Positions 1 to 64,000 of a DNA stretch of 64,000 nucleotides are shown one piece after another (the stretch's first letter is position 1; each line of letters starts with the position of its first letter). The notes beneath the pieces were generated by a model. It did no database searches. It was not told the origin of the DNA and worked only from the letters and a program-made list of their open reading frames with translations. Origin of the DNA: Halomonas sp. 'Soap Lake #6' (GTDB taxonomy: Bacteria > Pseudomonadota > Gammaproteobacteria > Pseudomonadales > Halomonadaceae); assembly GCF_003031405.1 (NCBI RefSeq), contig NZ_CP020469.1, forward strand, positions 1,488,001-1,552,000, read 5' to 3'. A program made the translations under genes and the position numbers.

Positions 1-194
1 TACAATAGTTACGGATTGGCTACACAACACACACACTCTGGCACTGTGCCAAATCTTAAGCAGATTACCTAAATATTTACAGAAATATATTATTATACTT
101 ATCAATGACTTGCTTGAATTACGCCAAAAAGGGTGTTTTTAGAATTTTGTACTTATCTCGTTGATGCCTATATTTAAACTGCTAACTAGGTCTA

Positions 195-338
195 GTAAAC
201 CGCCGAATAGGCAGCTGAAAAAATGCACTATGCCGTCATAGAAGATAATGACTTGTGAACCGCCGAATAGGCAGCTGATATTAGGACTGGAAGCCAGCAA
301 CGGTAATGATACACACCGCCGCAAGGCAGTATTGGTTC
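195..338 (+). CRISPR. Degenerate type I-F-like CRISPR mini-array, no cas genes
   Basis: Two 28-bp copies lie exactly 60 bp apart (195-222 and 255-282). They share the core CCGCCgaataGGCAGctga and are separated by a 32-bp spacer (223-254). A third, weaker copy follows at 311-338 with the core CCGCCgcaaGGCAG. A 28-bp repeat with a 32-bp spacer and a GTGAAC start is the type I-F format. From memory the GTGAAC...GCTGAT form resembles repeats of I-F3 (Tn7-like, CRISPR-associated transposon) arrays more than those of standalone I-F systems, which begin GTTCAC. The hairpin stem carries a C-A mismatch and the repeat ends differ, so the array is probably decayed or a specialised mini-array. No cas gene is in the window. 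Upstream sequence (1-194) is AT-rich and leader-like, without a gene. Confidence 0.62.
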
Positions 339-341
339 TCA

Positions 342-365
342 ACCCTCCAAGACTTCTTGGAGGGT
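342..365 (+). terminator. Hairpin after the mini-array
   Basis: A perfect 10-bp stem (ACCCTCCAAG / CTTGGAGGGT) with a 4-nt loop is followed on the plus strand by ATTTT. It would terminate a plus-strand transcript of the repeat array. The minus strand has no T-run, so it is not a good terminator for the antitoxin gene. Confidence 0.5.
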
Positions 366-463
366 ATTTTCGTGTTGTGGCTAGGTGAAGGCTATTGTTG
401 AAGATAAGCTGGTGCGATTCAGTGTTCTTAAAACACCTGCAGGGAAGTAATGAATACCTACCT

Positions 464-934
464 TCACGCCACGCCGCCATACTTCATAGCAAGCAGTAGA
501 CGCCGAACCTGTTTTGCCTCGATATCAGTACCACAGAGCATGACAGGTGCCTGTCCTCCCAGCGCTTCGTTCGAACTAGACATCCAGTCGATCACGGCCA
601 GCTTATCCTCGAATACCTCCATCGTAAGGTGACTTACGGTCGCAACCCTATCAAGACGTTCTGATGCCACGGAGTCCAGATTTTTCCCTTCACGTCTGCG
701 GCGGTGAACCGCCGAGACGGACATATTTAACAATGCCTTAATCTGCTTATCCTGTAGCTGAAAGGTCTCTCGCACTGTTAGGAATAACGTTGGTGAGAGG
801 CCCACCTGGATACTTTTTAAACGCTCAGACTCTTTACGCATCGCTTGGGTTGCAACAAAACGCCAGAACTCTGCTGCCCATATTTCACGCTTATTATTCC
901 TAGCTTTATGAGGCGAGATGGGTGGTTCTGGCAT
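464..934 (-). CDS. Orphan Xre/MbcA/ParS-family antitoxin (DUF2384)
   Basis: The C-terminal third has the ParS/MbcA toxin-binding signature: VFEDKLAVIDWM, then NEALGGQAPV, then a last helix ending in KYGGVA. The central part, with SVSAVHRRRREG, is a likely Xre-type HTH. Such proteins neutralise and autoregulate RES-domain toxins, which deplete NAD. The toxin gene normally follows directly. Here the downstream sequence (below 464) has no RES-like reading frame and runs straight into the CRISPR-like repeats. I prefer the ATG at 934 (GAGG six bases upstream) over an in-frame GTG at 970. Either the toxin was lost or the protein now acts as a lone regulator. Confidence 0.72.
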   Translation of the reverse strand: MPEPPISPHKARNNKREIWAAEFWRFVATQAMRKESERLKSIQVGLSPTLFLTVRETFQLQDKQIKALLNMSVSAVHRRRREGKNLDSVASERLDRVATVSHLTMEVFEDKLAVIDWMSSSNEALGGQAPVMLCGTDIEAKQVRRLLLAMKYGGVA

Positions 935-1307
935 AAGTCGCCTCGTCAAGTAGTAGTTATGAAGCTTCACATGAAGCGGAGTTAGATAACAGCATGAAGC
1001 AATGGTTTCTGGTTGAAGTGTAGTCTGTATCTCATGGTTGGTTATGCACGTGAACTATGTTTTTTGGCATCGGTACTGGATGGGGGATGTCGAAATTTGA
1101 AGAGAATATAGACATGGTATCGTGGCCAGATCAGCCATATAACCAGTTTTTCTTTTGAGCGTTTATAGCTGAATTCAACGTAAACCGTAAGGTGTCCATT
1201 TTAGCGGAATGCTTAGCAGTTTTGATCATGTGCTGCGGCCAAGAGCTGTTTATCAGAATGTTTTTTTATGACGTTATTTTGCTACCAGAGCAAACGATCG
1301 TTTTACT
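935..1307. other. Gene-free spacer
   Basis: I see no credible gene. A 23-codon frame begins at 1087 after GGGGG. An open frame without a proper start follows at about 1159-1318. Neither resembles a known protein. The base composition is AT-rich compared with the core chromosome to the right. Confidence 0.4.
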
Positions 1308-1444
1308 TTATGTCATTTAAAAGTGGAAAACTTATGTCATTTTGCGGTGGAATTCTTGGTGTAAGTGACTGTTTTTTCGTTTAGGTTATGTCAAGTTGAA
1401 GTGGAAACGACATTTCTAGTCGTTTCCTTCTTAATTTGACATAA
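1308..1444. repeat. Four 24-bp repeats, transposon-end-like
   Basis: The unit TTATGTCA-N7-GTGGAA occurs at 1308 and 1332 (head to tail, 24 bp apart) and at 1386. A fourth, diverged copy faces inward from 1444 on the opposite strand. Copies three and four form an inverted repeat around the perfect 9-bp palindrome GGAAACGAC/GTCGTTTCC. Several spaced copies of a roughly 20-bp transposase site starting TGT are typical of IS21-family and Tn7-like ends. No transposase gene is nearby, so this would be a remnant or a transposase-less element. The family is not resolved. Confidence 0.45.
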
Positions 1445-1570
1445 AATGCACAACGCAACTTAACCTTTATTGGTAGCTCAACGCATAGGTGCTTCGTCAT
1501 CTATTGCCGCAAGCGTCTTCAACCTGAGTCAAAATCTCTCCAGGTTTGCCAGTTTTAATTCTGGCTCCTC

Positions 1571-1687
1571 TCATACTGTAGTGCCTTCAATGAAAAAATG
1601 CAGTTATGAACCCCTCTTGCTAGCAGGAGCTAAGCCCATCAAACCATAGGCCAGCCAGTTGGCTAACGCCGCAAAGATATCCAACAT
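1571..1687 (-). pseudogene. N-terminal remnant of a DUF318/ArsP-type permease
   Basis: Reading from an ATG at 1687, the frame gives MLDIFAALANWLAYGLMGLA, then a TAA at 1604-1606. It continues in frame as LHFFIEGTT before a second stop at 1571-1573. This order (an amphipathic start, a short linker, then LHFFIEGTT) matches from memory the N-terminus of DUF318-type permeases, which run to about 300-350 residues. The rest of the gene is absent. It is a decayed fragment and probably not functional. Confidence 0.5.
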
Positions 1688-2068
1688 GTAGGAGACTCCC
1701 TTTGTCGTGTGCGTTGCTTGCTAGGAAGGCGCATAGCTCAACAAAAGGATGCAGGGTTGGGTTTAGATAGAGTAGTTAGTTAATAGTGTTTTGATTTAAT
1801 TGAATGCAATATATTGTGAGCTTTAATTAGCTGCTGTCGTGTGTTTTCGAACGACGACTTTAATTTTCTTATTTTTTCGTGAGTTGCGGTATTGTTTAGT
1901 GATGTTTAATTTAATTAAATGTTATCAATTGTTTTTGCTGTATGGTTTTGGTTATGTTTCTACTTAAGATGTGAAAGTTGACAGGCATCATGGAAGCATA
2001 ACTTAGTTTCCTCTAGTATGCTCCTATCAGTGTTATGCAGCTTTTATTTTCTATTCTGATAGAGGGAC
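1688..2068. other. AT-rich spacer
   Basis: No gene is seen. The stretch is strongly AT-rich (about 1790-1960). TTGACA at 1978-1983 could be a -35 element for the next gene, but no well-spaced -10 follows. Confidence 0.35.
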
Positions 2069-2566
2069 ATGCTTGTGAATAATTTAGCCGCGCTTACTTT
2101 TTTGCCTCAGGAACAGCTGAATTTAGCTCACTCATGCGAGATAGCTGATCTGAATCGATATCGATGGTTAGCGCTTACTTTTTTACCTTTTGATTCATCG
2201 GTTAGTCATTTGATGAGCGCTATAGGTATGGAGTGCGTACACCGGCTTTGTAATTTGCAAGACGTGGCAAGAAAATTGGGGCTCGGAGCTTGCGTAAATG
2301 CTGAGCCAGTAGAGGTATCCCCTCCACTCAATATAAAAAGCTCGCATTTCTTTATTATAGATGAGCCCATGGGGCATCAATTTCTCATGAGAGCCGAAGA
2401 GGCTGCTAAAGCATCGTACTCGTTTTTTAACTGGTTGCTTGAAACAAATGCGACTCCTGAGCTACATAACACATTATTCAATTTTGTAACGCAGAAAAAT
2501 AATGAGTATCGCATACTCCAAGAGTGTCGCGAGCAGCGGAAGTTCGGTTTGTCCGGGTTATCCTAG
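2069..2566 (+). CDS. Ferritin-like helical protein, hypothetical
   Basis: A 165-residue, mostly helical protein. An ExxH motif (E55-C-V-H58) inside a predicted helix, followed by a later helix beginning MRAEEAAKAS, suggests a ferritin-like di-iron fold. I do not recognise a named family, and oxidation or iron function is inference. Two starts are possible: the ATG at 2069, which sits only about two bases after GAGGG, or an in-frame GTG at 2075 with better spacing (eight bases). The gene is AT-rich like the surrounding island. It precedes the broken GGDEF gene in the same direction. Confidence 0.5.
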   Translation: MLVNNLAALTFLPQEQLNLAHSCEIADLNRYRWLALTFLPFDSSVSHLMSAIGMECVHRLCNLQDVARKLGLGACVNAEPVEVSPPLNIKSSHFFIIDEPMGHQFLMRAEEAAKASYSFFNWLLETNATPELHNTLFNFVTQKNNEYRILQECREQRKFGLSGLS

Positions 2567-2726
2567 GCAATGTGAAAATGTGCAATTGCTGTACAAGTAA
2601 TCGCTGCCATGCCAGTGGAGTACATTCATGCTTTCTTCAGTGCGTGCCGCCTAAGACTTCTTTAGCTGCCTCGATAGCAACGCCAGCTCAGTAGCTAAGA
2701 GCCTTTGGGGATGTTTTCCTGCACAG

Positions 2727-3119
2727 ATGGTGATCGTTCATAGTGTAGAGCTGAATAATTACATTGTTGAAGCGATTAACTCTTTGCAGCAAGCTTGGCT
2801 AAGCAATGAGTCGATAGGCGTGGGTAAGCAACGTAGTCATCTATTTTCACTTCCCTTGGGAGGTGAATTGGTTAAAATCTGCATCTGCTGTGCGGAAGAG
2901 GCTGTGCCGGTTCATTACGAAGCTGAGAATGGTTGCCGCGATGGAGAGAATTACCAGTGTAGCTTTAAGATTTTACTATTTCCCATCATGAATCTATCAG
3001 GAATAGCTACACATTTACTCTACATGGTTTTAAGCCCTAGTAGGCAAGCTATACGCAGATTGCTAAATACTCCGAGCAAGAACGGGAGCGCCGTGTCATG
3101 GAACGCACCGCCGAATTAG
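2727..3119 (+). CDS. Hypothetical protein, possibly part of a broken sensor gene
   Basis: A 130-residue frame with no recognisable domain and no clear ribosome-binding site. It overlaps the start of the GGDEF remnant in another frame. Its last 20 or so residues (from about SRQAIRR) lie over sequence that in the +1 frame reads as coiled-coil linker into GGDEF. It may be the N-terminal sensory half of the diguanylate cyclase, separated by a frameshift near 3040. An independent gene cannot be excluded. Confidence 0.3.
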   Translation: MVIVHSVELNNYIVEAINSLQQAWLSNESIGVGKQRSHLFSLPLGGELVKICICCAEEAVPVHYEAENGCRDGENYQCSFKILLFPIMNLSGIATHLLYMVLSPSRQAIRRLLNTPSKNGSAVSWNAPPN

Positions 3120-3621
3120 TGGCTACGAATTTGCAACTGTCCTCTCTAGCCACCCATGATCATCTTACTGAAATGCATAATCGGCATCATGTCCTTGAGC
3201 TGGCCAGCACTGAGTTCCATCGGGTTTCCCGTTATGGTCTGTCGATTTGCGTGATGATGCTGGACATTGACCACTTCAAGTCGATTAATGATGGACACGC
3301 GGCAGGTATCAGGCCCTAAAGACTGTTGCGCATGGAGTATGAACGACAGTTCGCGACTGCGATTTGGTAGGGCGATATGGCGGCGGCGAATTCATAATCG
3401 TATTACCCGAAACGGGTATTGAGGGCGCTTATGTGATTGCCGAGCGATTGAGTAGGACGCTGCAAAGCTCCAGACTTTCCATCAGCATTGGCATCGCCTC
3501 GTTTGATCGAAATGATCAGAAAATTGATGACTTAATCAAACGCGCTGATCATCTGTTATTGAATGCCAAGCGGAACGGCTGTAGTCGAATCGAATGCGCT
3601 TCTCTTGTATCGGCCCCTTGA
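3044..3621 (+). pseudogene. Frameshifted GGDEF (diguanylate cyclase) gene
   Basis: The frame opening at 3044 encodes a charged linker (EQERERRVMERTAELV), then THDHLTEMHNRHH and MLDIDHFKSINDGHAAG, the standard first half of a GGDEF domain. A one-base loss near 3307 shifts the frame to a stop at 3317. The other frame then continues as QALKTVAHGV, meets TGA at 3340-3342, and resumes with DLVGRYGGGEFIIVLPETG and SISIGIASF. The catalytic signature is GGGEF instead of GGDEF/GGEEF. About 15 residues usually found between the AERL helix and SIGIA are missing. Frameshift, nonsense codon, altered motif and deletion together mean it cannot make a normal cyclase. Confidence 0.85.
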
Positions 3622-3743
3622 TGGTTAATGAGCTAATGGTCCATATTTTTATGCTATAGTACATTCATTATCTCCGCAAAAGTCATGCTGGCATAATTAA
3701 TGTTATCGAGTTCGAAAGAGTGCTTGTCGGAATACTCCATACA

Positions 3744-3917
3744 TCAGGTATTGATAGCAGCTTCCTGAGCATCATTCTCGCTGAGTTCCAAAACCAGACT
3801 CAGTTCTTTTTCATATAAAACCAGATGATTCAGCAGCATCCGGATCTTTTCTTTTTGTGCAAAAAGTGAGGCGTTCTGTAATTTATTACCCAAATTGGTG
3901 TGCAGCAGTTGAGACAT
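3744..3917 (-). CDS. Small hypothetical protein (57 aa)
   Basis: ATG at 3917 is preceded by AAGGAG eight bases upstream, a strong ribosome-binding site. The 57-codon frame (starting MSQLLHTNLGNKLQ, ending AQEAAINT) ends at TGA 3744-3746. The protein is Leu-rich and helical with heptad-like spacing (IRMLLNHLVLYEKELSLVLE), suggesting a coiled coil. It lies 86 bp downstream of the 120-residue gene on the same strand and probably shares its transcript. No homologue is recognised. Confidence 0.5.
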   Translation of the reverse strand: MSQLLHTNLGNKLQNASLFAQKEKIRMLLNHLVLYEKELSLVLELSENDAQEAAINT

Positions 3918-4003
3918 CTCTAATGCTCCTTTAATAGTTTTGGCTGTTATTGCTGATCCAGCTTTTATTTGAAAATCGATTATGAATCGTTTGAGTGTTA
4001 ATT

Positions 4004-4366
4004 TTATATTTTACACCAAATTCGCTCTTTAAGGTCTTTGTTTAGCTCAGTCGTTTTAAGCATTCGTCTCATGTTAACGTCGGCCATGTCACTCACTACT
4101 TTATGGTAACAGGACGCCATCGATAAAGGCGTCTGTACTCCTTCAAAACCTAGCATGCAGCTTGTTAGCTTGCTATATGATTCAGTCATGGTCGAAAAAA
4201 ATTCTAGTTCATGGCGCATGTTATCATTGATCGTGTCAAACCAAATGTGCTGTAGTTTGGCTGTCAAACCATTAGTTGTCATCCAAGGCTGATACCACCA
4301 TATAAAAACGCTATCGTAGTTGGACGCGTTTATGGATTTTTTGTGGGGTGATTGTAATGTTGTCAT
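4004..4366 (-). CDS. Hypothetical helical protein (120 aa)
   Basis: The ATG at 4366 has an excellent site, GGGAGG, seven bases upstream. The protein is helical, with an aromatic N-terminal stretch (FIWWYQPWM) and a central region of polar heptads. The general look (a WWYQPW-like head, then amphipathic helices) is loosely phasin-like, but I cannot place it in a family and there is no phaC nearby. It heads a two-gene minus-strand unit with the 57-residue protein downstream. Confidence 0.55.
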   Translation of the reverse strand: MTTLQSPHKKSINASNYDSVFIWWYQPWMTTNGLTAKLQHIWFDTINDNMRHELEFFSTMTESYSKLTSCMLGFEGVQTPLSMASCYHKVVSDMADVNMRRMLKTTELNKDLKERIWCKI

Positions 4367-4749
4367 TTTCTTACCTCCCGATAGATGTAAGAAAGTATAG
4401 AAGCTAGTTGCCTTCCTGGCTCATCCATTAACCCTTGATTTAATGCTACAGATCAATATTTATGCTGTTAATAAAACAGCCACAGGTATAAGAGACGTCA
4501 TACACTGATGTAGTCCACGTCATTTCTCGCTCAAGGCCTGTTTTAGCTTCAATCGGCTTGGTTCAGGTGAATAACGAACAATGTGAGACGTCCCGAAATC
4601 AAGCGATGAGAGGAGATGTTAGATGTCGATTCGTAATTTAGATGCGCTATTCTCTCCTGGCACGCCGTCCTTCATTCATTAAGGTGTCTGCTGGTGTCTG
4701 GTTGTGCTATCACGTTAATAATAGATGCCTACTCGCTACGGATAATACG
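4367..4749. other. Spacer at the island/core boundary, with a truncated frame
   Basis: Mostly non-coding. At 4623-4682 a 19-codon frame (MSIRNLDALFSPGTPSFIH) starts seven bases after AGGAG and then stops. The opening MSIRNLDALFSP resembles, from memory, the first residues of NDP-forming acyl-CoA synthetase (Pat-like) proteins, so it may be a gene stub left by a deletion. Nothing else is seen. Confidence 0.35.
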
Positions 4750-5508
4750 ATGAAAACACTCCTGCGATGGCTCCTTGGCTGTGTGGCGCTTTTGGCGTTG
4801 CTGTTGGTGGGCCCTGCATGGATGCTGGCAAGCGGGACAATTGCGATCGATGTGCACTGGTCTAGTCTTGATCGTTCATCTGCTGGGTTGGCGCCCACAC
4901 CTGAAAGTTCGAGTGAAGCCGTGGTGCAGGTATATGCCGCTAATGCCTACAATTGGCGAGGCGCTTTTGGGGTGCATCCTTGGATCGCCATTAAAGAGGA
5001 AGGGGAGTCGAATTACCGCATTCTGCAGGTGATGAGCTGGCGCCGGCCGACCGTGGTTGCTGCCATTGATACGCCTGACCGTGCTTGGTTTGGCAATGCC
5101 CCTATGCTGCTTGCAGATTATAGAGGTGATGTTGCAAGTGCGCTTATTCCCGAAATAATCGCTGCCACGAAGCGCTACCCCAGCGCTGAACGCTATCGCG
5201 TGTGGCCAGGTCCTAATAGTAATACCTTTATTGCCTGGATTGCTCGAGAGGTTGAAGGCTTTAGCGTGGCGTTACCAGCTACTGCGGTAGGCAAAGACTT
5301 CCTATTTGATGGTGTGTTTGCTCCTACGCCCAGCGGGACGGGCTACCAGCTTTCGCTTGGCGGTGTGGTTGGCTTCTTGTTGGCGAAAGAGGAGGGTATT
5401 GAGATTAACTTGCTGGGTTTGAGTTTTGGCGTTGACGTTATGCGTCCCGCATTGAAACTGCCTGGCATAGGTAGGTTGGGGATGCCTGCGCGAGTGTTGG
5501 GAAGCTGA
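4750..5508 (+). CDS. DUF3750 family protein
   Basis: About 252 residues from the ATG at 4750, which places a single hydrophobic segment (LLRWLLGCVALLALLLVG) at the N-terminus as a membrane anchor or signal. An upstream in-frame start at 4642 would bury it behind 36 unlikely residues. The body has the DUF3750 look: VYAANAYNWRGAFGVHPWIA, WPGPNSNTFIAWI, and a glycine-rich C-terminus. The function of the family is unknown. The protein is probably periplasmic and membrane-tethered. Confidence 0.7.
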   Translation: MKTLLRWLLGCVALLALLLVGPAWMLASGTIAIDVHWSSLDRSSAGLAPTPESSSEAVVQVYAANAYNWRGAFGVHPWIAIKEEGESNYRILQVMSWRRPTVVAAIDTPDRAWFGNAPMLLADYRGDVASALIPEIIAATKRYPSAERYRVWPGPNSNTFIAWIAREVEGFSVALPATAVGKDFLFDGVFAPTPSGTGYQLSLGGVVGFLLAKEEGIEINLLGLSFGVDVMRPALKLPGIGRLGMPARVLGS

Positions 5509-5580
5509 CTGGTTGCAAGGTGGTGTTGGTGGTGTATATTTGCAGATACTTATTTGTTCATCTAGTATTTGGGGATGATA

Positions 5581-5606
5581 TTTGAGAAGAGCACTTGAGA
5601 AGAGCA
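5581..5606. repeat. 13-bp tandem duplication
   Basis: Two copies of TTTGAGAAGAGCA / CTTGAGAAGAGCA stand head to tail, with a partial third copy (TTTGAAGA) after them. They lie just upstream of the antitoxin gene. This is one of about a dozen similar short intergenic duplications in the window. Confidence 0.8.
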
Positions 5607-5633
5607 TTTGAAGATCTTTGGTGAGGATAAGCT

Positions 5634-6032
5634 ATGCAAACAGCAAACGATATTTCCCAAAACAGGGCGGCTGCTGCTGCAGGCTTAAAAGCGGCGGTAC
5701 GCATTCTGGATAAATGGCGAGCATCTGGCGAGCAGGGCGAAGCGATTTTGCGCGTTTCGCATAGCACCTATGCACGTGCTCGGCGGGGAGATCTGGCTGA
5801 AATCAAGTTGGATGGGGACCAGCTTACCCGGATCAGCTACTTGCTTAATATCCACGCTACGCTACGGATGATATTTGATAACCCTGAAAATCTTTATGGG
5901 TTCGTCAACATGGTTAACCAAAACCCCTACTTTAATGGCCGCACGCCGCTAGAAATCATGGGGTCTGGAGATTTTGCGGCGCTTTATGAAACCTTTAAGC
6001 GTATTGACAGCCTGCGGGGAAGTCAGTGGTAA
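5634..6032 (+). CDS. Xre/MbcA-type antitoxin of a RES toxin pair
   Basis: A 132-residue antitoxin. The N-terminal half carries a helical DNA-binding region (GEAILRVSHSTYARARRG). The C-terminal half has the ParS/MbcA toxin-binding module (LNIHATLRMIFDN, then NPYFNGRTPLEIM). It blocks the NAD-degrading activity of the RES toxin and, by family precedent, represses its own operon. It precedes the toxin with a short overlap (toxin GTG at 6026, antitoxin stop at 6030-6032), which implies translational coupling. It is only distantly similar to the orphan antitoxin at 464-934. Confidence 0.85.
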   Translation: MQTANDISQNRAAAAAGLKAAVRILDKWRASGEQGEAILRVSHSTYARARRGDLAEIKLDGDQLTRISYLLNIHATLRMIFDNPENLYGFVNMVNQNPYFNGRTPLEIMGSGDFAALYETFKRIDSLRGSQW

Positions 6033-6721
6033 GGGCTGCTGATTTGCCGACGTTGTCAGCTGGGAAAGTTACCGGTTATCGCTTGGTTAACAGTAAATTC
6101 CCACCTATTGACCTGTTCGATGATGTGGCGGACGCAGAAGAATTTGCCGCACTTCATGCATTGCAGGCATTAACGAATCCACGTTTACAAAATGAAGTCG
6201 GAAACTTAGCGCTGTTGCCAACGGAGCAAATTCCTTTTGGAATTCGTGGCTGCTCTTATGCGGTTGCTCCCTTTACGCATGTGAACCCACAGGGGTCGCG
6301 CTTTAGTGACGGCGGTTTTGGTGTGCTCTATTTTGCCGATACGTTTGAAACTGCCATTGCTGAAGTAAAGCATCACCAGCAGGTGTATTGGCAAAATGTC
6401 CCCGGTTTGCACTACGAGCGGTTTGTGTTTCGCGGCTTAAAAAGCACTTTCAATGAAGATGGCTTTTACGATGCGCTCACTTTACCCATTGAGCATGCTA
6501 TTTATGCACCCGATGATTACTCTATCTCGCAGCCATTTGGTGCTGAGGTCCGTCAATCTCTGGGTGGGTTGCGCTACCATTCTGTTCGTAAGCAGGGCGC
6601 AAGCTGTTGGGCGCTTACTACGCCAAGTGGTGTGGCTGACATCATCCAAACCACCCACTTGGAAATGATTTGGAACGGTGCTATCACCCAGGTAAACCAT
6701 CTGCGCTTTTCCCGACGATGA
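6026..6721 (+). CDS. RES-domain toxin (MbcT-like NAD-depleting)
   Basis: A 231-residue RES-domain protein. The core spans about residues 70-215: GSRFSDGGFGVLYFADTFET with Arg92 and Tyr102, and Glu113 in the next helix, the residues that name the fold's active site. Family members are NAD glycohydrolases or phosphorylases that cause growth arrest. It starts with GTG at 6026 inside the end of the antitoxin gene. No truncation is seen, so the pair looks functional. Confidence 0.87.
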   Translation: MVRAADLPTLSAGKVTGYRLVNSKFPPIDLFDDVADAEEFAALHALQALTNPRLQNEVGNLALLPTEQIPFGIRGCSYAVAPFTHVNPQGSRFSDGGFGVLYFADTFETAIAEVKHHQQVYWQNVPGLHYERFVFRGLKSTFNEDGFYDALTLPIEHAIYAPDDYSISQPFGAEVRQSLGGLRYHSVRKQGASCWALTTPSGVADIIQTTHLEMIWNGAITQVNHLRFSRR

Positions 6722-6733
6722 TGATAGGCGAGA

Positions 6734-7210
6734 TTAGCTATTCTGCTGCTCGGTAAAGCGCTGCATGATAGCAAGAGTTTCATCGCTTACGTGATGTTCC
6801 ATGCCTTCTGCGTCAATGCGCGCAGTGCTGTCATTAACGCCCAAAGCACGCAAAAAATGCAGCACGACATCGTGGCGCGCTCGAGAGGTTTCCGCCATTT
6901 TCTGCCCCTCTTCCGTTAGAAACAGAGAGCGGTAAGGCTTACTGGTAACTAAGCCCAGATCATTTAAGCGGCGAATCATTTTCGATACTGTCGCTTGGCT
7001 GACAGCCATTCGACTGGCGATATCCGCCGCGCGGGCTTCTCCGCGATGGCGCAGTAGGTCGCCAATCAACTCAACATAATCTTCGATTAGCTCAGTTTCA
7101 TGGGCATTACGCACCGTTTCATATTGCCTGGCATGCTGCTCCAAGGGAGGAAGTGCATCGCCGCTGAGGCTAGGTGGAGAAGAAACGCGCTGCTGTTCGT
7201 GATCACTCAT
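6734..7210 (-). CDS. mntR: Manganese-responsive regulator MntR
   Basis: A DtxR-family repressor of 158 residues. A winged HTH occupies about 45-105 (RAADIASRMAVSQATVSKMI), followed by the metal-binding/dimerisation helices (RHDVVLHFLRALGV, EGMEHHVSDETL). With Mn(II) it represses Mn uptake genes. It stands divergent from the ABC importer at 7364-10051, the expected target. The ATG at 7210 is preferred over an in-frame TTG at 7216. An extended, low-complexity N-terminus of about 25 residues precedes the HTH. Confidence 0.85.
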   Translation of the reverse strand: MSDHEQQRVSSPPSLSGDALPPLEQHARQYETVRNAHETELIEDYVELIGDLLRHRGEARAADIASRMAVSQATVSKMIRRLNDLGLVTSKPYRSLFLTEEGQKMAETSRARHDVVLHFLRALGVNDSTARIDAEGMEHHVSDETLAIMQRFTEQQNS

Positions 7211-7276
7211 TGGCAAATTTTATCAAGGTTAGTGGAAACGTTGATTGGTGATAGTAGCTTATTTTTGTGCATAATT

Positions 7277-7293
7277 GTTAGCCAAGGCTAAAC
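7277..7293. promoter_or_regulatory. Candidate MntR operator
   Basis: A perfect palindrome TTAGCCAAGGCTAA (7278-7291) lies in the 153-bp intergenic region between mntR and the importer. Position, symmetry and half-site AGCC/GGCT are consistent with a DtxR/MntR box. It could serve both divergent promoters. Confidence 0.55.
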
Positions 7294-7363
7294 TGTTTGC
7301 GCAAAGCTTTTTTATTGAGCTAAAGTAATAGTGAATCGAATCCTAGCATAGTGGAGGTAAGTA

Positions 7364-8278
7364 ATGACCAAGCATTGTATGTGGATAGTGTTGGGCGCGT
7401 CCTTGGCCTGGGGGAGCAGTAGTGCTCAGGCAGATGAGCTACTCGAGTCGCCGATTAGCGTTGCCGTTACCTTTTCTGTGCTAGGAGACTTGGTCGAGAA
7501 AGTAGCGGGTGATGATGCGCGAGTAACCGTGTTAACGCCTGTTAATGCTGAAGTGCATGAGTGGGAGCTAACGCCTGATAATTTTGCGGCTCTAGAGAAT
7601 GCTGACCTGGTTTTTTACAACGGCTATCAGCTTGAGCAGTGGATGCGTCAAGTAGAGGCAACGGTGAGCGACAGCGTTCCAGTGATTGCTGTGGCGGAAG
7701 CATCGGGCTACCCGACTAAGTCCATTGTGACAGGGGAAATGGAAGGCGATGTAGATCCTCATTTATGGATGGATCCCCGTGCTGCCGCCGCTTATGTGCA
7801 AGTGATTGCGAATGCTATAGAGGATTTGCTACCGCACCAGGCAGAAGCGATTCAGCAGCGTGCCGTATCGCTCAAAGAACAGTTGCATGAGTTGCATGTC
7901 GAACTGCAAGAAGCGCTAGAGGTGATTCCTGAAGAGCGGAGAGTGCTGCTTTCAAGCGAAGCTGCCTTTCTTTACTTCGCTGATGCTTTCCACTTCGAGC
8001 ATGATGGTATTTGGGGCACCAACGCTGAAACAGAAGGCTCTCCACGCCAGTTGATGCGCATCATTGATATTATTAATGAGCGTCAACCGGCTGCGCTATT
8101 TTGGGAAAGCACCATTTCTGACCGATATGTGTCCAGTGTCGCGCGTGACACTGGTTTGCCGGTTGCCGGGCCGCTCTATGTTGACTCATTAAGCGAGCCA
8201 TCTGGGGAAGCGGGTGACTATTTTGCGATGCTGCGTCATAACGTAGAGTTACTGCGCAGCCACCTTGTTGTTGAGTAA
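7364..8278 (+). CDS. Mn/Zn ABC transporter substrate-binding protein
   Basis: A 304-residue cluster A-I (TroA/MntC/ZnuA type) metal-binding lipo- or periplasmic protein. A Sec signal covers about 1-23. Metal ligands are visible: His65 in AEVHEWELTP, the His of DPHLWMD at about 132, a Glu in the central linker and an Asp near the end. There is no His-rich loop of the ZnuA kind, which favours Mn. Start ATG 7364 follows GGAGG. It is the first gene of a three-gene operon facing mntR. Confidence 0.85.
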   Translation: MTKHCMWIVLGASLAWGSSSAQADELLESPISVAVTFSVLGDLVEKVAGDDARVTVLTPVNAEVHEWELTPDNFAALENADLVFYNGYQLEQWMRQVEATVSDSVPVIAVAEASGYPTKSIVTGEMEGDVDPHLWMDPRAAAAYVQVIANAIEDLLPHQAEAIQQRAVSLKEQLHELHVELQEALEVIPEERRVLLSSEAAFLYFADAFHFEHDGIWGTNAETEGSPRQLMRIIDIINERQPAALFWESTISDRYVSSVARDTGLPVAGPLYVDSLSEPSGEAGDYFAMLRHNVELLRSHLVVE

Positions 8279-8284
8279 ATCATC

Positions 8285-9109
8285 ATGAAGCCCCTGTGTG
8301 AGAGTGCCCCGGCTGCCATTGATATTACGAATCTTTATGCCGCTTATCATCGTCAGCCGGTGTTAGAAAATATCAACCTATCGTTCCCTGCGGGAAAGTG
8401 GACGGCTATCGTGGGGCCTAATGGGGCTGGTAAGTCGACGCTTTTTCATGTGCTAACGGGCGGAATGTCGCCTCTACGTGGCCGTGTGGAAGCGTTTGGG
8501 GAGCCAATTGCGACTCATAGGAAGGCCGGTAACATTGCCTATATGGCGCAGAGAGAAGCCATTGAGTGGGATTTTCCTATCTCTGTATGGGAAACTGTCA
8601 TGGGGGGGCGCTATGGGCATATGCGCCACGACCCCTTATGGCGGCGGCTCCTACCTGCCCGTTGGTATGCGGCTAACCACCGGGACGCAGTGCACAAGGC
8701 GCTAGAGGACGTTAACATGCTGGCTCTGGCGGATCGTCCCATCGGTGCACTTTCCGGAGGGCAAAAAAAGCGTGTGCTTTTGGCCCGCGCCCTGGCTCAG
8801 CAGGCGAAAATTCTACTGCTAGATGAGCCGCTGGCAGGTGTGGATCCACCGAGTGAACAGCTGATCCTGGATGTTTTAAAGCGTGAGCGGGCTTCGGGTC
8901 GCACCGTCATTATGGTGACCCATGATATGCCTGGTGCACGTCGCTATGTTGATCATGTTGTATTAATCAATCGGTTCGTACGAGGCTCCGGCTTGCCCGA
9001 GGAAATGCTGAGCACTACTAGGCTAGCTGAACTAGCAGTGAGCGCGATTGAGCAAACGAATACTGACCAAGCGCTTCGCTCCAGTGCTTTTGCGTTAAGG
9101 CAAGGATAA
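8285..9109 (+). CDS. Mn/Zn ABC transporter ATP-binding protein
   Basis: A 274-residue ABC ATPase that powers metal import. Walker A is GPNGAGKST (about 44), the Q-loop is in MAQREAIEWDFP, the signature is LSGGQKKRV, Walker B is ILLLDEP, and the switch His is in MVTHD. The ZnuC/MntA-like features are complete. It starts six bases after the binding protein and ends three bases before the permease, so the three are co-transcribed. Confidence 0.9.
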   Translation: MKPLCESAPAAIDITNLYAAYHRQPVLENINLSFPAGKWTAIVGPNGAGKSTLFHVLTGGMSPLRGRVEAFGEPIATHRKAGNIAYMAQREAIEWDFPISVWETVMGGRYGHMRHDPLWRRLLPARWYAANHRDAVHKALEDVNMLALADRPIGALSGGQKKRVLLARALAQQAKILLLDEPLAGVDPPSEQLILDVLKRERASGRTVIMVTHDMPGARRYVDHVVLINRFVRGSGLPEEMLSTTRLAELAVSAIEQTNTDQALRSSAFALRQG

Positions 9110-9112
9110 GGC

Positions 9113-10051
9113 ATGACCGAGATGTTGATGGGCCTAGAGGTCTTTAGTGATGCATTGGTCAGCGGTTTAATCGCTGCGCTGATGCTGCTGGTAAACTTGC
9201 TTCCCGAAGAGATATCGAAGCCATTCCAATATGCATTTATGCAGCGGGCGCTACTGACTTCTATCATGGTTGGTGCTATCTGCGGCATGCTTTCGTGTTA
9301 CGTCGTATTAAAACGGTGGTCGTTATTGGGCGATGCTATTTCCCACGCCGTGTTACCTGGCGTTGCGTTGGCGTACTTATTAGGGCTGCCTTTTTTTATC
9401 GGCGCTTTTGTCACTGGGGCATTAACATCGCTGGGTATTGGTGCCATTGAGCGTCATACGCGGATCAAATCCGATGCGGCGATGGGGATTATGTTCACTG
9501 GAGCATTTGCGCTTGGCATTGTGCTAATTAGTAAAATTGCCTCTAGCACCCATTTAATGCATATCCTGTTTGGGAATGTGCTGGGCGTACAGCAGTCTGC
9601 GCTGTTGTTAACACTGGCGGCCAGTGTAGTGGCGCTGTTGGTGGTGTGGCTCGCATTTAGGCCGTTGATGCTATACGCGTTCGACCCTACTCAGGCACAG
9701 GCACTTGGCTTTAATACCGGCGTTATTCATTACGGTTTGATTCTTCTGCTCACATTAACCATTGTGGCGAGCCTGGAAACCGTCGGTATCATCCTGGTAG
9801 TGGCGATGCTGATTACGCCGGGTGCCACTGCCCATCTGCTAACAGATCGCTTTAAAACCATGCTGCTACTGTCGATGGGCGTTGGGGTAGGATCGGCAGT
9901 GCTAGGTTTGTACCTCTCGTTTGCGTTTGATGTAGCTTCTGGCGGTACCATCGTACTGGTGGCGACAAGCTGTTTCTTTATGGCACTACTCTTTTCACCT
10001 AAGCACGGTGTGCTAATGCGTTTATGGCGCCACCGCCAAGTTGAGGGGTGA
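9113..10051 (+). CDS. Mn/Zn ABC transporter permease
   Basis: An ABC-3 family inner-membrane permease of 312 residues with about eight hydrophobic helices. Family features include GAICGMLSCYVVLKRWSLLG near the start and GDAISHAVLPGVALAY, the conserved cytoplasmic loop that contacts the ATPase. The N-terminal 35 residues add an amphipathic extension. It is the last gene of the mntR-facing operon. Confidence 0.9.
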   Translation: MTEMLMGLEVFSDALVSGLIAALMLLVNLLPEEISKPFQYAFMQRALLTSIMVGAICGMLSCYVVLKRWSLLGDAISHAVLPGVALAYLLGLPFFIGAFVTGALTSLGIGAIERHTRIKSDAAMGIMFTGAFALGIVLISKIASSTHLMHILFGNVLGVQQSALLLTLAASVVALLVVWLAFRPLMLYAFDPTQAQALGFNTGVIHYGLILLLTLTIVASLETVGIILVVAMLITPGATAHLLTDRFKTMLLLSMGVGVGSAVLGLYLSFAFDVASGGTIVLVATSCFFMALLFSPKHGVLMRLWRHRQVEG

Positions 10052-10076
10052 CGTTGAGGGGGGAGTAATAAGGCGC

Positions 10077-12062
10077 TCATTTTTTTCCCGAAAATTCAGA
10101 TAAACGGCGCTCAGCTTCCTCTAGCGCTTCGGAAGTGCCTAGTAAAACAAGTACATCCCCAGCTTTTAATTTTATTTCGGTATCGGGATAGCGGAAACGC
10201 TCTTGGTCACGAACGAGAGCTGTAACCGTCACCGAATGTGATGGGAAGTCGTAGCTTCCCAATGTACTTCCAAGGCAGGCGCTTTCGGGCTCAAGTAGTA
10301 CTGAGTGGAGGCGCTCGGTTTTTCCATCACTTTCTTCATCAAGTAGTTCTACGCTACTTCTAAATAGCTCTTTGAGCATTGGGTAGCGCTTAATACGCTG
10401 CTCTTGTAAGCGCTGAGTGACGCGCCACATTGGAACGTTAAGCGTGAGTAGTGAGTGCATAGCTATTACCATGCCACTTTCAAGCGTTTCAGGGATAACT
10501 TCGGTTGCCCCTGCTTTACGCAATTCTTCCGTACCAGTGTCGTCATAGGTACGAACCACAACGGGTAGATCAGGGCGTGTATCCCTAGCCTGGTGTAGTG
10601 TACGTATAGTGGCAGTACGATCATCGTGGCTAATAATCAGCAGAGTTGAATTGGCTAAACCAATGCTTTCCAAGACCACTGGGTCTGATGCATCCCCATA
10701 GAACACTGGATGGCCTGCCAGTCTCGCTTCTTTGACGATAGAAGGATCCATATCAATAGCCACAAAACGAATGGATTCGCTCTCTAAAAAACGGCTAATA
10801 ACCTGACCTGTACGCCCATAGCCACAGATAATGACATGCTCACTATAAGTGGAGTGAGAGTCAGGGGTTGGGGCATCCACGTCCTGGTAGCGCGCTCTTG
10901 TCTTAAACAGCCATGCTGCCAAGGGTTGGTTGTAGCGAATTAGGAAGGGGGCCACAATCATGGAAAACAGCACAGCAGTGAGTGTGATTTGAGCTGGCTG
11001 TGTCGCGATAATAGTATGATCTAGCCCAATGGAAAGTAGAGCAAAGCCAAATTCTCCGCCAACCGCTAATGTTAAGCCAGTGCGAAAGGCAGTGTGCGAA
11101 TCAATGCCGGAGTAACGAACAATTAATGTCACAATAATCGTTTTTATGATGAGGAGTGCTGCTGCTCCAAGTAAGGCCTTGTACCAAATCGAAGGGAGCA
11201 GGGCAGGCTCAACGAGCATTCCAATACTGATAAAAAAGAGGCCAAGCAATACATCACGAAATGGCCGAATTGTGGTCTCAACCTGATGCCTAAACTCCGT
11301 TTCACCCAGCACCATACCAGCCAGGAATGCACCAAAGGCCATTGATAGCCCCAATGAATTAGTTGTCCAGGCTGCAATTAGCGAGACGAATAAAACGGTC
11401 AGTGTGAAAAGCTCTGCAGAACGGCGCTTAGCTACAATGTGGAAAAGAGGTTTTAACAAGTAGCGCCCTGAAATAAGTACTATACCCAAAGCTGCTATGG
11501 CCTTGAGTAGGGCAATGCCTAAAGCGCCACCTATTTGTGAGGCGGCGGCTGAGCCAAGCACAGGAATAACCACCACAAAAGGCACCGCGGTAATGTCTTG
11601 AAACACAGACATGGTTGTGCCAAGCCGTCCATGACGTGTTTGGCTCTCGCCTTGCTCAGCCAGCTGTTTGCTAATAATAGTGGTGGATGACTGTGTAAAG
11701 ACTGCCCCGACAATAAAAGCGGCCACTAATGGAAGACCTATGGCCCACGCTAGTAAGGTGATTGCCGCTGTAGTGAGCACCACTTGAGCGGTACCTAAGC
11801 TGAGTATCGTATGCCTGAGCGCGTATATTTGTGGCAGCGGAAAACTTAAACCAATAGTGAACAAAAGAAAGACGATACCGAACTCAGCTATCATCGGAAT
11901 ATAAGTTGTTTCAATAGCAGGGCCAGCAGTGTGCGATCCTAGAATGACCCCGACAAGCAGATACGCCAAGCTTGGCGGAATTCTAAAACGCTGGAAAAGC
12001 AGAACAACGAAAACAGTGACCCCTAATAATATCAGCGTCTGCACCAGCGTCTGTTCAAGCAT
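10077..12062 (-). CDS. CPA2 cation:proton antiporter with RCK domains (Kef/YbaL type)
   Basis: A 661-residue inner-membrane transporter. About 12 helices fill 1-390, including the CPA2 segment FTQSSTTIISKQLAE. A Rossmann TrkA-N/RCK domain follows (ICGYGRTGQVISRFLE, about 415), then a TrkA-C domain at about 575-655. It resembles YbaL/KefB and probably exports K+ or Na+ in exchange for H+ under nucleotide control. It stands alone, convergent with the Mn importer. A full-length family member. Confidence 0.87.
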   Translation of the reverse strand: MLEQTLVQTLILLGVTVFVVLLFQRFRIPPSLAYLLVGVILGSHTAGPAIETTYIPMIAEFGIVFLLFTIGLSFPLPQIYALRHTILSLGTAQVVLTTAAITLLAWAIGLPLVAAFIVGAVFTQSSTTIISKQLAEQGESQTRHGRLGTTMSVFQDITAVPFVVVIPVLGSAAASQIGGALGIALLKAIAALGIVLISGRYLLKPLFHIVAKRRSAELFTLTVLFVSLIAAWTTNSLGLSMAFGAFLAGMVLGETEFRHQVETTIRPFRDVLLGLFFISIGMLVEPALLPSIWYKALLGAAALLIIKTIIVTLIVRYSGIDSHTAFRTGLTLAVGGEFGFALLSIGLDHTIIATQPAQITLTAVLFSMIVAPFLIRYNQPLAAWLFKTRARYQDVDAPTPDSHSTYSEHVIICGYGRTGQVISRFLESESIRFVAIDMDPSIVKEARLAGHPVFYGDASDPVVLESIGLANSTLLIISHDDRTATIRTLHQARDTRPDLPVVVRTYDDTGTEELRKAGATEVIPETLESGMVIAMHSLLTLNVPMWRVTQRLQEQRIKRYPMLKELFRSSVELLDEESDGKTERLHSVLLEPESACLGSTLGSYDFPSHSVTVTALVRDQERFRYPDTEIKLKAGDVLVLLGTSEALEEAERRLSEFSGKK

Positions 12063-12337
12063 CTACGAAATATCCTTGATTAAGCAATAAATGAAAAATG
12101 TGTTCTAAGACCTACGTCTTGAGTCTACTGTCTTTACGTTGAGCCATTAGCCAAGGTGGATGCAGGGGCTATGCTCTGATTATCGCATCAATATGCAGGG
12201 CTAAATAAGGTCTTTGATCACTACAATCTAATGGACTATCCAACGTGGCTGTATCAGTGCCGTGCTTAACCTACTACATTGATACCGGTAAACCTCTTAT
12301 ATAGTCTGCTTTCCATTCGAACTCAGGGAGCCAGTAA

Positions 12338-13759
12338 ATGGCAACACATTCCACTGATATGATTGAAAATCGTACGTTTGATGAAATGAATGTGGGAGAT
12401 ACGGCGTTTTTGGAAAAACGCCTAACTATGGATGATATCAAGTTGTTTGCTGTTATGTCGGGGGATATTAACCCCTCGCACGTAGACGCTGACTACGCCA
12501 AAAGTAGCTATTTTCAAGAAGTCATTGCCCATGGGATGTGGGGGGCTGCGCTGATCTCAACGGTGTTGGGAACCGAGTTGCCTGGGCCGGGTACTGTTTA
12601 TCTAGGCCAAACATTACGCTTTAAGTCGCCTGTTCGCCTGGGCGATGTGCTTCATGTAGCGGTCACTATTGTTGAAAAACAGGCGCAAAACCATCACGTC
12701 ACTTTTGCTTGTGAGTGCCGCAATCAAAATGGCGATATTGTGATTGCAGGTGAAGCTGAGGTACTGGCACCTACTCAAAAAGTACGGCGCCCCCGGGCAG
12801 AGCTTCCCACTATCAGGCTCAATGAGCGAGGGCGTTTGCATGAGATTCTTACTGCCGCTGATCATCCTTCCCCGTTGCGTATGGCGGTGGTTCACCCCGT
12901 AGACGAGGGCTCTATTCGAGGCGCCGTGGAGTCTGCAAAGCGGGGGTTAATCATACCTGTGCTTGTAGGGCCGCGGGCTAAAATTGAGGCGGCAGCTGAT
13001 GCCGCTAACGTTGATATTAGTGAATTTGAGTTAATTGATACGCCGCATAGCCACGCAGCGGCTGCCAAAGCAGTTGCACTAGCGCACGAAGGTAATGTAG
13101 AGGCGCTGATGAAGGGGTCGCTGCATACTAGTGAGTTACTCCGGGAGGTGGTGAAGCGCGAAGGTGGGCTGCGTACCGAGCGCTGCCTAAGCCATGTGAT
13201 GGCCTTTGATGTGCCCACCTACCCACGGCCACTATTTATCACTGATGCGGCAATTAATATTTATCCTACGTTGGAACAAAAGCGCGACATTATCCAAAAT
13301 GCCGTGGAGCTAGCCCATGCGCTGGGAAATGATAACCCTAAGGTCGCTATTCTCTCAGCAGTAGAGACTATTAATCCTAAGATCGTGTCTACTCTGGATG
13401 CGGCAGCGCTATGCAAAATGGCGGATAGAGGCCAGATTACTGGCGCTACCCTGGATGGTCCCCTTGCTTTTGATAATGCTGTGTCGGAATCTGCGGCAAA
13501 AACGAAAGGTATTAATTCACCCGTGGCTGGTCGTGCAGATATCTTGCTAGCGCCCGACCTGGAGTCGGCCAATATGCTAATGAAGCAATTAAGCTACTTG
13601 GCAGATGCAACCGGTGCTGGGCTGATTGTTGGTGCGAGAGTGCCCATTGTCCTGACTAGCCGCGCTGATGACGCCTTAACGCGCATGGCATCCTGTGCAT
13701 TGGCTCTGCTACTGGCAGACTATCAGCAGCAACAGAGCAACGCTTTAAAGGGTGAGTAA
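12338..13759 (+). CDS. MaoC hydratase / phosphate acetyltransferase fusion
   Basis: A two-domain protein of 473 residues. Residues about 10-150 are a MaoC-like hot-dog enoyl-CoA hydratase with the catalytic pattern GDINPSHVD. Residues about 170-465 are a phosphate acetyl/butyryltransferase (LVGPRAKIE, SDAAINIYP-like ITDAAINI, PVAGRADILLAPDLE). The second domain converts acetyl-CoA and phosphate to acetyl phosphate. The acetate kinase follows after six bases. The ATG at 12338 follows AGGGAG. The fusion links a PHA/fatty-acid type hydratase to acetate overflow. Confidence 0.9.
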   Translation: MATHSTDMIENRTFDEMNVGDTAFLEKRLTMDDIKLFAVMSGDINPSHVDADYAKSSYFQEVIAHGMWGAALISTVLGTELPGPGTVYLGQTLRFKSPVRLGDVLHVAVTIVEKQAQNHHVTFACECRNQNGDIVIAGEAEVLAPTQKVRRPRAELPTIRLNERGRLHEILTAADHPSPLRMAVVHPVDEGSIRGAVESAKRGLIIPVLVGPRAKIEAAADAANVDISEFELIDTPHSHAAAAKAVALAHEGNVEALMKGSLHTSELLREVVKREGGLRTERCLSHVMAFDVPTYPRPLFITDAAINIYPTLEQKRDIIQNAVELAHALGNDNPKVAILSAVETINPKIVSTLDAAALCKMADRGQITGATLDGPLAFDNAVSESAAKTKGINSPVAGRADILLAPDLESANMLMKQLSYLADATGAGLIVGARVPIVLTSRADDALTRMASCALALLLADYQQQQSNALKGE

Positions 13760-13765
13760 GTTCGT

Positions 13766-14977
13766 ATGCAAATAATGGTTATAAATAGTGGCTCGTCGAG
13801 TATTAAGTTTGGACTTTTTGAGGCGCCAGATGGAGGACCATTACCTCTTGGAGGGGTAGTGCTAAAGGTTGAGGGAGCCTTTTCGGGCATCGGTAGCCCT
13901 GGGCGGGAGGCGGTTAGGTTGAAAGATGCCCATGGCAACCTGATGCCGCTTGATGGCTTACAGCCAGCCTCTACCCATCTTGACGCGTTGACAGCACTTA
14001 TTGCCTGGATGGAAGCGGATAGTGCCCATAAGGTAGAGGCTATAGGGCACCGGGTGGTACATGGTGGTCGTGACTACCAAATGCCTATTAAAGTAACGCC
14101 TTCCCATCTTGCTGCGTTAAGCGAGCTAAGTAGTTTGGCACCACTGCATCAGCCCCATGGGTTGGCTCCTATCGAGCATTTGATGCAGCGTTTTCCTGAT
14201 GTTGTCCAAATTGCCTGTTTCGATACGGCGTTTCATGCTGAGCAACCTTCGGTCGCACGGCATTTTGCCTTGCCTCGTGAACTCACCCAAAAAGGGCTGA
14301 TTCGTTACGGCTTTCATGGCTTGTCTTATGACTATATTAGCCGTGTGCTGGACGACTACTTGCCCTTTGAAGAGTGCAAAGAGCGCGTCATTGTGGCTCA
14401 TTTAGGTAATGGCGCTAGCCTATGTGCACTGCATAATAAGTGCAGCGTGGCATCAACGATGGGGTTTACTGCTTTAGAAGGGCTGCCTATGGGTACGCGT
14501 TCTGGTAGCGTTGATCCTGGCCTAGTGTTACATCTCATCCAGCAAGAGGGTATGTCACCTGAAGAGGTGGAAGCCATGCTCTATAAGCGCTCAGGGCTAC
14601 TTGGTGTTTCGGGCATTAGCGGTGATGTACGCGAATTACTGGAAAGCGGTGCTCCTGAAGCGGAAGAGGCGCTATCTCTTTACGCCTACCGAATCGCTCG
14701 CGAGATTGGCAGTTTAGCCGCTGCTTTAGGCGGTGTTGATCAACTGGTGTTTACTGCTGGCGTAGGCGAAAACGCCGCTTATGTGCGCGAAAAAGTTATC
14801 ACCCAATGCGAATGGCTTGGAGTAGCGTTAGACCGCGATGCGAATGCTCGCAATGAGCATCGTATTTCCTCAGCTCACAGTACTTTGGGTGCCTGGGTAA
14901 TTCCTACCGATGAGGCACGTATGATGGCTTGGTATTGCGCGCAGCACATACGCGAGTACTCAGCAAAGACGGCCTAA
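13766..14977 (+). CDS. ackA: Acetate kinase
   Basis: A 403-residue acetate kinase of the ASKHA fold. Signatures: INSGSSSIKF near the start, GHRVVHGG, GFHGLSYDYIS, AHLGNGAS, MGTRSGSVDPG and FTAGVGENA. It turns acetyl phosphate and ADP into acetate and ATP, or the reverse. It is coupled to the MaoC-Pta gene upstream, making a complete acetyl-CoA/acetate interconversion unit. Confidence 0.95.
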   Translation: MQIMVINSGSSSIKFGLFEAPDGGPLPLGGVVLKVEGAFSGIGSPGREAVRLKDAHGNLMPLDGLQPASTHLDALTALIAWMEADSAHKVEAIGHRVVHGGRDYQMPIKVTPSHLAALSELSSLAPLHQPHGLAPIEHLMQRFPDVVQIACFDTAFHAEQPSVARHFALPRELTQKGLIRYGFHGLSYDYISRVLDDYLPFEECKERVIVAHLGNGASLCALHNKCSVASTMGFTALEGLPMGTRSGSVDPGLVLHLIQQEGMSPEEVEAMLYKRSGLLGVSGISGDVRELLESGAPEAEEALSLYAYRIAREIGSLAAALGGVDQLVFTAGVGENAAYVREKVITQCEWLGVALDRDANARNEHRISSAHSTLGAWVIPTDEARMMAWYCAQHIREYSAKTA

Positions 14978-14995
14978 AGTAGCGGTAAAGTGCCT

Positions 14996-15017
14996 AGCAC
15001 GCTTGGTTAAGCGTGCT
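14996..15017. terminator. Hairpin between ackA and the GntP permease
   Basis: A 9-bp stem (AGCACGCTT / AAGCGTGCT) with loop GGTT lies between two convergent genes. There is no strong T-run on either side, so its efficiency as a terminator is uncertain. Confidence 0.45.
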
Positions 15018-15066
15018 GGTAAAGGATAGGTGTTTTCCATATTGAAAAGCTGAGATGTTGAAAATC

Positions 15067-16461
15067 TTAGAAGCTACCGAACAGAGTTCCCAGAGTAATA
15101 ACACTAAGCAGCGCCGCTATGGGAAGCACAATCGTTACCATGGCTAAATTTCCATAGGATTGTCGATGCGTTAAGCCACAGATGGCAAGTAGGGTGATAA
15201 CGGCGCCGGAATGGGGGAGGGTGTCCATGCCCCCTGCTGATAGTGTCGCAACCCGGTGCATCAACTCTGGGCTAATGCCCGCCTGTTCGGCCATCGCTAA
15301 ATATTCACTGCCCAACGTTTCTAAAGCAATGGACAGCCCGCCCGAGGATGAGCCGGTAATACCTGCCAAAACGCTCATTGCCAGTGCCTCTGAAACTAGA
15401 GGGTTGCTTGGCGAGACATTTAGCACGGCATCGCGAATAATCACGAACCCGGCAAGGCTTGCTATTACTGCTCCGTATCCCACTTCGGATGCGGTATTGA
15501 AAATAGGTAATAGCGAACCAAAGCAGCCTTTATTAATCGTCTCTTTAAGGTTTTTCCAACGACGCCAGTGGCTAATGATCAGCCAAGCGGAAGCGCTAAG
15601 TAGGGCGATTAAAATAGCCCAAAGCCCTGTTTGCCTGCTAGGCGTGACATTTTCAAAAGTGTCACTAATGAAGCTGAGATCCATAGCGGGAAAAACACCA
15701 TAGGTGAATAGCGCGTTAAGGCCGATCACCATTACCAGAGGAATTAACGCCATGGCTAAAGGCATGCTGGGTGCTTTTTCAGCCTCGTCGTTTGTTTCTG
15801 CTTCTCTTTCGGTATGTGTGCCGTAGCCCTCGCCGTTAGCTGCTGCCTTTTTGACGCGGGATTGCAGGTAATAAATACCTAGGCCCAGCATTATTAAGCC
15901 AGCAATGATCCCTAGGCCGGGTGCCGCAAAACTGTTGGTGCCAAAGTAGGGGATGGGGATCGCATTCTGAATAGCAGGCGTGCCTGGTAGTGCTGTCATG
16001 GTAAATGTAAACGAACCGAGAGCAATGGAGGCAGGGATTAATCGCTTCGGAACGTTAGCTTGGCGAAACAGCTCACGGCTAATCGGGTAAATTGCAAATG
16101 CAACGACAAACAGTGATACCCCGCCATAGGTAAGTACCGCGCAGGCTATTACCACAGTTAGCACCACATGATGGGTCCCTAAGCGTTTAACAATGCCGCT
16201 TGAGATGGATTGGGCAGCGCCTGAATCTGCCATCAGCTGACCAAATAGCGCGCCGAGTAAGAATAGGGGAAAGAACTGGATGACGTAGTTGCCTAGGGCT
16301 TTCATAAATGTATCGGTATAGATGGGAAGCAAAAAAGCAGCATCTCCCGATAGTAGTACCGCCAGAGAGGCCATCAACGGTGCTAAAAGCAGAACCGAGA
16401 TGCCTTTGTAGGCTAAAAACATCAGCAGAAGTAATGAAACAATGATCGCGAGCATGCCCAT
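15067..16461 (-). CDS. GntP family permease
   Basis: A 464-residue inner-membrane carrier with about 12 helices. Family features include FFPLFLLGALFGQLM, VCGGV-like LTYGGVSLFVV, LPGTPAIQNAIP and GITGSSSGGLSIALE. GntP members import gluconate, hydroxy acids or keto acids with protons, and the substrate cannot be read from sequence. It is divergent from the NhaC-like antiporter, sharing a 207-bp spacer. Confidence 0.83.
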   Translation of the reverse strand: MGMLAIIVSLLLLMFLAYKGISVLLLAPLMASLAVLLSGDAAFLLPIYTDTFMKALGNYVIQFFPLFLLGALFGQLMADSGAAQSISSGIVKRLGTHHVVLTVVIACAVLTYGGVSLFVVAFAIYPISRELFRQANVPKRLIPASIALGSFTFTMTALPGTPAIQNAIPIPYFGTNSFAAPGLGIIAGLIMLGLGIYYLQSRVKKAAANGEGYGTHTEREAETNDEAEKAPSMPLAMALIPLVMVIGLNALFTYGVFPAMDLSFISDTFENVTPSRQTGLWAILIALLSASAWLIISHWRRWKNLKETINKGCFGSLLPIFNTASEVGYGAVIASLAGFVIIRDAVLNVSPSNPLVSEALAMSVLAGITGSSSGGLSIALETLGSEYLAMAEQAGISPELMHRVATLSAGGMDTLPHSGAVITLLAICGLTHRQSYGNLAMVTIVLPIAALLSVITLGTLFGSF

Positions 16462-16668
16462 ACAGGCTCCTAAGTGGTTTTGTATAAAACCTAAATTAGC
16501 GGATGTTGAAAATAATCAAGGCGTGAATAGTAGGGAGCATGTTGCAAAGCAGCAATGGGGTTGAGACTAAAGTGTTATGCCCTATCTTTAGCCTGCTTAA
16601 GTGTGTTCCATCTGTTAAAATTCGCTACTTTCAGCGGTATCGACCTTCTAATAGCTCTGGGTATATCC

Positions 16669-18015
16669 ATGAATGCAGTAATTATTGCAGTGCTGGTAAT
16701 GGTGGCGCTGTCGCTTTTGCGCGTGTCTGTTGTGTTTGCGCTAGTAGTAGGGGCGCTGGTAGGTGGTTTGGTGGGTGGTCTGTCGCTTGATGAAACACTC
16801 AGTGCTTTCAATGATGGTGTGGGAGGTGGTGCGCAGGTGGCGCTGGCCTATGCAACGTTAGGCGCTTTCGCGGTTGCTATTTCTCGTTCGGGGTTGCCCG
16901 ATATGTTGGCCAACCGGCTAATTACTATGCTTGGTAAAGAGGCGTCAGCGGTTCATCAGGCACGAGTGAAAATGGCTTTACTGGCAGCAGTGCTGTTAGT
17001 GGCGATCTCCTCACAAAATGCGATTCCAGTGCACATTGCCTTTATTCCTGTACTGATCCCTCCTCTGCTTGCGGTTATGAACCGACTTCAGCTTGACCGC
17101 CGGGCTGTTGCCTGTGCGCTCACCTTCGGTTTAACGGCACCCTATATGCTATTACCAGTAGGGTTTGGTGCGATTTTTTTGAACGATATTTTGCTGGCCA
17201 ATTTAAATAGTGCGGGCGAGCCTCTGGGTTTGGAAATCACCCGGGGAATGGTGCCGATGGCGATGGCGATACCGGTTGGGGGGATGGCGATTGGTTTGTT
17301 CGTTGCGCTGTTGTTTAGTTACCGGGGGCGGCGCGAGTACGCCAGTAAAGACTTGGTGGCTAGCAGCCACCAGCAGGCGCCGGTACCTGCCAAGCCTCAC
17401 ACGCTGGGACTGGTGATGACGGGTGTCGCTATTGTGGCGGCGCTTGGTTTACAGCTGTATACAGGTTCGATGATCCTCGGGGGGTTAGTGGGGATTGGTT
17501 TGCTATCGTTAGGCGGTATTTTTAGGTGGCGAGAGGCGGATGACCTGTTCACCAGTGGTATGCGTATGATGGCGTTGATTGGCTTTATTATGATTTCAGC
17601 GGCGGGCTTTGCAGAAGTAATGAAAGCAACGGGGGATATTGAGTCGCTGGTGTCTGGGGCCTTTGAGATATTTGGCGATAACCGTGGCTTAGCCGCTATG
17701 GTAATGCTGTTAGTGGGGCTGTTTATTACCCTAGGCATTGGCTCATCTTTTTCGACAATTCCTATTATTGCTGCCATTTTTGTACCGCTGGCTGTGCAGT
17801 TTGGTTTTTCACCTATGGCTACTGTTGTGCTGGTGGGCACGGCGGCAGCGCTTGGTGATGCAGGTTCGCCAGCGTCTGATTCAACTCTTGGGCCAACCTC
17901 GGGATTGAACGTGGATGGGCAGCACGATCATATGTGGGACAGCGTGGTGCCGACCTTCTTACACTATAATGTACCGTTAATAGCTTTTGGCTGGCTGGCG
18001 GCGATGACACTGTAA
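16669..18015 (+). CDS. Na+/H+ antiporter family protein (NhaC/YuiF-like)
   Basis: A hydrophobic transporter of 448 residues from the ATG at 16669. An earlier in-frame ATG (16555) would add 38 poorly hydrophobic residues and has no ribosome-binding site. Features: [40 protein letters not shown], and [19 protein letters not shown] near the end, all typical of the YuiF/NhaC-like group. Likely function is Na+ export or amino-acid/Na+ antiport, fitting a halophile. Confidence 0.8.
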
Positions 18016-18036
18016 TTGTTTGTTGGAGGTATGCGC

Positions 18037-18070
18037 AGAAGGGCAGCCAATGGCTGCCCTTCTTTGTTTT
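18037..18070. terminator. Strong bidirectional terminator
   Basis: A near-perfect stem of 12-13 bp (AGAAGGGCAGCCA / TGGCTGCCCTTCT) followed by TTGTTTT. It separates the NhaC-like gene from convergent trmJ and can serve both. Confidence 0.85.
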
Positions 18071-18083
18071 CTACGATTAACAT

Positions 18084-18818
18084 TTACGACTCGGGTAGGT
18101 GCGACTCAAAGGCGCTGAGCAAACCACGCAGCAGGGAAAGCTCCTTACGGCTTGGCTGGGCGCGGGAGAATAGCGCTTGAAGCTGCTCCTCTGTGCGTGC
18201 GTGGGGCTGAGTCAGAAAGCCGCTTTGCTGCATTAAACGCCCGAGGTGCTCCTGGAAGTATATAAACTGCTCGCGGCTAGGAGGGGTGGCTTCCAGCGGG
18301 CGTTGGTAGGCAAAGTCGTTACCATCGCGTTTGCGCCAGGCGCGATGTACTTCATAGGCTAAAATCTGTACCGCCTGGGACAGGTTGAGGATGCCATATT
18401 CAGGATTAGCAGGAATACTCACCTGGTGAGTGCAGCAGCGTATTTCATCGTTGGTTAGCCCTGATCGTTCGCGGCCAAATACCAAGGCGACCGGCGCGTG
18501 GACAGCATTCTCAATCACTTGCTGGGCCATTTCGTCAGGCTCATCGAAGTGCGGTAACGGTAAGCTGCGTAGCCGTGCACTGGCACCCACTACTTGAACA
18601 CAGTCACTTACGGCTTCTTCAAGTGTGCTCACGCAGCGGGCATTTTCCAGCACATCCGTCGCGCCTGCTGCAAGGCGAGTGGCTTCTTCGTCGGGAAAGG
18701 TACGGGGGTTGACCAGAACTAGTTCGGTTAAGCCCATGGTTTTCATTGCCCGGGCAGCAGCGCCAATGTTGCCAGGATGGAAGGTTTGCACCAACACGAT
18801 GCGGATATTAGAAAGCAC
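18084..18818 (-). CDS. trmJ: tRNA (Cm/Um32) methyltransferase TrmJ
   Basis: A SPOUT-class methyltransferase of 244 residues. Motif 1 is HPGNIGAAARAMKTMGL; the knot motifs are ALVFGRERSGLTNDE and IPANPEYGILNLSQAVQILAYE. It 2'-O-methylates position 32 of several tRNAs using SAM. A helical C-terminal tail (from about 170) is usual for TrmJ. It is a single gene. Confidence 0.92.
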   Translation of the reverse strand: MLSNIRIVLVQTFHPGNIGAAARAMKTMGLTELVLVNPRTFPDEEATRLAAGATDVLENARCVSTLEEAVSDCVQVVGASARLRSLPLPHFDEPDEMAQQVIENAVHAPVALVFGRERSGLTNDEIRCCTHQVSIPANPEYGILNLSQAVQILAYEVHRAWRKRDGNDFAYQRPLEATPPSREQFIYFQEHLGRLMQQSGFLTQPHARTEEQLQALFSRAQPSRKELSLLRGLLSAFESHLPES

Positions 18819-18920
18819 GGTAATGAAGACCTAGAAGCTGCCGATAAAGGCGCTGATGGTAGCATGCTTTTACGGAATGAGAAGAGGTGAGTAAATGGCG
18901 GCTGTTGGTCAAATAATATA

Positions 18921-18949
18921 AAAGAACCCCGCACGTGGCGGGGTTCTTT
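18921..18949 (-). terminator. groESL terminator
   Basis: A perfect 12-bp stem (AAAGAACCCCGC / GCGGGGTTCTTT) with a 5-nt loop lies 39 bp past the groEL stop and gives a T-run on the minus strand. Confidence 0.88.
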
Positions 18950-18987
18950 AAGACGTTAAACGTCAGAGCGATAGGCTCAGGGGTGCA

Positions 18988-20643
<1,656 letters not shown>

Positions 20644-20689
20644 CTAAAAGTAAAATTAAAAAAATGAAGTAAGCTGCCGAGGGCGGTGA

Positions 20690-20983
20690 TTAGCCTTCAA
20701 CAACCGCCAGGATATCGGCTTCGCTCATGATCAGAACTTCTTCGCCGTCGATTTTCTGCTTCTCAACGCCGTAGCCATCTTTGAAGATGACGGTATCGCC
20801 AACTTTAACATCCAGCGGGCGAACGTCGCCGCTTTCAAGAATACGGCCATTACCAACAGCCAGGATTTCGCCGCGAGTGGGTTTTTCCTGCGCATTACCA
20901 GGTAGCACGATGCCGCCAGCGGTTTTCTGTTCTTCTTCCACGCGGCGAATTACGACGCGATCGTGCAAAGGACGGATATTCAT
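20690..20983 (-). CDS. groES: Co-chaperonin GroES (Hsp10)
   Basis: The standard 97-residue GroES from the ATG at 20983 ([15 protein letters not shown]). AGGAG lies nine bases upstream; the in-frame GTG at 20989 is too close to it. The mobile loop ([18 protein letters not shown]) that binds GroEL is intact. First gene of the groESL operon. Confidence 0.97.
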
Positions 20984-21132
20984 GCTCACGTTCTCCTGAG
21001 TATCGTCAAGCCCGTCTGGGCAATTAGCTTAAAAATAACTCCCGTGGACTGCCGTCCGCGAGAAGTGAAGACTCATGTCTTCATGTTAATGACGAAAGCA
21101 TCTGCTTTCGCCGAATTTGTTTGCTGCCTCAA

Positions 21133-21160
21133 AAGTGGGGGCTGCTTAACACCTTTCAAG
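21133..21160 (-). promoter_or_regulatory. Sigma-32 heat-shock promoter of groESL
   Basis: On the minus strand CTTGAAA (21154-21160) is followed after 13 nt by CCCCACTT (21133-21140). The consensus is CTTGAAA-N11-16-CCCCATNT, so only one base deviates. This gives a 5' leader of roughly 140 nt before groES. Confidence 0.85.
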
Positions 21161-21212
21161 GGGGGAGTAAGAAAAAATTTACGCGTCAGCTGTTTTTATG
21201 CCTGCTTGGTAT

Positions 21213-21713
21213 TTAATGTCGCCGAGTAGACTCATCGCGACTAATAAAATCACCTTCAAGAGGACCGTCTTGACGCCCAGAGGCGTGTTCAGAACGGTGC
21301 TCATTACCCCGTTCATGTTGCTGCTGGTAGGCAGTGCTGGCTTGGTATTGAGGATTGCTGACAGTTTTGAGTCCAAGCCACTTAAGGGCTTTCAGCATAA
21401 GCTGGCGAGCGGTGGGTAGTAGGCACGCGATCCCTAGCGCATCAGAAAGAAAGCCGGGAGCAACAAGAAGCGCGCCACCAAAAATGAGTGCGGCACCCGT
21501 TAATAACTCTTTGGACGGAATCTCGCCAGCCTGCATGCGCTGTCTTGCGCGGGCAACAGTAGAGACACCCTCTTTGCGTACAAGATACAGCCCGACGAAA
21601 CCGGTACCCAATACTAGTAGTAGTGTCGTTAAAAGGCCTATATGGCTGCCTACGAAGAAAAGCAGTACAAAGTCGAATAGAGTGAATAATGATATAAACA
21701 GGAGAATGGGCAT
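21213..21713 (-). CDS. fxsA: FxsA family membrane protein
   Basis: About 166 residues from the ATG at 21713 (GGAG six bases upstream). Three or four hydrophobic helices, with the family segments FDFVLLFFVGSHIG and GALLVAPGFLSDALGIACLLP. The C-terminal 45 residues are polar and His/Arg-rich. FxsA suppresses F-exclusion of phage T7 in E. coli when overproduced, and its normal role is unknown. It sits upstream of groESL on the same strand, as in many gammaproteobacteria. Confidence 0.85.
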   Translation of the reverse strand: MPILLFISLFTLFDFVLLFFVGSHIGLLTTLLLVLGTGFVGLYLVRKEGVSTVARARQRMQAGEIPSKELLTGAALIFGGALLVAPGFLSDALGIACLLPTARQLMLKALKWLGLKTVSNPQYQASTAYQQQHERGNEHRSEHASGRQDGPLEGDFISRDESTRRH

Positions 21714-21910
21714 GGTGGGCTCCATGATAAACGTAATCGTTGGATATGGTGGCAGAACGAAAGATAACAAGTAGTACTGCCAACCGATTGCATTAACGAG
21801 CCACCATAGACACTCGATTTTGGCGCAGCCTTTTCTATGCTGCAGCGCACAATAATGCTAGTGTTTCTATAATAACCGCCGCCGGGCGCGGAGACGAACT
21901 GACAAGGCGC

Positions 21911-21947
21911 TGTATAAGTATTTGTGTAAGCGTTTATGTAAATGTTT
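21911..21947. repeat. About 12-bp degenerate tandem repeat
   Basis: Three imperfect units in a row: TGTATAAGTATT, TGTGTAAGCGTT and TATGTAAATGTTT. They lie in the leader region of the SDR gene. Confidence 0.6.
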
Positions 21948-21985
21948 ATAACAAGTATTAGGTGCTGCTTATCGAGGAGAGTGAC

Positions 21986-22747
21986 ATGCAGTTGACTGAC
22001 AAAGTGATTGCTATAACAGGTGGTGCGCGAGGCTTGGGATTTGCAATAGCTCAGAGGTTGGGCGCGCAGGGAGCAAGGGTGGCGCTATTGGATCTAAGTG
22101 CTGCAGCGCTAGACGAAGCGGTCTCACTGCTTTCATCCCAGAATATTGACGCACAGGCATTTGTGGTTAACGTAGCCGATGAAGAGTCAGTCCAGACTGC
22201 TTTCGCTGATGTTGCCTCCCGCATGGGGCCCGTAAGTGGTTGTGTCAATAATGCGGGTGTCACCGATGATGCTCTGCTTATCAAAGCTAAAGACGGTAGC
22301 GTCGAAAAACGCATGTCACTATCGGCGTGGCAAAGAGTGCTCAATGTAAACTTAACCGGCGTCTTTCTGTGTGGCCGTGAAGCGGCTACTCAGATGGTGG
22401 AGGCTGGTTATCAGGGTGTTATCGTCAATATCTCTAGTATTTCTAGGGCTGGCAATATGGGGCAAAGTAACTACGCAGCTGCTAAGGCGGGTGTGCATGC
22501 GCTCACGGTAACATGGGGTAAAGAGCTTGCGCGTTATGGCATTCGTACAGGGACTGTGGCACCAGGGTTTATTGCAACGGATATGACGGCCTCGATGCGC
22601 CCAGATATGCTGGAAAGAATCGCTGACAGCGTACCCCTGAAGCAGTTGGGTGAGCCGGATAACATTGCGCAAAGTGTTGCTTTTATTTTTGAAAATGACT
22701 ACTTCACCGCACGGATTATCGAGTGCGACGGTGGGTTACGGCTTTAA
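21986..22747 (+). CDS. FabG-like short-chain dehydrogenase/reductase
   Basis: A 253-residue classical SDR from the ATG at 21986 (GAGGAG six bases upstream). Cofactor motif TGGARGLG at about 12-19, NNAG at about 89, catalytic Ser in NISSIS and YxxxK in SNYAAAKAG. Likely reduces a 3-oxoacyl thioester or a related ketone with NAD(P)H. It differs from housekeeping FabG by an insert around [13 protein letters not shown]. No operon partner indicates the substrate. Confidence 0.85.
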
Positions 22748-22753
22748 GCTGCG

Positions 22754-22779
22754 CATTTAAACTACTCATTTAAACTACG
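22754..22779. repeat. 13-bp tandem duplication
   Basis: CATTTAAACTACT and CATTTAAACTACG are head to tail just after the SDR stop codon. Confidence 0.8.
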
Positions 22780-22798
22780 CAATAGAAACCGAAACTAG

Positions 22799-22836
22799 AG
22801 ACACACTGGTGGTTTTGCTACCAATGTGTCTTTAAC
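22799..22836 (+). terminator. SDR gene terminator
   Basis: A 14-bp stem with two wobble pairs (AGACACACTGGTGG / CTACCAATGTGTCT), a TTTTG loop and TTT after it. Confidence 0.7.
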
Positions 22837-22854
22837 TGGTTGGCTGTTCTAGAG

Positions 22855-22890
22855 ACGTAGGGCTTAAGATAGGTGTAGGGCTTAAAATAG
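22855..22890. repeat. 18-bp tandem duplication
   Basis: Two 18-bp units sharing GTAGGGCTTAAxATAG stand head to tail between the SDR terminator and the next convergent gene. Confidence 0.8.
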
Positions 22891-22900
22891 ATGCAAGTCT

Positions 22901-23893
22901 CTAGAATTGCGCATAGTCTCGGCTAATTTCCCGTTGGAAATACATCTCTAGGCGTAGTGTCATCGCCCAGCGAGGGTCGTAGCTTACTTCACGCTGAAAG
23001 TGTAGCTCTGGAATTACATCGGCAAATAGGATGCCTTTGTGTATGTCTCGGCGGTAACGAGTTTGTAGGTAATAGTTGGTCATACGGGGATTTGAGGTGC
23101 TTTCGCCGATGGCGATAGCGGAATATCGCAATGCACTGCGATTATTTAGTCGATGGTTAAGTTCTGCCGTTTCACTGTACTCAAGCGTGTCTTCCTCCTC
23201 TCGCCACTGAATTGTAGTAATAAAGCGTAAGTGATGGCTTTCTGAAACGGGGCGTCCGATGTCCCACTGTGTACGCGCTGAGTAGCCTTCATTATTAAAC
23301 CAAGAGAGTCGGTTAAGCGACTCTAGTTGCCAGGGGCCATCACCAATATCCCATAGGCGCTCACTGGTTAAGCGGACATATGGATCAAGCGGTACTCTTA
23401 AGCGTACGCCTGCCCCTATTCGGTTACTCCAGTTTTCTCGCTTATCGCGACTCTCAAGCCAGTCTAAACCAAGAGTGGATGAGCGCCGATCACGCTGATC
23501 GTTATAAAGTCGGCCTGATCCTTGGTCGGCTAGGGTGCCTTGAGACTCTTCCGGATCGCTCTCGATGATCAAGCGCAATCTTTCTTCGGTGGTCGGTAGG
23601 TCGATCCTGTAGCGTATGCTGATATCGTCGCTAGTACCTTCACCCTCCATCCAGTCAATTTCCTGACCAAGGCGAAGGTAGGAGTCATTATTAGTGGAAG
23701 TTGCCTGCTCGCCGCCAAAAAAAGCATCAATATTGCGCGACGTATTATCTACCCAATTGCCAACACGGGCACGAAAGGGCTCTAGCTGCTCTTCTGCCCA
23801 TGCGGGTAAATCGCTATCCTCTTCTTCGGCGTAGGATTGTAAGGATAAAGTGGTAAGTGTGCCTAAGCAGAAGAGGGTAATGATCTTTTTCAT
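22901..23893 (-). CDS. Probable outer-membrane protein, hypothetical
   Basis: About 330 residues from the ATG at 23893 (MKKIITLFCLGTLTTLSLQS, a clear Sec signal cleaved near AYA-EEE). An earlier in-frame start at 23980 would bury the signal. The mature part is rich in alternating aromatic/polar strands (SIRYRIDLP, RLRLIIESDP, YYLQTRYRRD) and ends in Phe, as outer-membrane beta-barrels do. I do not recognise a named family. It may be a small barrel or a periplasmic beta protein. Confidence 0.6.
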   Translation of the reverse strand: MKKIITLFCLGTLTTLSLQSYAEEEDSDLPAWAEEQLEPFRARVGNWVDNTSRNIDAFFGGEQATSTNNDSYLRLGQEIDWMEGEGTSDDISIRYRIDLPTTEERLRLIIESDPEESQGTLADQGSGRLYNDQRDRRSSTLGLDWLESRDKRENWSNRIGAGVRLRVPLDPYVRLTSERLWDIGDGPWQLESLNRLSWFNNEGYSARTQWDIGRPVSESHHLRFITTIQWREEEDTLEYSETAELNHRLNNRSALRYSAIAIGESTSNPRMTNYYLQTRYRRDIHKGILFADVIPELHFQREVSYDPRWAMTLRLEMYFQREISRDYAQF

Positions 23894-24112
23894 ATCAACA
23901 TCTCTGAGTAGAAATTTTATATTGTTGGCTAGCTTGGGCGCGTTATTAACCTCAGAAATGGGGGCTAGGCAAATATGCAACTGAGTGGTGACAGAACCAT
24001 TTCGTGGCTGAAGCCTCTCCTGTGCAGGGAAGGCCTGTGCAGGGAAGAGGCTGGTAACTAACTTAACCTGAAAAAGGACAGGGAGTCAGCAGGTTGCAAG
24101 AATTTAAAAAGC

Positions 24113-24150
24113 AAAAAAATTCGGCTAGCCGATGGCTGCCGAATTTTTTT
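24113..24150. terminator. tRNA-Leu terminator
   Basis: A 13-bp perfect stem (AAAAAAATTCGGC / GCCGAATTTTTTT) with an inner AGCC/GGCT pairing. It lies 41 bp past the 3' end of the tRNA on the minus strand. The flanking A- and T-runs make it bidirectional. Confidence 0.85.
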
Positions 24151-24190
24151 GAGTTGGTACCTGAATAAGTGTTTACTCAAGTACCTAAAT

Positions 24191-24275
24191 TGGTGCGGAT
24201 GGGGAGACTCGAACTCCCACACCTTACGGCACTAGAACCTAAATCTAGCGTGTCTACCAATTCCACCACATCCGC
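24191..24275 (-). tRNA. tRNA-Leu (anticodon UAG)
   Basis: An 85-nt class II tRNA with a genome-encoded CCA end (TGG at 24191-24193 on the plus strand). The acceptor stem GCGGATG pairs with CATCCGC. The anticodon stem CTAGA/TCTAG closes the loop TTTAGGT with UAG at 34-36. A long variable arm (TGCCGTAAGGTG) and TTCGAGT in the T-loop are present. Confidence 0.95.
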
Positions 24276-24332
24276 CTGAAGACGAGGCGTATATTAACAG
24301 GATCCTGTTTGATGTCAATACTTAATGCGTTG

Positions 24333-24388
24333 TGGTTCTTAAATTATGGTTCTTAAATTGTACTTCTTAAATTGTGTGCCTTAAATAT
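24333..24388. repeat. Four-copy 14-bp tandem repeat upstream of comF
   Basis: TGGTTCTTAAATTA, TGGTTCTTAAATTG, TACTTCTTAAATTG and TGTGCCTTAAATAT follow one another in the spacer between the tRNA and comF. Confidence 0.85.
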
Positions 24389-24399
24389 AGGGATAAGTC

Positions 24400-25173
24400 A
24401 TGTCTGTGGTCTGGTGGGCGAGGAGTGTGGCGAGTAGCACTGTGAATTGGGTGAGCAGTCGGCTGGGGAGGGGGTTGCCTGGTTATTGCGCTTTTTGTCT
24501 TTCCCCAGAGCCGCTAGAGAGCGGCTGGTGCCGTGAATGTTCTAATGAGCTGCCTTGGAATAGGCATGCGTGCGTGCAGTGCAAAGAACCGCTTGGCAGG
24601 CATACGCCAAACCTGTCGCCAAATCTATCCAATGAACGTTTTGGCCCAAGTGAACGTTGTGGCCACTGCTTAGTGAGTCCTCCTGCTTTTAAGGTGACGA
24701 CAGCTGAACTGCTATATGAAGGGCCTGTCATCGAACTAATTTATGATTTTAAATTTAACGGCTCACCACGAGCAGGTGCGTTACTCGTTGAGTTAATGCT
24801 GGCGAATACCCCTACTCATTTGGGTAGTGCGCTACTACCTGTTCCTATGTTCCAGGCTCGGGCCAAAAAGCGAGGTTTTAATCAGGCAAGTTGGCTTGCA
24901 AGCCAGTTAAGTCGGCGGTTAAACGTACCCGTCGTCAGAGCACGGTGTACCAAGCAGCTGCCTTCCCAGCGCTCCTTGAATCGCCGTGAGCGTATGGTAA
25001 ATATGGTCGGAGCATTTCAGATGATGGATCCGTTGCCACCCCACGTCACAATAATCGATGATGTTGTGACCACTGGGGCAACAGGACATGCGTTAGCAAA
25101 GGCGGCGCTGGATGCAGGGGCACAGCAAGTAGATATATGGGCCGTTGCCCGTACGCCGCTGGATAAGAGTTGA
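24400..25173 (+). CDS. comF: ComF family phosphoribosyltransferase-like protein
   Basis: 257 residues. The N-terminus has paired CxxC zinc-type motifs (CAFC, CREC, CVQC, CGHC). The C-terminal half is a PRTase fold with RGFNQASWLA and the PRPP-binding loop VTIIDDVVTTGATG. ComF proteins support DNA uptake and processing in competent bacteria. An extra 15 or so residues between the third and fourth zinc motifs (NLSPNLSNERFG) carry a small internal repeat. Confidence 0.85.
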   Translation: MSVVWWARSVASSTVNWVSSRLGRGLPGYCAFCLSPEPLESGWCRECSNELPWNRHACVQCKEPLGRHTPNLSPNLSNERFGPSERCGHCLVSPPAFKVTTAELLYEGPVIELIYDFKFNGSPRAGALLVELMLANTPTHLGSALLPVPMFQARAKKRGFNQASWLASQLSRRLNVPVVRARCTKQLPSQRSLNRRERMVNMVGAFQMMDPLPPHVTIIDDVVTTGATGHALAKAALDAGAQQVDIWAVARTPLDKS

Positions 25174-25204
25174 TAGAATGGTGCTTTCTTTTGAGGAGCA
25201 GTGT

Positions 25205-26179
25205 ATGCCCCACCCCTTTAGCGCACTTTCACCCAACATGGTGATGTCTGCCATAGAGTCCATCGGTATCTGGCCTGCTGGCGAGCCATTCGCGCTTAAT
25301 AGTTACGAAAACCGAGTGTTAATGTTTCGTGATGACGAGGGTGGTCGCTGGGTGGCGAAGTTCTATCGCCCTGATCGCTGGAGTAATCAGGCGATTCAGG
25401 AGGAGCATGATTTTTTACAGGAGCTTCATCAGGCGGGGGTTCCCGTGGTGGCTCCTTGGCGAGATGAACAAAACATCTCACTGCAAGAGTTCCAGCAGTT
25501 CCGGTTTGCGCTATTCCCTCAATGCCCAGGACAAGCCCCTGAGTTGGATAACCCCTCCCACCTTTTTGCTCTAGGAGAGGTGTTGGGGAGGCTTCATGAG
25601 GTGTCGTGTAAGAAGGCCTTTCAATACCGAACGCGGTTGTTGTTTGAACAAGGTATTTTGGATGCTGAAGCGCGTGTATTGGAGAGTCAGTGGCTCAATA
25701 AGCACCAGCAACGTGCCTATCAGCAAGTAGTGCAAAAGATACTGCGACAACCTGAGGGGCGGGATGTTGATAGTGCAAAAGTGATACGCACGCACGGAGA
25801 TTGCCACTTAGGCAATCTGTTAGGCCGTGAGGAGGCCTTTACGCTAGTTGACTTTGACGACTGTATTATGGCGCCCGCCATTCAAGATATTTGGATGTTG
25901 CTGCCAGTTAATGACCCCAATAGCTGGCGAGCTCAGTTAAGCGAAATTATGGAAGGGTACGAAGAGACGCGGCCATTCCCAAGCGAAGAAATATCACTTA
26001 TTGAACCGCTAAGGGCTTATCGACTAATTCGCCATACAGCGTGGCTTGTTTCCCGTTGGGATGACCCTGCTTTTCCGCGCGCATTTCCATGGCTTGCGGA
26101 AGGTGGCTATTGGGATCAGCATATCCGACAGTTGGAGCAGCAATCTCTCCAGCTTGAAAAGCCCATTTGGTTAGCGTAG
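25205..26179 (+). CDS. srkA: Stress response kinase A
   Basis: A 324-residue aminoglycoside-phosphotransferase-fold protein kinase (YihE/SrkA). The catalytic loop is THGDCHLGNLL and the metal site LVDFDDC. SrkA protects against envelope and oxidative stress. The start is ATG 25205, preceded by GGAG; an in-frame start at 25145 overlaps comF and is not needed. It follows comF closely and may be co-transcribed. Confidence 0.87.
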   Translation: MPHPFSALSPNMVMSAIESIGIWPAGEPFALNSYENRVLMFRDDEGGRWVAKFYRPDRWSNQAIQEEHDFLQELHQAGVPVVAPWRDEQNISLQEFQQFRFALFPQCPGQAPELDNPSHLFALGEVLGRLHEVSCKKAFQYRTRLLFEQGILDAEARVLESQWLNKHQQRAYQQVVQKILRQPEGRDVDSAKVIRTHGDCHLGNLLGREEAFTLVDFDDCIMAPAIQDIWMLLPVNDPNSWRAQLSEIMEGYEETRPFPSEEISLIEPLRAYRLIRHTAWLVSRWDDPAFPRAFPWLAEGGYWDQHIRQLEQQSLQLEKPIWLA

Positions 26180-26215
26180 CCACTCATTCTAGATTGGCTC
26201 TACGTCTGAGTTTTT

Positions 26216-26246
26216 AAAGCCCTTATCAGTATATGAAAGGGCTTTT
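26216..26246. terminator. srkA terminator
   Basis: A 9-bp stem AAAGCCCTT / AAGGGCTTT followed by T. Confidence 0.7.
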
Positions 26247-26294
26247 GCTAAATAGGGGAAGCGTTAGAGAGCGTAACCGAGTCGAGTTGCTGGT

Positions 26295-26882
26295 TTATTC
26301 TGCGGTCGCTGGGGTGTCCCCGCTGCTTTCACTGGGGGCTGGTTGCTCAGAGGGGATTGGGTTGGCTACCCCTTCACCATTAGCCTGCCGGCGGATGGCA
26401 TTAATTTCAGCCGAAGGGTTGTCTTGAGCATAAATACTGACGCTTTCGTCCAGGGTTAAAGTAAACACATCACCTGGAGATAGTGTGCAGGTTTCGCTGT
26501 CGCACGCTAGCCCATACTGACCATCTTCTGAATAGGCGCTGGCTTTAAAGGAGCCAGAGTAAATGGCACTTTCTGCGTTGCTGGTTTCGATGCAAGTCGC
26601 GTCTTGGGTGGTGATACGGACTCGGTCGCTGCTTAGTTGAGCATTGGCCACAAGCACACAATATTCCGGTAGCTCATGAGTGGCGCCATCTGCATGAGCA
26701 GGGTGTAGAAGGATGCTTGTTAGGCGTGTTTGCTCCTTATCGAGGTGCAGACTTTCAATGACTTCAACCCCGACAGTAGCGCCTGATGGCAGGCTAAAAA
26801 TAGCGTCCTCTGCATACAAAGGCGCAGCTAATGTTGAACCAACGATGGCAGTTAACCAGAAAGGTAGAGATTTGAATGACAT
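26295..26882 (-). CDS. Periplasmic hypothetical protein
   Basis: 195 residues with a Sec signal (about 1-24, ending LYAEDA). The middle has four cysteines (EYCVL, ATCIE, LACDSETC), which could form disulfides. The C-terminus is Pro/Ser/Glu-rich and disordered-looking. No domain recognised. It is a single gene convergent with srkA. Confidence 0.55.
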   Translation of the reverse strand: MSFKSLPFWLTAIVGSTLAAPLYAEDAIFSLPSGATVGVEVIESLHLDKEQTRLTSILLHPAHADGATHELPEYCVLVANAQLSSDRVRITTQDATCIETSNAESAIYSGSFKASAYSEDGQYGLACDSETCTLSPGDVFTLTLDESVSIYAQDNPSAEINAIRRQANGEGVANPIPSEQPAPSESSGDTPATAE

Positions 26883-27217
26883 GTAGAGTGCTCTTTAAAT
26901 TTAACGCTGCGTAAGCAGAAATAGTAAATCATCATAGCACAGCTCAAATAGGAGCGAATGGGGGTGCGCGGCACTCTGCCACAGTGGAGATAGGTGCGGT
27001 AGAATAGTGCGATATAAGATTTATTATTGTGCAAAGGTTGTAATGGGTATAGTTTTTGTACATTAGTGACGTGCAAAGCTATTACACCAGGGAACATCTG
27101 TTTATGAATCTTTGCTTACATGCATTAGATTACAAATTTTAATTTGTACGCATTATGGCTCGCGGGCGAGAAATCACTGCTTCAAAGCGAGTACGCACAG
27201 TTTGGATGAGGCTTAAC
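26883..27217. other. Intergenic region upstream of folE
   Basis: It holds the divergent promoters of the periplasmic protein and folE. AT-rich from about 27000 to 27150. No gene, repeat or recognisable operator is seen. Confidence 0.4.
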
Positions 27218-27769
27218 ATGACCGACGACATCGCCCTGCACTACCGCCAAATTATTACTGCGTTAGGGGAGAACCCCGACCGTGAAGGGTTGCGTGATAC
27301 GCCGAAACGGGCGGCAAAAGCGATGCAGTTTTTAACTGCAGGCTATCAGCAGTCGCTAGAGCAGATTATTAATGGTGCGGTATTTGAATCACAGACTGAT
27401 GAAATGGTGTTGGTCAAAGATATCGAGCTCTACTCGATGTGCGAACACCATTTACTGCCGTTTATAGGGAAATGTCATATCGCTTACTTGCCTAGTGGCA
27501 AAGTGTTAGGACTCTCTAAATTCGCACGAATTGTTGATATGTTTGCTAGACGTATGCAGATTCAAGAGAACCTTACTCGAGAAATTGCTGAAGCTGTACA
27601 GCAAGTAACCCAGGCAAGAGGGGTGGCTGTAGTGGTTGAAGCAAGGCACTTGTGCATGATGATGCGAGGTGTGGAGAAGCAAAACTCTAGTATGACATCG
27701 TCCATGATGCTAGGCAGTTTTCGCACTAACCAAGCGACCCGGCAAGAATTTTTAACGCTGATCAACTAA
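27218..27769 (+). CDS. folE: GTP cyclohydrolase I
   Basis: 183 residues from the ATG at 27218 (GAGG six bases upstream); the in-frame start at 27155 adds 21 residues without support. Zinc and catalytic residues are in CEHHLLPF and RHLCMMMRG. It makes 7,8-dihydroneopterin triphosphate for folate and, in some bacteria, queuosine synthesis. It is the zinc-dependent FolE type, near the short end of the family. Confidence 0.93.
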
Positions 27770-27922
27770 TGCAGCTCTTTGTAATATAGGTGATGGCGGC
27801 TGTGCTCGATTTCTACTAGCAGTGCCTGCTTTGCTGGCAAACACTTGGTCAAATGTGCTTTTTCGTCTTAGCATGAATGAGTCAATGAGCCCACGAGGCC
27901 ATCATTCGGTTAGGAGTCTGTC

Positions 27923-29380
27923 ATGGAAGCGCTGAAAGAAACACAGCTGTATTGCCCCTTTGCCTATATCGACGGTAGTTGGGTGGCCGCCGACAGCGGT
28001 GAGCAAATCAACGTTATAAATCCGGCAACGGGGGAACCAGTTGGTGACATCCCACGACTAGGCAGGGCTGAAACAGAGCGGGCCATTGATGCTGCAGATG
28101 CTGCCTTGCCAGCATGGCGGTCGTTAACTGCGCAGGAACGCGCTGACTTGCTGCTTAAGTGGCATGATCTAATGCTTGAGCATCAGCACGATCTTGCGCT
28201 GTTAATGACGTATGAGCAGGGCAAGCCGATTAAAGAGTCGGCAGGGGAAATTGCTTACGCTGCAAGCTTTCTCCGTTGGTTCGCAGAAGAGGCTAGACGT
28301 GTTTATGGCGAGACGATTCCTGCTGCTAAAGCTACTCAGCGTATCGTAGTGACCAAGCAACCGGTGGGCGTAGTGGGGGCTATCACTCCGTGGAACTTCC
28401 CAGCCGCCATGATTACACGCAAGGCAGGTGCTGCTTTGGCAGCCGGTTGTACGATAGTCGTTAAGCCCGCTAGCCAAACACCGTTTTCGGCCACGGCACT
28501 TGCGCTGCTCGCTGAGCGGGCAGGAATCCCACGCGGTGTTTTTAATGTCGTGCCGGGGAATGCGTCTGAAATAGCCAAGGCTCTTACACAGTCACCTAAA
28601 GTCCGCAAAATCACCTTTACAGGGTCAACAGAGGTGGGGCGTAAGTTGATGGCCCAAGCGGCCGAGCATGTGCAAAAAATATCGCTGGAACTTGGTGGTA
28701 ACGCACCATTTATTGTTTTTGAGGATGCTGACCTGGATGCGGCTGTGGAAGGCGCGATGGCTGCCAAGTTTCGCAACGCAGGTCAAACCTGTGTGTGTAC
28801 CAATCGTTTTCTAGTTCAATCCAGCGTAATTAATGCCTTTTGTGAAAAGCTTGCTGTGGCCATGAATAGTGAGCTCAGGGTGGGTGATGGCACTAAACCT
28901 GATGTCAATATCGGGCCGCTGATTGATGAGAACGCTGTTAAAAAAGTAAGTGAGCATGTCCAGGATGCTATCGATAACGGCGCCGAGCTTCTATTGGGTG
29001 GCCACCCCCATCCGCTAGGCGGTAATTTTTTCACGCCCACACTCATCAGTTTTGCTACCGATAAGATGAAAGTGGCGCACGAGGAGACCTTTGGGCCTCT
29101 GGCGGCGGTGTTTCCTTTTGATGATGAAGAAACAGCCATTGAGATGGCTAATGACACCGAGTATGGCTTGGCTTCCTACTTTTACTCGCGTGACTTGGCA
29201 CGTGTTTGGCGTGTCGCTGAAGCGCTTGAGTACGGTATGGTAGGCATTAATACAGGACTTATTTCCAATGCGGCTGCACCTTTCGGGGGTGTAAAAGCCT
29301 CTGGGCTTGGTCGTGAGGGTGGGCATCAAGGATTGGAGGAATATTTAGAAACCAAATACCTGTGTATTGATCTGGGTTAA
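27923..29380 (+). CDS. gabD: Succinate-semialdehyde dehydrogenase (NAD(P)+)
   Basis: 485 residues, aldehyde dehydrogenase superfamily. Cofactor segment TPWNFPAAMITRK, catalytic Glu in LELGGNAPFIV and Cys in GQTCVCTNRF. The C-terminal PFGGVKASGLGREGG signature is present. Best match in style is GabD, which oxidises succinate semialdehyde to succinate in GABA breakdown. The usual partner gabT is not adjacent. Confidence 0.87.
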   Translation: MEALKETQLYCPFAYIDGSWVAADSGEQINVINPATGEPVGDIPRLGRAETERAIDAADAALPAWRSLTAQERADLLLKWHDLMLEHQHDLALLMTYEQGKPIKESAGEIAYAASFLRWFAEEARRVYGETIPAAKATQRIVVTKQPVGVVGAITPWNFPAAMITRKAGAALAAGCTIVVKPASQTPFSATALALLAERAGIPRGVFNVVPGNASEIAKALTQSPKVRKITFTGSTEVGRKLMAQAAEHVQKISLELGGNAPFIVFEDADLDAAVEGAMAAKFRNAGQTCVCTNRFLVQSSVINAFCEKLAVAMNSELRVGDGTKPDVNIGPLIDENAVKKVSEHVQDAIDNGAELLLGGHPHPLGGNFFTPTLISFATDKMKVAHEETFGPLAAVFPFDDEETAIEMANDTEYGLASYFYSRDLARVWRVAEALEYGMVGINTGLISNAAAPFGGVKASGLGREGGHQGLEEYLETKYLCIDLG

Positions 29381-29405
29381 TTGGTTAGAGCTAATCGCCT
29401 AAAAA

Positions 29406-29446
29406 AGCCCCCATTGGCGCTGTGCCAATGGGGGCTAGTCTTTTAA
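29406..29446 (+). terminator. gabD terminator
   Basis: A 13-bp perfect stem (AGCCCCCATTGGC / GCCAATGGGGGCT), loop GCTGT, followed by AGTCTTTT. Confidence 0.85.
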
Positions 29447-29454
29447 GCAAAATG

Positions 29455-29510
29455 CCCAGTACCCAGTACCCAGTACCCAGTACCCAGTACCCAGTACCCA
29501 GTACCCAGTA
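29455..29510. repeat. Eight-copy 7-bp tandem repeat (CCCAGTA)
   Basis: Eight perfect copies of CCCAGTA. Two decayed units (CTTAGCA, CTTAGTG) continue into the purH stop codon at 29519-29521. A heptanucleotide array outside the coding frame, likely to vary in copy number. Confidence 0.95.
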
Positions 29511-29518
29511 CTTAGCAC

Positions 29519-31099
29519 TTAGTGACGGAAATGGCGCATCCCGGTGAATACCATGGCAATACCGGCTTCATTGGCGGCCTCAATGACTTCCTGATCGCGC
29601 ATAGAGCCTCCGGGTTGAATAACCGCAGTAATGCCGGCTGCGGCAGCTGCGTCAATACCATCACGGAAGGGGAAGAACGCATCAGATGCCATAACGGATC
29701 CAGGAACTGACAGACCCTCATCGGCTGCTTTGATTCCGGCGATTTTGGCAGAGTAGACGCGGCTCATTTGGCCAGCGCCTACACCAATGGTTTGCCCTGC
29801 TTTGGCATATACAATGGCATTAGATTTGACGAACTTGGCAACTCGCCAAGCAAAAGCAAGATCGCGTAGTTCTTGTTCTGAAGGTGCTCGCTTGCTTACT
29901 ACCGTTAGCTCTTCACGAGTCACCATGCCCTGGTCGCGTTCCTGTACCAGTAACCCGCCATTAACGCGTTTAAAATCAAATGCAGGCTGTTCGTCTCCGG
30001 GCCAGTAGGCGCTAACATCCAGAAGGCGCACATTTTGCTTTTCCGCCACAATGGCGGCGGCCTCATCGCTTACGCCAGGTGCGATAATTACTTCAACAAA
30101 TTGACGATCAATAATAGCGCGCGCAGTCTCGGCATCTAGCGCTACATTGAAGGCGATAATGCCGCCAAAGGCGCTGGTTGGGTCTGTGGCAAATGCTTTA
30201 TCGTAGGCTTCCAAGGCACTTGCGCCAATGGCTACGCCGCAAGGGTTGGCGTGTTTGACAATAACGCAGGCAGTTTCATCGAAGGCTTTAACGCACTCAA
30301 AGGCCGCATCCGTATCGGCCACATTATTAAAAGAGAGCGGCTTGCCTTGTAGGGTTTTTGCGGTGGCAACGCTAGGTTCGCTGGCCGTTGGATCAACGTA
30401 AAAAGCCGCCTGTTGGTGCGGATTTTCACCATAACGCATGTCTTGTTTTTTCTGTAACTGCAGGTTGAAGGTGCGAGCGAAAGACGCATCTTCGTTACTT
30501 ACTTTGCGGCCTAGATAGTCGGCGATAGCGCCGTCATAGCTTGCCGTATGCTCGAAGGCTTTGACGGCTAAATCAAAGCGTGTCGCGTGGCTCACCTGAC
30601 CACTGTTACTAGCGAGTTCATTCAGAACGCGCGCATAGTCATCCGCGTTCACAACAATCGTCGTATAGGCATGGTTCTTGGCGCACGAGCGAACCATAGT
30701 GGGGCCGCCGATATCGATGTTTTCGATAGCATCTTCCAGCGTGCAGCTGGGGTTGGCAACAGTGGCAGCAAAGGGGTAAAGGTTTACCACCACCATGTCG
30801 ATTGGCGTAATGTCATTCTCGGCCATAACCGTGTCGTCTTGGCCGCGACGGGCAAGAATGCCGCCGTGGATTTTTGGATGTAAGGTCTTAACGCGTCCAT
30901 CCATGATTTCTGGAAAGCCGGTATGCTCAGAAACCTCTTTCACCGGGATGTTGTTTTCTTGTAGTAGACGAAAAGTGCCGCCGGTAGAAAGCAGCTCCAC
31001 GCCGTGCTGGCTCAAGCCGCGGGCAAATTCAACGATGCCGGTTTTATCAGATACGCTGAGAAGTGCGCGGCGGACGGGGTTAGTGGTGCTATCAGCCAT
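29519..31099 (-). CDS. purH: Bifunctional AICAR transformylase/IMP cyclohydrolase
   Basis: 526 residues from the ATG at 31099; a TTG at 31123 is possible. The N-terminal MGS-like IMP cyclohydrolase covers about 1-150 ([24 protein letters not shown]). The AICAR formyltransferase follows ([23 protein letters not shown]). It catalyses the last two steps of IMP synthesis. The last codons (MRHFRH, stop) abut the heptanucleotide array. Confidence 0.96.
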
Positions 31100-31147
31100 A
31101 AGGATGCTCGTGTGCAGAGTCAAGAATTAAAAAACAACAACGCCCCT

Positions 31148-31471
31148 TTATGGGGCGTCACCTTCAATGAGACCGTACTGTTTTAGCTTTTTACGCAGTG
31201 TGCCTCGGTTTAGGCCCAGTGCGTCGGCGGCGCGGGTCTGGTTGCCATCCGTGTGTTCCATGACACAGGCGAGCAGCGGCGCCTCTACTTCGGCCATCAC
31301 CATGGCGTACAGGTCGGTTGCCTGGCTGCCATCGAGATGCTCGAAGTAACGGCGCATAGCGGCTTCTACTGCCTCGCGTAAGGGTTGAGGAGGGGCGCTT
31401 TGAACAGGGTCAGCCAGCGTGCCGTTTAGGCACGGGGAGAATTCACTGGAAAGCAGGTCGCGTTCGGTCAT
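31148..31471 (-). CDS. fis: DNA-binding protein Fis
   Basis: 107 residues. The C-terminal HTH ([20 protein letters not shown]) and preceding helices are typical Fis. The N-terminal beta-hairpin arm region is longer and less conserved than in E. coli (98 residues). A nucleoid-associated regulator and recombination cofactor. It overlaps the dusB stop by four bases (ATGA), the classic dusB-fis operon. Confidence 0.93.
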
Positions 31472-32508
31472 GCAGCATGGCTTCCTTTGGCTAGCAGACG
31501 CGTGGTCGCGTCATGCGTCATGGCGTTATTAATCCAATCAAACTGCGATTCGGGTGAGCTAAGCGTATTAAACTGCTGCTTGAGTGTGCGTTGTTGGATA
31601 TCGGAAAAGCGCTGATCATCGCTGAGATACCAACCGACGTGTTTTCGCGCAATGCGAACACCCATAGTGTTGCCGTAAAAAACGTGCAGTGCTTGAACGT
31701 GATCAGTTAGCACTCGGCGCCGTTCATCCAGGGTTGGCGGGGCAAGTCGCTTGCCGTGGGTTAAGTAGTGGTTAATTTCTTGAAATATCCACGGGTTACC
31801 CTGAGCGCCGCGTCCAACCATGACGGCATCGGCTTTTGTATAGCTGAGCACATCGTATGCTTTTTCTGGGTCGGTAATATCACCATTGGCAATAACCGGT
31901 ATTGTTAGCTGCGATTTGATGTTCGCAATCGTGTCGTACTCAGCCCATCCAGTATAGCGCTGCTCGCGGTGACGTCCATGCACGGCTAATGCCTGAACGC
32001 CTGCAGCTTCAGCAAGCTTGGCAATGCGCAGACCATTATTCGACTCTGCGCACCAGCCGGTACGAATTTTAAGTGTGACTGGAATATCAACTGCTGCAAC
32101 GACCGCTGTTAATATCTCTGCAACCAACTTTTCATCGCGCATTAGTGCAGAGCCTGCCGCTTTGTTGCAGACCTTCTTTGCTGGGCAACCCATGTTGATA
32201 TCGATTACCTGTGCACCTAGCTGTGCATTCAATCGGGCGGCAGTTGCTAGCATTTCTGCATCGCCACCAGCAATTTGGACGACTCGTGGAGTAGGCTCGC
32301 CCTGATGGTCCATACGTAGCTGTGATTTGCGTGTATGCCATAGCGCTGGATCAGCGGTGACCATCTCTCCCACTACCCAGCCGGCACCAAGTCGTCGACA
32401 GAGCTGGCGAAAGGGGCGATCAGTGACACCTGCCATAGGGGCCAGCATTACCCGGTTAGGTAATTGGTAGGGCCCGATTTTAGGTGGGGAAGTAGTCAAT
32501 AGGATCAT
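31468..32508 (-). CDS. dusB: tRNA-dihydrouridine synthase B
   Basis: About 346 residues from the ATG at 32508; an upstream ATG at 32550 adds 14 residues and neither has a strong ribosome-binding site. FMN-binding TIM barrel ([14 protein letters not shown]). Catalytic Cys in [10 protein letters not shown], and [11 protein letters not shown] near the phosphate site. Reduces specific uridines in tRNA. Confidence 0.92.
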
Positions 32509-32606
32509 AGTGCTGCGCTGTGGGTCTACATGAAATCGACGAGTAGGCATTTCAAGGGGGCGTATGATACGCCTACTCTGTGGTGTGGTGAAGGGCGTTA
32601 GCTAGA

Positions 32607-33518
32607 TTAAGCTGGTCGCATCCCAGATAAACGCACCCAACCATCGCGAATAGTCGGCTCTTCCATAATAAGTCCTTGGGCTTGATAGGCTTCTAATACG
32701 TCATCTGCTTGGTTGGCTAAAATACCGGATAAGGCGAGGCGCCCGCCAGGGGCAACATAGCCAGCAATCATTGGGGATAGCTCTACAAGCGGTCCTGCCA
32801 GTATGTTAGCAGTTACAATTGGGTAATTACCGTCCGCTAATTGTTCAGGGTAGTAGAGTGCAAGCTGATGATCTGGGATATGGTTACGCTCTGCGTTATC
32901 ACGGCTTGCTTGCAACGCCTGTGGGTCTATATCGGTGGCATCTGCGTGGTGCGCGCCTAGCTTAAGGGCCGCAATGGCAAGTATGCCAGAGCCGCAGCCC
33001 ACATCTAGCACGGCTCTATCTTGCAATTGGCCTGCAACAGCAAGGCTGTCTAACCATTCAAGGCAGAGTGCGGTGGTTGGGTGTGTACCTGTGCCAAAGG
33101 CAAGGCCGGGGTCAAGGATCAGGTTAACGGCGTCCGCTTCTGGTGGTTCATGCCAGCTGGGCACAATCCACAGCCGCTCGCCCATCCGTAGAGGTGTGAA
33201 ATCGTCCATCCACTCTCTTTCCCAGTCTCGGTCAGCTAGTAGCTCATACTCAATGGTGGGGCAGGGGTCGCTGGGTAACTGTTCCGCCCATGCTGCTTCT
33301 ATCCGCCCTAGCATCTCGTCAACTCTGTCCAAGTCGTCGTAGAGGCCTGTCAGGATAGTGTCTTGCCACAGCGGCGTTGTGCCACGTTCTGGCTCAAATA
33401 CAGGGTTATCATGAGCGTCTTGTAAGCCAATGGCTGTTGCGCCTTCTGCCAGCAGCAGCTCTTCCAGTAGCTCGGCTTGCTCGGGGGCGACGTGGGCTTT
33501 GAGTTGAAGCCAGGGCAT
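32607..33518 (-). CDS. prmA: Ribosomal protein L11 methyltransferase
   Basis: 303 residues. N-terminal L11-recognition domain, then a Rossmann SAM-methyltransferase with motif I LDVGCGSGILAIAALKLGA and post-I DIDPQAL, plus NILAGPLVEL. Trimethylates ribosomal protein L11. Positioned between accC and dusB. Confidence 0.93.
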   Translation of the reverse strand: MPWLQLKAHVAPEQAELLEELLLAEGATAIGLQDAHDNPVFEPERGTTPLWQDTILTGLYDDLDRVDEMLGRIEAAWAEQLPSDPCPTIEYELLADRDWEREWMDDFTPLRMGERLWIVPSWHEPPEADAVNLILDPGLAFGTGTHPTTALCLEWLDSLAVAGQLQDRAVLDVGCGSGILAIAALKLGAHHADATDIDPQALQASRDNAERNHIPDHQLALYYPEQLADGNYPIVTANILAGPLVELSPMIAGYVAPGGRLALSGILANQADDVLEAYQAQGLIMEEPTIRDGWVRLSGMRPA

Positions 33519-33543
33519 TATGCTCTCCGCAGCGTTGGGTGAT

Positions 33544-33603
33544 CATTCGTACAGCTATAAGGTAATTCGTACAGCTATAAGATAATTCGCACAACTATAA
33601 AAA
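33544..33603. repeat. Three-copy 20-bp tandem repeat
   Basis: Units ATTCGTACAGCTATAAGGTA, the same with AGATA, and a diverged third (ATTCGCACAACTATAAAAAG), between prmA and accC. Confidence 0.9.
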
Positions 33604-33607
33604 GTAA

Positions 33608-33629
33608 CGGGGTGGCTGTGGCCACCCCG
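33608..33629 (-). terminator. accBC terminator
   Basis: A 9-bp stem CGGGGTGGC / GCCACCCCG. On the minus strand it is followed by TTACTTTTT. It is followed by the 20-bp repeat array and may separate accBC from prmA. Confidence 0.75.
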
Positions 33630-33681
33630 CTTAGCAGTACTTACCTGATGTTATCAGCTTTAGTGGTGCCGGCTACTTATG

Positions 33682-35022
33682 TTAGCTACTAAGCTTCTTC
33701 TCAAGGTAGTGGATGTTGACACCGCCTTGGCGGAAGTAGCTGTCACGTACTAAATCTTTTTGCAGGTCAATATTGGTTTTAATGCCTTCAACGAGTAGTT
33801 CGTCTAGGGCATTGCGCATGCGCGTTAGCGCAATGTCTCGGTCTGCTCCCCAGGTGATCAGTTTGCCGATCAGAGAGTCATAGTGAGACGGAACGGTATA
33901 GCCAGTATACAAGTGGGAATCCATTCGTACGCCCAGGCCGCCCGGCGCATGGAATAGCGTGACTTTGCCGGGTGAGGGCATAAAAGTACGCGAGTCTTCG
34001 GCGTTAATACGGCACTCAAAGGCATGGCCATTGATCTGCACATCTTCTTGACGAATCGACAAAGGAAGGCCTGAGGCAATGCGTAACTGCTCTTTGACGA
34101 TATCGACACCGGTCACCATTTCGGTTACCGGATGCTCTACTTGCACGCGGGTATTCATCTCTATAAAGAAAAACTCGCCATCTTCGTAGAGGAACTCAAA
34201 CGTGCCAGCGCCGCGGTAATTAATTTCGAGGCAGGCTTGGCGACATGCTTCTAATACCTTGGCGCGTGCAGCTGGATCGATGCCCGGGGCGGGCGCCTCT
34301 TCCAGTACCTTTTGGTGGCGACGCTGCAACGAGCAGTCGCGATCATAAAGGTGAATGGCATTGCCCTGGCCATCGGCAAGTACTTGGACTTCCACGTGCC
34401 GTGGTTTCTCAAGGAATTTTTCCATGTACACCGTGCCGTCGCCAAAAGCGGCGTGCGCTTCGGTGCGAGTAACGGTAATTGCTGACAGTAGATGGCCTTC
34501 GGTATGCACCACGCGCATGCCACGACCACCGCCACCAGCGGCTGCTTTGATGATGACTGGATAGCCGATGCGGAGTGCTGTGGCCAGATTGGTGGCGTCG
34601 TCATCGCCAAGGGGGCCATCTGAGCCAGGCACAGTGGGCACCCCGGCTACTTTCATCGCTTCGATGGCGCTGACTTTATCGCCCATCAAGCGAATCGTAT
34701 CGGCGCGTGGGCCGATAAAGGTGAACCCAGAGCGCTCTACTTGTTCAGCAAAGTTGGCGTTTTCAGATAAAAAGCCGTAGCCAGGGTGAATAGCGCTTGA
34801 GTCGGTGACTTCTGCAGCGCTTATCAGCGCTGGAATATTCAGGTAAGACAGCGCAGAAGAAGCAGGGCCAATGCATACTGCTTCATCGGCCAGCCGAACG
34901 TGCATCAGTTCACGATCAGCTTTGGAATGTACTGCTACGGTCTTAATCCCTAGCTCTTTACAGGCCCGTAGAATACGTAGGGCAATCTCGCCGCGGTTCG
35001 CGATAAGTACCTTGTCCAGCAT
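33682..35022 (-). CDS. accC: Biotin carboxylase subunit of acetyl-CoA carboxylase
   Basis: About 446 residues from the ATG at 35022. ATP-grasp enzyme with [13 protein letters not shown] and [18 protein letters not shown]. Carboxylates biotin on AccB, the first step of fatty-acid synthesis. Directly downstream of accB (30 bp), one transcript. Confidence 0.96.
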
Positions 35023-35052
35023 GGGAGAATCCACCCGTGTTGATATGAAAGA

Positions 35053-35514
35053 TTAAGCGATGACGATCATAGGCTGATCGTATTCCACCGGCTCGCCATC
35101 TTCCACCAGGATGGCCTCTACCACGCCGTCGCGGTCGGCTTCGATTTGGTTCATCATTTTCATCGCTTCGACGATGCACACCGTATCACCTTTCTTAACG
35201 GTATCGCCCACTTCCACAAAGGATTTCGCGCCAGGTGCTGGGCTGCGATAGAAGGTGCCTACCATTGGGGAGTGAACGGCTTCACCGTTATAGCTGACGC
35301 CTTGAGGCTCAGGAGTAGCCGGTGCAGCACTAGCGCCTGGAGCTTGCTGGAAGGGGGATTGTTGAGGGTACTGAGGCATTGGCTGGGGCTGCCAAGTAAC
35401 CCCGTTAGGATGACGACTGATACGTACTGACTCTTCGCCTTCCTGGATTTCTATCTCACTGATGTTGGATTCTTCGAGCAACTCAATCAATTTTTTAACT
35501 TTACGAATATCCAT
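35053..35514 (-). CDS. accB: Biotin carboxyl carrier protein
   Basis: 153 residues. The biotinyl domain is at the C-terminus with Lys119 in [14 protein letters not shown] Pro/Gln-rich linker (about 42-70) joins it to the N-terminal segment. The aroQ gene that often precedes accB is absent here; dsbD lies upstream instead. Confidence 0.96.
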
Positions 35515-35838
35515 ATCGTTAGCCCCAATATAAGTGTGTAAAAGTTTTACAAGCTCGTGTCAGATGAAGAAGCGATGCTTGTACTGCAGCGCTTTGAGAG
35601 CGCAGTAAACCGCATTTGAAAATGAGGAGAACGCTGCACGATGTCGAACGTTACCCTTTGCTCAGCCTTAAAAGGTGAATTTTTTAGCTAATATGGGTGC
35701 GGAGTGTGCCGAAAAAGTACAGGCATGTCTAGTAGTGGTCAAGACATGCCCGTTCATTGTGAATTAAACAACTGTTTGACGACGTTCGCGACACAACGGC
35801 AAAAAAGCGCTTCCAACGCGAGATGATGGCGCCTGTTA
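35515..35838. other. accBC promoter region
   Basis: A 324-bp spacer. Besides the dsbD hairpin terminator (35722-35750) it should carry the accB promoter and leader. I see no gene or clear operator. Confidence 0.4.
35722..35750 (-). terminator. dsbD terminator
   Basis: A 9-bp stem GGCATGTCT / AGACATGCC followed on the minus strand by TGTACTTTTT. Confidence 0.7.
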
Positions 35839-37737
35839 CTAGCCTTGTTGCCAGCGCTTGAATGAATCTAAGTGGTTAGCCAGTTCTGCGGCGTTAACCT
35901 CACCCTGAATGCGTGCATCACGAACCTCTGCGCCCTCAGCAAAAAACAACAGACTTGGCGGACCGAAAAGGTTGAAGTTGTTCAAAAGCTCGCGACTTTT
36001 TGCATCCGTTCTCGTCACATCGACCGCTATAAGTTGAAATTCGTTCAATGCAGCGCTTACTCGAGGGTCGGGATATACCTCGCGCTCCAGCAGCTTGCAG
36101 GAAATACACCAGTCAGCGGTAAAGTGCACAAATGCGGGACGTTGATTTTGTTCGGCTTGGGCAATGGCCGTCTCTAAGCCGCTTAGGGAATCTACTTTTT
36201 GAAATGAGAGAGCTTGGGATATAGCGTCCGATGAGTCACCAGAAACCATGAGTGGGCGAAGAGGATTACTGCCTCCCTGGGCTGCTCCAATAACCAGTGC
36301 GACGCCCCAGGCGAGTAGCATAAGACCAAGTGTTTGGCGTGCTCGCGGCCACCCTAGGGGTTGGTTGGTGTTGAGTGCACCTAAAGCCAGTGCGCTTCCA
36401 ATCGCAAGTGCAGCCCAGAGCAGTAGCGCTATTGAAGGCGCCACTAGTCGTTCTATCATCCAGATAGCGACACCTAGCAGTAGTAGCCCAAAGGCTATTT
36501 TTACCCCATTCATCCAGGCACCGGTTTTAGGCAGTAAGGTAGTGCCAAAGGTCCCTACTATTAATAGAGGGATGCCCATGCCTATGCCTAGAGCAAATAG
36601 AACGGCGCCCCCCATCAATGCGTCACCTGTGGTTGAGATAAACACCAAAGCACCCGCTAAGGGAGCAGTAACGCAAGGGGAAACCACCAGCACTGAAAGT
36701 GCGCCTGCTAGTGCTAATCCAGCTGGCCCGCTTTGTTGGGCGCGGGTTTGCCAGGCATTCACCTGGTTTGCAATGCGGGGAGAGACGCGCAAATTAAAGG
36801 CGCCAAACATGGCCAGCGCAAATAGCGTAAATAGTAGAGCGAAGCTGATTAATACTGGTGCGGACTGTAAATGGGCCTGAAGATTCAGTCCTGCTCCAAA
36901 TAGCCCCATTAAAATACCGACCACGGCATAGGTGGATGCCATGCCCAGCACATAGCTTGCCGATAGTAGAAAGGCGCGCGGCTTGGTTGGGTTTTGGCCG
37001 ACGACAATAGATGACAGTATGGGGATCATCGGCAGGACGCAGGGAGTGAAGGTAAGACCAATACCGGCTAGGAAGAAGAGACCGAGTGCAAAAGGCAAGC
37101 TTGCCTCGCTGATGAGTGCGCTAAAACGGCTATCCTGGCTCTGGGGGGCGCTAAAGTTCGTGCTGCCATTGGTGTTGGTTGGCCCTGCTGGCTCGTTTGA
37201 CTGAAGAGAAGAGTCAGTCTCCCAGTTAGCAAACGCGATCGGTGGTGATGCTTCGGGGGCTTCGAGCACAATGCGCTCAGGTGGATAACAAAGCCCGGCA
37301 TCGGCACAGCCTTGGAAGGTAAACTCAATATCGAGAGGGCCGCTGAACGGTGTTGAAATAGGTACTTCAAAAACTAGGCTATCGCGAAAGATGTAGGTAT
37401 CACCCATGAATTCATCATTGGTAAAGGTACCTTGTGGTATCAAGGGGTCTTCTAGGGTAACGCTACTGTTTTGACTGGCAACAGAGAGCTGGTGACGGTA
37501 GAGGTAATATTCATCAGCAATATCGACGCCAATGTAGAGTGACTCGCCGTTATGCCAGGCGCTAGGTTGGAAAGCCTCGAAGACAGGTAAGAAGTTGCTC
37601 TGATTGCTGGAAGATGAGAACCACTGAGCCTGGGCCAGTACAGGTAGCCAACAGAGTAACAAAAACAGGCTAAAACGTTTGATGGGTAACACGATATATC
37701 CTTGCGCAGTCTTATCGGGGTATTTGAGAGCCAGCAT
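35839..37737 (-). CDS. dsbD: Thiol:disulfide interchange protein DsbD
   Basis: About 632 residues. N-terminal periplasmic DsbD-alpha domain with FQGCADAGLCYPPE, an eight-helix DsbD-beta (TFTPCVLPMIP, VVSPCVTAPLAG), and a thioredoxin-like gamma domain with the CxxC in DWCISCKLL. Passes cytoplasmic electrons to periplasmic disulfide isomerases. Two starts have good ribosome-binding sites: ATG 37737 and GTG 37692 (MLPIKRFSLFLLLCW, a clean signal peptide). The GTG may be the true one. Confidence 0.88.
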   Translation of the reverse strand: MLALKYPDKTAQGYIVLPIKRFSLFLLLCWLPVLAQAQWFSSSSNQSNFLPVFEAFQPSAWHNGESLYIGVDIADEYYLYRHQLSVASQNSSVTLEDPLIPQGTFTNDEFMGDTYIFRDSLVFEVPISTPFSGPLDIEFTFQGCADAGLCYPPERIVLEAPEASPPIAFANWETDSSLQSNEPAGPTNTNGSTNFSAPQSQDSRFSALISEASLPFALGLFFLAGIGLTFTPCVLPMIPILSSIVVGQNPTKPRAFLLSASYVLGMASTYAVVGILMGLFGAGLNLQAHLQSAPVLISFALLFTLFALAMFGAFNLRVSPRIANQVNAWQTRAQQSGPAGLALAGALSVLVVSPCVTAPLAGALVFISTTGDALMGGAVLFALGIGMGIPLLIVGTFGTTLLPKTGAWMNGVKIAFGLLLLGVAIWMIERLVAPSIALLLWAALAIGSALALGALNTNQPLGWPRARQTLGLMLLAWGVALVIGAAQGGSNPLRPLMVSGDSSDAISQALSFQKVDSLSGLETAIAQAEQNQRPAFVHFTADWCISCKLLEREVYPDPRVSAALNEFQLIAVDVTRTDAKSRELLNNFNLFGPPSLLFFAEGAEVRDARIQGEVNAAELANHLDSFKRWQQG

Positions 37738-37832
37738 ATCGCACCTCTCAATGCCTGCGTAGTCGCTGCGGTGTCGTGACGCGGTACTTTTATAGCGAGT
37801 TAAGCAAGGATCGCTTAATACTAAACGCAAAA

Positions 37833-37854
37833 AGGGCTGCCATATGGCAGCCCT
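37833..37854. terminator. ppa terminator
   Basis: A palindromic 22-bp hairpin (AGGGCTGCCAT / ATGGCAGCCCT) 54 bp past the ppa stop. Upstream of dsbD. Confidence 0.7.
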
Positions 37855-37907
37855 GAGCAAAAAAGCGCTTATCTGGAAAAAGGTTTAGGCGCTCCTTAGA
37901 CTAGTCG

Positions 37908-38441
37908 TTAGGCTTTTTTGTAGGCAGCTGCGGACTTTTCAATGGCTTTACGTGCAGCTTCAACGCCTTCCCAAGACTCGACTTTCACCCACTTGCCTTT
38001 TTCTAGGTCTTTGTAGTTTTCGAAGAAGTGGGCGATCTGCTGGCGCAGTAACTCAGGAAGATCGGTAACTTCTTGAATATCGTCATACAGCGTGCTGAGT
38101 TTCGGGTGCGGTACGCAAACGAGTTTAGCGTCTTCGCCTGCTTCGTCGGTCATGTTCAAAATGCCTACGGGGCGAGCGCGGATAATGCTGCCGGGTGCTA
38201 CCGGGTGGGGGGTTACTACTAGGGCGTCTAATGGGTCACCATCATCGGCCAGTGTGTGGGGAATAAAGCCGTAGTTGGCTGGATAGAACATGGGGGTGGC
38301 CATAAAACGGTCAACGAGCAGGGCGCCCATGTCTTTATCGATTTCATACTTGATTGGCGCATGGTTGGCAGGAATTTCAATTGCCACATAAATATCGTTA
38401 GGCAGATCTTTTCCAGCAGGGATGTTATCAAAATTCATCAT
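37908..38441 (-). CDS. ppa: Inorganic pyrophosphatase
   Basis: 177 residues, family I soluble pyrophosphatase. Metal-binding core [10 protein letters not shown], with [12 protein letters not shown] and [10 protein letters not shown]. Hydrolyses PPi, which pulls biosynthesis forward. The genome also encodes a PPi-type phosphofructokinase 2 kb away, so the two could compete for PPi. Confidence 0.96.
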
Positions 38442-38681
38442 TAGTTCCTTGGCTTATGTAGTGCGGTGGCTAAGCAGCTGGTGCATTGCATTAATGGCGA
38501 AGAATTATACGAAGATGACTGCTGGATTACCAATGCGACATAGGTGTGTGCAACTGATTGATACTGAAAAAGACCTTATTGAAGTGCGTGCGAGACGTTT
38601 GGCGGGCATCGTTTCACTCTGTCAGCGTGTATCATAGGCGCTGGGTGGTTCCCATATAAGAGGTAAGCCTAGGAGGATGAA

Positions 38682-40397
38682 TTGGCCCACGCCCAATTGT
38701 TAATCAGTTACGGTCAAGCCTTTGTTGCCCCAGATCGGCGTCAACACCGCAGCTCTATGTCGGTACGTTTACCTGAGAACCCCCTTTTGATTGCTAAAGG
38801 TGGCTGTGCGGTCATTAGTGACTCGATCTCGCGTAATACGATAGCGAAGCAGGCGGGGGATCTAAGTGTCCGAGGTTTTTTAGCCGATTATTACTCTACC
38901 CCTGATCACTGGGATACCAAAACTTCTGCTACGCGTGTGCTGCGTGCACTAAACGGTTGGTGCTATAGCCAAAGTCAGCATGTCAAAGAGGGCAGTTTTG
39001 TCTCCTCTCTCTCGGCAATGGTGTTCCGTGGGAGAGAGGCGCATCTGTTTCATATGGGCGATACACTGGTATTTCGTCTGCGTGGGGCTGAGTTTGAGCA
39101 GTTAACCCGAGACCACGTGACAGACATTGGTGGCTATCGGTACCCCTCTCGGGCACTAGGGATGGATGGTAGTGTCGATATTGACTACACCCAGCTTGCA
39201 CTCAAGCAGGGAGATCTTTTTTTATTCACCACCCAGGGAGTCCGGGGAACGTTACTCCCTTCGGACTATGTGCGCCTGATTCGGCAAGATGCCAGTGATT
39301 TAGATGCTGCCTGTGAGCGCCTCGCCAGCGAGGCTAAGCAGCGTGCGCAGGAAAGGGGCTATGGTGGTGACCAGTTCTGTTTTCAGCTTGTGCGTATTGA
39401 TGAATTACCGGATGAGGAAAAAGATCACCCGGGATTGATTTATGGTGACTTGCCCATACCGCCGGAGCTTTCTGTAGGCGAGCGCCTTGATGGATTTGAA
39501 GTGCAGGCTGTGTTGTCGCGTAACGCACAATCAAGGGTGTACCGAGTGCGAGATGTGCACTCAGATCGTGATGTAGTAATGAAGGCACCAAGTCCTGAAC
39601 TTTCCCTGCGCAATGCCTACTTAGAACACTTTCTGCTACAGCAGTGGGTGGTAGAGCGTGTTAAATCGCCCTTTGTGGTGAAAGTCGTGGAGCCTTCGCG
39701 GCCGCGCCGCTATCTCTACTATTTAATGCAATATATTGAGGGTGAAACATTACGTCAGTGGGCGGAGCGCCACCCCCAGGCAAGCTTGATACAGCGTTTG
39801 GACATTGCTAATCAGCTTGGCAAGGCGGTACAGGCGTTGCATCACCGCGATATTATTCACCAGCAGATTACTCCCGATAATATTCTAATCGACACCCATG
39901 GCAAGCTAGTACTCGCTGATTTTAGCGCTTGTCATATGCGTGAAGTGGATGGGCATCGCAATTCAGGTGAATTGCTGCGTCAAATAGGCTTTAATGAGCA
40001 CTCGGCTCCGGAATATGCTCTGGGTGACAGTGTGGGGCGACGCAGTGATCAGTATTCGTTGGCGTCTACGGTTTACTGGTTGCTAACCGGTGCGTTGCCT
40101 TACATCTTGACGCCTAACCGCCTACGCAGCCATACCGATCTGGAAGAGCTTAGCTATCGCAGTGCGCGGACGACTAACCCAGAGATAACCCCTGAGCTGG
40201 ATGATGCGCTGCGTAGGGCGTTGGACCCGCAGCGGGCGCTGCGCTTTAGGCGGATGTCGGAGTTTCTTCACGCGTTAAGAATGCCGTTAGGGCGGCAGCC
40301 TGCTCGGGAGGAGGTTCGTCAAGAACCCCGGCGTTTCTGGCAAGGCGTGGCGGGGATATTGCTGTTATTACTTGTGCTGTCTTGGTTGTTAAGATGA
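38682..40397 (+). CDS. PP2C-like phosphatase fused to a pseudokinase
   Basis: 571 residues starting at TTG 38682 (AGGAGG five bases upstream). Residues about 1-250 are PP2C-like (ISDSIS, HMGDTLVFRLRG, GGDQFCFQL). About 265-540 is a Ser/Thr kinase fold. The ATP Lys appears in VVMKAP. However, the catalytic loop HRDxKPxN is HQQITPDN (H393-Q394-Q395) and DFG is DFS (413-415). The catalytic Asp is therefore missing. A C-terminal helix (GIFLLLLVLSW-like) anchors it in the membrane. Related proteins are called bifunctional kinase/phosphatase; this one is probably a phosphatase with a regulatory pseudokinase. Confidence 0.8.
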   Translation: MAHAQLLISYGQAFVAPDRRQHRSSMSVRLPENPLLIAKGGCAVISDSISRNTIAKQAGDLSVRGFLADYYSTPDHWDTKTSATRVLRALNGWCYSQSQHVKEGSFVSSLSAMVFRGREAHLFHMGDTLVFRLRGAEFEQLTRDHVTDIGGYRYPSRALGMDGSVDIDYTQLALKQGDLFLFTTQGVRGTLLPSDYVRLIRQDASDLDAACERLASEAKQRAQERGYGGDQFCFQLVRIDELPDEEKDHPGLIYGDLPIPPELSVGERLDGFEVQAVLSRNAQSRVYRVRDVHSDRDVVMKAPSPELSLRNAYLEHFLLQQWVVERVKSPFVVKVVEPSRPRRYLYYLMQYIEGETLRQWAERHPQASLIQRLDIANQLGKAVQALHHRDIIHQQITPDNILIDTHGKLVLADFSACHMREVDGHRNSGELLRQIGFNEHSAPEYALGDSVGRRSDQYSLASTVYWLLTGALPYILTPNRLRSHTDLEELSYRSARTTNPEITPELDDALRRALDPQRALRFRRMSEFLHALRMPLGRQPAREEVRQEPRRFWQGVAGILLLLLVLSWLLR

Positions 40398-40440
40398 GTT
40401 ATTAAGATGAATTGTTAAGGTAAAATGCTAAGATAAGTTA
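40389..40440. repeat. Four-copy 13-bp degenerate tandem repeat over the stop codon
   Basis: TTAAGATGAGTTA, TTAAGATGAATTG, TTAAGGTAAAATG and CTAAGATAAGTTA. The first unit contains the last codons and the TGA of the kinase gene, so the array probably grew from the gene end. Confidence 0.8.
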
Positions 40441-40465
40441 GCTGCGGTAAACAGTATATGGCACA

Positions 40466-40504
40466 AAAAAATGGGGTGATGCAACTGGCATCACCCCATT
40501 TTTT
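40466..40504. terminator. Strong bidirectional terminator
   Basis: A 17-bp perfect stem (ending GGGGTGATGC / GCATCACCCC) flanked by A- and T-runs, loop AACTG. Serves the kinase gene and convergent pfp. Confidence 0.88.
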
Positions 40505-40533
40505 GTATCGCTAGTATAAAGCCAAATAAGCCC

Positions 40534-41793
40534 TTACAGCGTAAATGTAGGCAGCTTTTGCTCGGCCTTGGCAAGTTTGAGTTTAGCCACTTTGGGTAGG
40601 CCATTCTCAAATGGGGGGAAATCTTCGCCTTGGATCAAGGGTGACAGGTAGTCACGGCACGCCTGAGTAATCTCAAAGCCGTTTTCGCTGATATAGTCGC
40701 GTGGCATGAATTTTTCCTGGTTGGCGATTTGCGCCAAGGGGGCGGAAATCACATCCCACTGGTAGGGCACTTGAGAGATGCGACGAATCGCCGGCATCAT
40801 TGAGTTCTTGCCCGCCAGCGCCAGGGTGACAGCTTCACGGCCAACAGCATAGGCCTGTTCTACGTCAGTTTTAGAGGCTAGATGGCGTGCCGCGCGTTGT
40901 AGGTAGTCGGCGACTGCCCAGTGGTATTTATAGCCCAGATCTTGCTTGATCATGCCCGCTAATGTTGGCGCAACGCCGCCGAGTTGACGGTGACCAAAGG
41001 CATCGGTATTTCCTGCATCGGCGAGGAAAGTACCATCTTCGTAGCGAGCGCCTTCAGATACTACGATAACGCAGTAGCCATACTTAGTGACGCTCTCTTC
41101 TACTCGCGCCATCACTGCACTACGGTTAAAGGCAATTTCCGGGAAGATAATCAGGTGGGGTGGCTCACCCGTACCTTCTCCCGCCAAGCCGCCGGCAGCT
41201 GCAATCCAGCCTGCATGGCGCCCCATCACCTCCAATACGAAGACTTTTGTGGAGGTTGCACACATTGATGCAATATCCAGCGAGGCTTCAAGGGTTGAGG
41301 TGGCGATATACTTGGCGACGCTACCAAAACCTGGGCTGTTGTCGGTGATCGGTAAATCGTTATCCACCGTTTTAGGCACGTGGATAGCGGTCAGTGGATA
41401 GCCAAGCTTTTCAGATAGCTGTGAAACTTTTAAGCAAGTGTCAGCGCTATCGCCGCCGCCATTATAAAAGAAGTAGCGAATATCATGGGCCTTGAAGACC
41501 TCGATCAAGCGCTCGTACTGCGCACGATGGGTGTCGATATCCTTTAGCTTGTAGCGGCAGGAACCAAATGCACCACCGGGTGTATGACGCAGGGCAGCAA
41601 TGGCTTCATCGCTCTCCTGATTTACATCGATGAGGTCTTCCGTTAAGGCGCCGATAATGCCGTTATGTCCGGCGTATACCTTACCAATCTGATCGGGGGC
41701 TTGCCGGCACGCTTCGATAACACCGCAGGCGCTGGCATTGATGACGGCGGTAACGCCACCGGATTGGGCGTAAAAGGCATTATGCTGAGCCAT
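40534..41793 (-). CDS. pfp: Diphosphate-type 6-phosphofructokinase
   Basis: 419 residues of the PFK-A superfamily. The loop PKTVDNDLPITDNSPGFGS carries the Lys typical of PPi-dependent enzymes, where ATP-dependent ones have PGTIDND. The phosphoryl-donor site reads NGGGDSADT. Probably interconverts fructose 6-phosphate and fructose 1,6-bisphosphate with PPi. This fits the lack of ATP-PFK reported for many halomonads, which use Entner-Doudoroff. The donor is inference. Confidence 0.8.
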   Translation of the reverse strand: MAQHNAFYAQSGGVTAVINASACGVIEACRQAPDQIGKVYAGHNGIIGALTEDLIDVNQESDEAIAALRHTPGGAFGSCRYKLKDIDTHRAQYERLIEVFKAHDIRYFFYNGGGDSADTCLKVSQLSEKLGYPLTAIHVPKTVDNDLPITDNSPGFGSVAKYIATSTLEASLDIASMCATSTKVFVLEVMGRHAGWIAAAGGLAGEGTGEPPHLIIFPEIAFNRSAVMARVEESVTKYGYCVIVVSEGARYEDGTFLADAGNTDAFGHRQLGGVAPTLAGMIKQDLGYKYHWAVADYLQRAARHLASKTDVEQAYAVGREAVTLALAGKNSMMPAIRRISQVPYQWDVISAPLAQIANQEKFMPRDYISENGFEITQACRDYLSPLIQGEDFPPFENGLPKVAKLKLAKAEQKLPTFTL

Positions 41794-41958
41794 GGAAACG
41801 TCTCATCTCCTGAAAAAGGATGTATGAAGCACGTGCTAGAGTGCTTGATTACTCAAATATTCGAGGCTTTTCATGGAAAACAGAGAAGCTCTCCATGAAA
41901 AACGTATAAAGAGAGTGGCGAAGTTTAGCGCAAAGCAGCCAGCGCTGCATCAGGTGGG

Positions 41959-42627
41959 CTAATCGCCGTCATCTAATTCCTGCTCCTGCTGGGCGAGTCG
42001 CCAGCCGCCCAAATCCTTATAACGGTTTACCATGGCGCAGAATAGCTCGGCAGTTCTCTCGGTATCGTAACGGGCAGAGTGAGCTGCTTTATTGTCGAAT
42101 TCGATACCCGCCGCGCGGCATGCCCGGGCAAGCACCGTTTGGCCGTACACAAAACCAGCCAGTGTTGCCGTATCAAAGCTGGAAAATGGATGGAAGGGAT
42201 TGCGCTTCACATTACAGCGATTGGCGGCTGCGTTTAGAAAGCCATGATCAAACGCTGCATTGTGGCCTACCAAAATAGCCCGCGAGCAGCCATGTGCCTT
42301 GATCGACTTACGAATAGGGCGAAAAATTTCCCCCAGCGCCTCTGACTCTGTCAGTGCCACCTGGCGGCGCAACGGATCGTCCAGATTAATGCCGGTAAAA
42401 TCTAGCGCAGACTGCTCAACGTTCGCCCCTTCAAAAGGATGAATATGGTAGGCATAGGTAGCATCGGGTAATAAATTACCGTCTGGGTCCATGGTGAGCG
42501 TAACGGCGGCAATCTCAAGTACGGCATCATTTTGGGCATTAAACCCACCCGTTTCTAAATCAATGACAACCGGCAGGTAACTGCGAAAACGTTGGGCCAT
42601 TAATTCGCGGGCAATTGCCTCGCTCAT
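41959..42627 (-). CDS. rnt: Ribonuclease T
   Basis: 222 residues, DEDDh exonuclease: [19 protein letters not shown] and [13 protein letters not shown] carry the four acidic residues and the His. Trims 3' ends of tRNA and other stable RNAs. Full length. Confidence 0.93.
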
Positions 42628-42836
42628 GCAGCTCTCCTTAGTAAAGCGAGTAATCAGTCAGGGTATGCGGTAAGCCACCGCCATGAATGATGTGATTCTA
42701 GCAGCTTTACCCCCAAGGCGTCGTTGACGGTATTCGCTGAGCATAGAGAGCGTTATACTCACGTTTTGTGTTAACTCATAGCGTGCAGTGCGCTATGTAT
42801 ACTGGTGAACTGCTTTCCCTACACAAGGAGTAAAGA

Positions 42837-44057
<1,221 letters not shown>

Positions 44058-44109
44058 GTGCGTTAAGCGGCCAGCGAAGGCTGGCCGCTTTTATTGTAGG
44101 GGAGAACTT

Positions 44110-44430
44110 ATGCTAAAAAAGTTACTTTCAGGTCTCTTGGGTGGCGGCAGCAAGAGTGGCGCAGGAAGCAGCGCAAAGGCAGCCGAGCCAATAGAGTATA
44201 AAGAGTACTTGATTGTCTCGCAGCCTGATAACCAAAGCGGGCAATACCGAGTAAGTGGTTGGATTCGTAAGCTAGATAGTGATGGTACCGTCCAGGAGCA
44301 TCGGTTTGAGCGCTCTGACATGCTGCCCGGCCGTGAAGCCTGCGACGCGATGATGGTCACCAAAGCGCAGCGTTACATTGATGAAGTGGGTGAAACAATG
44401 TTTGCTCCCGACCCGAGGCGTAAAGCGTAA
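44110..44430 (+). CDS. HlyU family protein
   Basis: 106 residues from the ATG at 44110 (GGGGAG upstream); a longer start at 44008 would overlap argG. A glycine/serine-rich N-terminus (LLGGGSKSGAGSS) precedes the HlyU core (EYKEYLIVSQPDNQSGQYR, then GWIRKLDSDG and ERSD). HlyU family members are annotated as transcriptional activators, but the true role here is unknown. Confidence 0.75.
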   Translation: MLKKLLSGLLGGGSKSGAGSSAKAAEPIEYKEYLIVSQPDNQSGQYRVSGWIRKLDSDGTVQEHRFERSDMLPGREACDAMMVTKAQRYIDEVGETMFAPDPRRKA

Positions 44431-44546
44431 ACCTGGTAAAGTAAACCTAGCAACTGATTCTGCTAGCTTATTCTGCGAATTTAGCCCACTAGCCTAACCT
44501 AACCTAGGCTACCTACTGAGCTTAACGTCAAATTAAGGAGCGGCGA

Positions 44547-45680
44547 ATGCGTGTTGTATACCAAGCCTCGCCCTGGCGCTCCCTGATCGATATGGATGGC
44601 CAGTTGGATACGTCGGCACTAATGGCGCCACTACAGGATGTTTTCTGCAAACTATCCTCGCCGCACACCTCTCTGACAGAAGCTCATGCCTGCCAACTGC
44701 CGCTTGTCGAGGCATTGGTGCATTACGACATTCCTGCTTGGCGTATTAGTCAAATCATTAGCGACCACAATGCGTGGCTTTACCGTCAAGCGATTGCGCT
44801 ATCGCTTAATGAGATGCATGCCCAGGGATGGGGGCCTCCTCCCGTTGACTACTGCGTGGTAATGCTGGGATCTGCCGCACGCTATGAGAGTCTGCTTGGC
44901 CCCGACCAGGACAATGCACTTATTATTGACGACTATCCTGATGCTCGCCATGTTGAAATTGATGGTTACTTTCAAGCCTTAGGAGAGCGCTTTAACCAGC
45001 GCCTTGATGAAGCGGGTATTCCTTTGTGCCGTGGCCACGTGATGGCCCGCTGGCCTATGTGGCGGAAACGACTAAGTGAGTGGCGCTTGCAGCTGGAGAT
45101 CTGGAGTGCTGACCGGCGGGTAAAGCGTGTTCAGCAAACCAATATTTTGCTCGATTTTTGTCCAGTGGCCGGCAACCCTGCGCTTGCTGCGCAGTTGGCA
45201 GAAAATATTTCCTCCACACTGCCAAAGGCTTCGCTGTTTATGAGTGAAATGGCTGAGCTGCTTGATGAACTGCCGGTTGCCTTGGATCGTTTTGGGCGCA
45301 TTGCTGCGAGCCCAAGCCTGGAAGCGGCGCCTCATGGCCATGCTATTAATCTAAAGCGGCAAGGGCTATTGCCACTGATTAGTGCGGCGCGTTTACTCTG
45401 TGTGCGACATCAGCGGTGTGAAATTGGGACTCGGGAGCGCTTGATTGCGCTGAGTCACTTTACTGATGAGTTGGCCGTCGCTCAATCTGAGCTGCTATTA
45501 GCCGCATTTGAGCGTCTTCAACAATGCTTGTTGGATCAGCAGCGTTATAACAAAGCATGTGGTCAAGCTGCTGATGGCTGGATAGATCTTCGCCGTTTGC
45601 GCGAGGATCAAAAGCTACTCTTGAAGTTTGATCTTCAGCAGATTAGAACGTTTGTTCAGCGCGTAAAAAGTCAACATTAA
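44547..45680 (+). CDS. DUF294 nucleotidyltransferase-like protein
   Basis: 377 residues. The nucleotidyltransferase motif is GSAARYESLLGPDQDNALI, followed by a helical DUF294_C region (from about 240). No CBS or cNMP domain, which many relatives have. Such genes often accompany DnaQ-like exonucleases and SSF-kinases in acetate loci (family knowledge). Here it converges on that operon, 36 bp apart. ATG 44547 follows AAGGAG. Confidence 0.77.
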   Translation: MRVVYQASPWRSLIDMDGQLDTSALMAPLQDVFCKLSSPHTSLTEAHACQLPLVEALVHYDIPAWRISQIISDHNAWLYRQAIALSLNEMHAQGWGPPPVDYCVVMLGSAARYESLLGPDQDNALIIDDYPDARHVEIDGYFQALGERFNQRLDEAGIPLCRGHVMARWPMWRKRLSEWRLQLEIWSADRRVKRVQQTNILLDFCPVAGNPALAAQLAENISSTLPKASLFMSEMAELLDELPVALDRFGRIAASPSLEAAPHGHAINLKRQGLLPLISAARLLCVRHQRCEIGTRERLIALSHFTDELAVAQSELLLAAFERLQQCLLDQQRYNKACGQAADGWIDLRRLREDQKLLLKFDLQQIRTFVQRVKSQH

Positions 45681-45716
45681 CCAGTCTGTTAGCCATCTGG
45701 CCCAATAGGGTTGCTG

Positions 45717-48494
45717 TTAGGCTGAGCTGTCATCTTTAATCAAGTGGCTATCTTTACCACTACTGTCATCCGGTGCTGCGGGCAATTCCAGCGTTAAGCA
45801 GGCACCACCTAAATGCTTGGCATCTTCAACCCAGAGTCGCCCGCCAAGGTGGGCAATGATGCCTCGGCTAATGGGCAAGCCTAAACCACTGCCTTTGGGC
45901 CTTCCCTGAGGAATGTCGCCGTCTTGTTGTATTTGGTGAAATTTCTCAAATACACGCTCTCGCTCTTCGATGCCAATGCCCGGCCCGTTATCCTCGACAC
46001 TTAAGCGGAAATGGCGACGGTGGCGATAGAGCGCTAAGCGCACCTTTGGCTGCTGGCGGTCAGCAAATTTACCTGCATTATCGAGTAGATTAATAATGAC
46101 TTGCTCTAATCGGTCGTGGTCGCCAATTACCATGGCGGGGTCGGCTTCTATGGTGACTTCTAAAGCAATGCCATGCTCCTCATGCAGATGGGCAATAGCG
46201 TTGATGCTGTGGCGGGCCAACGTTGCCAGATCAAGGGGCTTTGGGTTAAGTGTTAAGCGACCGCTTTCAAGGCGGGCCAGATCGAGGATTTCTTCGATTA
46301 AGCGGGATAGCCGCTGACTTTCATGCACGATGACGCCGAGAAAGTGCTTGCGTTTTTCATCGGGAAGTTGGCCGCTATCACGTAGGATTTCGGCAAAGGC
46401 GCGGATGGAGGTCAGTGGGGTGCGCAGTTCATGACTGACCATGGCCACAAATTCATCTTTCAGCCGGTCCAGTTCGCGTAGTCGCTCATTAGCACTGCGC
46501 AGCTCTTCTCCAATTTGAGCCAACTCCTGAGACTTTTGCTCTAGGCGACGGTTGTACTCAATGGTCTGGGAGGTGGTGTCTAGAATGCTCAGAATGGCTT
46601 CTATATCCAGCGCTTCACCGCGTACCACCGAGTTAATCAGTACCCGTGCCGATGCGCTGCCTAATGCTCCCGCAAGTGCCTGCTCAGACCGTGTTATTAA
46701 CTCGGGCGGGGCGGTTTCATCAGGCACAAAAGTGTGTTTGTTGCCGTTGTGGCGAAATACGCGTTGGGTGGTTTGTACTCCCAAGTAGCGAATAAGCAAC
46801 TCTTTTAGTGCCCCTTGGGTGGTTTGCCCACGCCACAGAGAGGTGGTTTGCAAATTAGGATGCATCGCCTCGGTGAACAGTGCTGCTTGAGTCTGTTCAA
46901 GAGGTGATGGGCGTGTAAACAGGGAAACACCGACTAGTAGCCCGATGTTGGCGAGCATACTCCATAGCAGGGAATGGCTATAAATATCCCAATTTTCTAG
47001 TCCGAACAGCCCGTAGGGCATGAGCCAGGCAATGCCCCACGGCCCTTCGGTCAGCAGGGTGGCGCTAAGCCAGCCTGATTGGGCAAAGCCAGGTAGTAAG
47101 AGTGTGTAGCACCAGACTAGAAAGCCAGCAATTAAGCCTAGAGTAGCCCCTTGGCGAGTAGCGCCACGCCAGTAAAGGCCAATCAGTAGTGCAGGGGCAA
47201 ATTGTGCGGCGCCAGCAAAAGAGACAAGGCCAATAGTCACTAGGCTATAGGAATCTCCGATTAGCGCATGATAGAGGTAGCCAAGCAGCAGGATTAACAC
47301 GATTGCGATGCGTCGGATGCCTAGCAGCCAACCGGCAAGCTCGCCTTTGGTGCTTAGGTGGAGGCGCTTCGAGCGAAGTAACAGCGGCATGACTAACTGA
47401 TTGCTCACCATCGTAGAGAGCGCAATAGTCTCAACAATCACCATCCCTGTGGCGGCGGAAAGCCCACCAATGAATACCAATAACGGCAAACCCTCTAACC
47501 CGGCCGAGAGCGGGAGGGTAAGCACGAAGCTGTCAGGATCGCCTGCGCTTACACCTAACAGTAAACCTGCTAGAGCGATAGGAATGACGAACAGGTTAAT
47601 CAGTAGCATATAGAGGGGGAACAGCCAGCTTGCTCGGGTTAAATGCTGCTCATCAACATTTTCTACCACCAACACCTGGAACTGCCTAGGTAGCGTTAAA
47701 AACGCAAGGAATGCGAGGGCCAGCATGCCAACCCAGCCGGTTGCTCCGCCAGGTACGCTATCCAAACTCATGCTATTCATCAAGGCTGGGGTCGCTGCCA
47801 CTTCGGCGAATAGCGCTGCTGGCCCTTCAAACATGACGAAAACCACAAATATTCCAACGGCCATAAAAGCCACCAGCTTCACCAGTGACTCTAGGGCGAT
47901 AGCGGCCACCATGCCTTCGTGGCGCTCGCTGGCATCAAGGTGACGGGTACCAAATAGAATGATAAAAACCGCTAATACCAGTGCGATCCAGAGGGATTTA
48001 TCCATCCAAAAACGCTCATCGATCAGGGTGGTGTCTGCAGTATGGGGGTAGTTAATAAGCACCGCATGGCTAACGGTGATGGCTTTTAACTGCAAGGCAA
48101 TATAAGGCGTAATACTAATAAGTGCCATGAGCGCTACAAGCGCGCCTAGGGTGGTATTTTTACCGTAGCGGGCGCTAATAAAGTCGGCAATGGAGGTTAT
48201 TCGTTGCCGTGCGGCAATACGCACCATTTTACGAATCACCGAGGGGGCCAATAGCATCGCGAGCGTAGGGCCAAGGTAGATAAGTAAAAAACTGGGGCCA
48301 TGTTCAGCCGCTCGGCCTACGCTGCCATAGAACGTCCAGGCTGTGCAGTAAACGGCAATGGAAAGCGCATAAACGGTTGGCGAGCCAATCAGTGAGCGGC
48401 CCTGCTCGGCTCGCCGGTCACCCCAAGCGGCAACCACGAAGAGCAGGGCTAAATAGCCAAAAGCGGTACCGAGAATAATGGGGTCTGTGCGCAT
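45717..48494 (-). CDS. SSF-transporter histidine kinase (CbrA/CrbS-like)
   Basis: 925 residues. Residues about 1-500 form a sodium:solute symporter (SLC5) domain with about 13 helices. A linker and coiled coil (about 600-670) lead to a HisKA domain with His688 in MVSHELRTPLTSIRAF. The HATPase follows with N-box IINLLDNAGKFA, G1 EDNGPGIG and G2 GSGLGLPIS. No receiver domain. Probably senses or transports a substrate (amino acid, acetate or other small acid) and phosphorylates the regulator at 50763-51137. The last gene of a four-gene overlapping operon. Confidence 0.87.
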   Translation of the reverse strand: MRTDPIILGTAFGYLALLFVVAAWGDRRAEQGRSLIGSPTVYALSIAVYCTAWTFYGSVGRAAEHGPSFLLIYLGPTLAMLLAPSVIRKMVRIAARQRITSIADFISARYGKNTTLGALVALMALISITPYIALQLKAITVSHAVLINYPHTADTTLIDERFWMDKSLWIALVLAVFIILFGTRHLDASERHEGMVAAIALESLVKLVAFMAVGIFVVFVMFEGPAALFAEVAATPALMNSMSLDSVPGGATGWVGMLALAFLAFLTLPRQFQVLVVENVDEQHLTRASWLFPLYMLLINLFVIPIALAGLLLGVSAGDPDSFVLTLPLSAGLEGLPLLVFIGGLSAATGMVIVETIALSTMVSNQLVMPLLLRSKRLHLSTKGELAGWLLGIRRIAIVLILLLGYLYHALIGDSYSLVTIGLVSFAGAAQFAPALLIGLYWRGATRQGATLGLIAGFLVWCYTLLLPGFAQSGWLSATLLTEGPWGIAWLMPYGLFGLENWDIYSHSLLWSMLANIGLLVGVSLFTRPSPLEQTQAALFTEAMHPNLQTTSLWRGQTTQGALKELLIRYLGVQTTQRVFRHNGNKHTFVPDETAPPELITRSEQALAGALGSASARVLINSVVRGEALDIEAILSILDTTSQTIEYNRRLEQKSQELAQIGEELRSANERLRELDRLKDEFVAMVSHELRTPLTSIRAFAEILRDSGQLPDEKRKHFLGVIVHESQRLSRLIEEILDLARLESGRLTLNPKPLDLATLARHSINAIAHLHEEHGIALEVTIEADPAMVIGDHDRLEQVIINLLDNAGKFADRQQPKVRLALYRHRRHFRLSVEDNGPGIGIEERERVFEKFHQIQQDGDIPQGRPKGSGLGLPISRGIIAHLGGRLWVEDAKHLGGACLTLELPAAPDDSSGKDSHLIKDDSSA

Positions 48495-48496
48495 GA

Positions 48497-48706
48497 TTAG
48501 CGTCCCGCGCGATGTTCCATTAGCCAGGCGGTTAACCCAATGACCACTGCCCAGGCGATAAACAGATAAAGTGGCAGCCAGCCCACGCTAAGCGAGGGCA
48601 AACGGTCTACCACAATAATCAGTGGTGGACAGAACAGCAGTAGGGTAACGGCCACTAAGGCTATTAAGCGTTCTGCTTTACGCGACTGCGCGCCTGAAGG
48701 TTTCAT
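48497..48706 (-). CDS. Small two-helix membrane protein
   Basis: 69 residues with two hydrophobic helices (LIALVAVTLLLFCPPLIIVV and WLPLYLFIAWAVVIGLTAWL). It overlaps the exonuclease stop by four bases and ends two bases before the histidine kinase. It resembles in size the small subunits that accompany SSF symporters. May be a partner of the kinase's transporter domain (inference). Confidence 0.7.
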   Translation of the reverse strand: MKPSGAQSRKAERLIALVAVTLLLFCPPLIIVVDRLPSLSVGWLPLYLFIAWAVVIGLTAWLMEHRAGR

Positions 48707-50766
48707 GAGGCACTGGCATCCTGTCGGTCAAACGCATTGGCTTGCAGCGTCAGTAGCTGCTCTAGGGTATCAATGCCGCGAGCTTCCAAGCGGGGCAGTA
48801 GCGCTAGCCATAGCTCTGCAGTGACTCTGGCATCACCTAATGCAGTGTGGCGGGTACCGGGAGGGAATGCCAGATCGTAGCGCTGGGCAAGGCTATCCAG
48901 GTCGTGCCCGTCTAACGCTTCATCCAGTGCCCGTGAAATGAGTAAGGTATCGATCACCGGGATATCAAATGCAACCCCTTTGTGGCTAATGGCCAGAAGA
49001 TCGAAGGCGGCATTATGAGCCAATAAGACGGCTTCTCCTATGTACTCACGAAAATGGGTGAGCACGATATCCAGCGGTGGCGCGCCAGCAACATCCGCAT
49101 CGGTGAGGCCGTGAATGACGGTGCTTGCCGGTGGAATCGGTCGCTTTGGATCGACTTTCTGATCAAACACGTCGCTGGCTAGCAGGCGCGCGTTGACCAC
49201 CCGGCAGGCTCCCAGGCTAATAACCGTGTCCCCTCGGCGCAGCTCAAGCCCCGTGGTTTCGGTGTCAAAGGCAACCACATCTAAGCTGCGTAGCGAGCGG
49301 TTGGCTAATGCTTCATCGGGCGGGGGAAGATCGGCGATACCGAAGTCATGGAACTCTGGGCGTGGTGGGGCAGGCTCCCTTGGAGCGCCTACCCGCTCTA
49401 TGGCGGGCAGTGGCATGCGCAACCGTGCATGCAGCCCATCATTATCCGCTAGGCTCCAGATATCGCTGGCGTGTTGGCGCAGTACGTCTGCGACCTTTGG
49501 GGTTAACGGTAGAGTGGCGAGAGGCTGATGCTGCCATTCGGCTAACTCATGCTCAGGTAGTGCTTTGCCTCGCCAAATCAGATCTAAATAAACGCGTTTA
49601 TTGCCCAAGCATATTTCACCCTCAAAGCCACTGTCGGGAAGGTGGGCACTTAGCTGTTTTACCAGTGAGTCAAAAAGGGCGATTAGCGCAGGTGCATCAC
49701 CTTTAAACCAAGCAGGCATACCCACTGGCGTGATTAACCGATGCTCTGGGTCTAGCCGCTCATCCAGTGCTTGCCAGAAGTCATTTGACCACATCGGGGT
49801 TAAACGCTCTCCTTGATGTTGAAGGTCATCCAGCAACTGACCGATTTTGGCAACATTATCGCCTAAGGTGGTGCCTTCTTCATGGATAACGCGCTCAAAG
49901 CGCTGGCGAAGCGTTGATGTATCCGTATCGTTTTGGTGCCGTAATTGGATGAGGGCGTCGGCGGCACTCGTTAAGCTTGCTGTGTGCTGACGAAGGGGGG
50001 TAAGCATGTTGGCTAATTCGGCACGCACGCCCATTTCGTTAGACCACGAGGCTGTGGCATCACTAAAGGTCAACAGGGTTTCGCCATCGCTGCCTGGTAC
50101 GCGGCGCAGGATGACTTTAAGCCAACGGTTATCGCAAGGGGTAAGCAGCTCTCTGGGCGAACCGTCATTAGGTAGTTGACTAAGCGCGTGTTGTAAACTG
50201 CTAACCGGCAGTAGGGCCTCCAACCGTTTACCTAAGCCTAACCCGGTATTGCCGATAAAAAAGTCTTCAGCCGCTTGGTTAAATAGCATTAGTCGCCGGT
50301 GTTGGTCACATAGTAGCAGCGGTGTTTCAAGAACTTGCAATAGGGTTTCAAGCTCTTGGCGGATGCGCGCGGCACTTCGTGCGCCGTCGGCATGAGCAGT
50401 CGCTAGACGGCTGCGGTCAACACGCCAGCTTTCGCGCACACGGCGTAGGTCTGGGCCAAGTGCCTTGAGCCAGCCTTCCGGTGGGTGTTCGTCCCGTGCA
50501 TCTGGGTTGGCAACTAAGCGGGCCAGTTGTACCTGAAGGTGGCGAAGTGGGGTAAAAAGCATACGTTCAAGCAGTAATCCCACCAAAAAAATCGTGGCCC
50601 CGCCGGAAAAGCTACCTAGCCATAAGGCCAACCGTGTCATGCCCGTCGGTGCCAGCTGGGCATCTAGCCAAGCGGCAAAAATAGCGCCCCCTAATAGGCT
50701 AATGCCACTGAGAATAAGCCACAGGCCAATCAGGCGTTGACGTTTCGGCAGTCCGCCTCTTGTCAT
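48703..50766 (-). CDS. Membrane-anchored DnaQ-type 3'-5' exonuclease
   Basis: 687 residues. Two N-terminal TM helices (about 12-32, 45-68), a HAMP-like linker, a PAS-like region (about 145-240, [20 protein letters not shown]), a helical histidine-kinase-like middle lacking the catalytic His, and a C-terminal DEDDh exonuclease. The last has D501 and E503 in [10 protein letters not shown], then HNAAFDLL and [13 protein letters not shown]. All four acidic residues and the His are kept. Substrate unknown. Overlaps the response regulator and the 2-TM gene by four bases each. Confidence 0.85.
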
Positions 50767-51137
50767 GGCTGATCCTCAGCCAGTAGCGCTTTGACTTTTT
50801 CAACCAGAGATTGGGTCGAGAAGGGTTTAGTAATGTAGTCATCCGCGCCCAGGGCCATACCCTTTTCCCGTTCTACATCGCGCCCATGGGCGGTGAGCAT
50901 AATAATCGGCAACTGGGCTGTGGCATCTTGGCTACGCAGGCGTTCAAGTACATCAAAACCGCTCATGCCCGGAAGGCTAATGTCCAGTAGCAACAGGTCT
51001 GGCGAGGCAGCGCTAACTTGCTCCAAAGCCTGTTCACCATCTTCGGCGGTGACTACCTCAAAACCTGCCTGTTCCATTAGAAACTCTAATGACAGAACAA
51101 TGTTCGGTTCATCGTCGACCACAAGCACTTTGGCCAT
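50763..51137 (-). CDS. Single-domain response regulator
   Basis: About 124 residues from the ATG at 51137 (GGGAGAG upstream). A stand-alone receiver: VVDDEPNI, phospho-Asp52 in [14 protein letters not shown], and Lys in TKPFST. No output domain, so it acts through protein contact or as phospho-relay. First gene of the operon; its cognate kinase is probably the SSF kinase three genes on. Confidence 0.9.
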
Positions 51138-51251
51138 GCATCTCTCCCTGATCGTATTGTAGTTTGGGTTATACAAGGAGTTTAGGTAGGCTCAGCGTCG
51201 CAGCCAAGACGACCTTCGACGTGTGCGGCACAAGAATTTTTACCATGGCGC

Positions 51252-51515
51252 CTAGCCTGCACGTTGCTTCGGGCCTAAAGGTCCAAGCCATAGCCATACT
51301 TGAGAAATAATCAGTAGAGGCAGCAGCCATAGCGGTGCTCCCGTGGTGTATACGAGCACTTGGAAGAGAATTAGGCCGGTAGCTCCGCCCAGCATGCCAA
51401 TTATTAAGAGCGTGGAAGGACGTGTACAGGGATCCCGAGAGGTAAACCGAAATAGGTAACCTGTAGCCGCCCCGAGCAGTAAAGCGCACAAAAAGAGTAG
51501 TGGTAGGGTAGGCAT
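51252..51515 (-). CDS. Hypothetical membrane protein
   Basis: About 87 residues from the ATG at 51515. Three hydrophobic helices (LLFLCALLLGAATGYLF, LLIIGMLGGATGLILFQVLV, LWLLPLLIISQVWLWL). No family recognised. Upstream of the response regulator on the same strand but separated by about 115 bp. Confidence 0.55.
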   Translation of the reverse strand: MPTLPLLFLCALLLGAATGYLFRFTSRDPCTRPSTLLIIGMLGGATGLILFQVLVYTTGAPLWLLPLLIISQVWLWLGPLGPKQRAG

Positions 51516-51646
51516 GTGATTCTCATAGGCTAGGTTCTTAATCACCCAGGTTAGCCTTTATATGGCAGTTGCGGCTCTACAACTTTGGATTTAATTCAAA
51601 CAAACAAGCAAGCTTCTTCATGGACTTAAATGCGTTGCCGTACCAC

Positions 51647-51680
51647 TATGTTTAAGTGAAAGGTATGTTTAAGTAAAAAA
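51647..51680. repeat. 17-bp tandem duplication upstream of cstA
   Basis: TATGTTTAAGTGAAAGG and TATGTTTAAGTAAAAAA stand head to tail in the promoter-side spacer. Confidence 0.8.
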
Positions 51681-51745
51681 GCATAGCCAAATGCAATAAA
51701 GCAGGTCGCATATTATTACTAATAATTACCAAAGGAGCTGCGCCC

Positions 51746-53422
51746 ATGAGTGCTATCGTCCTACTGGTGGTAGGTCTTGCCGCAATGGCTTTGGGGTATT
51801 TTGTATACTCTAAGTTCATTGCGGAGAAGATTTACCAATTAGATCCTGACTTTAAAACCCCTGCCCATGAATTCGAAGATGGCATCGATTATGTACCCAC
51901 TAACCGCTTTGTGCTGTGGGGACACCACTTCACTTCCGTCGCCGGTGCCGCCCCCATCGTTGGGCCTGCTATTGCGGTTATATGGGGTTGGGCACCGGCT
52001 TTTTTATGGGTGGTGTTTGGTACTATTTTCTTTGCGGGGATACATGACTTTGGTGCCATTTGGGCCAGCGTACGCAATAAAGCCAAATCGGTTGGTGCAC
52101 TAACGGGCGACGTTGTGGGTAAGCGGGCGCGCAGTATCTTTATGATTGTTATTTTCTTAGTGCTGCTGATGGTCAACGCTGTTTTTGCCGTGGTTATCGC
52201 TGGGCTAATGATGAACTTCTCGAGTGCCGTAGTGCCGGTGTGGGGTGCCATCATTGTGGCGTTGATTATTGGTCAGCTAATTTATCGGCGTGTTCTGAGT
52301 CTGCCGCTGGTTTCTATTATTGGCGTGGCGGCGCTTTATGTCCTGATTGGTATCGGGCCATCAGTACCCATTCAGATGCCCGCTGAAGTTGCCGGTATGT
52401 CGGGTAATGCAGTGTGGATTTTAATTCTGTTTGGCTACGCGGCGATTGCATCACTATTGCCTGTGTGGATGCTTTTACAGCCACGAGATTATATTAACGG
52501 CCTGCAGCTGTTTATTGGTTTGCTTATTCTCTACGGTGCCTTGGTGCTGCTAAACCCAACACTGGTGGCTCCCGCCTTCAACAGCGATGTGCCAGCAGGC
52601 ACGCCATCGTTAATACCCTTGCTGTTTGTGACGATTGCCTGTGGTGCTATCTCGGGCTTCCACGGTTTGGTCTCCTCGGGAACAACGTCTAAGCAACTTA
52701 ATAAGGAAACCGATGCGCGTTTCGTGGGTTACTTTGGTGCGGTAGGCGAGGGCATGCTGGCGCTAGCGGCTATTTTGGCTGCTACAGCAGGCTTTGCCAC
52801 GTTGGGCGATTGGCAGGCAATGTATAGTGCCTTCGGCCAGGGTGGGGTTAATGCCTTTGTTGAGGGCGGTGCCTTTATTATCCATAACGGCTTGGGCTTG
52901 CCTGAAGTCACCGCAGCTACGCTGTTAACCGTAATGGCCGCTTTGTTTGCGGGCACCACCATGGATACTGGGCTTCGCCTGCAACGCTATATTTTCCAAG
53001 AGTGGGGGGATATTTATAATCAGCAGTGGATGAAGAAACCTGCCATCGCCACAGGCTTAGCGGTAGGTAGCTGTCTCTTACTAGCATTTGGTGCTGGTGG
53101 TGCAGATGGCTCCGGCGGTTTAATTATTTGGCCTCTGTTTGGAACCACAAACCAGCTACTGGCAGGGCTAACACTGTTGGTCATTACCGTTATGCTGGTG
53201 CGCTTGAAGCGCCCAATGTGGTACACGCTGGCGCCGCTCTGCTTCCTACTGGTAATGACAATTCTGGCGCTGCTTATTCAACTGCGTACCTTCTGGAATC
53301 AGGGCAATATGTTCCTACTGGTACTGGATATCGTGGTGTTGATTGCAGCCATTATGGTGGCTATGGAGTGCGCGGCAGCGCTGAAGCGCTCCCGTGCAGA
53401 AATGGCGGCACAACATGACTAA
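51746..53422 (+). CDS. cstA: CstA family carbon starvation / peptide-pyruvate transporter
   Basis: 558 residues with about 15-16 TM helices. N-terminal YFVYSKFIAEKIYQLDPDFK and FTSVAGAAPIVGPAIAVIWGW, SGFHGLVSSGTTSKQL, and GTTNQLLAGL are CstA signatures. Shorter than E. coli CstA (about 700) but usual for the short clade. Takes up pyruvate or peptides under carbon limitation. Start follows AAAGGAG. The CC-star gene follows. Confidence 0.9.
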   Translation: MSAIVLLVVGLAAMALGYFVYSKFIAEKIYQLDPDFKTPAHEFEDGIDYVPTNRFVLWGHHFTSVAGAAPIVGPAIAVIWGWAPAFLWVVFGTIFFAGIHDFGAIWASVRNKAKSVGALTGDVVGKRARSIFMIVIFLVLLMVNAVFAVVIAGLMMNFSSAVVPVWGAIIVALIIGQLIYRRVLSLPLVSIIGVAALYVLIGIGPSVPIQMPAEVAGMSGNAVWILILFGYAAIASLLPVWMLLQPRDYINGLQLFIGLLILYGALVLLNPTLVAPAFNSDVPAGTPSLIPLLFVTIACGAISGFHGLVSSGTTSKQLNKETDARFVGYFGAVGEGMLALAAILAATAGFATLGDWQAMYSAFGQGGVNAFVEGGAFIIHNGLGLPEVTAATLLTVMAALFAGTTMDTGLRLQRYIFQEWGDIYNQQWMKKPAIATGLAVGSCLLLAFGAGGADGSGGLIIWPLFGTTNQLLAGLTLLVITVMLVRLKRPMWYTLAPLCFLLVMTILALLIQLRTFWNQGNMFLLVLDIVVLIAAIMVAMECAAALKRSRAEMAAQHD

Positions 53423-53466
53423 CCAAGCCGTCAACCACACCCATGAGATAACCGGGAGGTAGTGTT

Positions 53467-53769
53467 ATGCGCGATGACTCAACGCCTGGGTCATCGTCGC
53501 GCCGCGATAAATTACGGGCTTGGTTAGACCAAGCCCGTTTTTTTACCGAGGAGGTTTATAGCGCTCGCTATCGAGGTGCTATTGCTCGGGCACGGCGTGA
53601 CGAAGATGACTTATTTATGCTGCTGGTATTCTCTGAAATGATGGGGCTTGAAAACCCTGCTGGTTACTACACCTTGGAGCTTCAGCCGCTGCTCTTGGAG
53701 CGCTTCCATGACTGGCACCAGCGAATGGGTATGGAACACTCGCCATTAGATCATTTCCGCTGCTGTTGA
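53467..53769 (+). CDS. Cory-CC-star protein
   Basis: 100 residues (GGGAGG before the ATG). Helical with RARRDEDDLFMLLVFSEMMGLENP and a terminal Cys pair (FRCC). It matches the small protein annotated as cory-CC-star, found next to ArsA-type ATPases and CstA. Function unknown. The Cys pair may bind metal or form a client for the ATPase (inference). Confidence 0.7.
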   Translation: MRDDSTPGSSSRRDKLRAWLDQARFFTEEVYSARYRGAIARARRDEDDLFMLLVFSEMMGLENPAGYYTLELQPLLLERFHDWHQRMGMEHSPLDHFRCC

Positions 53770-53819
53770 TAGCGGCTGGATAGGCAAGCAATATGCGATG
53801 CCATTAATTGGGGATTACC

Positions 53820-54827
53820 ATGCAAGCAGTTCTTAACCGCCGCCTGCTCTGGGTAGGTGGCAAAGGTGGCGTGGGTAAAACCACTGTCGCTGCCTCTTTA
53901 GCGGTGCTCGCCGCAAGCCGTGGGAAACGGGTGTTAGTGGTTTCTACAGACCCAGCGCATAGCTTGGGCGATGTGTTTGACCGCGCACTATCAGATACGC
54001 CGCGTCGTTTATTGCCTAACTTGGATGCCATGGAAATTGATCCTGATATCGAAGTTGAGGCACATTTGGCACGGGTTGTGAAGCAGATGCGCCGTTACGC
54101 TGCTCCTGAAATGATGCAGGAATTAGAGCGCCAGATGCGTCTTACTCGGCAGTCTCCGGGGACCCAGGAGGCTGCCCTGCTTGAACGGCTAGCCCGGCTA
54201 ATGGTCGATGATAGTGCACCCTATGACCTGATTATCTTTGATACCGCGCCTACGGGGCATACTTTGCGGCTGTTAACGTTGCCAGAGGCGATGGCTGCTT
54301 GGACGGATGGGTTACTGGCACATAACCGTAAGTCGGCAGAGCTGGGCAAGGTGTTGGATCATTTAACCCCTAAGCGGGGACGTGATGTGGCAACACCCTT
54401 TGATGACCCAACGACAGATCCGTTGGACGATTTAGATGAGCGCACCCGGGATGTGGCAAAGACGTTAATTGAGCGGCGGCGGTTATTTCACCAGGCAAGA
54501 AGGCGTATCGAAGATTCGAAAGCATGCAGTTTTTTATTTGTGATGACACCAGAACGGCTGCCGATCTTAGAGACGGATCGTGCGGTGCGGGCGCTGGAGG
54601 ACGTTCATATCCCGGTCGCAGGTATACTGATTAACCGCCTTATTCCTGTAGAGGCCGATGGTGACTTTCTCCAGGCGCGCCGAGAGCAGGAAGCAAGCTA
54701 CCTTGCGCGTATTGATCAACTGTTTGAACGCTTGCCGCGCCCAACGCTGCCTTGGTTACCCACCGATGTACAGGGAATTGATGTGTTAGAGATGTTGGCG
54801 AAAAAACTTGAGCAACAAGGATTCTGA
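53820..54827 (+). CDS. ArsA/Get3-family ATPase
   Basis: 335 residues from the ATG at 53820. The deviant Walker A is VGGKGGVGKTT (about 12-22), then STDPAHSLGDVF (switch I) and DTAPTGHTLRLL (switch II). One ATPase half only. The Cys residues that bind arsenite in true ArsA are not seen and no ars genes are near, so arsenite pumping is unlikely. More like a Get3-type targeting or chaperone ATPase. Its stop TGA shares a base with the next gene's ATG. Confidence 0.83.
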   Translation: MQAVLNRRLLWVGGKGGVGKTTVAASLAVLAASRGKRVLVVSTDPAHSLGDVFDRALSDTPRRLLPNLDAMEIDPDIEVEAHLARVVKQMRRYAAPEMMQELERQMRLTRQSPGTQEAALLERLARLMVDDSAPYDLIIFDTAPTGHTLRLLTLPEAMAAWTDGLLAHNRKSAELGKVLDHLTPKRGRDVATPFDDPTTDPLDDLDERTRDVAKTLIERRRLFHQARRRIEDSKACSFLFVMTPERLPILETDRAVRALEDVHIPVAGILINRLIPVEADGDFLQARREQEASYLARIDQLFERLPRPTLPWLPTDVQGIDVLEMLAKKLEQQGF

Positions 54828-55885
54828 TGAGGGTACTTTTACTATCTGCCTATGAAGCGGTTAGCCACCGTTACTGGGCGCAAAGCCTAATGGCAGAGCT
54901 TGATGAGCTATCCTGGACGTTATTAACCCTACCACCGCGCCACTTTGCGTGGCGGATTCGCGGTAACCCGCTGAGCTGGTGGCTGAAAGAGCATGAAACC
55001 CTCAGCCAGCCCTATGATGTCGTGTTGGCTACCTCAATGGTGGATATTGCCACACTCGTTGGATTATTTCCCCAACTAGGGCGGGCCAGGAAAGTCGTTT
55101 ATTTTCACGAAAACCAGTTTGCCTACCCGGAGTCCAGCGAGCAGATGCCCCAGGTAGAGGCCAAGATGGTCAATCTTTATGCAGCACTTGCAGCGGATAC
55201 GCTAGTGTTTAATACAGCCTATAACCGGGACTCCTTTTTTGAAGGCGCACGCCAGTTTCTAAAAAAAATGCCAGAGAATTTGCCTGTCGCCAAGCCGTTA
55301 GAAGAGCTGCGCCAGCGGGCAAAAGTACTCCCAGTACCAATAATGCCACTAGACAACGCTTCCCAGACGAATGCAAACCCGCGTCGTATTATTTGGAACC
55401 ACCGTTGGGAGTACGATAAAAATCCAGAAGACTTTTTTGCAGCACTGTTCAAGCTAAGTGAGCAGCGAGTGCCGTTTGAGCTGGCGGTACTTGGCCAGCG
55501 CTTTCGTGATGTGCCGCCGATTTTTGCCGAGGCTGAACGACGTCTTGCCGAACAGACGATTAGCTGGGGGCCGCAGCCAGAGGTGGAGTATCGTTCACTG
55601 CTTAATGGTGGTGGCATTGTGGTCTCCACCACTTGGCACGAGTTTCAAGGGTTGGCAATTATGGAGGCCGCCCAGCGTGGTGCGTTACCGCTTGTGCCAG
55701 ATAGGCTCTGTTTCCCGGCGCTATACACCGAGCATTACCGCTATGACGGTACACCAGAAGGGCTTTATCAACGGTTGCATACTTGGCTAACAAAACCTGA
55801 TTGCCAGCCGCCACTGGTTGATACTCAGCAGTGGCAGTGGCCACAGTGGCGTAATGCTTATCGCAAGCTGCTTGCCGAAAGCTAA
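54827..55885 (+). CDS. tRNA-queuosine alpha-mannosyltransferase (QTMAN, DUF3524)
   Basis: 352 residues, GT-B glycosyltransferase. The N-terminal DUF3524 half has LLSAYEAVSHRYWAQSL, VVLATSMVDIATLVGLFP and VYFHENQFAYP. The C-terminal half has IIWNHRWEYDKNPEDFFAAL and STTWHEFQGLAIMEAAQRG. Likely mannosylates queuosine in tRNA-Asp. Translationally coupled to the ArsA-type ATPase. Confidence 0.83.
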   Translation: MRVLLLSAYEAVSHRYWAQSLMAELDELSWTLLTLPPRHFAWRIRGNPLSWWLKEHETLSQPYDVVLATSMVDIATLVGLFPQLGRARKVVYFHENQFAYPESSEQMPQVEAKMVNLYAALAADTLVFNTAYNRDSFFEGARQFLKKMPENLPVAKPLEELRQRAKVLPVPIMPLDNASQTNANPRRIIWNHRWEYDKNPEDFFAALFKLSEQRVPFELAVLGQRFRDVPPIFAEAERRLAEQTISWGPQPEVEYRSLLNGGGIVVSTTWHEFQGLAIMEAAQRGALPLVPDRLCFPALYTEHYRYDGTPEGLYQRLHTWLTKPDCQPPLVDTQQWQWPQWRNAYRKLLAES

Positions 55886-55890
55886 GTATC

Positions 55891-55932
55891 TGAAAGTGAG
55901 CAGCTGAAAGTGAGTAATTGAAAGTGAGCAGC
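55891..55932. repeat. Three-copy 14-bp tandem repeat
   Basis: TGAAAGTGAGCAGC, TGAAAGTGAGTAAT and TGAAAGTGAGCAGC, between the mannosyltransferase stop and the convergent carbonic-anhydrase-like gene. Confidence 0.9.
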
Positions 55933-55935
55933 TGT

Positions 55936-57006
55936 TCAATCCAGCGAATCTAGCCGGCGGGTGGGCCAGTGCACAACTGCCGTATGGCGGCGCATCTTTT
56001 GTGCAAGTGCAGGGTGCTCACGCCGTATCACTTGCTCTGCAAAGTCTGATAGAAAGCGTGACTTCATTTCTGCCCGTGCGCGGTCTACACCGCTGTGCTG
56101 ATAAGGGGTTGAGGCAAGTAGCATAAAACCGTCGTCCGGAATCCGCCCCGCCCGCATGTTGGCATCAATGATAGTGGCGGCGGTGCCAATTGGTTCGGCT
56201 AAATCTGGCCCATAGGGGCCAATAATCAGCGCAGTATTGGGTAAGTGCAAAAAGTCGAAACCACGGCCTACGCAAATTACCCATTCACGGTGCTCAATGT
56301 CCAGCTCTCGCTTTACGCCTTGCAGCTCGCTGACGTGGGCAACGTTGCCCTCCAGCAGAGGCAGCAGGTCTCGCTGAATATCTTTGGGCATGTTGGGGCA
56401 GAGGCTGGCAAGCATTGGGCCAAGCGCTTCGCGGGGCTGGGTGATTAAGTCGCGGCTGTCCAGTACATCATCCTGCTGGCCGTGAAGAATCAGCGCGTCG
56501 CTGTCAGTTTCAAAGCCGCATACCAACGGATAAACCTGCTGATGGTCGTTACCAAACAGTTGCTCTGCCTGCTTGGCGATAGCGTAGGCATGCGCTTTGG
56601 CGGCTTCGGTGTCGCAGTTGAATCCGGCGCAACCCCGTGTCCGCTCTCCGCTTGAAAAGTGATAAGTAATCAACATCAATGTGGCGTGCCCCGCTTTAGC
56701 GGCATCGAGCACTGAGTCGGTTAGTAGCTCCCCCAAATAGGGCCAGCCTAAATCAAAAATACCGCCTAAGTTCCTGAATGGGGTAATAATGCCTAGCGGT
56801 GTGCGGGTTGTATGGGGAATATGGATGCGCCCATCCATGCACTTCATAACCACAATAGAGGTGGGGTGCTGTGCCATATAACGTTGCCGGGCTAGCCAAG
56901 CGCTAGGGCTGCAAAAGTGTTCAGCGTGCTGCTTGGAGAGGTCTAACAGCGCCTCAATACGCTGGGCGATAGGCTGGTTATGGAGCAGTTTGGCGGGCGT
57001 AGGCAT
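55936..57006 (-). CDS. CsoSCA-like (carboxysome-type) carbonic anhydrase-domain protein
   Basis: About 356 residues from the ATG at 57006 (GAGG at six bases). The beta-carbonic-anhydrase-like dyad KCMDGR (in the annotated frame Cys58, Asp60, Arg62) is followed by His118 and Cys128 in TYHFSSGERTRGC. The CxDxR plus H-x9-C spacing recalls CsoSCA (H-x10-C). No carboxysome or RuBisCO genes are near, so it would be a free enzyme. Activity is inference. Between QTMAN and nth, single gene. Confidence 0.68.
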   Translation of the reverse strand: MPTPAKLLHNQPIAQRIEALLDLSKQHAEHFCSPSAWLARQRYMAQHPTSIVVMKCMDGRIHIPHTTRTPLGIITPFRNLGGIFDLGWPYLGELLTDSVLDAAKAGHATLMLITYHFSSGERTRGCAGFNCDTEAAKAHAYAIAKQAEQLFGNDHQQVYPLVCGFETDSDALILHGQQDDVLDSRDLITQPREALGPMLASLCPNMPKDIQRDLLPLLEGNVAHVSELQGVKRELDIEHREWVICVGRGFDFLHLPNTALIIGPYGPDLAEPIGTAATIIDANMRAGRIPDDGFMLLASTPYQHSGVDRARAEMKSRFLSDFAEQVIRREHPALAQKMRRHTAVVHWPTRRLDSLD

Positions 57007-57035
57007 CAGCATCCTCGCATTTTTGGCCTGGTCGT

Positions 57036-57674
57036 CTAACCAAGCTCGGTTTTCTCTTTATAGTCGCATAAATCTTCGATAATGCAGCTACCGCAGCGCG
57101 GTTTGCGGGCAATGCAAGTATAGCGCCCGTGTAGAATCAGCCAGTGGTGGGCATCCTGTTTAAATGCTTTTGGGACGTGACGCAACAGCTTTTGCTCAAC
57201 CTCTACGACGTCTTTACCCTTGGCAATGCCGGTGCGATTGGAGACTCGGAAAATGTGGGTGTCCACCGCAATGGTGGGTTGGCCGAAGGCAGTGTTGAGA
57301 ATCACATTCGCCGTTTTGCGTCCAACACCGGGTAGGGCCTCTAGCTCTTTACGGGTTTGTGGTACCTCGCCACCGTGTTGATTAACCAGCAGGTGGCAGG
57401 TCTTCATTAGATTTTCAGCTTTGGTATTAAAAAGCCCAATGGTTTTAATGTGGCGCTTTAGCTCATCGATGCCAAGGTCAATGATGGCTTGGGGGGTGTT
57501 GGCGACGGGGTAAAGTTTAGCGGTAGCTTTATTGACGCCAACATCGGTGGCCTGCGCAGAGAGCAGTACTGCCGCCAGCAGTTCAAAGGGAGTGCTCCAG
57601 TTTAGCTCGGTAGTGGGGTGCGGGTTTTCCGCCTGTAGGCGTGCAAAAATTTCATGACGCTTTTGGGCATTCAT
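57036..57674 (-). CDS. nth: Endonuclease III
   Basis: 212 residues. HhH motif LPGVGRKTANVIL with the catalytic Lys, catalytic Asp in VDTHIFRVSNR, and the 4Fe-4S cluster C-x6-C-x2-C-x5-C (CIARKPRCGSCIIEDLC). Repairs oxidised pyrimidines. Last gene of the rsx-nth run as in E. coli. Confidence 0.96.
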   Translation of the reverse strand: MNAQKRHEIFARLQAENPHPTTELNWSTPFELLAAVLLSAQATDVGVNKATAKLYPVANTPQAIIDLGIDELKRHIKTIGLFNTKAENLMKTCHLLVNQHGGEVPQTRKELEALPGVGRKTANVILNTAFGQPTIAVDTHIFRVSNRTGIAKGKDVVEVEQKLLRHVPKAFKQDAHHWLILHGRYTCIARKPRCGSCIIEDLCDYKEKTELG

Positions 57675-57705
57675 GGAGTCTTCTCTTGGTTTATTTGGTG
57701 GTGCC

Positions 57706-58407
57706 TTATTTGATCGTACCGGTAACCCTTACTCGCCGCTCGGTATGGGGCGCTACCGTAGCAGGACGAGCGCGGGTAGCGCGGTGTTGATCAAGCGCAT
57801 TTTTTAATGCGATCAACAGACCTGCAACAAAAAAAGCCCCTGGCGGCAGTACGAAAAATAGAAACTGATAATTATCGATAAGGGTCAGCTGCCAGCTTGC
57901 GGCGGTAGGACCAAACAGCAGTGCCATACCACTGAACAGGGTCCCCTGGCCAAGCAGTTCACGTATTGCACCCAGCACGATCAAAACGATGCCAAAGCCA
58001 AGCCCCATCATAAAGCCATCGATAGCGGCAGGCAGTACCGGCTGGCGTGAGGCGAAGGCGTCTGCGCGCCCTAAAATAGCGCAATTGGTGACAATCAGCG
58101 GAATAAAAATCCCCAGCACTTGGTAAAGGGGGTAGGCATAGGCAGCCATCAACAGTTCGGCACAGGTAACAAAGGCGGCAATGATCATCACAAACGCCGG
58201 TAGTCGCACTGCGCTGGGTACCTGATGGCGAAGTAGTGAAATCGTTGTGCTAGCACCAACCATCACTAGCAGCGTTGCAACTGCCAGCCCAAGCGCATTG
58301 ACCACGCTGCCGCTGACCGCTAGTAACGGACAAAGGCCTAGTAGTTGAACCAGTGCAGGGTTATTGGACCATAGCCCCTCGTGGGTGAGCTGACGCCATT
58401 GGCTCAT
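57706..58407 (-). CDS. rsxE: Rsx/Rnf electron transport complex subunit E
   Basis: 233 residues, six TM helices. [20 protein letters not shown] at the start, then [16 protein letters not shown]. Integral subunit paired with RsxA. Its start overlaps the rsxG stop by four bases. Confidence 0.95.
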
Positions 58408-59039
58408 GGAGTTAGCTCCTCAAAGGTGATCGGGAGTTCGGTCTCTGCAGCGTATACAAGCGTCTGGTGTACCGCATTGACGATGGCGCGCGGCGTAATA
58501 GTCGCACCGGTAAAGGCATCGAACTGGCCTCCATCTTTGCGCACTGCCCAGTCTTCCTGCGCAAGGCTAGCTAAGCTTAGCCCGTTGAATTGGGTTATCC
58601 AGTCGCTGCGCTGGCGCTCGATACCGTCGCCTAGCCCTGGGGTTTCCTGATGCTGAGTAACCCGGACACCGGTTATTCGGCGCTGTTGGTCGATTCCCAC
58701 GAGTAGTCTGATCTCACCATTGTAGCCTTGGCGCGTGACTACCGGCAGGATAATGGCACTGCCGTTACCACTGTGAATCTGCCAGCCTTGAGCAACGTTG
58801 CGATGCCCAAGCTGTGAGGGGTTAGGTAACTCGAACACACTTTCTAAAACGTCCTGGACCGGTGTGTCAGCTAGTGTAGTGGGTAGCACCTCCTGCAGCT
58901 GACGGTGTTGATAAGCTAGCTGGTGGGTGGCAATTCGCTCGGCTGTGAGTGCGCGAGTAAGTGCAACGCTGCCAGCAGTAACCAGTGAGAACATGCCGAG
59001 AGCAAAAGCGCCGCGTAGCATCGCTTGGCGTGGCGTCAT
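58404..59039 (-). CDS. rsxG: Rsx/Rnf complex subunit G
   Basis: 211 residues with one N-terminal TM helix and a periplasmic FMN-binding domain. The flavinylation motif is in [15 protein letters not shown], with Thr as covalent FMN site. Overlaps rsxD stop by four bases. Confidence 0.95.
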
Positions 59040-60085
59040 AATGGCCCCTCTGGCATTGATTTATTAGCGGCTCTGGAATGACCATTGGGGCGCGGTACGG
59101 TGTAGATATCCAAGAGCGGCACACATAAGTTCATGAGCAACACCGCAAATGCCACTGCATCGGGATAGCCGCCCAACGTGCGAATAATGATTACCAGGAT
59201 GCCTATGCCAGCACCATAAATAAGTTTTGCACGCTTGCTGGTAGCCGCCGACACGGGGTCGGTTGCGATAAAAAATGCCCCAAATAGTGTGGCACCAGTC
59301 AGGAGGTGAAATAGCGGTGAGGCAAAGTGGCTTGGATCGCCTGCATAGAAAAGTGCTGCTATCAGCGTCATGCTACCTAGCATGGCAACGGGTATATGCC
59401 AGCTAATAATTCGTTTAACGATTAGTACAAGCCCGCCTGCCAACCAAGCAAGCGCGACGTTGCGCCATGCGCTGAGCGTGCCCTCGGGAAGTGGCTGACT
59501 CGCCCAGAACTCGCTGGCAAGTACGGCCTGCCCTTTGTGTTTGAAGGCATCGAGAGGAGTGGCACCGCTGAGCGCATCAAGCTTGGCAGGGGGCAGCGTG
59601 CCGATGATTTGTGCCCATAGTGTTTCGTTAAAGAGTGTTTCGGCGATAAAGGGCTGGGGCGGGGACCAGAGCGTCATATAAGTCGGAAATGACACCAGTA
59701 GCAGGGCATATCCCACCATGGCCGGGTTAAAAGGGTTATGGCCCAAACCACCATACAGCTGTTTAGCCACCACGATAGCGGCAAATGCGCCTACCGCAAT
59801 GAGCCACCAGGGGCTGGCGGGTGGTAGGCAAACACCCAATAGAACGCCGGTAAGCAGTGCGCTGGAGTCTCCTAGTGCTGGCCTTACTGGGCGTTGGCGC
59901 AGGGTTAATATCAGTGCTTCAGCACTCAGCGCAAATAGCCCTGCTAGCAGTACATTACTAATAACACCCAACCCAAAATAGAAGGTCATAGCCCCAATGC
60001 CCGGCAGAGTGGCTGCTATTACCCAACGCATTAGGTGGGCGGTTGATGGGGCAGTGCCAACCTGGGAGGCGTGCATCATGCTCAT
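59036..60085 (-). CDS. rsxD: Rsx/Rnf complex subunit D
   Basis: 349 residues, about nine TM helices. Covalent FMN site in LSGATPLDAF, and GGLGHNPFNPAMVGYALLL. Overlaps both neighbours by four bases. Confidence 0.95.
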   Translation of the reverse strand: MSMMHASQVGTAPSTAHLMRWVIAATLPGIGAMTFYFGLGVISNVLLAGLFALSAEALILTLRQRPVRPALGDSSALLTGVLLGVCLPPASPWWLIAVGAFAAIVVAKQLYGGLGHNPFNPAMVGYALLLVSFPTYMTLWSPPQPFIAETLFNETLWAQIIGTLPPAKLDALSGATPLDAFKHKGQAVLASEFWASQPLPEGTLSAWRNVALAWLAGGLVLIVKRIISWHIPVAMLGSMTLIAALFYAGDPSHFASPLFHLLTGATLFGAFFIATDPVSAATSKRAKLIYGAGIGILVIIIRTLGGYPDAVAFAVLLMNLCVPLLDIYTVPRPNGHSRAANKSMPEGPL

Positions 60086-61743
60086 GGGGTTTCCTTTTGG
60101 GTCGTGCTGGCACGTGCGTTAGCAAGGCGTGCATCTGCCGCTTTGAGGTTTTCCTGGGCGGTAGCAAGCTGTGTTTCTAAATCATCAAAGCGCTGTTTAG
60201 GGTCCTGCTCGGCGGCCCTGGCCAAGACTTTTTCGGCTTTTTTGACCGCCGCTTTGGCAGCGGCCTGAGCAATTCTAAGGCTGCGCAGGTCCACCTCAGG
60301 CGTTGCGTGATTGCCCGTACCCCCTCCAGCAGGCTTTTGATGTTGGGCGAGCCTTGCCTGGCGGCGGGCCTGCTTCTCAGCTTCTTCCCGTGCCAAGCGT
60401 GCTTGACGGAATTCAAAGCGATGCTTGGCGTGCTCGGACTTGGCGGTTTCTATCTGCTTAAGGCGGATACGCTGCTTTGCCGAGCGATAATCCTTAACGA
60501 GCGGAATAAAACTAGGGCACACATAGCTGCAGGCACCGCATTCAATACAGTCAAACAGGTTTAGTTTGGCTAGTGTGCTATCGTTCTCCGCCCGGGCATA
60601 CCAGTGCAGTTGTTGGGGCAGGAGTTGGGCAGGGCAGACGCGTTCGCAGGCGCCGCAGCGAATGCAGGGTGACTCCATCGGTGCTGGGGGGAGCTCTGTA
60701 ATTGAAGCAGCAATCAAGCAGTTAGTTGTTTTGATAACGGGTGAGCTCAATGTGGTAAGTGGGGTGCCCATCATTGGGCCACCGACAATCACTTGATGTA
60801 GCTGGTCAGGCATTAAGCCCACACTATCCAGCAGGGTGCCAACCGGTGTGCCTAGACGAACCCAGTAGTTCCCTGGTGCGCTAATTGTCTCGCCGGTTAA
60901 GGTGACTACACGCTCAACCAATGGCTTGCCATCGCGCACGGCGTGAAGAGCTGCCAGCAGCGTGCCAGGGTTATGGCAAAGTGCGCCTATATCGGCGGGT
61001 AAGCCGCCGCTAGGTACGTCACGATCGAGGACTTTTTTAATTAGCTGGCGTTCGCCACCGCTGGGGTAGCGGGTTTCTATGACCTTAAGCACGATGGTGG
61101 CAGGATGTTGAATTTTTGATAGCGCATGTTCTAAGGCGCTAATCGCCTCGGGTTTGTTATCTTCAATCCCAATAATTATTCTTGGAGCACCACAGAGTCT
61201 GGCAATTAGCTGCGCGCCTTCCAGTATGTCGTTTGGGTAGCTGCGTAGAATTAGGTCGTCGGCAGTTATATAAGGTTCGCACTCGGCAGCATTAACTACC
61301 AAGGTATCAATGGGGTGATGTTCTGCTACCTGCGCTTTAATATAGGTAGGAAAACCTGCCCCTCCAAGACCTGCTAGTCCGCCACTATCCAGCCTTTCCA
61401 GCAGTTTTTCAGGAGAATCGGTTCGCCAGTCAAGCGGGGGCAGCGTTTGCCAGCTATCACGCCCATCCGCCTCGATGGTAATTGCTTGGTTGCTAATATG
61501 TGTAATAGTGCCGCTAATACTGGCGTGAAGGTGAGCGGAAATCATACCGTTGCGCTGGGCGATTAAGCTGCCCACTTTAACGTCATCGCCCACAGCCACA
61601 CAGGGAGTAGCTGCATTACCAGCATGCTGTTTCAAAGGCAGCGTCACCAGGGTCGGTAGCGGAGCAGCTTGCAATGGCGCTTGATTCGAATGGATTTTAC
61701 GCTCGGGCGGGTATATGCCGCCAGGAAACTCATAGGCGGGCAT
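60082..61743 (-). CDS. rsxC: Rsx/Rnf complex subunit C
   Basis: About 553 residues from the ATG at 61743 (AGGAG at six bases). N-terminal domain [11 protein letters not shown], flavin/NADH-type [16 protein letters not shown], and two 4Fe-4S motifs [12 protein letters not shown] and [12 protein letters not shown]. The C-terminus is an Ala/Arg/Lys-rich helical tail, shorter than in E. coli (740 residues). The start lies within the end of rsxB. Confidence 0.94.
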
Positions 61744-62332
61744 GCTCACTCCTGATGTGGGAACGGTCACTAGCAATGATCATCGGCGCGCTAACTAACG
61801 GTTGCCATTGGGTGAGTGGCTTGCTTCTTGGCAGCATATCAATGCAATCTACGGGGCAGGGTGCAATACATAAGTCGCAGCCTGTGCACTCATCTTCGAT
61901 CACAGTGTGCATCTGTTTGGCGGCACCAATAATGGCATCGACCGGGCATGCCTGGATGCACTTGGTGCAGCCAATGCACTCTGCTTCACGAATAAAAGCG
62001 ACGCTATCTTCAGTGGCTGCTTCACCATCTAAAGGCGCTGCTTCCCGACCTAATAGGTCCGCCAAGGCGTGTATGGTGGCGTCGCCACCGGGCGGGCATT
62101 TATTAAGCGCATCGCCTTGGTTAATGGCTTCGGCGTAGGGACGGCAGCCTGGGTAGCCGCATTGTCCGCACTGAGTTTGGGGCAGCAACGCATTAATTTG
62201 CTCAACCAGCGGGTTCTCTTGGCTTTTGAAGCGCTCGCTCGCCATACCCAGCAGCGCCCCAAAGACAACTCCCAAGCCCGTGAGTACGCCTACAGCACTC
62301 AGAATGCCCCACCACGTAAATGTCTCTCCCAT
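61730..62332 (-). CDS. rsxB: Rsx/Rnf complex subunit B (ferredoxin)
   Basis: 200 residues. N-terminal TM helix, 4-Cys cluster motif ([15 protein letters not shown]) and two 4Fe-4S ferredoxin motifs ([30 protein letters not shown]). Carries electrons between membrane and soluble parts. Confidence 0.95.
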
Positions 62333-62337
62333 AGCGG

Positions 62338-62919
62338 CTACCCCTGAGCAAGGCCGGAAAAACCAAGAAAAGCCAGTGACATTAAGCTGGCCGTGATCAT
62401 CGCGATGGCTGCGCCTTTAAAAGGAGTGGGCACATCGGCGCTGGCCAAGCGCTCACGCATGGCTGCAAATAGCACCAGGATCAGCGAGAACCCCAGTGCT
62501 GCGCCTAGCCCATACAGCGTCGTGTGAAAAAAGCTTAGCTCACGGTTGAGAGATAGTAGCGCTACTCCAAGAACGGCGCAGTTGGTGGTGATCAGCGGCA
62601 GAAAAATACCCAACACCTGATGTAGCAGTGGACTTAGCTGGCGCACCATTATTTCAGTGAACTGTACGACGGCGGCAATCACTACAATAAAGCTGATAGT
62701 GCGTAGATAGGTAACATCAAAAGGCACCAGCAAGCCGTGATACACCACGTAGCTGGCAGCGGAGGCAAGTGTCAGGACAAAGGTAGTGGCCAGCGACATA
62801 CCCATGGCCGATTCCAGTTTGTTGGAAACGCCCATAAAAGGGCAAAGCCCTAAAAACTGCACCAGTACAAAATTGTTGACCAGTGCTGTACTAACCAAAA
62901 TCAAGAAGAGTTCATTCAT
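62338..62919 (-). CDS. rsxA: Rsx/Rnf complex subunit A
   Basis: 193 residues from the ATG at 62919 ([19 protein letters not shown], the usual RsxA start). Six TM helices, [15 protein letters not shown] and [12 protein letters not shown]. First gene of the rsx operon. The complex couples ferredoxin/NADH electron flow to ion transport and in E. coli keeps SoxR reduced. Confidence 0.95.
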
Positions 62920-63176
62920 GGCGGCGTATTGTGCGCAGAAAAATCGTTGCTGGCTAGAGGGAGAAACGGTATGACTCAATATTGACCAGCGGGCTTTGCA
63001 AGATAAGCGCTTGGTCGGCAGGATTCACTACGGCACCCACGGTGTCCACCATAGTAAATGACGGCAGAGACAAGCTGCAGGCTATAGTCTTGAGCTTGTT
63101 TTGAATTCGTCATCAAATCTACATTATCTCTGCGTACCTTCAACCAGACTGAAATTAGCTTTGGGGGAGGTATTAC

Positions 63177-64000
63177 ATGTCGACTTCAGAAAGCGTCTTG
63201 CCGGTGCAGAGGGAGCGCCCGGGAGCTTCGCAATGGCTATCATGGCTAATTGTTATTGGATTGGTGTATTTGTTGTTAGCGGCGGTGGGAGCTGTCGGAG
63301 ACGGTTTTAAGGCGGCTACTGCAAGCAATGCTAAAGAGCTGTTTGCATTTGCCACTAATCCAATGATTGGGTTAGTGATCGGAGTTGTCGCTACCGCGCT
63401 AATCCAGAGTTCAAGCACTGTGACGGCCATCATTGTCGGGATGGTAGCGGGTGGTTTGCCAATTAGTATTGCGATTCCGCTAGTCATGGGTGCCAACATT
63501 GGTACTTCTCTCACCAGCACCATTGTTAGCCTAGGTCATGTTCGCAGCGGTGAGGAATTTCGCCGGGCTTTCTCTGCGGCTACGGTGCACGACGTGTTCA
63601 ATATTGTTGCTGTGGCCATCCTTCTCCCCTTAGAAATGATGTTTGGTTTTTTAGCAAAAACCTCCGCGTTGCTGGCGGTTTTTTTTGTCAGCGATGCCAG
63701 TGTTGACATGAAAAGCCTGAATGTTATGAAAATGGTGGTTTCACCAGCGACCGACTTGCTGAACATCTCGGTGTCGTGGCTGCCAAATCAAGTGTGGGCA
63801 GGAGTGGCCCTGATCATTATTGGAGTAGGCCTGATTTTATTCGTGGTAACGGCTATTGGTAAGGTGTTACGTAGGGTCATGGTGGGTAAAGCGCGTGACA
63901 TCATGCATGCAAGTGTGGGGCGAGGGCCTATCTCCGGTATGTGTTCGGGGGCTGTAATTACTGTATTGGTGCAGTCTTCTTCTACCACCACTGCACTGAT
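63177..64000 (+). CDS. Na/Pi cotransporter family protein, cut by the window end
   Basis: Starts at ATG 63177 after GGGGGAGG and stays open to the window edge (274 codons visible). Two QSSS repeats are visible (ALIQSSSTVTAIIVG and VLVQSSSTTTAL), the signature of the NptA/YjbB type II Na+-phosphate carriers. Several TM helices. Probably imports or exports phosphate with Na+. C-terminus (often a PhoU-like domain) is beyond the window. Confidence 0.88.
   Translation, partial: MSTSESVLPVQRERPGASQWLSWLIVIGLVYLLLAAVGAVGDGFKAATASNAKELFAFATNPMIGLVIGVVATALIQSSSTVTAIIVGMVAGGLPISIAIPLVMGANIGTSLTSTIVSLGHVRSGEEFRRAFSAATVHDVFNIVAVAILLPLEMMFGFLAKTSALLAVFFVSDASVDMKSLNVMKMVVSPATDLLNISVSWLPNQVWAGVALIIIGVGLILFVVTAIGKVLRRVMVGKARDIMHASVGRGPISGMCSGAVITVLVQSSSTTTAL

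Follow-up and report, generated by a model that had tools for sequence, protein, structure and literature searches.

A short CRISPR array at bases 195 to 338 of a 64,000 nt stretch of the Halomonas sp. 'Soap Lake #6' genome (G000:C1:1488001-1552000, referred to as a whole as the window; genome size 4.80 Mb) raises the question of whether it is a solitary guide RNA unit, the residue of a lost transposon, or a part of a complete element that continues beyond the window. Two 28 bp repeats on the plus strand, GTAAACCGCCGAATAGGCAGCTGAAAAA at 195-222 and GTGAACCGCCGAATAGGCAGCTGATATT at 255-282, follow each other at a spacing of exactly 60 bp and enclose a 32 nt spacer (spacer 1, an ordinary 32 nt guide, plus strand, 223-254), as a first-pass annotation of this DNA had described. 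The diverged third repeat that it listed is also real: an atypical repeat lies at 311-338 on the plus strand, with a linker (311-315) and a stem-loop with a GCAA loop (316-329, CCGCCGCAAGGCAG), and its stem begins 56 rather than 60 bases after that of repeat 2. The last 8 nt of a type I-F repeat are expected to form the 5' handle of the next guide, and bases 275-282 at the end of repeat 2 are accordingly the expected 5' handle of the second guide, which has an effective length of 28 nt (283-310, plus strand) and matches ffs, the SRP RNA gene. Folding places a terminator-like hairpin, which closes the array, at 342-365 of the same strand. A 19 nt core of the repeat with three or fewer mismatches was present in two copies in the window and in none of 100 shuffles, and a 24 nt repeat pattern at the same threshold found these two sites alone in the whole 4.80 Mb genome; a looser pattern with five or fewer mismatches added one lone match at window position 54963. 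Since the pattern is confined to two genomic sites, an ordinary dispersed repeat, the possibility that the annotation had raised against its own reading, was rejected.

The annotation had called the array Cas-less and reported no cas genes in the window, a misleading statement, since the last 72 bases of cas6 are in the window (window 1-72) and its left edge is closely flanked by the other cas genes and the tns genes; cas6 is separated from the start of the array by 122 bp, and the apparent isolation of the array is an artefact of the window edge. Looking left for tniQ-cas8-cas7-cas6 and tnsABC, as had been proposed, recovered all of these genes. Their order is tnsA-tnsB-tnsC, a C.Csp231I-like Xre gene, BREX cargo and tniQ-cas8/5-cas7-cas6, with tnsA, tnsB and tnsC at L004:6363-6986, 6995-8890 and 8890-9909, and with tniQ (L003:15095-16342), a fused cas8/5 (16302-18407), cas7 (18418-19467) and cas6/csy4 (from 19464) in L003, the 20 kb left of the window; the whole of cas6, on the plus strand, is at L006:2464-3072 and starts at G000:C1:1487464. 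All seven tns, tniQ and cas genes are open reading frames. The families found over cut-off were TnsA, Mu-transpos_C, TniB, TniQ, Csy2, Csy3 and Csy4; the TniQ_IF model scored 522 bits, and cas6 scored 83.9 bits with TIGR02563 (cut-off 36.25) and was also recognized by PF09618. Cas6 matches the solved chains 9gs9, 30ga and 7u5d, the nearest solved relatives of TniQ, Cas6 and Cas8/5 are I-F3 CAST proteins (7u5d, 9gs9/30ga), and TnsB matches PseTnsAB and Tn6677 TnsB. As in I-F3 CASTs, tnsA, tnsB, tnsC and tniQ lie together in one element, and fused cas8/5, cas7 and cas6 are found in that element without cas1 and cas2/3. The same Cas6/Csy4 and Csy3 families serve type I-F1, and the array could on that ground be assigned to an ordinary type I-F1 defence system; however, the fused Cas8/5 is closest to CAST Cas8/5 and is preceded by TniQ, the cas1 and cas2/3 that accompany the effector genes of I-F1 systems are missing here, a genome-wide scan with the I-F Cas3 model gave no hit, and the sole Cas1 found in the genome is of type I-C, at 4.44 Mb, which together make an I-F1 assignment exceedingly improbable. 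The type I-C genes belong to a separate CRISPR system (L093, G000:C1:4434000-4450000), with a Cas1c model over cut-off and a long array in which a 24 nt piece of the repeat was counted 74 times in the 16 kb stretch.

The genes and the array are enclosed by two transposon ends. The outer sequences are TGTCGTTTCC, at L004:6255, and GGAAACGACA, ending at window 1412, giving an element of 35,158 bp (G000:C1:1454255-1489412). Its array-side end (1308-1412, plus strand) contains three TnsB-site-like repeats (1308-1331, 1332-1355 and 1386-1409), which TnsB would be expected to bind, and the unstranded 5 bp target-site duplication TTTCT is found at window 1413-1417 and, left of the tnsA-side end, at L004:6250-6254; such ends and duplications are again those of an I-F3 CAST. 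Homology to related stretches ends at 1415-1425 in five of eight cases (L007, L010, L026, L027 and L028); it ends earlier in the other three (L008 at 1129, L009 at 363 and L029 at 370), which counts against this boundary. The annotation had offered two further readings, the remains of a transposon or a functional solitary guide RNA unit. An orphan or decayed CAST remnant, in which only the array has survived the loss of its transposon, is what the window suggests with its 72 bases of cas6, but the tns, tniQ and cas genes are open and in order and both ends and the duplication are present, and the neighbouring sequence already refutes a remnant, which we consider very improbable; a solitary unit does not fit an array that sits inside a complete CAST. 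The nearest tniQ matches in named records are from Halomonas alkaliantarctica and Vreelandella species.

Several features place the element in subtype I-F3b. The ffs gene (L004:6144-6240, Rfam RF00169, 71.5 bits) is just outside the tnsA-side end, its Rfam match stopping 14 bases before the element starts, and ffs or rsmJ attachment with a homing guide is characteristic of I-F3b, as is the atypical repeat next to that guide. The Xre gene downstream of tnsC (L004:10055-10372, 105 aa) matches the Csp231I C protein (3lfp, E value 1.3e-20), and the Xre regulators of Shewanella I-F3 CASTs are reported to cluster with C.Csp231I, marking the I-F3b subtype (PMC12452197); by analogy this gene is likely the RtbC regulator. 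A second gene inside the element, a solitary Xre/MbcA/ParS-type antitoxin-like gene of 168 aa on the minus strand (464-970; PF09722, PF20432 and TIGR02293 over cut-off, NF049845 just below), had been considered for RtbC and was dropped once the C.Csp231I-like gene was found. The neighbouring reading frames showed no RES toxin; an Xre-RES pair exists outside the element, at window 5634-6721. The cargo includes brxA, brxB, brxC, pglZ and brxL together with a pglX-like gene, whose C-terminal 501 residues, the part that was scanned, scored slightly higher with a type IIG model.

The gene set and its order, both ends, the duplication, the neighbouring ffs, and the homing guide and its conservation can all be read from the sequence, and on that basis we are highly confident that the CRISPR array at 195-338 belongs to a complete type I-F3b CAST of 35,158 bp that is probably mobile, a confidence that does not extend to the short guide and five-Cas7 step discussed below. 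The annotation had thus been correct in its I-F3 reading of the repeat sequence and layout, and in its idea that such arrays finish with an atypical repeat.

The second guide matches ffs at L004:6182-6209 with PAM CC and 22 of 28 bases, and none of 5000 letter-shuffled guides did as well in the 150 bp flank; treated as a 32-mer it matches at 22 of 32, which one of 5000 shuffled guides equalled in the same flank, and the 4 guide bases past position 28 do not match ffs. Of its six mismatches in 28, three (6, 12 and 24) fall at every-sixth positions, and three (4, 13 and 27) elsewhere. Every-sixth guide positions are reported to be flipped out of pairing, and mismatches between atypical guides and their att sites to be common (PMC12774636). 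The count alone is not unique, in that a second 32-mer within 124 kb also reaches 22/32; it is the place, the PAM and the conservation, rather than the number of matches, that make the case for ffs as the predicted target.

A tniQ match was found in 14 of 275 family genomes, nine of them, the window's included, in this genus. In all nine genus CASTs found in this way the last guide and the atypical repeat are kept with small changes, and the other spacers vary in number and sequence between arrays, with the exception of L008 and L009, which share theirs. Since the genus elements are related, the nine do not count as nine independent events. The loop of the last repeat is a four-base GNRA-type loop (GCAA or GTAA) in the window (316-329), in L007-L009 and in L026-L031, ordinary repeats having a five-base loop; the five-base loop is kept in the last repeats of L010, L032 and L033. 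I-F3b attachment sites are ffs and rsmJ, and diverged repeats mark atypical guides that only I-F3 CASTs use well (PMC11406308). Taken with that report, the ffs site, the conserved last guide and the diverged repeat point to the array of an ordinary I-F3b CAST, and these comparisons identify the second guide, which ends at the diverged third repeat, as a private homing guide to ffs. Following published CAST biology, each stem would be a Cas6 cleavage site in the transcript, the guide lying between repeat 2 and its atypical successor would load TniQ-Cascade, which would bind ffs, and the bound complex would direct TnsABC insertion just beyond the ffs target. Spacer 1 would, on the same published grounds, be an ordinary guide against mobile DNA. 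Searched with three or fewer mismatches against 275 family genomes it found itself only; among phages the best match came from an unrelated one and covered 19 of 32 bases (E value 0.3), and there were no matches in plasmids, nor in viral contigs with one loosened pattern.

The DNA beyond the array-side end of the CAST also differs between relatives. In relatives without a tniQ match the DNA shortly after ffs aligns to the window from 4648 (L043), 4707 (L050) or, more weakly, 4848 (L048), and the resumption of alignment at about 4648 implies that, past the CAST, window 1418 to approximately 4647 consists of additional inserted or variable DNA. This segment contains split GGDEF reading frames (3098-3319 and 3364-3621) and, at 1419-1444, an end-like inverted copy facing the CAST end, and it may be what is left of an earlier insertion at ffs. 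The AGTC that follows the right-hand duplication was considered as part of the end of such an older element and rejected, since the empty site of L043 also reads TTTCTAGTC there; only the stretch after AGTC, to 1444, therefore stays suggestive. Tn7-like-looking ends at the same place by ffs also occur in L036, L038, L055 and L057, from genomes without a tniQ match, and suggest that in this genus many elements attach at ffs.

The element is thus of a known kind, and the new detail, relative to the literature searched, is a short homing guide combined with an inward shift of insertion. The ordinary stem-to-stem interval is 45 nt (8 of handle, 32 of guide and 5 of linker) in all 24 intervals counted in the nine genus arrays, where the pattern missed the ordinary interval of L029; L034 (G158), which has another repeat type, is outside the interval count. 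The interval holding the ffs homing guide is 41 nt in eight of the nine and 39 nt in one, corresponding to effective guides of 28 or 26 nt, so that from 5' handle to 3' stem the homing guide is 4 nt shorter than normal, and 6 nt shorter in one relative. Elsewhere the last-guide intervals were 45, 45, 44 and 44 nt in four other family CASTs, 45 in two Aeromonas elements, 47 in Photobacterium and 45 in Vibrio. A search for ffs-homed CASTs outside the family gave a tniQ match in one of 369 class genomes (itself) and five of 390 order genomes (itself included); of the four other order stretches, three (L088, L090 and L091) had arrays, with intervals of 44-46 nt, and no array was seen in L089. TniQ relatives were not found in viral contigs, nor cas7 DNA in E. 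coli genomes. No statement on short ffs guides was found in the literature searched, and the founding I-F3b work may contain one.

Counted from the first protospacer base, insertion lies at 73 in five of the nine genus genomes and at 72 in four. In four of the nine (G207, G213, G233 and G242) the sequence of the ffs-side end is not that of the window's element, and this end may come from a different element stacked there. VchCAST is reported to insert mostly 49 bp past its 32 bp target, with a range of 46-52 (PMC11702153, PMC10201428), equivalent to 78-84 from the first protospacer base. The usual I-F3 geometry of a 32 nt homing guide and insertion 46-52 bp past the target was not found here: insertion is 40-41 bp past the 32 nt frame in the genus (41 in the window's element), or 45 bp past the 28 nt frame.

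One tentative explanation, which we regard as possible and rather less than probable, is guide-length tuning by natural CASTs, in which the private homing guide of this lineage has been shortened by 4-6 nt, the effector holds five Cas7 copies, insertion moves inward by about 8 bp, and the short guide adds a second layer of privacy. In type I-F1 the Cas7 copy number is set by the relation L = 6N - 4, or 26 nt for N = 5 (PMC7296934), and by this relation a guide of 26-28 nt should hold five. A homing guide 4 nt short between handle and stem would then assemble an effector with five rather than six Cas7, its R-loop would end approximately 6 bp earlier, and insertion would be expected at 72-78; the observed 72-73 is at the edge of this range and outside the usual 78-84. 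In I-F1, Cas2/3 degradation no longer took place when the R-loop was 6 bp shorter (PMC7296934), and it follows that such a guide should be unable to make another CRISPR system cut ffs; it would be useless for I-F1 cutting at this essential gene and may thereby stay harmless where type I-F1 systems are present. In a 32 nt I-F3a system, transposition is abolished by PAM-distal mismatches at positions 25-29 (PMC12774636), which suggests that a merely mismatched guide should fail while one that physically ends earlier might work; the present guide is still mismatched at 27. Against tuning, the nine elements have a common ancestry, and the shift in insertion (8 bp) is twice the shortening of the guide (4 nt). 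That disproportion also speaks for a different account, to which we give somewhat less than an even chance, in which something other than guide length sets the 72-73 bp offset, such as a preference of the transposase for certain local sequences or a constraint imposed by the ffs site, the short guide then being incidental. In VchCAST, local sequence shifts insertion within the 46-52 bp range (PMC10201428), and the other Tn7-like ends described above occupy the same place in genomes without a tniQ match. However, 40-41 bp past the 32 nt frame is outside that published range, and the two family relatives whose targets were found insert within it: one (G145) has a 32 nt guide to comEC (24/32, PAM CA, offset 81, 49 bp past the 32 nt frame), and the other (G091) a 31 nt guide to an oxidoreductase gene (24/32, PAM CC, offset 80, 48 bp past). 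The short homing guide offers a natural experiment on the way in which a CAST gauges how far from its target to insert, and on how a guide to an essential gene is kept from misuse by other CRISPR systems; if guide length acts as an adjustable ruler, genome engineering could profit from it.

The I-F3 CASTs of the family outside this group (G145, G146, G091 and G110) resemble the present element in having a TniQ, of 42-43% identity, and after it an array whose last repeat is atypical, and differ in their last guides, which are 32, 32, 31 and 31 nt long and shorter here. For G146 and G110 the guide pattern found only the array itself. The homing guide of G145 (target L072, G145:C4:158349-158380) matches the comEC codons that specify SGTTHLVVISGLHVGL, presumably ComEC's conserved motif. 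The element interrupts the comEC frame (L031:4314-5846), splitting the Competence domain into positions 1-47 and 51-268, and comEC is thus a gene-disrupting homing site; the outer 5 bp are CGCGG and CGCGC, one base different, and comEC was not mentioned among the matches listed in the literature search. For the G091 CAST the homing target lies in the 5' part of a 3-hydroxyisobutyrate-dehydrogenase-like gene (L075, G091:C1:2408744-2408775), and insertion is just upstream of this gene; ATGGA precedes the element, and a directed search found it again past the array, where it follows an ACA.

Among known systems, the I-F3b element of Aeromonas salmonicida S44 plasmid pS44-1 (L066), which we take to be AsCAST/Tn6900, has the same order, tnsA-tnsB-tnsC-xre-tniQ-cas8/5-cas7-cas6-array, and its last guide opens with the same AGGACTGGAAG. 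It differs in its TniQ (45% identical), in its cargo, and in a last guide of the full 32 nt (45 nt stem interval) in contrast to 28 nt here. The att site of AsCAST is given as ffs (PMC12774636), and the PAM at ffs is mostly TC in the literature, whereas it is CC here. The Shewanella rsmJ CASTs described in PMC12452197 are likewise I-F3b with a C.Csp231I-clustered Xre regulator but use a different attachment site. BREX (BrxC) is listed among the cargo of Tn7-like elements (PMC8649781), and in the present element BREX rides a CAST at ffs.
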